Assembly (NCBI GenBank): GCA_023133275.1
Contig: JAGLWU010000015.1
Coordinates: forward strand, 1 to 37,192
DNA from: Candidatus Moraniibacteriota bacterium
GTDB lineage: Bacteria > Patescibacteriota > Minisyncoccia > Moranbacterales > GCA-2747515
Reading direction: 5' to 3'
DNA length: 37,192 nucleotides
The notes beneath the pieces were generated by a model. That model made no database searches and was not told where the DNA came from. It worked only from the letters and a program-made list of their open reading frames with translations. Below are positions 1 through 37,192 of the stretch, piece by piece. Both the position numbers and the translations under genes were made by a program. Position 1 is the first letter of the stretch, and each line of letters starts with the position of its first letter.

Positions 1-46
1 ACAAATGAAATTGGTAGTGGGGGTTTGGGGCAAAGGTCGATCAAGA

Positions 47-81
47 GTGGCTTACCTTAGGAGAAACCTAAGGCGAGCCAC
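47..81 (+). other. Strong RNA/DNA hairpin (GTGGCTTACCTTAGG-AGAAA-CCTAAGGCGAGCCAC), function unknown
   Basis: 15-bp stem with one wobble and one mismatch around a 5-nt loop; no U-tract follows; lies upstream of the CDS starting at 133. Confidence 0.6.
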
Positions 82-132
82 TATACCTCAGTGGGTGGTA
101 TAATAAATGTATTAATAAATAAAAATAAAAAT

Positions 133-1182
133 ATGAAAAAATCGACAATGAATCTTTTTTCGGGAATTATTGTAATTGTTTTTGTTGCAGGAACAATTTT
201 ATCAGTAAGTCTTACTTTTGCCAAAAATGGTAAAATTCAGGAAAAAACTCAAAGTAAGAGTGAACAAAAAACTGAACAGAAAGTTCAAGAAAAAAAACAA
301 GTGAAGACAGAGGAAAAGACTCAGCAAAAATCTGGAGGAGATGATGCGGGAAAAACTGAAATAAAAATACAAGAAAAAACTCAAATAAAAAGTGAAGAAA
401 AAAATCAAGAGACAGTTGAAGAAAAGACTCAAGTAAAAAATACACAAAAATCTACTAGAAAAGTTAAAGATGAAAATATTGATGATAATGAGACTCAAAT
501 AAAAGCACAACAAAAAACTCAAGAAAAATTTCAAATAAAGTCTGAAAAAGATTTCGAGAGTGAGACAGAAAATAAAATGAGTGATGATTCAATGAACGAT
601 GTTGATATTGAAAAAGATGATGAAAATATAGAACAAGATAATAATGCGAAAAAATATAAAGAAAATATTTATAATGTAAATAAAAATCTTGAAAAAGTTG
701 CAAATAAAGTAAAAAATAATGAAAAAGTTGCCAAAGAAATAAAAGAAGTAATTGAAGAAAATGAGGATTCATCAGATGAGATTGTTGATGCGATGGAGAA
801 AGTGGAAAATAGAAATAAATTTAAGCAAATTTTGATAGGAGCGGATTATAAAAATTTAGGGCAACTTAGAAGTAGTCTTGTGCAAAATAGAAATCAAATT
901 AGAAAACTTACACAAGTCATGGAAGATCTAGAGTTAGAAGATAAAGAAACTATTCAAGAACAATTACAAACTCTTAATCAAGAAAGGGAAAGGATTGAGT
1001 CTGTTATTAGAAATAATGAAAGTGGTTTTAGTATTTTTGGTTGGGCGTTTAGAATTACGAATGGTTACCCAAAAGATTCCATTGATGAAGTGAATGATTC
1101 AGAAGATATTGTTAAAGATGAGGAAATTGAAGATGAGAATGGCGAAGAAAGTGAGGAAACTGAAGCTGAAAAAACTGAGTAG
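133..1182 (+). CDS. Membrane-anchored/secreted K/E/Q-rich repeat protein of unknown function
   Basis: ORF 91..1182; likely start ATG at 133 (MKKSTMNLFSGIIVIVFVAGTIL...), N-terminal hydrophobic segment followed by degenerate EEKTQ-K repeats. Confidence 0.7.
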   Translation: MKKSTMNLFSGIIVIVFVAGTILSVSLTFAKNGKIQEKTQSKSEQKTEQKVQEKKQVKTEEKTQQKSGGDDAGKTEIKIQEKTQIKSEEKNQETVEEKTQVKNTQKSTRKVKDENIDDNETQIKAQQKTQEKFQIKSEKDFESETENKMSDDSMNDVDIEKDDENIEQDNNAKKYKENIYNVNKNLEKVANKVKNNEKVAKEIKEVIEENEDSSDEIVDAMEKVENRNKFKQILIGADYKNLGQLRSSLVQNRNQIRKLTQVMEDLELEDKETIQEQLQTLNQERERIESVIRNNESGFSIFGWAFRITNGYPKDSIDEVNDSEDIVKDEEIEDENGEESEETEAEKTE

Positions 1183-1212
1183 AAATTATTTATATTTTTT
1201 TGAATAAATTAA

Positions 1213-1245
1213 AGCCATTAGTTATTTTACTGATGGTTTTTATTT
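1213..1245 (+). terminator. Rho-independent terminator
   Basis: AGCCATTAGT-TATTTT-ACTGATGGTT stem (10 bp with wobbles) followed by T-rich tract, 30 nt after a stop codon. Confidence 0.6.
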
Positions 1246-1330
1246 TGCTAAAAAATTTTAAGAAGTTTTTTTATATATTTTAAAAATTTAGAAATTCAAT
1301 AAAGAGTTATGATGCCTTATTTAGAGTTCA

Positions 1331-1352
1331 AAAAAGCCCGTGCGGCGAGCAC
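1331..1352 (+). repeat. Dispersed hairpin motif copy 1 (AAAAAGCCCGTGCGGCGAGCAC)
   Basis: Identical or near-identical to five other intergenic copies; GTGC-GGCGA-GCAC stem-loop. Confidence 0.85.
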
Positions 1353-1413
1353 AAAATATCATTTAAATTAAAATAAAAGTTTTGTTTTAAAAAAATGTGG
1401 TAGAATTAAAGTT

Positions 1414-3120
1414 ATGAATAATAAATGGAAAATTAAGGAAAAACTAGAAGTCAATATTAAAGATTTAAAAGTTGAACCGATTGTGGAATATCTTTTAATT
1501 CAGCGGGGGATTAGAAGTAAACAGGAGGCAGAACAATTTTTAAATCCAGATTACGAAAAAGATTTGCATGATCCTTTTCTTTTTAGGGATATGGAAAAAT
1601 TTATTGAGCGTATTCGGCAAGCGATAAATTCTAATGAAAAAGTGGGTATTTTTGGTGATCATGATGTTGATGGTGTGAGTAGTGCAACGTTGATGGCGGA
1701 AATTTTAGAAAAGTTAAATTTGGATGTGGATGTGTATATTCCAGATAAATTAACAGAAGGTCATGGAATAAATAAAAAAGCTGTTGATCAATTTACAAAA
1801 TCTGGAATAACTTTAATGATTACTGTTGATTGCGGGATGTCAAATGTTGCAGAGATTGAATATGCGAAAGAAAAAAATATTGAAACGATTATTACAGATC
1901 ACCACATTGCTCCAGATGAAATTCCTGATGTGGTGGCGATTATTAATCCAAAAGTGAAAAATTGCGGTTATCCTTTTACGGGACTTTGTGGCACGGGTGT
2001 GGTTTTTAAAATTGTTCAAGCGATTTACACAACTTTTTTTCCTGATGAAATGGAGCAGTTGAAGTGGATTTTAGATATTGTTGGCGTGGGCACGGTGGCG
2101 GATTGCATGCCTTTGTTAGATGAAAATCGGACTTTGGTAAAGTATGGATTGATAGTTTTGTCTAAAACGCAACGGATTGGTTATCAAGAAATGATCAGTG
2201 TGGGCAGAATGCCAATCAGTGGTAATAAGATTCCGACGGCTGAAACGGTTGCTTTTCAAATTGCTCCTCGAATTAATGCGGCGGGTAGAATGTCGCATGC
2301 TCGAGAGGCTTACGATCTTTTGCGAGAAACTAATTCTTTGAAAGCAATAGAACGGGCGAAAGATATTGAACAGAAAAATGTGGAACGAAGAAAAATTACA
2401 GAAAAAATTACAAAAGAGGTAGAAAAAATAGTGGAGTCTGATTTTGCAGAAAAACCTTTTATTTTTTTGGTGGCAGAACATTATCCAGTGGGAATTGTCG
2501 GAATTGTGGCGGGTCGGATTGCGGAAAAATATAGGAAACCAGTGGGAATTTTTACGCAAGAGAAAAAAGAAAGTCGTGGGTCTTTTCGAAGTGTGCAAGG
2601 AATTCATATTTTGGAGGCGATAAAGGAAAGTGCTGATTTGTTGACTCAATTTGGTGGACATACTCAGGCGGCGGGAGCTGTTATTTCTAATGATAATTTG
2701 GATGATTTTCATTTAGCGATGCAAGAATCTGTTGGACGGCAAGCGAAGAATTTTAAAAAGGAGATGATTGAGGAAATTGATTTGGAAATTTCTCATTCAG
2801 AGATTACTTTTGAATTGGTGAATGAAATTAAGAAGTTTGAGCCGTTTGGTGAGGCAAATCGAGAGCCTAAATTTTTGATTAAAAATTTGCGGTTGCAGGA
2901 AATTCGGGGCGTGGGAAATGGTGATAAACATTTAAAGCTTAGATTAGTTGGTGAAGATAGTCAGATTTTTAATGCAATTGGTTTTAATTTAGGAGATCAA
3001 AAAAAAGATTTGGTTGTTGGTGAGGAGGTTGACATTGTTTGTAATATTGGTGAGAATGAATGGCAGGGTAATGTGAGTATTCAGTTTAAATTGATTGACA
3101 TTGGGAGGTTTGAGGGGTAA
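1414..3120 (+). CDS. recJ: Single-stranded-DNA-specific exonuclease RecJ
   Basis: DHH-family motifs: GDHDVDGVSSATL, TVDCGMSN, TDHH, GGHTQAAGA; length typical of RecJ. Confidence 0.95.
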   Translation: MNNKWKIKEKLEVNIKDLKVEPIVEYLLIQRGIRSKQEAEQFLNPDYEKDLHDPFLFRDMEKFIERIRQAINSNEKVGIFGDHDVDGVSSATLMAEILEKLNLDVDVYIPDKLTEGHGINKKAVDQFTKSGITLMITVDCGMSNVAEIEYAKEKNIETIITDHHIAPDEIPDVVAIINPKVKNCGYPFTGLCGTGVVFKIVQAIYTTFFPDEMEQLKWILDIVGVGTVADCMPLLDENRTLVKYGLIVLSKTQRIGYQEMISVGRMPISGNKIPTAETVAFQIAPRINAAGRMSHAREAYDLLRETNSLKAIERAKDIEQKNVERRKITEKITKEVEKIVESDFAEKPFIFLVAEHYPVGIVGIVAGRIAEKYRKPVGIFTQEKKESRGSFRSVQGIHILEAIKESADLLTQFGGHTQAAGAVISNDNLDDFHLAMQESVGRQAKNFKKEMIEEIDLEISHSEITFELVNEIKKFEPFGEANREPKFLIKNLRLQEIRGVGNGDKHLKLRLVGEDSQIFNAIGFNLGDQKKDLVVGEEVDIVCNIGENEWQGNVSIQFKLIDIGRFEG

Positions 3121-3149
3121 AATTATAAATTTTAAAATAGTATAGAAAT

Positions 3150-3566
3150 ATGTTAAATCCAGATTTTCCAATAATTAAAGGGGAATTTCAAATGACTAAA
3201 AATTGGTCAATTAATTTACCTATTGATTTTAATAAAAGAATAGAGGAGGGATCTTTAGTAATTTGGAAGAAAGACTTTACTATTTGGATTAATGTTTTGG
3301 GTAGTGAAAAATTTACTAAAAAAGAACAAATAAATTTTGTAAAAAATAATATATCAAAAGACCATTATGATTTTTTTGAAGAGAATGAAAGTGGGTTATA
3401 TAGATTCAAATATAAATTAGATGAATTTGAAGATTGTTTAGAAGTTAATACTTTTGTTTTTGGTGAACTTGGGTATGTTCAAATGTCTTTTTATTATGAT
3501 AATGACAAAGACACTGATATTGTAAATAAAATTTGGAGAAGTGTTAAAGAAAATGCTCATGCTTAA
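3150..3566 (+). CDS. Hypothetical protein
   Basis: ORF 138 aa; alternative start ATG at 3192; fills the intergenic space in operon order. Confidence 0.6.
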   Translation: MLNPDFPIIKGEFQMTKNWSINLPIDFNKRIEEGSLVIWKKDFTIWINVLGSEKFTKKEQINFVKNNISKDHYDFFEENESGLYRFKYKLDEFEDCLEVNTFVFGELGYVQMSFYYDNDKDTDIVNKIWRSVKENAHA

Positions 3567-4944
3567 AAAAACACTAAACATTTTAGCAAGATATTGGGTG
3601 ATCCTATTTTTATCATGGATGACTTTTATGTATTGGTTTGCAGTACAATTTGAATTAGGATTAAACTGGAAAATGCTAATTGTAATCTGGACAGTCATTG
3701 CTGTATTTGCTCGGATAGGCGGTTTTCTTAAAATCATTCCAGTACGATTAAGTAAGCTTTGGTTAGTCTCAGTTTTTATCTATCCTTTGGTCGAGACAAT
3801 AATTCGAATTTATATTGCAAAAGATATTATTGCATATTCTTGGCGTTATTTTAACACAGCCGAACATTTCTTTTGGATGATGTTTTTATTGATTATTTCA
3901 TATCCGCTTTTCTATAAAGTCTTGCAAAAACTAAATGGTTTTCATCGATTTATTCATATTTTCGGATTTTTGATGGTGATAGGGATATTTAATGAATTTT
4001 TTGAGTTTATAATAAGAGATTATATTCATAAAATTCCTCAAAGTGAGATGGGTGTTTGGTATAAAGACACAATTTATGATTTGAGCATAAATATTCCAGG
4101 GGTGATTGCGGGTATGATTTTAGTGCATTTCTTTGATAAGGGACAAAAGCAGGAAGTTGACGTTGAGGATAATAAAAATTTGGAAGAGTTAAAAAATGAT
4201 AAACAAATTAAAGTTAAGAAATTATTGAGTTTTTTTGAAAAACATCTAAAATCTTTTTTTGATAATAAATTTTTCAAGTTAATTAAAAAACCTTTTGGAA
4301 GTAAATGGTTTAAGAGAATTTTTATTTTGGGAGTTGCTAGTTTTATATTTTTGATTGGTATTAATTTTTATATTATCAAATCTACGCAAGATCAAATTTA
4401 TTTTAATCAAGATAATTTACCAGAATATCAGACGGCTTTATTATTGGGTGCAAAAGTTTATGATGATGGAACTTTGAGTTTTATTATGCAGGATAGAGCA
4501 GATACAGCGATTGAAATTTATAATTTAGGTAAAGTTGAGAAAATTTTAGTGAGTGGTGATCATGGGACGACTGGTTATGACGAGGTTAATACGGTGAAAA
4601 ATTATTTAGTTAAAAAAGGTATTCCTGAAAAAGATATTTTTACGGATCACGCGGGTTTTGATACTTATGATAGTGTATATCGGGCAAAGAATATTTTTGA
4701 GGTGAGGTCGATGATTATTGTTACACAGGAATTTCATCTTCCGCGGGCGATTTATATTGCGAATTCTTTGGGCGTTGAGAGTGTGGGGATTGTGGCGGAT
4801 AAGCGGAGAAGTTTTTTGATAAATTATTTGCGGGAAAATGTGGCGAGGATTAAGGCTTTTTTGAATGTTGTGTTTGGGGCTGAGTCTGAGTTTTTGGGTG
4901 AGAGGATTCCGATTACAGGGGAGAGTAAGGAGAGTTGGGATTAA
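3553..4944 (+). CDS. Membrane protein: N-terminal multi-TM (DUF2238/YjdF-like) region plus C-terminal SanA/YdcF-like DUF218 domain
   Basis: C-terminal ALLLGAKVYDDGTLS...KILVSGDHG...KGIPEKDIFTDHAGFDTYDS...SMIIVTQEFHLPRAIYIA is DUF218-like; N-terminal TM helices with WYKDTIYDLSINIPGVIAG motif; start overlaps upstream stop. Confidence 0.8.
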   Translation: MLMLKKTLNILARYWVILFLSWMTFMYWFAVQFELGLNWKMLIVIWTVIAVFARIGGFLKIIPVRLSKLWLVSVFIYPLVETIIRIYIAKDIIAYSWRYFNTAEHFFWMMFLLIISYPLFYKVLQKLNGFHRFIHIFGFLMVIGIFNEFFEFIIRDYIHKIPQSEMGVWYKDTIYDLSINIPGVIAGMILVHFFDKGQKQEVDVEDNKNLEELKNDKQIKVKKLLSFFEKHLKSFFDNKFFKLIKKPFGSKWFKRIFILGVASFIFLIGINFYIIKSTQDQIYFNQDNLPEYQTALLLGAKVYDDGTLSFIMQDRADTAIEIYNLGKVEKILVSGDHGTTGYDEVNTVKNYLVKKGIPEKDIFTDHAGFDTYDSVYRAKNIFEVRSMIIVTQEFHLPRAIYIANSLGVESVGIVADKRRSFLINYLRENVARIKAFLNVVFGAESEFLGERIPITGESKESWD

Positions 4945-4969
4945 AAAAACTTTTTAATATGTTATATCG

Positions 4970-5707
4970 ATGGATATTGGTAAATGTAAACTTTGTTTAA
5001 AAGAAAAGGAATTATTGAAACAATCGCATATAATTCCTAAGTTTATGTATAAAGAAATATATGAAAATAATAGTATGGTTTATTTTGAGCCATCAACTGA
5101 TTATAGTAAAATAATACAGACTGGTTATTTTGATAAAAATATTCTTTGCAAAGATTGTGATGGGAGTGTTATTGGTAAATTAGAAGATTATGTTTCAAGA
5201 TTTTTTTATGGAGGAAGATTAGATATTTCTCTTAAAAAATTTGTAAAAAAAGGTAAATTAGATGTTATATGTGCAGAAAATGTTGATTATAAAAAAATAA
5301 AGCTTTTCTTACTTTCTCTTATTTGGAGAGCTAGTATATCAAATAATAAATTCTTTAGTGAAGTTAAAATTGGTGCTACTTATGAAGAAATAATGAGAAA
5401 GTTTATCATTGAAAATGAAGTTGTTTCGGATAATTTTTGTCCTTGTGTAATTATATCCTATAGAGAACATGAACATCTTAAAAAAATGACAAGGCAACCT
5501 GCTCAAGTTAAGTTTAATTTTAGCTCAAAGACTGGATATGTATTTTTTATTGCAGGAGTTAAATATATTTTTAAAATAACTAAAAAAGAAAACGATTCTA
5601 TATTTTTAAATTTTACTTTGAATAGTGATAATAATAGATTCTTAATGATTCAGGCGAATGAAAAATTAAGAGAAGATTTTATAACAGATAATTTTATAAA
5701 TATATAA
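4970..5707 (+). CDS. Putative HNH-like zinc-binding protein (CxxC ... SHIIPKF ... CxxC)
   Basis: CKLCLKEKELLKQSHIIPKFMYKEIY ... NILCKDCDG motif. Confidence 0.6.
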   Translation: MDIGKCKLCLKEKELLKQSHIIPKFMYKEIYENNSMVYFEPSTDYSKIIQTGYFDKNILCKDCDGSVIGKLEDYVSRFFYGGRLDISLKKFVKKGKLDVICAENVDYKKIKLFLLSLIWRASISNNKFFSEVKIGATYEEIMRKFIIENEVVSDNFCPCVIISYREHEHLKKMTRQPAQVKFNFSSKTGYVFFIAGVKYIFKITKKENDSIFLNFTLNSDNNRFLMIQANEKLREDFITDNFINI

Positions 5708-5735
5708 AAAACCACTTCATCACGAAGTGGTTTTT
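5707..5735. terminator. Bidirectional terminator
   Basis: AAAACCACTTC-ATCAC-GAAGTGGTTTT perfect stem flanked by A/T runs between a + CDS and a - tRNA. Confidence 0.85.
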
Positions 5736-5739
5736 AAAA

Positions 5740-5815
5740 TGGTGGGTGCAGGGGGATTCGAACCCTCGACCGTCGGCTTAAAAGGCCGCTGCTCTACCAA
5801 CTGAGCTATGCACCC
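5740..5815 (-). tRNA. tRNA-Lys (anticodon UUU), CCA encoded
   Basis: Reverse complement GGGTGCATAGCTCAGTTGGTAGAGCAGCGGCCTTTTAAGCCGACGGTCGAGGGTTCGAATCCCCCTGCACCCACCA; canonical cloverleaf. Confidence 0.95.
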
Positions 5816-5939
5816 ATATTTTTAATTTACCTTTTCAAACAAAAATAAATTTACTAAACACAATAACACAATTGTAACTAAAAAATCAACACATGTCAAC
5901 ATTGGATTTTTTCACCCTTTCATAGTATGATTATAACAT

Positions 5940-6998
5940 ATGCTTAAACTAAAAATAACAACAATTTTATTAGCGATTATCATTTTATCAGGATGTATTG
6001 GCGGAAGTCCCAAGGAATCAGGTAGTGCCATTGGTGGAGTGATGCGGAGTGATGATAGTGGAAACTCATTTATCTCTAAATCAAAAATTGATGAAAAAAC
6101 TTCATTAGTACGAACAAATGTTTTATCAATGGCAATCGATCCTTCTGATGGGGATACTGTTTATGCAGGCACTCAAGAAAATGGTTTGTATGTTAGTGAT
6201 AATAAAGGAGAGCTTTGGAAATCATTGAATTTACCTTTGGCAAATATTAGAGGGATAATTATTAATCCGCAGAATACTCGTAATATTTATGTAAGTGGTA
6301 TGTTGAATGGTAGGGGAACCATTTTTCGTACTGATGATAAAGGAGAGAATTTTAAAGAAATTTACATAGAGCCGATTGACGGCACTAATATTACTGCACT
6401 TAATATTCATCCAAAAAATCCAAATATTATTTACGCTGGGTTGAGTAGTAGTTTATTAATTCGTTCTTTCAATGGAGGAAAAACGTGGGAAGATTTATTT
6501 TCATTGGAAGAGGCTAATATTTTAGAAATACTTTTTGATGCAGATGATGTAAAAACGATTTATGTTTTAAATTCTAAAAATGGTTTGTATAAATCTCGAG
6601 ATGGGAGTTTAACTTTTACGGATGTGAGTTTATTGGAAAGAGAAGAGGATCAAAAAATTTATGAGGGAAATATTTATTCTTTGGCAGTGGATTCTGTTGT
6701 GTCGGGTGTAGTTTTAGTCGGTACGGATAATGGTGTTTTCCAGTCTATTGACTATGGTCGTTCGTGGAAGGAGGTTGATACGATTGATAGTGTGAAAGGT
6801 ATTCCTATTTATGCGTTGGCGATCAATCCACATAATACTGATCAGATAGTTTATGCGGCGGCTAAAGCGGTGTATACTAAGATAGGGAATAGTTGGGCGA
6901 TTACGGATACGACGAGTAATCGGGTGGTGAATGTTATTAAGCATGATCCTGTTAAGAATGGGATTATTTATATGGGGTTGATGAGCGTGGGGAAATAG
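5940..6998 (+). CDS. Lipoprotein with BNR/sialidase-like (Ycf48-like beta-propeller) repeats
   Basis: Lipobox LSGC near N-terminus; repeated DPSDGDTVYAGTQENGLYVSDNKGELW / NPQNTRNIYVSG...TDDKGENF units. Confidence 0.8.
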   Translation: MLKLKITTILLAIIILSGCIGGSPKESGSAIGGVMRSDDSGNSFISKSKIDEKTSLVRTNVLSMAIDPSDGDTVYAGTQENGLYVSDNKGELWKSLNLPLANIRGIIINPQNTRNIYVSGMLNGRGTIFRTDDKGENFKEIYIEPIDGTNITALNIHPKNPNIIYAGLSSSLLIRSFNGGKTWEDLFSLEEANILEILFDADDVKTIYVLNSKNGLYKSRDGSLTFTDVSLLEREEDQKIYEGNIYSLAVDSVVSGVVLVGTDNGVFQSIDYGRSWKEVDTIDSVKGIPIYALAINPHNTDQIVYAAAKAVYTKIGNSWAITDTTSNRVVNVIKHDPVKNGIIYMGLMSVGK

Positions 6999-7042
6999 AT
7001 TGGTAGATTGGTAGATTTTTAGTATTTTAGAAATTAGATAGT

Positions 7043-7912
7043 ATGAAAAAAATAAATTTGCAAAATTTTAAACAATTTTTTAAATCAAAAAAAAATTTAT
7101 TGATAGTTTTTTTGGTATTTTTTGTTTTATTTATAGCTTTTACTAAAAAAGAAAATGAATGTTTTAAGTTGAGGTTAAAAATGATAAAGTTAGAAAGTGA
7201 GTTAGATAGTGTTAAAAATAAAGCAGAACAAAAGGAAAAAGAGATTGTTGAAGAAAGACAAATAAAAGAAAAGTCAAAAGAAAATTACGAAAAAGGAGTG
7301 TTTAAAGTTTATGATGCAGAAGATTTTTCTGACAAATATTATATGAAAGTTGATGTTAACTTGTATGAACAAGATAAAAAAGATGATTCTGTTACTGGGG
7401 AGAGTGCAATTTTTCGTATTTTTAGTAAAAAGACTGATGAAGAGTTAAATAATTTTAGTTCTAGTTATATTTATTTTTGGCTAAAAGATGGAAAATTTCA
7501 AGTAAATAAAGGTGAATTGTACGATAATGGTCCAATTTTTTATCAAGATTTTAATTTGGATGGAGTGGAAGATTTTGCAATTTTAGAGGGAAATAAAAGT
7601 TGTTATTATGGATTTTCATTTGATGTCTATTTAGTGAAAAATGGAGAGTTTGTTCTCAGTAAAGAGTTTTCTGATTTAGCACAAAATTATTGTGGAATGT
7701 TTACAATGAAAAATAATAAAATTTCAACGATGACTAAAAGTGGATGTTGTTGGCATGAATATAGCGAATTTGTAGTTGTAAATGGAAAACCTAAATTAAC
7801 GTCTAAAATCACAGAAGAGTTAATTTTTGATAATTTTAAAATTACAACTGAAAAATTAGTAAATGGAGTTTGGACGAAAGAAATTAAAGAGAAGCCCGTA
7901 GAGAAAGATTAA
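7043..7912 (+). CDS. Membrane-anchored protein with coiled coil and an XAC2610/FG-GAP-like C-terminal region
   Basis: N-terminal TM, charged coiled coil, then YQDFNLDGVEDFAIL. Confidence 0.6.
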   Translation: MKKINLQNFKQFFKSKKNLLIVFLVFFVLFIAFTKKENECFKLRLKMIKLESELDSVKNKAEQKEKEIVEERQIKEKSKENYEKGVFKVYDAEDFSDKYYMKVDVNLYEQDKKDDSVTGESAIFRIFSKKTDEELNNFSSSYIYFWLKDGKFQVNKGELYDNGPIFYQDFNLDGVEDFAILEGNKSCYYGFSFDVYLVKNGEFVLSKEFSDLAQNYCGMFTMKNNKISTMTKSGCCWHEYSEFVVVNGKPKLTSKITEELIFDNFKITTEKLVNGVWTKEIKEKPVEKD

Positions 7913-7922
7913 TTTTCAGTTC

Positions 7923-7944
7923 AAAAAGCCAGTGCAGCGAGCAC
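7923..7944 (+). repeat. Dispersed hairpin motif copy 2 (AAAAAGCCAGTGCAGCGAGCAC)
   Basis: Same motif; stem extends to CAGTGC-AGCGA-GCACTG. Confidence 0.8.
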
Positions 7945-8019
7945 TGTTATTATTTTTAGTTTAAAAATGTTTATTAAGTGTTATAATAATTAAGGTTTAT
8001 AATTTAAGTAAAAAAATTT

Positions 8020-8577
8020 ATGTACAAGAAAATAATTGAGGATAACAAAAGTCGAATGGATGACAACATTGATCATCTAAACAAAGAATTTTCAAAGTTA
8101 AGAACAGGACGAGCAAATCCAGCTTTAGTCGAAGAAATTAGTGTAAATTATTATGGAACAGCAACGCCATTGAAACAAGTGGCAAATATTTCTATTCCAG
8201 AAGCTCGTCAGATTGTCATTCAACCTTGGGATAAGGCGGCGATGGATGATATAGAAACAGCTATTAATAATGCAGACATTGGCGTTACTCCGTCAAACGA
8301 TGGCGATTCATTGCGAATTACTTTGCCACCGATGACTGAGGAAAATCGAAAAGATTTAGTAAAAGTTTTAAATAATATTGCTGAGGAAAGTCGGGTAACA
8401 GTTCGGAATATTCGTGAGGATGTTTGGAAATCAATTCAGGAGGCTGAGAAAAATGGTGAAATTGCGGAGGATGATAAGTTTGCGGGCAAGGATGCTTTAC
8501 AAAAGGTGGTTGATGAGTATAATGATAAGATTGAGAGTCTTCGTAAACAAAAGGAGGATGATGTGATGACAGTGTAG
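8020..8577 (+). CDS. frr: Ribosome recycling factor
   Basis: LRTGRANPALVEEISVNYYGTATPLKQVANISIPEARQIVIQPWD; 185 aa. Confidence 0.97.
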   Translation: MYKKIIEDNKSRMDDNIDHLNKEFSKLRTGRANPALVEEISVNYYGTATPLKQVANISIPEARQIVIQPWDKAAMDDIETAINNADIGVTPSNDGDSLRITLPPMTEENRKDLVKVLNNIAEESRVTVRNIREDVWKSIQEAEKNGEIAEDDKFAGKDALQKVVDEYNDKIESLRKQKEDDVMTV

Positions 8578-8618
8578 ATAAATATAAAAAATAAAATAAT
8601 TATTAAATTTATTAAAAT

Positions 8619-8831
8619 ATGAGTATTGAATTTTATGTTTTATTGTTTATTTTCGGATATGTTTTATGGTCTTTCAAAAAACCTTTAGGTAAATTTGAAG
8701 AAGATTTTAATTATCTAAAGAGTAGAGTTGATTATTTAGAAGAAGAAGTAAATATTGAAGAAACATTAAAAGCACATAAAGAAAGCATTGTTGACTTAAG
8801 AAATAGAATTTCTTCATTGGAGAAAAAATAA
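8619..8831 (+). CDS. Small membrane protein with coiled coil
   Basis: 70-aa ORF, N-terminal TM then heptad-like charged region. Confidence 0.5.
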   Translation: MSIEFYVLLFIFGYVLWSFKKPLGKFEEDFNYLKSRVDYLEEEVNIEETLKAHKESIVDLRNRISSLEKK

Positions 8832-8886
8832 TTTTTCAGGATGACATAACTTTGTTTTTTAGTTTAATTTATATTTTAAAAAAACT

Positions 8887-10032
8887 ATGATAATAACTAT
8901 AATTATATTTATAATAATTTTGGGCGTTTTGGTTTTAGTACACGAAATGGGGCATTTTATTACGGCGATTAAAAGTGGAATTACTGCTCACGAATTCGGT
9001 TTTGGTTTTCCGCCGAGAATTGTGGGAATCGTTGAAGACGAAAAAACTGGAAAACGAAAGGTGATTTGGGGAAATAAAGATTATCATGGAGATAAAACGA
9101 TGTATTCTTTGAATTGGTTTCCGTTGGGAGGTTTTGTTCGAATTAAAGGGGAAGATGGACAGGATAAAAGTCCAGATAGTTTTGCAACTAAATCGATTTT
9201 TACAAGATTTAAAGTTTTGATTGCGGGCGTAACAATGAATTTTATTTTAGCTTGGGTTTTGATTAATATCGTTTTGATGATGGGTGCACCAGAAGTATTC
9301 AACGATAAAATTGATCCAAATAAAATTGTGAGTGGACCACAAGTGCAAATTAATTCTATAGAACCAAAATCTCCAGCAGATGAAATGGGAATAAAAATTG
9401 GAGATGTGGTAAAAGAAACATGTGTTGAAAATAAATGTATAACTATTGATTCTAGTGAAAAATTGAGAGATAGCGTACTTGCTGCAAATGGTGGTGAGGT
9501 GCAGATTTCTGTTTTGCGAGGTGATGAAAAATTAGCTTTTACTGGAATACCTAGAACTGAAATTAATGAAAATCAGGGTGCTTTAGGAATTTCTATGTCA
9601 GATGTGGCTATAGTTAAATATTCTTTTTTTGAGGCTATTGGAGAAGGTTTATTTAGAGTGTTTAGTTTGACGTTGATGATTTTAGGGGCTTTCTTTGGAT
9701 TGATTAAATCTATTTTTGTTAGTCAAGATGTGGCTCAAGGCGTGGCTGGTCCAGTGGGAATTGCCATGCTAGTTCAACAGATGAAGGATCTCGGCTTTGT
9801 TTATATTCTTCAGTTTGCGGCGGTTTTGAGTGTGAATTTGGCGATTATTAATGCATTACCGATTCCGGCTTTGGATGGTGGACGGATTTTGTTTTTGATT
9901 TTTGAGAAGATTAAGGGGCGACCAGTTAATCAGAAAGTTGAAGGGGTTATTCATACGGTTAGTTTTGTGGCGTTGATGATTTTGATTTTAGTGATTACAG
10001 CGAATGATATTTTGAAATTGATTTTTAAGTAA
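8887..10032 (+). CDS. rseP: RIP metalloprotease RseP (site-2 protease, PDZ-containing)
   Basis: VLVHEMGHF zinc site, PDZ-like region, NALPIPALDGGRI motif. Confidence 0.95.
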   Translation: MIITIIIFIIILGVLVLVHEMGHFITAIKSGITAHEFGFGFPPRIVGIVEDEKTGKRKVIWGNKDYHGDKTMYSLNWFPLGGFVRIKGEDGQDKSPDSFATKSIFTRFKVLIAGVTMNFILAWVLINIVLMMGAPEVFNDKIDPNKIVSGPQVQINSIEPKSPADEMGIKIGDVVKETCVENKCITIDSSEKLRDSVLAANGGEVQISVLRGDEKLAFTGIPRTEINENQGALGISMSDVAIVKYSFFEAIGEGLFRVFSLTLMILGAFFGLIKSIFVSQDVAQGVAGPVGIAMLVQQMKDLGFVYILQFAAVLSVNLAIINALPIPALDGGRILFLIFEKIKGRPVNQKVEGVIHTVSFVALMILILVITANDILKLIFK

Positions 10033-10093
10033 TTACATAAAAATATTTTATGCCCGATGAATTGATAGATATTTATATAAAACTTTAAAGTTT

Positions 10094-10115
10094 AAAAAGC
10101 CCGTGCGGCGAGCAC
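10094..10115 (+). repeat. Dispersed hairpin motif copy 3 (AAAAAGCCCGTGCGGCGAGCAC)
   Basis: Identical to copy 1. Confidence 0.85.
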
Positions 10116-10123
10116 AGAAAATC

Positions 10124-10160
10124 ATATACTATTGCTTTTTTTATTTTTTTATAGTATATT
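10124..10160 (+). promoter_or_regulatory. secG promoter (TTGCTT-17-TATATT) inside a 9-bp inverted repeat ATATACTAT...ATAGTATAT
   Basis: -35 at 10132-10137, -10 at 10155-10160; perfect inverted repeat 10124-10132 / 10151-10159. Confidence 0.6.
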
Positions 10161-10185
10161 CAAGTTATTCTTAACATTATTTTAA

Positions 10186-10404
10186 ATGGACAATATTTTT
10201 TTAATTTTACAAATTATAGTTTCAGTTTTACTGATAATAGCCATTCTTTTTCAAAGTAAAGGTAGTGGTTTAGGTGTGATTGGCGGTGCTAGTGGAAGTT
10301 CTTACCACACAAAACGTGGATTTGAGAAGTTTTTAACGCAAAGCACAGTAATTCTAGGAGCTTTGTTTATAATAATATCGTTATTAGTAGTTGCAGGAGT
10401 TTAA
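10186..10404 (+). CDS. secG: Preprotein translocase subunit SecG
   Basis: 72 aa, two TM helices, ILFQSKGSGLGVIGGASGSSYHTKRGFEKFL. Confidence 0.93.
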   Translation: MDNIFLILQIIVSVLLIIAILFQSKGSGLGVIGGASGSSYHTKRGFEKFLTQSTVILGALFIIISLLVVAGV

Positions 10405-10511
10405 TTCTAAATTTTTCAGCGTAGATAATAAATAATATTATCATTATATTTAATTTTTAATTTTCGTTTATCAAAAATTTTTCTTTTTTTACAATTTTTT
10501 CACTGAGAAAG

Positions 10512-12194
10512 TTGTTTGTTGCTACAAAGCATTTGTCTTTACGCAACAAAGTTGTTGTTGTTTTGTTATTGGTGGTTATTGTTGGAAGTTCCGTTTGGTT
10601 TTCTATAAATTTATTTAAGGAATTTACAGAAAAAATGCCAGATAGTGGTGGGCGATATACGGAAGCGTTAGTTGGTCAGCCAAATTATTTAAATCCTTTG
10701 TTAGATAAATTGTTTCCAAATGATTCTGCTATAGATAAATTAATTTACAGCGGTTTGTTTGAATATGATGCAAAAGGTAATTTAGCTTCTGATTTAGCAG
10801 ATAAATATGAGCGGAATGAAGGTGGCAAAGAATATACAGTTTTTCTAAAACAAAACGTTAAATGGCACGATGGTGAACAATTTGATGCAGATGATGTTAT
10901 CTTTACTATTAATTTAATTAAGAATAAGGATTACGGAGCAGTTGGCGTAGATGCTGGATTGAGAATATCTTTTGACGGTGTAAATTTAGAAAAAATAGAT
11001 GATTTTACTGTCAAATTCATTTTGGAAGAAGAGCAATTTGATTTTTTACATAGTTTGACAGTGGGTATTTTGCCGAAACACATGTGGTCTGAAGTTAATA
11101 TAAATAATTTTTTACTTTCTAAGTTGAATAAAAATCCTATTGGAACAGGTCCGTTTGAACTTGTTAAACGTGATGAAGATGGTGATTATGTTTCTTCTTA
11201 TACTTTGCGTTCTTATAAAAATTATCATAAGGGAAAGCCTCTTATTAATAAAGTTGTTTTTAAATTTTATCCTAATCGTGTTAGTGCAATTGAGGCTTAT
11301 AATAATGGTGAAGTTATGTCAGTGATTGCAACTTCGAGTGAATACATTGCGTCAGTAAATGAAAAAAATACTGAGAAAAAAATCATGATTTCTCCTTCAT
11401 ATTTTTCAATATTTTTTAATCAGAAGAAAAGTGTTCCGTTAGCATTTGATGAAGTGCGTAAATCATTATCCCTAGCTACGAATAATGAAGAAATTGTGAA
11501 GAAAATTTTTGGTGATATTGCAGTTCCTATGTATTCTCCTTTGATGCAAAATTCTTTCGGTTACAGTGATAAATACCAACAGAATGAATTTAATATTGAA
11601 GAAGCGAATAAGTTGTTGGAAGAGAAGGGTTGGAAAATGGAAGATGATGGAATACGTAAAAAAGATGATGCTCGTTTGGAATTTACATTACATATTAATT
11701 CTAGTCAATCATCTTATGTTAAAATAGCCAATATTTTGAAAGATCAATGGAAGCAAATTGGGGCGGATGTTAAAATTCTTGAACATGATAAAAATAGTTT
11801 GGTAGTGGATGTTATTAATCCTAGAAATTTTGAGGCTCTGTTAAGTAGTCATTCAACTAGATTTTCTGATCCTAATTTTTTGTCGCTTTGGCACAGTAAA
11901 GCTGAGGATTCTGGAGCAAATTATGCGGGCATGAAAGATGATGCACTGGATAAAATATTGGAAGATTTGCAAAAGGAGATTAATCAGGATAAAAGGAGGG
12001 AATTGTATGAGAAACTTCAAGAGCAAATTAAATCTGAGAATCCAGCGGTTTTCTTATTTTCTTCGGGTTTTGCTTTTATGCATAATGATCGTTTGAAGGG
12101 TGTTACGGCGGAAAGGATTAATTCTTCTAAGGGGAGATATTCTGATGTTCATCTTTGGTATCTTAAAGAGAAATATGTTTTGAAAAAGAAATAG
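10512..12194 (+). CDS. ABC-type peptide/solute-binding protein, SBP_bac_5 family, TM-anchored
   Basis: GGRYTEALVGQPNYLNPLL...VFLKQNVKWHDGEQFDADDVIFTI; non-ATG (TTG) start. Confidence 0.9.
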   Translation: MFVATKHLSLRNKVVVVLLLVVIVGSSVWFSINLFKEFTEKMPDSGGRYTEALVGQPNYLNPLLDKLFPNDSAIDKLIYSGLFEYDAKGNLASDLADKYERNEGGKEYTVFLKQNVKWHDGEQFDADDVIFTINLIKNKDYGAVGVDAGLRISFDGVNLEKIDDFTVKFILEEEQFDFLHSLTVGILPKHMWSEVNINNFLLSKLNKNPIGTGPFELVKRDEDGDYVSSYTLRSYKNYHKGKPLINKVVFKFYPNRVSAIEAYNNGEVMSVIATSSEYIASVNEKNTEKKIMISPSYFSIFFNQKKSVPLAFDEVRKSLSLATNNEEIVKKIFGDIAVPMYSPLMQNSFGYSDKYQQNEFNIEEANKLLEEKGWKMEDDGIRKKDDARLEFTLHINSSQSSYVKIANILKDQWKQIGADVKILEHDKNSLVVDVINPRNFEALLSSHSTRFSDPNFLSLWHSKAEDSGANYAGMKDDALDKILEDLQKEINQDKRRELYEKLQEQIKSENPAVFLFSSGFAFMHNDRLKGVTAERINSSKGRYSDVHLWYLKEKYVLKKK

Positions 12195-12259
12195 TTTAAA
12201 TCGAAAAAGAAGTAATTTAAAAGTTGTTTCTTTTTTATTTAAATTATAATTTTAAAAAT

Positions 12260-12928
12260 ATGACAAAGAAAATTTTAATATCTATTTCAGTGTTTTTAGT
12301 ATTGTTCATTGCATTTTTTAATTTTTTAGATTTTTCAAGAGAAATTAAATCTTATGGGGATTTTAAAATTACTGATAAAAGAGTTTACTCACAAAAAGAT
12401 TTTTGTGAAATTTTAGAAGGTTTTATTGCCTGTAGAAATTTAGATGGTGATAAGCAGTATAAAATTGTAAAAGGAGTCAATAAAGATAACTTTAATTTTA
12501 AATTTATAACAGGCCTAAAAAAGACAGAGAATTCAAAAGAGGAATTAGTCATATCTGATTTAGATGAAGAATTTAATTTGCCAAAATATACTTGTAACCG
12601 AACAACATGTGTTTATAATGTTAGCGGAAGGGTTGATTTTTATAAAAAAAGAAACCATGGAATTTTAGTTATTAAGGATGATAATGTTGCTATTATAAGG
12701 CATGCAGGTGGAGAATATTTACTTCTAACTGTAGATAATGTTAATTTTGAAACTTTCCAATATCTAGGTGGAAAATATTCAAAAGATAAAAATAATATTT
12801 ATTACAAAAATGAAAGTATTGGAGCAGATCCAGAAACATTTATTTACGAAAAAGGCAAAGGAAAAGCAATCGGAAAAGGACGAGACAAAAATAGAACTTG
12901 GATTAAAGGTGTTTTACAGGAGAAATAA
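12260..12928 (+). CDS. DKNYY-domain membrane/secreted protein
   Basis: YSKDKNNIYYKNESIGADPETF motif; likely ATG at 12260 (MTKKILISISVFLVLFIAFF signal/TM). Confidence 0.7.
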   Translation: MTKKILISISVFLVLFIAFFNFLDFSREIKSYGDFKITDKRVYSQKDFCEILEGFIACRNLDGDKQYKIVKGVNKDNFNFKFITGLKKTENSKEELVISDLDEEFNLPKYTCNRTTCVYNVSGRVDFYKKRNHGILVIKDDNVAIIRHAGGEYLLLTVDNVNFETFQYLGGKYSKDKNNIYYKNESIGADPETFIYEKGKGKAIGKGRDKNRTWIKGVLQEK

Positions 12929-12961
12929 AATCAAATTTTTTCTAATTTATCTATCGTAACT

Positions 12962-12983
12962 AAAAAGCCTGTGCGGCGAGCAC
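12962..12983 (+). repeat. Dispersed hairpin motif copy 4 (AAAAAGCCTGTGCGGCGAGCAC)
   Basis: Same motif. Confidence 0.85.
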
Positions 12984-13006
12984 TTGAATTTTTTTTGAAA
13001 AAGCAC

Positions 13007-13034
13007 TTGAATTAATTTTTAAAAGGAGTAAAAT
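13007..13034 (+). promoter_or_regulatory. Putative promoter TTGAAT-16-TAAAAT upstream of the SIS-domain isomerase
   Basis: Consensus-like hexamers 29 nt upstream of the CDS start. Confidence 0.45.
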
Positions 13035-13062
13035 TAAAGCGTTAAATATTAAAACTAAAAAC

Positions 13063-14085
13063 ATGGAAAATAAAATCGATAAATCAAATTTGAGAAGAGT
13101 TATTTTAGACAGCCCAAATCAAATAGCAGATGGTCTAAATCTTTCAAAAAATATTGATGTGAAAGGAGATTTTAAATCAATCACCATTTCTGGAATGGGG
13201 GGTTCTGCTTTACCGGGAAATGTTTTGAGAGTTTTTGTTAATAACGTTTTACAAAATTCTGAGAAAAAGCGTTTACCAATTTTTCATTGTAGATCATACA
13301 CTTTACCGCCAGAAGCTTATGAGGATTCGCTTAATATCATCGTGTCTTATTCCGGTAATACTGAAGAAACAATTTCAGCGTTCAACGAGGCTTTAAAAAA
13401 TAATTTGACATGTGTAGGCATTTCTAATGGAGGAAAAATTGAAGAAATGTGCAAGGAAAATAATGTTCCCCATGTAAAACTTCCTTATCCTTATGAAAAT
13501 TTTCAGCCGAGGACGGCAACTGGTTATATTGTTTTTTCTATTTTTCAAATACTGATTAACGTTGGTCTTATTGACGATGTTAGTTCAGATATTTTGGCGA
13601 TAGTGGATAATTTAAAAAAGAAAGTGATTGAATTGGAAAATAGAGGAAAAAATCTTGCTAAAAAATTAGTTGGGAAAACTCCAATTATTTATACTACAAC
13701 TAAATTTAAACCGTTGGCGATGATTTGGAAAATTAAAATAAATGAAAATTCTAAAACTCCAGCGTTTTATCATTACTTTCCAGAATTAAATCATAATGAA
13801 ATGGTTGGTTTTACTAATCCTCAAGCGAAATTCTTTTTTATAATGTTGCGTGATATGGAAGCACATCCTCAAATTTTAAAGCGATTTGAAATTACATCAG
13901 AGTTAATGAAAAAGCGGGGAATGGAGTCTGAGATTATTGATATTGAAGGGAAGAGTCTTTTGGAAAAAATGTGGTCAGCGTTGTATTTGGGGGATTGGGT
14001 TTCTTATTATTTAGCTTTGGAATATGGTCAGGATCCGACGCCTGTTGATATGGTGGAGGAATTTAAGGATTTGGTGAAGGATTAA
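13063..14085 (+). CDS. Bifunctional phosphoglucose/phosphomannose isomerase (SIS domain)
   Basis: SGMGGSALPGNVLR, SYSGNTEETISAF, NHNEMVGF motifs. Confidence 0.9.
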   Translation: MENKIDKSNLRRVILDSPNQIADGLNLSKNIDVKGDFKSITISGMGGSALPGNVLRVFVNNVLQNSEKKRLPIFHCRSYTLPPEAYEDSLNIIVSYSGNTEETISAFNEALKNNLTCVGISNGGKIEEMCKENNVPHVKLPYPYENFQPRTATGYIVFSIFQILINVGLIDDVSSDILAIVDNLKKKVIELENRGKNLAKKLVGKTPIIYTTTKFKPLAMIWKIKINENSKTPAFYHYFPELNHNEMVGFTNPQAKFFFIMLRDMEAHPQILKRFEITSELMKKRGMESEIIDIEGKSLLEKMWSALYLGDWVSYYLALEYGQDPTPVDMVEEFKDLVKD

Positions 14086-14114
14086 GTTAAATTTTTATAA
14101 GTTTTTAAAATTAA

Positions 14115-14145
14115 AAAACATAAGCAAACAACTTATGTTTTTTTA
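14115..14145. terminator. Bidirectional terminator between convergent genes
   Basis: AAAACATAAG-CAAACAA-CTTATGTTTT followed by T-run. Confidence 0.8.
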
Positions 14146-14163
14146 TTTTAAAATTAAGTTTTT

Positions 14164-14580
14164 TTATTTTAAATACTCATCAATAATCCTCTTTGCAGAT
14201 TCAAAGTTATCATATTCTTCGTTTACAACATCTTCACAACCATTTATCATAGCCGACAAACGCTTATTTCTATCAGTTTGCTTTCTATATAAACAAATAA
14301 TTTTTTTATTTTTTTCAACAGCTCTACCAATTTCATAACCAACTCCTAAACTTGGATTTGTTACTTCTGCAATAATTATATCGCAACTCTCTAGCCATTT
14401 CATGTCTCTATCATGAATAAGATCATCGGTTGTGTGATTTTCACCAAAAGAAGTTAGAGAGGGTTTACTGATATGTTCTGTTAAAACTTCTCCAAAATTT
14501 TTAAGATAATTAATGATTTTAATATAAATATCTAAATCATCACGACCTCCCCTGATAGAACCTGCAAAATATATTTTCAT
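14164..14580 (-). CDS. Nucleoside 2-deoxyribosyltransferase-like protein
   Basis: MKIYFAGSIRGGRDD...DRDMKWLESCDIIIAEVTNPSLGVGYEIGRAVEKNKKIICLYR. Confidence 0.85.
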   Translation of the reverse strand: MKIYFAGSIRGGRDDLDIYIKIINYLKNFGEVLTEHISKPSLTSFGENHTTDDLIHDRDMKWLESCDIIIAEVTNPSLGVGYEIGRAVEKNKKIICLYRKQTDRNKRLSAMINGCEDVVNEEYDNFESAKRIIDEYLK

Positions 14581-14642
14581 AACTTTAAATCTTTAAATTT
14601 ATTAAATTAAAAAACAAAAACTTTCTCTTTTTTAAAATTTAC

Positions 14643-16034
14643 TTACTTTTTCTCAACTCTCCCATATTCATCATCAAAACGAATAATATCATCCTCTTCC
14701 AAATAACTACCACTCTGAACCTCAATAATCTCCAAATCAATTTTACCCGGATTCGCCAAACGATGTCTAGTCAATTTAGGAATAAAAGTACCCTCATCCT
14801 TACTCAAAATAATAGTTTTATCACCATTCACTACTTCAGCTGTGCCTTTAATCACAACCCAATGTTCAGCTCTGTGATAGTGCATTTGCAAACTCAAAAT
14901 TTTCCCAGGATAAACCGTAATCTTTTTAACTTTATTTTTGTCCTCATCAATTAAAACTTCATACTTTCCCCAAGGTCGATGAACGATCATATTATCATTA
15001 ATTTCTTTATGACCATTATCTTTCAAATGTTCAACAACATCTTTAACTTTCTCAGACTCGCCACGCTTTTGAATTAAGATACTGTCATTACTTTCCACTA
15101 CAATTAAATTATCCACTCCAGTTACTGTAATTAATTTTCCAGTTTTGCTGTGGATAAAAGTATTTTTAGAATTAATTTTAATATGTTTAGGATTTTCATC
15201 TTTTCCATTTTGAATCATTAAATCTGCCAAGGCGTCAAAAGATCCAATATCACTCCAGCCAAAATCACCTTCAAAAACAATTACTTTTTTAGACTTTTCA
15301 GAGATGGCGTAGTCAATTGAAATTGAAGGTAGTTCATTAAATTTTTCAGTAAAAGTTTCCAAATTTTCTTTAAAATATTCATAAATTTCAGGCGAATGTT
15401 TTTTTAATTCTTTTTCAAAAGTTTGAAAATTGAAAATATACATTCCACCATTCCAAACATATTTGCCAGATTTTATATATTTTTCAGCAGTCTTTTTATT
15501 TGGCTTTTCTTTAAATTCTACTACTCGAAAATGACTAACTTTTTTTCTGCTTTTTTGAATATAACCATAACCAGTTTCTGGAGCAGTGGGTGTAATTCCA
15601 ATCGTTCCGATGTAATCTTTATTTTCTTTCATGGCTGATTTTATAACTTTAACATATTCTTTTTCATTGCCAATGTAATGGTCGGAAGGTAAAAAAATAA
15701 CTTGCTTATCTTTTCTAATTTTTACTTTTTCTTTTAAATATCTCATGGCGTAGGCGATGGCAGGAGCTGTGTTTAATCCAGTTGGCTCAGTGATAATTTG
15801 GTCTTCGGATAGTTCAGGATAAATTTCTCTAATTTGATTCAAAACATTAAAATAACTTTCTTGATTAGAAATAAAATAAATATTTTTTTTAGGAATAATT
15901 TTACTAATTCTTAAAAACGTTTCTTGAATTAAAGAGTGATCACTGTATAAATTTAGAAATTGCTTTGGATAATTTTTTCGACTGAGTGGCCAAAGTCGAG
16001 TTCCAGAACCGCCACATAAAATAACACTGTACAT
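14643..16034 (-). CDS. manC: Mannose-1-phosphate guanylyltransferase / mannose-6-phosphate isomerase
   Basis: CGGSGTRLWPLSRKNYPKQF nucleotidyltransferase motif; C-terminal cupin RPWGKYEVL...VYPGKILSLQMHYHRAEHWVVIKGTAEV. Confidence 0.93.
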   Translation of the reverse strand: MYSVILCGGSGTRLWPLSRKNYPKQFLNLYSDHSLIQETFLRISKIIPKKNIYFISNQESYFNVLNQIREIYPELSEDQIITEPTGLNTAPAIAYAMRYLKEKVKIRKDKQVIFLPSDHYIGNEKEYVKVIKSAMKENKDYIGTIGITPTAPETGYGYIQKSRKKVSHFRVVEFKEKPNKKTAEKYIKSGKYVWNGGMYIFNFQTFEKELKKHSPEIYEYFKENLETFTEKFNELPSISIDYAISEKSKKVIVFEGDFGWSDIGSFDALADLMIQNGKDENPKHIKINSKNTFIHSKTGKLITVTGVDNLIVVESNDSILIQKRGESEKVKDVVEHLKDNGHKEINDNMIVHRPWGKYEVLIDEDKNKVKKITVYPGKILSLQMHYHRAEHWVVIKGTAEVVNGDKTIILSKDEGTFIPKLTRHRLANPGKIDLEIIEVQSGSYLEEDDIIRFDDEYGRVEKK

Positions 16035-16327
16035 AATATTGTTTTAAATCTTCAAGCAATTTTACTTGCTAAAAAATTTAAATAATTTAATAATTATTGT
16101 TCACAAATTTAAACATGTTTATATTTTAATTCTAAATGAAAGAAAGGTCAATTGATTTTGGTAACGAGTAACTTGCAATTAGAAATCAGAAGTAAAGAAT
16201 AGAATTTTAAATTTATTTTCCAGAATAATAAAGTCGAAAAATGTTTAAGTTCAATCTTTTTCTTTTGATAATATTTATAATTTTCTTGAAAGTTTTTTAA
16301 AAATATAATTGAACGTAGGAAGAAAAT

Positions 16328-16356
16328 TTGACAAAAAAAATTGTGAGTGTTAATAT
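16328..16356 (+). promoter_or_regulatory. Consensus promoter TTGACA-17-TAATAT, 300 nt upstream of tuf
   Basis: Perfect -35, 17-bp spacer, good -10; no CDS starts nearby. Confidence 0.55.
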
Positions 16357-16528
16357 GTTATTAATGTTTTGAAATAGTTTTTCAGTAAAGAAAATACTTG
16401 ACTAAATGTTGAAGCTGAAAGTTTTGAAAAGACAATAATTTTTATTCTTTATAATACTTTCAACTAAACTTTATTCAAATATTTATTTCTAAAAAATTAT
16501 GATAGACTAAGTAAAAATAAATATACAC

Positions 16529-16557
16529 TTGCACAAATAAAAATAATGGTTTATAAT
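16529..16557 (+). promoter_or_regulatory. tuf promoter TTGCAC-17-TATAAT
   Basis: Perfect -10 and 17-bp spacer, ~100 nt upstream of tuf ATG. Confidence 0.7.
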
Positions 16558-16655
16558 TATATGTGTTAGTTTTTTTGTTTATAAAAATTTTAATAATTTA
16601 TTAATTATATTTTGCACTTATGCGTGGCTAATCGCTTAAGCAGCATTCAAAAACT

Positions 16656-17846
16656 ATGGCAGAAGCATTCGATCGTAGTAAAGATCATGTTAACGTGGGT
16701 ACAATTGGTCACGTTGATCATGGTAAGACTACAACAACAGCAGCTATTTTACATGTCCTATCAATGAAAGGATTTGCAAAAAAGCAAAATGTTGACGAAA
16801 TTGATAAAGCTCCAGAAGAGAGAGAGCGTGGTATTACAATTGCAACTGCTCACTGTGAATATGAATCAGACACCCGTCATTATGCTCACGTTGATTGTCC
16901 AGGTCATGCTGATTACATTAAAAACATGATTACTGGAGCAGCTCAAATGGATGGAGCTATTCTTATTGTAAGCGCTACTGATGGACCTATGCCACAGACT
17001 CGTGAACATATTTTGCTTGCTCGTCAAGTTGGTGTTCCTGAAATTGTTGTGTTTATCAATAAAGTTGATATGGTTGATGATCCAGAATTAATTGAGCTTG
17101 TTGAGGCTGAGGTTCGTGAGCTTTTAAGTAAATATGAATTTGATGGTGATAATACTGCAATTATTAAAGGTAGTGCTATTAAAGCTTTAGAAACAACTAG
17201 TATTGATGATGCAGATGCACAACCTATTCTTGATTTGATTACTGCTCTTGATGAAAAAATTCCACAACCAGAACGTGATACTGAAAAAGATTTCCTTATG
17301 CCTATTGAAGATATCTTTTCAATTGAAGGTCGTGGTACAGTAGTAACTGGTAGAATTGATCGTGGAATTGTTAATGTAAATGATGAGGTAGAAATCGTTG
17401 GTTTACGTGATACCCAAACAACTATAGTAACTGGAGTTGAAATGTTTAATAAATCACTTGATCGTGGTGAGGCTGGAGATAATGCTGGAATTCTTCTTCG
17501 AGGTACTAAAAAAGAAGATGTTGAGCGTGGACAAGTTTTAGCTAAACCAGGAAGTATTACTCCTCATACAGAATTTGATTGCGAAGTATATATTTTAACA
17601 AAGGAAGAAGGCGGACGTCATACTCCTTTCTTCAAAGGATACAAGCCACAATTTTATATTAGAACAACTGATGTAACTGGCGAAGTTATTCTTCCAGAGG
17701 GAACTGAAATGGTTATGCCTGGTGATACGGTTACTTTAGCTGTAAAACTTGGTTCAGATGTAGCTATGGAAGATGGTATGCGATTTGCTATTCGTGAAGG
17801 TGGACGTACTGTTGGAGCTGGTGTAGTAACTAAAATTATCAAATAG
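16656..17846 (+). CDS. tuf: Translation elongation factor Tu
   Basis: [22 protein letters not shown] motifs; 396 aa. Confidence 0.98.
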
Positions 17847-17864
17847 TTTGTTGATGATGAAAGT

Positions 17865-17922
17865 GAAGAAAGTATCTCTTTAAAAAGATCCTTTCTTCCT
17901 TTTCTCATTAAATTTGAGAAAA
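17865..17922 (+). promoter_or_regulatory. Tandem hairpins between tuf and rpsJ
   Basis: GAAGAAAG...CTTTCTTC and TTTTCTCA-TTAAATT-TGAGAAAA. Confidence 0.5.
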
Positions 17923-17947
17923 TTAATTAAAATAGGTTATTATTTAG

Positions 17948-18271
17948 ATGGCCAAGAAAGAAGAAGCGTCAACGCGCATTCGTATCAAAATTAAAGCATA
18001 CGACAACAAAGTTATCGATAAGTCTGCAAAACAAATTGTAGAGACTTCTCAGCGTACAGGAGCTCAGGTAGTAGGTCCAGTGCCTCTCCCAACTCATATT
18101 AGGAAGATTACTGTGAATCGATCTACTTTTGTTCATAAATCTGCAAGAGATCAATATGAAATGAGAACTCATAAAAGACTTATTGACATCATTAATCCGT
18201 CTCAAAAAACTATGGAGAATCTGACAAATTTGGATTTACCAGCAGGTGTGGATATAGAGATAAAGATGTAA
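17948..18271 (+). CDS. rpsJ: 30S ribosomal protein S10
   Basis: [40 protein letters not shown]. Confidence 0.97.
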
Positions 18272-18378
18272 TTATTTGTTTTAGTGCTAATTAGTTATTT
18301 TTAGTTAAATATAAGTTTCAATAAAGTCCTTTTTAGGATACTTATTGAGCTAGATTATTATTTGTTTAAAGATCGTTC

Positions 18379-18407
18379 TTGACAAATAATAAATAATCGT
18401 CTACTAT
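18379..18407 (+). promoter_or_regulatory. Consensus promoter TTGACA-17-TACTAT upstream of rplC
   Basis: Perfect -35, 17-bp spacer. Confidence 0.65.
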
Positions 18408-18426
18408 AAGTAGAGAAGTTTATATC

Positions 18427-18447
18427 TGGCTTTTACAGCCATTTTTT
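18427..18447 (+). promoter_or_regulatory. Attenuator-like hairpin TGGCT-TTTAC-AGCCA + U-tract in the rplC leader
   Basis: 5-bp stem followed by ATTTTTT-type tract, ~20 nt after the predicted TSS. Confidence 0.45.
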
Positions 18448-18468
18448 GTTTGTGTTTTTAATAACATT

Positions 18469-19029
18469 ATGAAATTTATTTTAGGAAAAAAATCTGGGAT
18501 GACTACTATCTACAAGGATGACAGGGCATATAATGTTACTCTTGTTGAGATTTTACCAAATACTATTGATAAGATTTGCAGTGGGGATCGTGACGGTTAT
18601 ACTTCGGTGAGACTTTCAGTGCCAAAAACTAAAAATGTTTTACATAAGAGGGAATTTAGGATTGATTCTACAGAAGGGTTTGAGTTAGGAAAAACTGTGG
18701 GGATAGATATTTTTGAAGAAGGTGAAAAAGTTAATATTTTTGGCAACAGAAAAGCAAAAGGCTTTCAGGGCGTAGTTAAAAGACATGGTTTTTCTGGAGG
18801 ACCTGCTACTCATGGACATCGTCATGTGCTTAGATCTCCGGGTTCAATCGGTTGTGCTTTTCCGGAGCATGTTCTAAAAGGAAAGAAAATGGCAGGTCGT
18901 ATGGGAGATGACAGAATGATGTCACAAAATTTAAAAGTTATTTTAGTAGATAAAGAAAAGAATTTAATTGCTGTAGAAGGTGCTGTACCAGGAGTTTCAG
19001 GGAGAATTGTAGAGATTGTGAGTATTTAA
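18469..19029 (+). CDS. rplC: 50S ribosomal protein L3
   Basis: GKKSGMT...KGFQGVVKRHGFSGGPATHGHRHVLRSPGSIG. Confidence 0.97.
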   Translation: MKFILGKKSGMTTIYKDDRAYNVTLVEILPNTIDKICSGDRDGYTSVRLSVPKTKNVLHKREFRIDSTEGFELGKTVGIDIFEEGEKVNIFGNRKAKGFQGVVKRHGFSGGPATHGHRHVLRSPGSIGCAFPEHVLKGKKMAGRMGDDRMMSQNLKVILVDKEKNLIAVEGAVPGVSGRIVEIVSI

Positions 19030-19043
19030 TTTTATAGAAATTT

Positions 19044-19673
19044 ATGATTAAGATCGATGTATACAATTTAGAAGGTAAGGTTGCTGGAGATATTTCGTTA
19101 TCAGAAAAGGTTTTTGGTTTAGGAGATAATAACGATTTAGTTCATCAGGTGTATGTTGCTCAGGCAGCTAATCGTCGTTCAGGTAGTGCTCATACAAAAA
19201 TTAGAGGTGAAAAAAGAGGTGGAGGAAAAAAGCCTTGGAAACAGAAAGGCACTGGAAATGCTAGAACTGGTTCTATAAGAAATCCAATTTGGAAAGGCGG
19301 AGGTGTTGTTTTTGGTCCTCGTAAGGATATTAATTTTTATAAAGCTGTGAATACTAAGATGCGTAAAAAGGCTTTATTAATAGCTTTATCTGAAAAAATT
19401 AAATCTGAAAAAATTATAGTTGTTGAATCATTGAGTTTACCAGAAAATAAGACGAAATTTTTTGTTAAAATGCTTGATGGTATGAATTTGAATAAAAGCG
19501 TTCTTATGAATTTTGGTAAAGAGGAAAAAGGTAGTTATAAAGCAGCTAGAAATATAAAGAAGGTTAATACTATGGAAGTAGATAAATTGAATGTTTTTGA
19601 TTTAATGAATTCAGAATATTTGGTGATTAGTAAAGATGCGGTTAAGCAGATTGAAAGTAGATATGTTTCTTAA
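19044..19673 (+). CDS. rplD: 50S ribosomal protein L4
   Basis: RRSGSAHTKIRGEKRGGGKKPWKQKGTGNARTGSIRNPIWKGGGVVFGP. Confidence 0.97.
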   Translation: MIKIDVYNLEGKVAGDISLSEKVFGLGDNNDLVHQVYVAQAANRRSGSAHTKIRGEKRGGGKKPWKQKGTGNARTGSIRNPIWKGGGVVFGPRKDINFYKAVNTKMRKKALLIALSEKIKSEKIIVVESLSLPENKTKFFVKMLDGMNLNKSVLMNFGKEEKGSYKAARNIKKVNTMEVDKLNVFDLMNSEYLVISKDAVKQIESRYVS

Positions 19674-19691
19674 TTTTGTATAATATTTATT

Positions 19692-20108
19692 ATGGGATTA
19701 TTTGGTAAAAAGAAAATAGAAGATAAAATTGAGGGAAAAGAACAGGAAGTATCTCAAGTTGTTGTTGATGAAAAAAAAGCGGAAAAAAAGAATAATGGTA
19801 AAAAGATAGAAGTGCCAACTGTAGGTGATAGTTATGGTGTTGTGATTTCTCCGATTGTAACTGAAAAGTCTCACAGCATAAATCAAGAGGGTAAATATTT
19901 ATTTAGAGTTTCTTCAAAGGCAAATAAAAGAGATATTAAAAGGGCGATTGAAAATATGTATAAAGTTGATGTTGATAAAGTTAATGTATTAACTGTTTCA
20001 AAGAAAAAGAGAACGATTAAGTATGATAGAGGTTATCAAAAGGCTTATAAAAAAGCAATTGTTACCTTAAAAAAAGGTCAGAGCATTATCGCTTTTGAGG
20101 GAGTGTAG
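19692..20108 (+). CDS. rplW: 50S ribosomal protein L23 with N-terminal extension
   Basis: ISPIVTEKSHSINQEGKYLFRVSSKANKRDIKRAIENMYKVDVDKVNVL; ~50 extra residues at the N-terminus. Confidence 0.93.
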   Translation: MGLFGKKKIEDKIEGKEQEVSQVVVDEKKAEKKNNGKKIEVPTVGDSYGVVISPIVTEKSHSINQEGKYLFRVSSKANKRDIKRAIENMYKVDVDKVNVLTVSKKKRTIKYDRGYQKAYKKAIVTLKKGQSIIAFEGV

Positions 20109-20129
20109 TTTTATTAAGATATTTAGATT

Positions 20130-20960
20130 ATGGCAATTAAAGTTTACAAAAGAAACAATTCAGGAAGACGAAATATGTCTATTGTTAAACCTGAGAATGT
20201 TACGGATAAAAAACCAGAGAAATCTTTGGTAGTAGCATTTAATAGGAAGTATGGACGATCTAACGGTAAAATTTCAGTTAGACATAAAGGTGGAGGTGCT
20301 AAGCGTTTGTATCGAAAGGTTGATTTTGTTCAAAATAAATTAGATATTTTGGGAACTGTAGTTGCTATTGAAAAAGATCCTAATAGAAGTGCTTTGATTG
20401 CTTTGGTTGTGTATGCTGATGGTGAAAAGAGATATATTTTAGCCACAGAAGACATGAAATCTGGAGATAAAGTGATGTGTTCAAAAGAAGCTTCGATTAA
20501 AACTGGTAATAGGACGAAATTAAGTCGTATTCCAACTGGAACGGTTATATCTTCTATTGAAATGAAAAAAGGTAAGGGTTCGCAGATAGTGCGTAGTGCT
20601 GGTTCAGGAGCGATGTTAATGAGTATGGATGACAAATATGCTCATATAAAAATGCCGTCAGGTGAAATACGCTTGATTAATATTGAATGTTATGCGACAA
20701 TTGGACAGGTGAGTAATTTTGAACATAATACAGTTAAAATTGGTAAGGCTGGGAGAGCGAGAAGAATGGGTAAACGTCCGGCTGTGCGTGGTTCAGCTAT
20801 GAATCCAGTTGATCATCCACATGGTGGTGGAGAGGGTCGTCAGCCAATAGGTTTGAAATATCCGAAGACGCCCTGGGGAAGACCTGCATTAGGTGTTAGA
20901 ACGAGAAAAAAGAACAAAATTAGTAATAAATATATTGTAAAATCAAGACATAAGAAATAA
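20130..20960 (+). CDS. rplB: 50S ribosomal protein L2
   Basis: GRNxGKISVRHKGGGAKRLYR; AMNPVDHPHGGGEGR. Confidence 0.98.
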   Translation: MAIKVYKRNNSGRRNMSIVKPENVTDKKPEKSLVVAFNRKYGRSNGKISVRHKGGGAKRLYRKVDFVQNKLDILGTVVAIEKDPNRSALIALVVYADGEKRYILATEDMKSGDKVMCSKEASIKTGNRTKLSRIPTGTVISSIEMKKGKGSQIVRSAGSGAMLMSMDDKYAHIKMPSGEIRLINIECYATIGQVSNFEHNTVKIGKAGRARRMGKRPAVRGSAMNPVDHPHGGGEGRQPIGLKYPKTPWGRPALGVRTRKKNKISNKYIVKSRHKK

Positions 20961-20977
20961 TTTTTTTAAAGTAAAGT

Positions 20978-21301
20978 ATGAGTCGATCGCTAAAAAAAGG
21001 ACCTTTTATAGATGAAAGGATTATAAAAAAAGTTCAAGATAAAAAACCACAAGATACGGGTGTTATTAAGACATGGTCTAGATCTTGTACTGTTGTTCCT
21101 GAGATGATTGGTTTTACATTCGCAGTACATAATGGTAAAGATTTTATTGAAGTATTTATAAATGAAGAAAAGGTTGGTCACAAATTGGGAGAGTTTTCTA
21201 AAACAAGAAAGTTTTCTCGACATGGTGGTAAGATTCAGAAGGATCTTGATCAGGCGGCTCGTCAACGTGAGATAGATGTGTCTAAGGCAGCTAAAGCTTA
21301 A
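20978..21301 (+). CDS. rpsS: 30S ribosomal protein S19
   Basis: [12 protein letters not shown]...[25 protein letters not shown]. Confidence 0.97.
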
Positions 21302-21316
21302 TTTTAATTTTATAGT

Positions 21317-21793
21317 ATGAGTGAAAAAGTAACAGCACAATTGAATAATTTGAGAGTTTCTCCAAGAAAAGTGCGTTTGGTAACTGATCAAGTCAGAGGT
21401 TTAAATGTTGATAAAGCTTTGGTTGTTTTAGAATACAATTTAAAAAAACCAGCTGATATTGTTGCTAAGTTAGTTCGTAGTGCTGTAGCTAATGCAGAGA
21501 ATAATTTCAAATTAAAAAAAGATAATTTAGTAATTTCTGAAATTCAAGTAGGAGAAGGTAAGACTTTAAAACGTTGGATGCCTAGAGCTTATGGTAGGGC
21601 TTCAAAAATTTTAAAAAGAACTTCAAAAATAAGAGTGGTTCTTTCTGAAAAAGTTGAAGTTATTGAAAAAAATGAAAAAAAAGTAAAGGTTAATAAAAAA
21701 GAATCTGATAACGTTAAAAAGAAATTAGTGAAGAATGTTGTTAAGAAATCTAGTAAAAAAGTAAGTAAAAAATCTGTTAAAAGTAATAAATAA
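21317..21793 (+). CDS. rplV: 50S ribosomal protein L22 with Lys-rich C-terminal tail
   Basis: NNLRVSPRKVRLVTDQVRG; KRWMPRAYGRASKILKRTSKIRVVL; tail KKSSKKVSKKSVKSNK. Confidence 0.95.
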   Translation: MSEKVTAQLNNLRVSPRKVRLVTDQVRGLNVDKALVVLEYNLKKPADIVAKLVRSAVANAENNFKLKKDNLVISEIQVGEGKTLKRWMPRAYGRASKILKRTSKIRVVLSEKVEVIEKNEKKVKVNKKESDNVKKKLVKNVVKKSSKKVSKKSVKSNK

Positions 21794-21808
21794 TTAATTT
21801 TTCTTGTC

Positions 21809-22456
21809 ATGGGTCATAAAGTAAATCCAAAAAGTTTGCGAATTGGTATTACCACAGGGTGGAGGTCTCGTTGGTTTGGTGGAAAAAATTATGCAAATTT
21901 GTTGCAACAAGATGTTGAACTTCGTAGAGCGGTGATGAAAAAATGGAGACATGCTGCTGTAGCAGATGTTGAAATAGAAAGAAGTTCAGGAGATATTCAT
22001 ATTATAGTTAAAACTTCTAGACCAGGTATGATAATTGGTCGTGGTGGAAGTGGAATTGAAGATTTGACTAATTTTATTAAAAAAACTATTTTTCCAGGAA
22101 AGAAAATTAATGTTAAAGTGGATGTACAAGAAATTAAGCAGTTTGAGGAGAATGCAGCTTTAGTTGCTCAGAATGTAGCGGAACAGATAGAAAAACGTAT
22201 GCCGTTTCGTAGAGTTTTAAAAAGTATGCTGGATCAGGTTGAAAAAAATAGAAATGTTAAAGGTGTTAAGATACAGGTTTCAGGTAGGTTGAATGGTGCG
22301 GAAATGTCTAGAGCGGAGTGGTTATCACGGGGAGCAATTCCTTTGCACACATTGAGAGCCGATATAGATTTTGCTCGGGATACAGCTAGAACGATTTATG
22401 GAGCGATTGGAATTAAAGTTTGGATATATAAAGGGGAAGTATTTGAAGAGAAATAG
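21809..22456 (+). CDS. rpsC: 30S ribosomal protein S3
   Basis: MGHKVNPKSLRIGITTGWRSRWF; GMIIGRGGSGI. Confidence 0.97.
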   Translation: MGHKVNPKSLRIGITTGWRSRWFGGKNYANLLQQDVELRRAVMKKWRHAAVADVEIERSSGDIHIIVKTSRPGMIIGRGGSGIEDLTNFIKKTIFPGKKINVKVDVQEIKQFEENAALVAQNVAEQIEKRMPFRRVLKSMLDQVEKNRNVKGVKIQVSGRLNGAEMSRAEWLSRGAIPLHTLRADIDFARDTARTIYGAIGIKVWIYKGEVFEEK

Positions 22457-22491
22457 TTTTTTATTAAAAATATTTAAAGTAAAGGAATTTT

Positions 22492-22908
22492 ATGTTAATG
22501 CCGAGAAAAGTAAAACATAGAAAAATGCATCGAGGAGGAAAATTGCGAGGTGATGCAAAGCGTGGAACCAAAGTTAGTTTTGGAAATTTTGGTATGAAAG
22601 CTACTAGTTCAGGATTAGTTACCGCACGTCAAATAGAATCTGCTCGTCGTACGATTACTCGGTATATGCAAAGAACTGGTAAATATTGGATTAGAATATT
22701 TCCAGCACATCCAATGACTAAGAAAGGAGATGAAACTCCAATGGGTAAAGGTAAAGGTGCTGTGGATTATTATGTTGCAAAGGTGAAGTCAGGTAAAATG
22801 TTGTTCGAAATAGATGGTGTAGACGAAGAAACTGCAAGAGAAGCATTTAGACTAGCTGGTCATAAGTTTGGATTAGGGACTAAGTTTGTTTCTAAAAATA
22901 GTGAATAA
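22492..22908 (+). CDS. rplP: 50S ribosomal protein L16
   Basis: MLMPRKVKHRKMHRGG...ARRTITRYMQRTGKYWIRIFPAHPMTKKGDETPMGKGKG. Confidence 0.97.
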   Translation: MLMPRKVKHRKMHRGGKLRGDAKRGTKVSFGNFGMKATSSGLVTARQIESARRTITRYMQRTGKYWIRIFPAHPMTKKGDETPMGKGKGAVDYYVAKVKSGKMLFEIDGVDEETAREAFRLAGHKFGLGTKFVSKNSE

Positions 22909-22926
22909 TTTCAAATTTAATTATAT

Positions 22927-23121
22927 ATGAAATCAAAAGAATTAAGAGAAAAAGATATAAAAGAATTAAAAATCATAGCTAGTGATTTAAGAATGTCTAT
23001 AGGTTCTGATCGTATGGAAATTTCTATGAACAAATCTAGTAAGACACATTCAATCAATAAGTCGAAACGTGATTTAGCTAGAGTACTTACTGTAATTAAG
23101 GAAAAGGAGTTAAGTGAATAA
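22927..23121 (+). CDS. rpmC: 50S ribosomal protein L29
   Basis: 64 aa, KSKELREKDIKELK...KRDLARVLTVIKEKE; position between L16 and S17. Confidence 0.9.
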   Translation: MKSKELREKDIKELKIIASDLRMSIGSDRMEISMNKSSKTHSINKSKRDLARVLTVIKEKELSE

Positions 23122-23147
23122 ATATTTATTTGTTATTATTTAATGTT

Positions 23148-23387
23148 ATGTCAGATAAAAAATCAATAATTATGAAAGGTGTGGCGGTAAGCGATGCAAT
23201 GGATAAAACAATTGTAGTGGCTGTAGATACATTTAAAACTCACAGAAAGTATTTAAAGAAGTTTATTTTTACTAAAAAGTATAAGGTTCATGATCCAGAA
23301 AATAAATATTCAGTTGGAGACAAAGTTATATTTCAAAGTTGTAAACCTATCAGCAAAGATAAAAAGTTTATTGTTGTTGAAGATTAG
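23148..23387 (+). CDS. rpsQ: 30S ribosomal protein S17
   Basis: MKGVAVSDAMDKTIVVAVDTFKTHRKYLKKFIFTKKYKVHDPENKYSVGDKV; probable ATG at 23148. Confidence 0.95.
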   Translation: MSDKKSIIMKGVAVSDAMDKTIVVAVDTFKTHRKYLKKFIFTKKYKVHDPENKYSVGDKVIFQSCKPISKDKKFIVVED

Positions 23388-23418
23388 ATTTAATTATTTA
23401 GGGTAAATTTAGAGTAAT

Positions 23419-23790
23419 ATGATTCAGGCAGAAACATGGTTAAAAATTGCAGATAATTCTGGAGCTAAAGAGATTGAATGCTTCAAGGTTCTTGGTGGAT
23501 CCAAGAGGCGTTATGCTGGTATTGGAGATATTATAGTTGCCTCTGTTAAAGCTGCTGAACCAAGGTCAAGTGTTAATGCTGGAGATGTTGTTAGAGCTGT
23601 AATCGTTAGGCAAAAGAAGGCTTTTCGACGTAAGGATGGTTCATATATTAGATTTGATGAAAATGCGGCTGTTATTGTTGATCCAGAAAATAAGGAGCCA
23701 AAGGCTACTCGTATTTTTGGACCAATAGCAAGAGAATTAAGGGAACGAGGTTTTGGTAAGATTATTTCATTGGCTTCTGAAGTTTTATAA
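23419..23790 (+). CDS. rplN: 50S ribosomal protein L14
   Basis: [46 protein letters not shown]. Confidence 0.97.
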
Positions 23791-23808
23791 GGTATAATTT
23801 ATATTGAT

Positions 23809-24120
23809 ATGTTGAAAATTAAAAAAGGAGACAAAGTGGAAGTTATCACAGGTAAGGATAAAGGTAAACAGAGTGAAGTTATAGCTGTTTTTCCAATCCT
23901 TGAAAAAATTTCAGTCAAAGGAGTTAATGTGGTAACTAAACACGTTAAACCTAAACAGTCTGGAATGAAAGGTGAGAGAATTAAAATAGAGTCTCCAATT
24001 CATATTTCAAATGTTATGCTGATTTGTCCAGAAACTAAAAAGAAAACTCGAGTTGGATTTGCTGTTAAAAATGGTGATAAGGTTAGAATCTCTAAAAAAA
24101 GTAAAAAAGAAATTAGTTAA
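23809..24120 (+). CDS. rplX: 50S ribosomal protein L24
   Basis: KKGDKVEVITGKDKGKQSEVIAVFP (KOW); HISNVMLICPETKKKTRVGF. Confidence 0.96.
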   Translation: MLKIKKGDKVEVITGKDKGKQSEVIAVFPILEKISVKGVNVVTKHVKPKQSGMKGERIKIESPIHISNVMLICPETKKKTRVGFAVKNGDKVRISKKSKKEIS

Positions 24121-24155
24121 ATTATTTGTAAGTATATTAAATTTAGTTTAAATAA

Positions 24156-24707
24156 ATGAAAGAATTAAAGACTACAAAAGAAATATATAGAGACAGTATA
24201 AAAGATTTGCAAAAAGATCTTGGTTTTAGTAATGCAATGATGGTTCCAAAAATAACAAAAATTGTTGTTAATGCAGGTATTGGAAAAATTTCTAAAGAAT
24301 CAGATAAGGTTGATGAAGTTTTTGAATCTTTAAAAGAAATTACAGGACAAAATCCAATCAAGACTAAAATTAAAAAGTCAATTGCTGGGTTTAAAGTTCG
24401 TGAAAATCAAGATGTTGGTGTAAAAGTTACTTTAAGAGGGCGGCGAATGTGGGATTTTATGGATAGATTAATTAATGGAGCTTTGCCACGTGTTCGTGAT
24501 TTTCAAGGAATAACATTGCGTTCAATTGATAATTCTGGTAATCTAAATATTGGCATTAAAGAACATGCTATTTTTCCTGAAATTGTTGCAGAAAAAGTTA
24601 GACATTCATTTGGTTTTCAAATTACAGTTGTTTCAACTGCAGAAAATAAAGAAGATGCTGAAAAATTATATCGTAAATTAGGATTTCCATTGCAAAAGGA
24701 AAATTAG
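24156..24707 (+). CDS. rplE: 50S ribosomal protein L5
   Basis: [41 protein letters not shown]. Confidence 0.97.
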
Positions 24708-24730
24708 TAGAATTTTTAAAGTTATATATT

Positions 24731-24916
24731 ATGGCAAAAAAATCAGTTAAAGTAAGAGCAAGTAAAAAACCTAAATTTCCATCTCGTAAAGTTAATCGTT
24801 GTTGGAAATGTGGTAGAAAACATGGATATTTGCGTTATTTTGGTATATGCAGAATATGTTTTCGTGAGTTAGCGAGTAAAGGGGAAATTCCAGGTGTTAG
24901 TAAAAGTAGTTGGTAG
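24731..24916 (+). CDS. rpsN: 30S ribosomal protein S14, zinc-binding type
   Basis: [25 protein letters not shown]; 61 aa. Confidence 0.96.
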
Positions 24917-24951
24917 ATTTTGTATTAAATTGTATTAAGTTAAATTTAGTT

Positions 24952-25365
24952 ATGATAGACTCAATTAGTGATATGTTAACAAGAATTCGTAATGCACAAA
25001 AAGCTAGACATGATTTTGTGTTAATGTCTTTTTCAAATGTTAAAATGGCAATTGCCAAAGTTCTCAAATCAGAAGGATTCGTTTTGGATGTGGTTAAGGA
25101 AAAAAGTGAAGATAATGAAAAATTTGAAAACATTAAGATTATCTTGAAATATAAACAGTTATCTAGTACAAAATCAGAACCAATCATTGAAAGTATCAGG
25201 CAAGTTAGTAAACAAGGTCAGAGACGTTATGTTAGAAAAAACGATATTAATAAAGTAAAAAATGGATATGGCATTTCTGTCGTGTCGACATCGCAAGGAG
25301 TGATGAGTGGAAAAGATGCTAGAAAACGTGGATTAGGCGGTGAATTAATTTGTGAAGTTTGGTAA
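24952..25365 (+). CDS. rpsH: 30S ribosomal protein S8
   Basis: MIDSISDMLTRIRNAQKARH...GYGISVVSTSQGVMSGKDARKRGLGGELICEVW; start placed at 24952. Confidence 0.96.
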   Translation: MIDSISDMLTRIRNAQKARHDFVLMSFSNVKMAIAKVLKSEGFVLDVVKEKSEDNEKFENIKIILKYKQLSSTKSEPIIESIRQVSKQGQRRYVRKNDINKVKNGYGISVVSTSQGVMSGKDARKRGLGGELICEVW

Positions 25366-25374
25366 TTAAAAAAT

Positions 25375-25917
25375 ATGAGTAGAATAGGTCAAAAACCAGT
25401 AGAAATTCCAAAAGAGGTTAATATAGAAATTTCCTCAGGAGTTATTAATGTAAAAGGTAATAAAGGTGAGTTATCTATGTTACTTCATGATTCAGTTTCT
25501 ATTAAAATAGAAGATGATTCCTTGACAGTTTCCAAGAAAAGAAATTCAAAAATTGCTCAGGCAATGAATGGAACAACTGTTCGTTTAATTCAAAATATGA
25601 TTACTGGAGTAAGTAAGGGATTTGAAAAAAAATTAGAGTTGAATGGGGTTGGTTTTAGAATGGCATTAAAAGGTAAACAAATAGATTTAGCTTTAGGTTT
25701 TTCTCATCCAGTTTTAGCTGATATTCCTGAAGGAATTAATGTTAATATTGAAGGGATGATAATGGTAATCTCAGGCATTGATAAACAAAAAGTGGGTCAG
25801 TTTGCTGCTGAAATTAGATCATTAAAACCAGTTGAGCCTTATAAAGGAAAAGGATTTAAATATGATGATGAAATTGTTCGTCGTAAGGAGGGTAAGAAAG
25901 CTGTAGCTTCAGCTTAA
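25375..25917 (+). CDS. rplF: 50S ribosomal protein L6
   Basis: MSRIGQKPVEIPKEVNI; ...EPYKGKGFKYDDEIVRRKEGKK. Confidence 0.97.
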   Translation: MSRIGQKPVEIPKEVNIEISSGVINVKGNKGELSMLLHDSVSIKIEDDSLTVSKKRNSKIAQAMNGTTVRLIQNMITGVSKGFEKKLELNGVGFRMALKGKQIDLALGFSHPVLADIPEGINVNIEGMIMVISGIDKQKVGQFAAEIRSLKPVEPYKGKGFKYDDEIVRRKEGKKAVASA

Positions 25918-25944
25918 TAATTTAAGAGCGTTTATAAAATAATT

Positions 25945-26295
25945 ATGAAACAGAAAACTCGTAACAATAAAAGATTATCTAGAGTCAGGCGGATTAGAGC
26001 GAAAATTAGCGGGACTGCGATTAAACCAAGAGTTAGAGTTTTTAGATCTCTTAAGTCTTTTTATACTCAAGTGATAGATGATGTTAATGGAAAAACTATT
26101 GTTCAAGCTAGTCTTAAAGATGTTAAAAATGCTAAAAATGATTTAGAAGGAGTTAAGAAATTAGGTGAGCTTTTGGTTGAAAAATGTTTGAAAAATGATA
26201 TTAAAGAAATTGTTTTTGATCGAGCTGGTTATAAATATCATGGTAAAGTCAAGGTTTTTGCTGATACTTTACGTTCAGGCGGGTTAAAATTTTAA
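25945..26295 (+). CDS. rplR: 50S ribosomal protein L18
   Basis: RIRAKISGTAIKPRVRVFRSLKSFYTQVIDD; FDRAGYKYHGKVKVFADTLRSGGLKF. Confidence 0.96.
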   Translation: MKQKTRNNKRLSRVRRIRAKISGTAIKPRVRVFRSLKSFYTQVIDDVNGKTIVQASLKDVKNAKNDLEGVKKLGELLVEKCLKNDIKEIVFDRAGYKYHGKVKVFADTLRSGGLKF

Positions 26296-26309
26296 TTTTT
26301 ATTTAATTT

Positions 26310-26870
26310 ATGTCAAAGAATTTTAAAAAGAAAAAAGGAAATAGGAGACGTCCAAAGCCAGAATTTGAGCAAAAACTTTTGGATTTGGCTAGAGTTACTC
26401 GTGTTGTAAAAGGTGGACGTCGTTTTCGTTTTAGAGCTACAGTGGTTATTGGAAATCGCAAGGGGAAAGTTGGTGTTGGTGTATCTAAAGGAACGGATGT
26501 TTCTCAGGCAATTCAAAAGGCTTTTGCTGATGCTAAGAAAAATATGATTACTATTCAATTGCATGGAAATACTATTTTGCACGATATAAGACATAAGCTT
26601 GGTAGTGCTAGAATTTTATTAAAACCTGCTTCTGAGGGTAGAGGTATTATTGCTGGTGGAGCAGTTAGATCAGTTGTCGAATTAGCCGGTATTCGTGATA
26701 TTGTTTCTAAATCGTTAGGTACTAAAAATAAATTAAATGTTGCTCGAGCTACGATTGAAGCTTTGAATACTATTAAAAAAGTAGAGTTAGATAAAAGTGA
26801 AAAAGTAGATATTTTAGATAAAAAAGAAGATAAAAAAGTTGTTGAATCAAAGAAAAAATCTACTAAATAA
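26310..26870 (+). CDS. rpsE: 30S ribosomal protein S5 with charged C-terminal tail
   Basis: RVTRVVKGGRRFRFRATVVIGNRKGKVGVGVSKGTDVSQAIQKA. Confidence 0.97.
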   Translation: MSKNFKKKKGNRRRPKPEFEQKLLDLARVTRVVKGGRRFRFRATVVIGNRKGKVGVGVSKGTDVSQAIQKAFADAKKNMITIQLHGNTILHDIRHKLGSARILLKPASEGRGIIAGGAVRSVVELAGIRDIVSKSLGTKNKLNVARATIEALNTIKKVELDKSEKVDILDKKEDKKVVESKKKSTK

Positions 26871-26928
26871 AAATTGTTTGTTATTATTTAAAATTAGAAA
26901 ATAAGATAAAGTATTTAAGAATAAATTT

Positions 26929-27369
26929 ATGCAAATTCATGAATTAAAAACTAAAGATAGAAAAACTTCTAAGCGAATCGGTAGAGGTGGTTGTCGTGGA
27001 ACTTATAGTGGGCGAGGTATGAACGGTCAGAAATCTAGGAGTGGTGGTAATGTGGATCCTCTTTTTGAGGGTGGGCGTCCTTCTTTGATTCAGCGTATGA
27101 AAAAGTTACGAGGATTTAAATCTATTCATCCCAAAAAGAATGTTATTACTTTATCTGATTTGGAAAATAATTTTTCTGAGGAGGAAACGGTTTCTCCTAT
27201 TTCTTTAATGGAGAAAAAAATGGTGAGAAAAAGATATTTGCGTGATGGAATTAAGGTAGTTGCTACTGGAGAGTTATCAAAAAAATTGGTTTTTTCTGGA
27301 GATATTTTATTGTCAAAAGGCGCTCGAGAAAGTATTGAAAAAGCTGGAGGTAAGATTTTAGAAGCTTAA
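26929..27369 (+). CDS. rplO: 50S ribosomal protein L15
   Basis: MQIHELKTKDRKTSKRIGRGGCRGTYSGRGMNGQKSRSG...GGRPSLIQRMKKLRGF. Confidence 0.96.
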   Translation: MQIHELKTKDRKTSKRIGRGGCRGTYSGRGMNGQKSRSGGNVDPLFEGGRPSLIQRMKKLRGFKSIHPKKNVITLSDLENNFSEEETVSPISLMEKKMVRKRYLRDGIKVVATGELSKKLVFSGDILLSKGARESIEKAGGKILEA

Positions 27370-27409
27370 AAAGAAGCTGAAGATAATATGTTAAATTTAG
27401 ATTTTTTTT

Positions 27410-27440
27410 AAGTCCTTGCTTATAGTGAGGACTTTTTTTT
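27410..27440 (+). terminator. Rho-independent terminator ending the ribosomal operon
   Basis: AAGTCCTTGC-TTATA-GTGAGGACTT stem followed by TTTTTT. Confidence 0.9.
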
Positions 27441-27501
27441 CTGGAGATATTATTTAGGTATTTTAAAAAATTAAAAGTAATTGTATAATTTATAATACAA
27501 T

Positions 27502-28368
27502 ATGACTTATTATAATAAAGAGAAAATTTTAGAAAAGGATGTGTATATTACAGAAAGTCATCAAAATGTACTTTTACCTTGGTGGAAAAATTTTAATAAG
27601 TTTGGAAAAATGAATTTGATCACTATTGATACTCATACGGATACTGCTACGGCTTTTAGAGGAGAAATTAAAAATAAAATCGGTACAGAAGATTGTGAAC
27701 TGACTAAAGCAGAAATAGATAAAATTAAAAAAGATTGTGAAAAGGTAGAAAATAGGGAAAATTCTTTTTGTTATCAAAATTTAGAAAGTGATATTTTTTT
27801 GCAAAAGATATCAAAAAAAGTTCAGGAATATATAGAAAGTTTAAGTATTGATAAAATTGAGAATTTAAAGGAGATTGTATCAAATTTACGAAATGATGAG
27901 TATGTAGATTTTGCTGTTAGAAAAGATTTTTTTGATAAAGTTTTTGTAATATCAAATAATACAATAGAGCCACAAAAAATTCCTGAATTAGAGAAAAGGA
28001 TTTTTGGTACGGATGTGGATTTTTATAAATCGTGTGATGATGAAGAAATCACTGAACAAAAAACTAGTGAGGATAAATCATTATTAGAAGAAAATATTTT
28101 AAATCAATATTTAAAAGAATTAGAAGAAAAATCTGGCGTCTATCCTTTGTCAGATTCATACGTATTAGATATTGATTTAGATTTTTTTAAGTATAAAAAA
28201 TGGCTGAATCCTAAAAATTATAAAACTTTTTATCATTTAATTAAAAATGCAAAATATATCACTATTGCAATTGAGAGGGAGCATTTAAAAATAGAAAGTG
28301 GTGGTAAAGTAAATCCTGAAATTGCACTAGAAACAATAAAAAATCATATTAAAAAAGCTCAAAAATAG
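27502..28368 (+). CDS. UPF0489-family protein (arginase/deacetylase-like fold)
   Basis: ITESHQNVLLPWW...LITIDTHTDT...VLDIDLDFFKYKKWL...AKYITIAIEREHLK. Confidence 0.75.
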   Translation: MTYYNKEKILEKDVYITESHQNVLLPWWKNFNKFGKMNLITIDTHTDTATAFRGEIKNKIGTEDCELTKAEIDKIKKDCEKVENRENSFCYQNLESDIFLQKISKKVQEYIESLSIDKIENLKEIVSNLRNDEYVDFAVRKDFFDKVFVISNNTIEPQKIPELEKRIFGTDVDFYKSCDDEEITEQKTSEDKSLLEENILNQYLKELEEKSGVYPLSDSYVLDIDLDFFKYKKWLNPKNYKTFYHLIKNAKYITIAIEREHLKIESGGKVNPEIALETIKNHIKKAQK

Positions 28369-28443
28369 TAAATCTAGTTTTAATATACAGACAATCTTTA
28401 AATTTTTTGTTATTATGAAAACACAATTATTAAAGTCAAAAAT

Positions 28444-29556
28444 ATGAAAAAAATAATAATTCTTGGAGCTACTGGATCAGTGGGAAAATCTACTTTTAAC
28501 GTTGTTCGTAGAAATCCTGATAAGTTTCAAATTGTGGGGGCTTCGGCTCATAGTAATTTTTCTGATTTAAAAAAACTTGCTTCAGAATTCAAAATCCCTT
28601 TTCTTTTTAATACTAAAGAAAAAAACATTGAAAACTTTTCAGATTTTGTTAAGCAGTGCGAGCCTGATATTATTTTAAATGCAATCACAGGATTTGCAGG
28701 TTTAGAATATTCAATGGAAATTTTAAAAAACAAAGTTCCTTTGGCTTTGGCAAATAAAGAAAGTTTAGTGGCTGGTGGTGAGATTTTAATGCAACTTTCT
28801 CGAGAAATGAAAATGCCAATTTTACCAGTTGATTCTGAACATTCTGCTATTTTTCAATGTTTATTAAATTCTTCAAACTTTTCTGAAAATCGATCTAATT
28901 CGTTTAATAAAATACTATTAACTTGTTCAGGTGGACCATTTTATGGAAAAACTAATGATGAATTGCAAAATGTAACACGAGAAAATGCACTTGCTCATCC
29001 GAACTGGTCAATGGGAGCGAAGATTTCAATTGATTCGGCTACTTTGGCAAATAAATGTTTAGAATTTTTTGAGGCGATGCATCTTTTTAATGCAAGTAAA
29101 GATCAAGTTGAAATCGTGATTCATCGTGAATCGATTGTGCATTCGATGGTGGAGTTTCCAGATTCTTCAGTTATTGCACAGCTTTCTCCACCGACGATGG
29201 AATTGCCGATTGCGTTTGCTTTGAATTTTCCAGATAGATTAGATTGTGATATTTCTCGACAAAGTTTTAAAAATCTTGATCTTAGTTTTCGTGAGCCTGA
29301 TAAAAAAGTTTTTCGTACGTTGGAAATTTTAGAGGTTTGTGCGGAGAATATGCAGAATTATCCAATTGTTTTTAATGCTGCGAATGAGGTTGTGGTCGCT
29401 GAATTTTTAGCAGGAAAAATTAAATTTATTGATATTTTTGATAAGTTAGCTCAAGTTATTGATGGTGTAAAATTAGAAACAGTTGATTCAGTAGAAAAGA
29501 TTTTTGAGATTGATGAGGGGGCGAGGAAGGTTACGAGAGAAATATTAAGTAAGTAA
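28444..29556 (+). CDS. dxr: 1-deoxy-D-xylulose 5-phosphate reductoisomerase
   Basis: ILGATGSVGKSTFNVVRRNPDKF; ANKESLVAGG; PVDSEHSAIFQCL; SMGAKISIDSATLANK. Confidence 0.96.
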   Translation: MKKIIILGATGSVGKSTFNVVRRNPDKFQIVGASAHSNFSDLKKLASEFKIPFLFNTKEKNIENFSDFVKQCEPDIILNAITGFAGLEYSMEILKNKVPLALANKESLVAGGEILMQLSREMKMPILPVDSEHSAIFQCLLNSSNFSENRSNSFNKILLTCSGGPFYGKTNDELQNVTRENALAHPNWSMGAKISIDSATLANKCLEFFEAMHLFNASKDQVEIVIHRESIVHSMVEFPDSSVIAQLSPPTMELPIAFALNFPDRLDCDISRQSFKNLDLSFREPDKKVFRTLEILEVCAENMQNYPIVFNAANEVVVAEFLAGKIKFIDIFDKLAQVIDGVKLETVDSVEKIFEIDEGARKVTREILSK

Positions 29557-29566
29557 TTTTTGGTGT

Positions 29567-30010
29567 ATGAAAAAAAGTTTATTAATTATACTTTTAGTAA
29601 GTGTCTCTATTTCTATCTTTTATGTTATTTTTTTAAATAGTAAAAGCAGAACTTTTAAAAAAGTAAAAGAATTAAATTCGATTTTATTAGAAAATGGGGT
29701 TGTTGATGAAAATATTAATTGGCATTGTCTATCAGATATTGAAAATAAAAGTTTTGAGTCAAGTGATCTTATTAAAAATCTTAAAAAAGAAAGACTTGTA
29801 GATGTAGAATGTTTTAATTATCCTGAAGGAGTAGGTATTGCTTATGAGTTTGAAATTTCAAAGGAGAAAGGTTATTATTTTATTTTTGCTGAAAAAGAAG
29901 GGCGATTAGAACGATTGAGAGGTTATGAACAATTTATCGATTGTGTAAAACAGAAAAAAATTAATAATAATTGGATTTTGTCTGAAATAAATTATAACTG
30001 TAATAATTAA
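29567..30010 (+). CDS. Hypothetical membrane-anchored protein
   Basis: 147-aa ORF with N-terminal TM/signal. Confidence 0.55.
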   Translation: MKKSLLIILLVSVSISIFYVIFLNSKSRTFKKVKELNSILLENGVVDENINWHCLSDIENKSFESSDLIKNLKKERLVDVECFNYPEGVGIAYEFEISKEKGYYFIFAEKEGRLERLRGYEQFIDCVKQKKINNNWILSEINYNCNN

Positions 30011-30012
30011 GT

Positions 30013-30765
30013 ATGTATTTTATGAAAAAGAAAATTTTAGTTTTACAATTTAGACCAGAAGATCTTGCTTCAGATAATGAATTTGAAGAGGCGATTTTAA
30101 AGTTTGGAAATTTGAAAAATGATGAGGTGCATAGAATTAGACTTGAGCGTGGAAATATGCCAGAGATTAATTTAGATGATTACTGTGGAGTGATTGCTTG
30201 TGGTGGACCACATAATGTTAGTGATCCAATTGAAAAACAATCTGAAAGTCAAATTAAATCTGAGAAAAAATATTCTGAAATTATTAAAAAAGTAATTGAG
30301 GAGGACATGTTATTTTTGAGTATTTGTTACATAGGTGTTTTAAACAAAATTTGTGGAGGTAATGTTTCAAAAGAAAAATATTCTGAAGATCCATCGGTTG
30401 TTGAAATTGCATTAACAGAAGAAGGGAAAAATGATAAAATTACAAAAGGAATTCCTGATGAATTTCGAGCTATTGTGGCACATAAAGAAGCTTGTCAAAA
30501 TGTTGGTGAAAATACAGTGATTTTAGCAAAATCTGAAACATGTCCATTTGAATTGATGAGAACTAAAAATAATATTTACGCTTGTCAGTTTCATCCTGAT
30601 TTAGATGTGGCTGGTTTAGAATTTAGGTTGAATATTTATAAAAATTATGGATATTGTTCTCCTGACGAAGTTGATGAGATTGTTGGCGGAATGAAAGGTG
30701 AAAATGTTTCTAACGCTCTAAAGATTTTAACTAATTTTATTGAATTTTGTAGGGAAATTGAGTAG
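30013..30765 (+). CDS. Class I glutamine amidotransferase-like (GMP synthase GATase-like) protein
   Basis: GVIACGGPHNVSDP, FLSICYIG (Cys nucleophile position), ACQFHPDLD. Confidence 0.8.
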   Translation: MYFMKKKILVLQFRPEDLASDNEFEEAILKFGNLKNDEVHRIRLERGNMPEINLDDYCGVIACGGPHNVSDPIEKQSESQIKSEKKYSEIIKKVIEEDMLFLSICYIGVLNKICGGNVSKEKYSEDPSVVEIALTEEGKNDKITKGIPDEFRAIVAHKEACQNVGENTVILAKSETCPFELMRTKNNIYACQFHPDLDVAGLEFRLNIYKNYGYCSPDEVDEIVGGMKGENVSNALKILTNFIEFCREIE

Positions 30766-30853
30766 ATTTAGAAAGAAAAAATTTTGATTTAAAAAACAGC
30801 ATTACTTTTAATGTAATAATTTTTGAAAATTTAATTAATTTGTAGTTTAAAAT

Positions 30854-31750
30854 ATGGTAGACAAAACACAATACATTTGGATTGATGGTGAGATGAAAAA
30901 ACTTTCAGAAAGTAAAGTGCCTTTTTTGACACACAGTTTTCATTATGGATCAGGTGTTTTCGAGGGAATTAGATGTTATAAAACTGAAAATGGTCGGGCG
31001 ATTTTTCGACTGAGTGATCATATTGAAAGATTATTTTTTTCTGCTGAAACCATGGGTTTAAAAATTAACTTTTCACAAAAAGAAATTGAAGAAGTTATAA
31101 AAAAATTAATTAAAAAAAATAATCTTGAGGAATGTTATATTCGACCGTTGATTTGGCATGGTGAGAAAATGGGCATGGATCCAGTGGACACTCCTGTTCA
31201 TTTTGGAATTGCGGTTTGGGAGTGGACTAAATATTTAAAAAAAGATGAGGTGAAAGTTGGGATTTCTAAAGTTATGAAAACTCATCCGCAGACAACTGTT
31301 TTGGGTGCTAAAATTTCTGGGCATTATGTTAATTCTGTTTTAGCATCTCGTGAGACTAAAAGTAGAGGTTTCGATGAGGGTTTACTTTTGGATTTTGAGG
31401 GAAATATTGCAGAGGGTCCAGTGGAAAATATTATTTTTTGTAAAGGTAAGGAAATTCATACTCCAACCATTAAATCTATTTTACCAGGATTGACTCGGGC
31501 AAGTGTTTTGACGATTGCAGAGGATTTGGGTTATAAAATTTTTGAACGAGATATTAAACCAGAAGAATTAAAAGATTTTGATGAAGCTTTTTTTGTGGGA
31601 ACTGCTGTAGAAATTAATTCTATTGCAAGTATTGATGATTTTTATTTTACTGGAAAGGATGGCAAGACTTTTAAAAAATTGAAAGAAATTTTTGTTCAAG
31701 TTATTCATGGGGAAAATGATAAGTATGAAAAATGGTTGAGCAGGTTGTAA
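30854..31750 (+). CDS. ilvE: Branched-chain amino acid aminotransferase
   Basis: HYGSGVFEGIRCYKTENGRAIFRLSDHIERL; KISGHYVNSVLA; EGPVENIIF; PGLTRASVL. Confidence 0.95.
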   Translation: MVDKTQYIWIDGEMKKLSESKVPFLTHSFHYGSGVFEGIRCYKTENGRAIFRLSDHIERLFFSAETMGLKINFSQKEIEEVIKKLIKKNNLEECYIRPLIWHGEKMGMDPVDTPVHFGIAVWEWTKYLKKDEVKVGISKVMKTHPQTTVLGAKISGHYVNSVLASRETKSRGFDEGLLLDFEGNIAEGPVENIIFCKGKEIHTPTIKSILPGLTRASVLTIAEDLGYKIFERDIKPEELKDFDEAFFVGTAVEINSIASIDDFYFTGKDGKTFKKLKEIFVQVIHGENDKYEKWLSRL

Positions 31751-31889
31751 TTTTTTTAAAAGTAAAATATTTCTTGAATTTTTATAGAAATAGATTTAAA
31801 ACTTGTTTTTGAAAATATAAAAATTGTAAAAGGTTGATTTTTTCTGTGTTTTTGGTATTATTGATTGTATTGATATTAATATTAATTTA

Positions 31890-31961
31890 GGTCCCATCGT
31901 CTAGCGGCTAGGACATCAGGTTCTCATCCTGAAAACCGGAGTTCGATTCTCCGTGGGATCA
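31890..31961 (+). tRNA. tRNA-Glu (anticodon CUC), CCA not encoded
   Basis: GGTCCCATCGTCTAGCGGCTAGGACATCAGGTTCTCATCCTGAAAACCGGAGTTCGATTCTCCGTGGGATCA; full cloverleaf. Confidence 0.93.
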
Positions 31962-31970
31962 CATTTTTTA

Positions 31971-31998
31971 AAACTATCTTGAGAGAGGTAGTTTTTTT
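31971..31998 (+). terminator. Rho-independent terminator after tRNA-Glu
   Basis: AAACTATCT-TGAGAG-AGGTAGTTT followed by TTTT. Confidence 0.75.
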
Positions 31999-32030
31999 AT
32001 TTTAAAATTAAGTTTGAAGTTTTGTGATTT

Positions 32031-32249
32031 TCTTTGGGGGATTCTTCATTGCATAAATTTTTTTACAAAAAATTTATTACGTTCAGAATGACAGTAAACT
32101 GGGATGACGGAAAATTTAAATGATAGAAAATTGTAGGGGCAATGCCTTGTGCCTACCCATGTAATAAACTTTAAGTTTTACGATAGGGCGACCATAAGGG
32201 ATCGTCCCTACAGAATTCTTAAATTTTTAAAAGCCCGTGCGGCTAGCAC
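32031..32249 (+). repeat. Large dispersed palindromic repeat copy A (ends in hairpin motif copy 5)
   Basis: GGGGGATTCTTCATTGCATAAATTTTTTTACAAAAAATTTAT...TTCAGAATGACAG...TGTAGGGGC...; homologous to 36375-36510. Confidence 0.75.
32229..32249 (+). repeat. Dispersed hairpin motif copy 5 (AAAAGCCCGTGCGGCTAGCAC)
   Basis: Same motif with one loop change. Confidence 0.8.
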
Positions 32250-32332
32250 AAAAAATATTTTAAAAAATGCTTTAAAGGGAAAAATTTGCTATACTTATTG
32301 GGTAAAGTTTTTTATTTTTTTATAATAAATTT

Positions 32333-32584
32333 ATGGATATTATTGAAATTATTGGGATTTCAGGAATGGTTTTAATTTTGGTGTTTTTCTTTTTGAATCA
32401 AATTAAGAAAATATCGCAAGATAGTTTAATTTACGATTTGGGAAATTTATTGGGTGCGGGTCTGTTGAGTTTGTATGCTTTTCAGATTGACAGTATTCCT
32501 TTTTTAATTTTAAATTTATTATGGTCATTTATTGCTCTTCGTGATATAATTCAGGGAATTAGAAAATTTAGGAAGAATAATTGA
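32333..32584 (+). CDS. CBU_0592-like small membrane protein
   Basis: 83 aa, IEIIGISGMVLILVFFFLNQIKKI...YDLGNLLGAGLLSLYAFQIDSIPFLILNLLWSFIALRDI. Confidence 0.7.
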   Translation: MDIIEIIGISGMVLILVFFFLNQIKKISQDSLIYDLGNLLGAGLLSLYAFQIDSIPFLILNLLWSFIALRDIIQGIRKFRKNN

Positions 32585-32793
32585 TTTTTAGAATATTTTG
32601 AAAAATGTAGTGTATTTTTAGATTTTAAAATTTAGTAATATTTCGGAATTGGTGGTTTTTGAAACATTACTTTCGATAGAGAACAATTTAAAATAATTAA
32701 GACTTCAGATAAATTTTGTATTTTTTTTCGAAAAACAAAAAATTTTCTGTAATGACAAAAGTGAAAGTTTTAAAATTTAAGTAAATTAATTTT

Positions 32794-33861
32794 ATGGATG
32801 TAAAACAAGAATTGGCAAAATTTAAAAAAATAGTGGATAAGGAACTGGAAATTTATTTGGATGAAGTGATTGAGGAAACTGGGAAAATTGATAAATTTTC
32901 TACTTTAGTTTTGCAGGATTGTAAGGAGAATATTTTGGCGGGAGGTAAACGAGTGCGACCAGCGATGATGTATTATGGTTATTTGGCGGTTGGCGGTGAA
33001 AATCATGAAGAACTTATTAAAACATCAATCAGTATTGAGTTAGTGCATTCTTTTTTATTAATACATGATGATATCATTGATCAGGACGGTATTCGTCATG
33101 GCAAAGAAACGATTCATTCTAAATATAAAAAATATAGTGAGCAGTATTTTATTTCTAAAGATGATGAGCATTTTGGAATTTCAACTGGAATTGTTTTAGG
33201 AGATTTTATTTATTCTTTGGGGATGAAGGCTTTATTTAATTCAAAATTTGAAGCAAAGAATTTAATTAGGGCTTTGAGCAAAATGCAAAGTGTTGTTGGA
33301 AGAACTTGTGTTGGTCAGGTACAGGATGTTGTGATGGAATATAGAGGAAAAGCGGTTGAGGAGGAAATTTTGTCGATGTATGAAAATAAGACGGCTCGAT
33401 ATACTTTTGAGGGACCGTTACATTTGGGGGCGATTTTGGCGGGGGCAGATGATGAGTTTTGTGCGAAGTTGAGTGAATTTGCGATTCCATTGGGAATTGC
33501 TTTTCAGATTCAGGATGATATTATTGGTGTTTTTGGTGATAGTAAAAAGACGGGTAAGCCTGTTGGTTCTGATGTGAGTGAGGGCAAGATTACGATTTTG
33601 ACTTTGAAGGCTTATGAAAAATCTGATGATAAACAGAAAAAAGTTTTGGATAATTTGTTGGGGAATGATGATTTGACGGAAAGTGAGTTGGATGATTTTA
33701 GAAAGGTTTTACTTGACACAGGAGCATTGGATTATGCGAATGGGATGTCTTTTGATTTATTACAGGAGGCGAAGTTGGGGATTGAGAAGGTTGATTTGCC
33801 GGATGAACCGAAGGAGTTTTTGTTGGGCTTGGTGGATTATTTGGATGAGAGAGAAGTTTAA
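32794..33861 (+). CDS. Polyprenyl (geranylgeranyl/farnesyl-type) diphosphate synthase
   Basis: GGKRVRPAMM; LIHDDIIDQDGIRHGKETIH (FARM-like) and FQIQDDIIGVFGD (SARM). Confidence 0.93.
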   Translation: MDVKQELAKFKKIVDKELEIYLDEVIEETGKIDKFSTLVLQDCKENILAGGKRVRPAMMYYGYLAVGGENHEELIKTSISIELVHSFLLIHDDIIDQDGIRHGKETIHSKYKKYSEQYFISKDDEHFGISTGIVLGDFIYSLGMKALFNSKFEAKNLIRALSKMQSVVGRTCVGQVQDVVMEYRGKAVEEEILSMYENKTARYTFEGPLHLGAILAGADDEFCAKLSEFAIPLGIAFQIQDDIIGVFGDSKKTGKPVGSDVSEGKITILTLKAYEKSDDKQKKVLDNLLGNDDLTESELDDFRKVLLDTGALDYANGMSFDLLQEAKLGIEKVDLPDEPKEFLLGLVDYLDEREV

Positions 33862-33890
33862 GGAATTTTTATTATTAATACAAATTAAAT

Positions 33891-34325
33891 ATGAATGTTA
33901 CTGGTATATTTTTAAATTTTCGTGATGCATTGATATCTCTAACTGTTTTTTTTGATAATGTTAATCTTCCTTGGAAGAAGCTAGATGCATACGATGAATG
34001 GGATAATTCGGTAGCAACACTTTTTGATAGTTTAGTTGTAAATCCTATCATTTGGTCATTGTCAGAAGATGTACAAAAAAAGATTAAATTGCCTTCTTAT
34101 GATTTACTTTTGGAATCATATGATGATTTTAGTTTTATTGAAGTTTTAAGTGATGAGTTGCCATCGGGTCAGTGGATATTTAATTCTTTTGTTACTTCAA
34201 AAAAACCTTTTGATACTGTTGAAGTTTTGTCTATATCTGATAGTGACAAGTTATTATCTGATAGTTTAGAAATATGCTCAGTTGATAGTGTCAAGTTTAT
34301 TTTTAAGGATAAAACTAATAAATAA
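33891..34325 (+). CDS. Hypothetical protein
   Basis: 144-aa ORF in an operon-consistent gap. Confidence 0.5.
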   Translation: MNVTGIFLNFRDALISLTVFFDNVNLPWKKLDAYDEWDNSVATLFDSLVVNPIIWSLSEDVQKKIKLPSYDLLLESYDDFSFIEVLSDELPSGQWIFNSFVTSKKPFDTVEVLSISDSDKLLSDSLEICSVDSVKFIFKDKTNK

Positions 34326-34352
34326 GAATTTAAAGTAAGAGTAATAACATTT

Positions 34353-35063
34353 ATGAATAAAAAAAATCAAATCCCAAATCACGTGGCAATAATCCCAGAC
34401 GGAAACCGACGTTGGGCAAAAAAACAAAACCTAGACCCATGGATAGGACACGAAGAAGGAGCAAAAAGAACAGAAGAATTAGTAAAAAAATCACGAGACT
34501 TAGGAATAAAATGCCTATCAATGTGGGGATCATCCGTCGAAAACTTAACCAAACGACCGCTCAGAGAAAAAAAAGAACTCGTAGCAGTTTACGACAGATA
34601 CTTCAAAAGACTTTTCGAAAGCGATGAATTAGAAAAAAATGAAGTTTGCGTTCGGGTGTTCGGTCGTTGGGAAGAGCAATTGCCAGAAAGTATCAAAAAA
34701 GTAATCAAAAAAGGAATTGAAAAAACAAAAAATAACACAAAATATTTTTTAAATTTTTTCATTGCGTACAGCGGTGATGATGAAATGATACAGACAGTCC
34801 AAAAAATGGTAGAAAAATTTCAAAATGCAAAAGAAGTAACTAAAGAATCCATCAAAGAAAATTTAATGACAAGAGATTTGCCAGCAGTTGATTATGTAAT
34901 TCGAACAGGTGGCGAGCCACATTTAAGTACAGGATTTATGATGTGGGACACAGCGAATGCACAACTTTATTTTTCAGAAAAATTATTTCCAGATTTTACG
35001 GTAGAAAGATTTTCTGAATCGATTGATGAATACAGTCGGAGAGCGAGGAGATTAGGTGCATAA
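34353..35063 (+). CDS. uppS: Isoprenyl transferase / undecaprenyl diphosphate synthase
   Basis: PNHVAIIPDGNRRWAKK; DYVIRTGGEPHLSTGFMMWDTANAQLYFSEKLFPDF. Confidence 0.95.
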   Translation: MNKKNQIPNHVAIIPDGNRRWAKKQNLDPWIGHEEGAKRTEELVKKSRDLGIKCLSMWGSSVENLTKRPLREKKELVAVYDRYFKRLFESDELEKNEVCVRVFGRWEEQLPESIKKVIKKGIEKTKNNTKYFLNFFIAYSGDDEMIQTVQKMVEKFQNAKEVTKESIKENLMTRDLPAVDYVIRTGGEPHLSTGFMMWDTANAQLYFSEKLFPDFTVERFSESIDEYSRRARRLGA

Positions 35064-35107
35064 ATTAGTAAAAAATTTATAAAATTGAAAAATAGTTTTA
35101 AATAAAT

Positions 35108-36208
35108 ATGCTAAAAAAATTTCTAAATTTCGATTTTATTTATTTTGCAGGAATTCTGTTACTTTTAGCTGTGGGACTAATTGCTTTATACAGCGTTTTT
35201 TCAGATTCAAACAGTATTTTTTGGCGACAATTATTATTTACTGGAATTGGAATTGGAATATTTATTTTTCTAGGTTTAATCGATTATAGTATTTTCCGAT
35301 CTTACAGCACATGGTTTTATTTTTTCAGTATTGGAATTTTAATTATAGTTTTATTTTTTGGAAAAGAAGTTAGTGGTACAGTCGGCTGGCTAGATTTAGG
35401 ATTTGTCGTTATACAACCAGTGGAAATTGTTAAAGTTTGTTTAATTATCTTTTTAGCACATTTTATTGAAGATAAACGAATAGTTTTAGGCGAATTAACG
35501 ACAATAGTATCATCATTTATTTTAGTTAGTATCATTGGCTTTTTAATTCTCAAACAACCAGATTTAGGTTCAGCTTTAGTAGTTTATGGAATTTGGTTAG
35601 GGATGATTTTTATTTCAGGCATTAGAAAAAGGTATTTATTTAGTTTTATTATTTTTGGAATAATGATATTATTAATTACTTGGCCGTTTTTACCAAGCCA
35701 ACAGCAGGGAAGAATTACAGGATTTTTTAATCAATCTGAGGATTTGCAAGGAAGTGGTTATCATGTCAATCAGTCGATTATCGCAATTGGAAATGGTGGT
35801 TTAAATGGTCAGGGTATCGGTTACGGCTCGCAATCCCAATTAAATTTTCTTCCAGAAAAACACACAGATTTTATTTTTGCCACAATTGTTGAGACGACAG
35901 GTTTTATAGGTGCAATTTTTATTTTAGGATTATTTCTACTAATTTTTATTCGCTTTCGTTCGATCGCTCAATCTTCTCGTGATTCATTCGGCTATTTTTT
36001 AGTTTCTGGAGTGATGACAATGTTTTTTATTCATATTTTAATTAATATTGGTATGAATATGGGTGTGATGCCCGTAACTGGAATTCCTTTGCCTTTCATT
36101 AGTTATGGAGGTAGTTCTTTAATTAGTGTTTTAATTATTTCTGGAATTGTTATGAATGTTTATGTGAGAAGAGAATCTACTTTAGGAAAGGTTGTTACTG
36201 ATTATTAG
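35108..36208 (+). CDS. rodA: FtsW/RodA/SpoVE family cell-shape protein
   Basis: Polytopic; KQPDLGSALV, GQGIGYGSQSQLNFLPEKHTDFIFA, MPVTGIPLPFISYGGSSL. Confidence 0.93.
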   Translation: MLKKFLNFDFIYFAGILLLLAVGLIALYSVFSDSNSIFWRQLLFTGIGIGIFIFLGLIDYSIFRSYSTWFYFFSIGILIIVLFFGKEVSGTVGWLDLGFVVIQPVEIVKVCLIIFLAHFIEDKRIVLGELTTIVSSFILVSIIGFLILKQPDLGSALVVYGIWLGMIFISGIRKRYLFSFIIFGIMILLITWPFLPSQQQGRITGFFNQSEDLQGSGYHVNQSIIAIGNGGLNGQGIGYGSQSQLNFLPEKHTDFIFATIVETTGFIGAIFILGLFLLIFIRFRSIAQSSRDSFGYFLVSGVMTMFFIHILINIGMNMGVMPVTGIPLPFISYGGSSLISVLIISGIVMNVYVRRESTLGKVVTDY

Positions 36209-36374
36209 ATTTTTTTTATTCAAGACTTAGTTTTTTTTGATTTTTTTCCAGAAACTAGGAAACTCTAAGATTAATAAAAAATTTTTAGTTTTATCTAAAA
36301 TCACAAATAGATCATTTTATTTTTTTACCAAAAACAAAGTATTTTTTTAGAACGATAAGGTAGGGAGTTTAATG

Positions 36375-36510
36375 AGTTTCTGTGGGGGATTCTTCACTAC
36401 GCAATTTTTTTACAAAAAATTATTTTATTCAGAATGATAGGAAATTTGAATGACGAGAAAATTATAGGGGCTTGCTAGTAGTAAACCCAAAAAGCTCGTG
36501 CGGCGAGTAC
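36375..36510 (+). repeat. Large dispersed palindromic repeat copy B (ends in hairpin motif copy 6)
   Basis: GGGGGATTCTTCACTACGCAATTTTTTTACAAAAAATT...TTCAGAATGATAG...TATAGGGGC... Confidence 0.75.
36489..36510 (+). repeat. Dispersed hairpin motif copy 6 (AAAAAGCTCGTGCGGCGAGTAC)
   Basis: Same motif; stem change GCAC to GTAC keeps pairing as a wobble. Confidence 0.8.
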
Positions 36511-36529
36511 AAAAAAACTTTTTGAAAAT

Positions 36530-36558
36530 TTGACATTATTCAAAAAATTAGATATTCT
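36530..36558 (+). promoter_or_regulatory. secE-nusG promoter TTGACA-17-TATTCT
   Basis: Perfect -35, 17-bp spacer. Confidence 0.7.
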
Positions 36559-36573
36559 TAATACATAGATTAT

Positions 36574-36593
36574 AGGCCCAAAAAGGGCTTTTT
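36574..36593 (+). promoter_or_regulatory. Leader hairpin AGGCCC-AAAAA-GGGCTT + T-run in the secE leader
   Basis: 6-bp stem (one wobble) ~10 nt downstream of the predicted TSS. Confidence 0.5.
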
Positions 36594-36608
36594 AAAATCG
36601 TAAAAAAT

Positions 36609-36797
36609 ATGCAAAAAATCATTCAATTTTTAAAGGAGGCTTACGCTGAATTAAAAAAAGTTTCTTGGCCTAGTCGAGAACAAACAATTCATTATACAAT
36701 TTTAGTTATCGTGATCAGTTTGACGGTGGCGATTATTTTAGGGTTGTTAGATAATACATTCAGTGGGTTTCTTAGTAAATTTATTTTGAAAAATTAA
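36609..36797 (+). CDS. secE: Preprotein translocase subunit SecE
   Basis: 62 aa; FLKEAYAELKKVSWPSREQTIHYTILVIVISLTVAIILGLLD. Confidence 0.96.
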   Translation: MQKIIQFLKEAYAELKKVSWPSREQTIHYTILVIVISLTVAIILGLLDNTFSGFLSKFILKN

Positions 36798-36810
36798 GAA
36801 TTATTAAAAT

Positions 36811-37192
36811 ATGGCAAAACAAACGCAACATCATGGTAAAGCTTGGTATGTCCTACATACTTACTCTGGTTATGAGGATAATGTAACTAGAAACCTTCGC
36901 CAACGTATAGATTCTATGGATATGAAGGATTATATTTTTGACGTGATTGTACCGATAGAAAAGAAAATTAAAATTAAAGCAGGTAAAAGAGTAACAGTGG
37001 AAGAGAAAATTTATCCGGGTTATATTTTAGTGCAAATGATAGTAACTGATGCTTCTTGGTATGTGGTGAGAAATACTCCAAATGTAACTGGATTTATTGG
37101 TTTAGGAACAACTCCAACTCCTGTGAATCCTGATGAGATTTTTGCTTTGAAAAAGCGAATGGGTCAGGAAGAGCCGAAATTTAAAATTGATG
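36811..37192 (+). CDS. nusG: Transcription termination/antitermination protein NusG (truncated by window end)
   Basis: ATG at 36811: MAKQTQHHGKAWYVLHTYSGYEDNVTRNLRQRI...EEKIYPGYILVQM...WYVVRNTPNVTGFIG; open to window end. Confidence 0.95.
   Translation, partial: MAKQTQHHGKAWYVLHTYSGYEDNVTRNLRQRIDSMDMKDYIFDVIVPIEKKIKIKAGKRVTVEEKIYPGYILVQMIVTDASWYVVRNTPNVTGFIGLGTTPTPVNPDEIFALKKRMGQEEPKFKID

Follow-up and report, generated by a model that had tools for sequence, protein, structure and literature searches.

The window, that is, the whole stretch of 37,192 nucleotides from a Candidatus Moraniibacteriota bacterium, contains two composite palindromic repeats, copy A and copy B, and further copies of their terminal hairpin. 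Copy A sits in an intergenic region. Three kinds of module were distinguished: a palindrome with an exchangeable core (E), a middle palindrome of several types, and the terminal hairpin (H, AAAAGCCCGTGCGGCGAGCAC), which is GC-rich and 21 letters long. The features of the window were as follows:

32016–32039, + strand: conserved 5' stretch of E, the spacer half of its inverted pair, GAAGTTTTGTGATTTTCTTTGGGG, common to many E copies genome-wide
32040–32093, + strand: module E of copy A, consisting of GATTCTTCATT, an 11-bp AT stem and CGTTCAGAATGACA
32133–32211, + strand: middle module P4 of copy A, GTAGGGGC...GTCCCTAC, a GTAG-footed palindrome pair of about 79 bases
32229–32249, + strand: H of copy A, AAAAGCCCGTGCGGCTAGCAC
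36388–36439, + strand: module E of copy B
36464–36488, + strand: middle module of copy B, a decayed P2 (GTAG-type)
36490–36510, + strand: H of copy B, AAAAGCTCGTGCGGCGAGTAC
1332–1352, + strand: H, without E or a recognised middle module
7924–7944, + strand: H variant AAAAGCCAGTGCAGCGAGCAC, without E or a recognised middle module
10095–10115, + strand: H, without E or a recognised middle module
12963–12983, + strand: H, without E or a recognised middle module

All the blocks named in the original prediction were present at their places, including the terminal hairpin motif, in both copies and at the four solitary sites, and the 11-bp stem ATAAATTTTTT-TAC-AAAAAATTTAT at 32053–32077, in which 32053–32063 pairs with 32067–32077 around the loop TAC. 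The conserved part of copy A, which had been taken to start at 32031, begins at about 32016, about 15 bases earlier. Among the blocks described as common to the two copies, the two ends and the GGGG foot are shared, whereas the middles are different modules. The TAGGGGC block of copy A, assigned to the shared unit, actually belongs to a separate GTAG...CTAC palindrome pair (32133–32211), and the GTAG foot of the middle module in copy B has now decayed to ATAG. Both copies retain only the right half of the full E pair. The block GGGGGATTCTTCAyTrC was exact at 32036 and 36384 (chance expectation in the window, 0.15 at up to 3 mismatches), and the H motif matched seven times in the window, once inside a tRNA gene, with 0.18 matches expected. 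Rfam at gathering score found only two tRNAs in the window, and no described RNA family for the repeat.

Further copies, on which the idea of a genomic repeat depended, were found throughout the draft genome of about 1.03 Mb. Copy A gave 91 BLAST pieces and is one among dozens of dispersed, mostly intergenic repeat chains. At up to two mismatches, H had 127 copies (57 forward and 70 reverse), compared with 0 for the reversed control. The genome has about 30% GC and is a draft of 74 contigs, from which chance or an assembly artefact of AT-rich sequence might be suspected. However, such an origin is hardly conceivable for a GC-rich 21-mer that is spread over many contigs, for the most part between ordinary genes, and it was refuted by the copy count against the reversed control. 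The H and E counts given below were read in 699 kb of stretches around the copies, with simple ORF calls. In these stretches H at up to four mismatches had 134 copies, 128 of which were outside called ORFs.

The order of the chain was fixed as E, middle palindrome and H, with H always the last module. Wherever E and H lay within 400 bases of each other (39 pairs), E was the upstream module; it was never downstream. Directly before H (n = 134) stood P1 (ACAAGGGGTCATGACCCCTTGT) in 28 cases, P2/P3 (GTAGGGG...) in 28, M (AATTTCGAAAAATGTTAAATGGTG) in 14 and P4 in 3, and no middle module was recognised at the remaining 61. A P4-type module directly precedes H at the loci L008, L029 and C13:33.7 kb. 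The middle modules were interchangeable and mostly of the GTAG "double-foot" REP type; the GTAG foot was present at the hairpin base in P2, P3 and P4 (GTAGGGGTTTGCCACTGGCAAACCC and relatives). Moreover, the modules were dispersed separately from each other. In some chains (C35:5758, C50:6957, C13:46932, C32 and others), the palindromes ATTCCGG...CCGGAATGACA and ATCCTGA...TCAGGATGACA were seen upstream of E. The chain may be longer than E, middle module and H, because these palindromes with other feet precede E.

Copy A is, in our judgement, probably a BIME-like mosaic of REP-like palindromes, intergenic and arranged in the order E, middle palindrome, H. A single MITE, with E as the left end and H as the right end and with one unlinked transposase, would agree with the invariant order of E and H, and the full E pair does have inverted ends (TGTCATTCTGAACG...CGTTCAGAATGACA). 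However, H often occurred without E or a recognised middle module, E was also found without H, the middle modules were interchangeable and the ends varied, and middle-type palindromes are found both inside and beside a transposase gene of their own, so that a single MITE is very unlikely. The non-autonomous palindromic element of the original prediction holds in being dispersed, modular, palindromic and probably non-autonomous, with a 3' hairpin that also stands alone. It is not a single element with fixed ends at the predicted coordinates, since both its 5' end and its middle module are freely variable and the modules come from different REP families. Like BIMEs, these are mosaic intergenic REP chains in a genome encoding RAYT-like transposases. 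Unlike BIMEs, they combine several unrelated families in a fixed order and end in a private, strand-biased hairpin.

The full E is an inverted pair, TGTCATTCTGAACG, core and GTGAAGAATCTCGATAAGTTTTTCTGATACTTTAGTAATTTCAAAGTTTTATGATTTTCTGTGGGG followed by GATTCTTCAC, core and CGTTCAGAATGACA, with TGTC feet outside, and 49 strict E copies were counted in the 699 kb. The cores were differing AT-rich hairpins, such as ATAAATTTTTT-TAC-AAAAAATTTAT, ATAAATTTATC-TGC-GATAAATTTAT and GTAATTTTGTC-TAAC-GACAAAATTAC. Nearly all of them were perfectly self-complementary, with a mean stem score of 10.2 versus 4.3 (sd 0.15) in shuffles. Furthermore, GATTCTTC-core-CAGAATGACA with other, on inspection mostly palindromic, cores occurred in 63 of 380 genomes of the phylum, while reversed controls gave 0 matches. 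This indicates that constant feet around an exchangeable palindrome are a pattern wider than one genome.

Read on the minus strand, E of copy A is a TGTC-footed REP-like palindrome, and TGTCATTCTGAACG shows TGTC followed by AT at the stem start. E resembles the CGTC (TGTC) REPs (PMC3733652) in that its other strand starts with TGTC-ATTC and ends in an unpaired C-rich tail, and in that it forms head-to-head pairs with the feet outside. No dedicated transposase was found for E, and CGTC-type REPs have likewise been reported without one (PMC3733652). The geometry of these REPs (stem of 8–9 bp, loop of 4–5 bases) was not found in E, whose outer stem has 5 bp with mismatches and whose loop is replaced by a second hairpin, an exchangeable palindrome of about 25 bases. 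A literature text search for short E sequence strings and peptides gave no match.

Three genes matched NF047646, the model for REP-associated tyrosine transposases (RAYT), at 49.6, 61.4 and 69.9 bits (E between 4e-13 and 2e-19). None of the three reached the cut-off of 80 bits; the in-frame palindromes add unmatched sequence. The C9 protein also weakly matched a TnpA_REP whose structure is known (4er8, E 0.06). The C9 and C73 proteins showed readable HUH (PNHIHG / PNHMHG), WQ and YIxxNP-like stretches; that of C12 was shorter, with YIIYNF as its Y stretch. Each of the three genes carried a GTAG palindrome in frame shortly after the HUH motif. In addition, P2 flanked the C9 gene on either side and also lay inside it, a near-identical palindrome stood upstream of the C73 gene, and a different one upstream of the C12 gene. 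Thus, the position expected of a GTAG REP, flanking or within a RAYT gene, was found for P2 at the C9 gene, but not for P4, the module of copy A.

In-frame REPs between the HuH and Y motifs, plus double-foot REPs, have already been described for TnpA_REP subclass 2.4 (PMC6006769). The RAYT-like genes here are similar in having in-frame GTAG palindromes between the HUH and Y motifs, and P2/P3 and the in-gene palindromes, with GTAG at one or both hairpin feet, resemble the GTAG REPs of RAYT subclass 2.4 (PMC6006769; PMC3733652). Unlike in that system, the dispersed palindromes here form chains ending in H, in a Patescibacteria genome; a literature search found no paper pairing Patescibacteria with repetitive extragenic palindromes. 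The RAYT-like genes carry or adjoin GTAG palindromes, and the middle GTAG modules therefore have a plausible mobilising enzyme. The transposase with matching ends that had been predicted is to this extent plausible for the GTAG palindromes, whereas a search of Y1 transposases found none with E or H at its ends or physically linked to E or H. IS200/IS605-like transposases are not known to make a target-site duplication.

The in-frame palindromes, GTAG-type or related, lay 31–106 bases past HUH (L047, 1724–1752; L048, 1673–1701; L049, 1688–1716). The same trait was observed in the family relatives L132, L133, L135 (L138 is the same gene) and L136. In several of these genes (L048, L049 and L132), the in-frame palindrome type also flanks the gene.

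For the BIME-like mosaic, we propose that the modules would spread or rearrange at the replication fork, by way of hairpins of single-stranded DNA. The host's RAYT-like (HUH tyrosine) transposases would mobilise the GTAG modules and, in trans, possibly E and H as well. We postulate no essential role in the host; insertions that disrupt a gene, promoter or operon would be lost through selection.

The hairpin of H is GTGC-GGCGA-GCAC, with a stem of just 4 bp. Because its foot is AAAAGCCC, and a GTAG or CGTC foot is absent, its putative kinship to REPs is one of shape and behaviour only: H has the high copy number, the mostly intergenic position and the short palindrome of REPs. H was found in 0 of 16 other genomes of the family and in no viral contigs. 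Exact H gave only three isolated matches in 84,980 species, a scan from which records of near relatives may be missing; they fell in unrelated phyla and were taken as chance matches. The block order was expected to be kept in related genomes, but the rest of the family lacks H and so does not share it. Among the substitutions in H, C-to-T exceeded G-to-A by about 1.9:1. An argument for the stem from compensatory changes was dropped, as the C-to-T excess was explained by strand skew and two-sided changes occurred in two cells only.

The orientation of H was compared with both gene direction and GC skew, the latter being only a proxy for replication direction in this draft of 74 contigs. In tandem intervals, H ran along the genes in 73 cases and against them in 10. 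Skew and gene effects were separated, because most genes here run with the leading strand. H ran with the skew in convergent and divergent intervals at 24:9 on whole-contig skew and at 23:10 on local skew, and where tandem genes ran against the skew, H followed the skew in 6 cases and the gene in 3. The logistic model (n = 116) gave a likelihood ratio of 22.1 for skew beyond genes and 12.1 for genes beyond skew. Solo H followed the skew in 37 of 44 cases, and single E copies did so in 24 of 24 cases when linked to H and in 5 of 5 without H. Accordingly, if GC skew is taken as the guide, H is oriented with the leading strand, and gene direction exerts an additional, independent pull. A cause in transcription only was rejected, because both replication strand and genes contribute, the skew more; since gene direction acts independently of the skew, selection or transcription accounts for part of the bias. 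The lagging-strand template is where IS200/IS605 elements insert (PMC6006769). The strand bias of H fits single-stranded DNA insertion or copying, though it is not proof of it.

H, alone or with its chain, might instead be a host transcription element, a terminator or an insulator before the next promoter. The antisense strand, GCTCG-CCGCA-CGGGC-TTTT, has a weak terminator shape, and the antisense consensus folds at −6.0 kcal/mol. H lies a median of 84 bases before the next same-strand gene start, the preference along tandem genes noted above would suit such a role, and an A-run before H and a T-rich stretch after it are conserved. However, a lax terminator scan flagged 0 of 134 H copies in sense and 15 of 134 in antisense, and H occupied divergent intervals (27%) not significantly less often than tandem (38%) and convergent (41%) ones (p = 0.14). 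Moreover, canonical terminators were not clearly rarer in intervals with H, the orientation of H tracks the replication strand where genes do not, and H was missing from all sampled family relatives. On the scan and the interval occupancy, H as mainly a terminator was mostly rejected, and we regard a host transcription element as unlikely. The antisense terminator shape may explain why H insertions against genes are rarer.

Returning to the BIME-like mosaic, a more far-reaching version is possible, though rather doubtful. H would be a third, hitherto undescribed kind of tagged, REP-like mobile hairpin of single-stranded DNA, private to the lineage and inserted strand-specifically at the fork by an HUH enzyme, and E would belong to a widespread class whose constant TGTC feet accept arbitrary palindromic cores. 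If true, the TGTC-foot class implies that there is some process by which the hairpins between fixed feet are exchanged. The REP/BIME kind is already known; new here are the TGTC palindromes with exchangeable cores and the private, strand-biased terminal hairpin. REP-like elements are common, yet their manner of spread is unsettled. A genome of about 1 Mb with about 130 strand-biased private hairpins, TGTC palindromes and RAYT-like genes offers a compact test case for fork-coupled spread of single-stranded DNA, and it is a heavy load of intergenic repeats for a genome this small.

Two minor observations concern the surroundings of H. Genome-wide, T was found at positions 9–11 after H in about 70% of the copies, though the bases directly after H vary. 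Furthermore, a common upstream variant, TGTATCATAGCYCGTGCGGCGAG, replaces AAAAGCCC at H on C2 (26748), C6 (4763), C9 (6355), C28 (17771) and C49 (8623).
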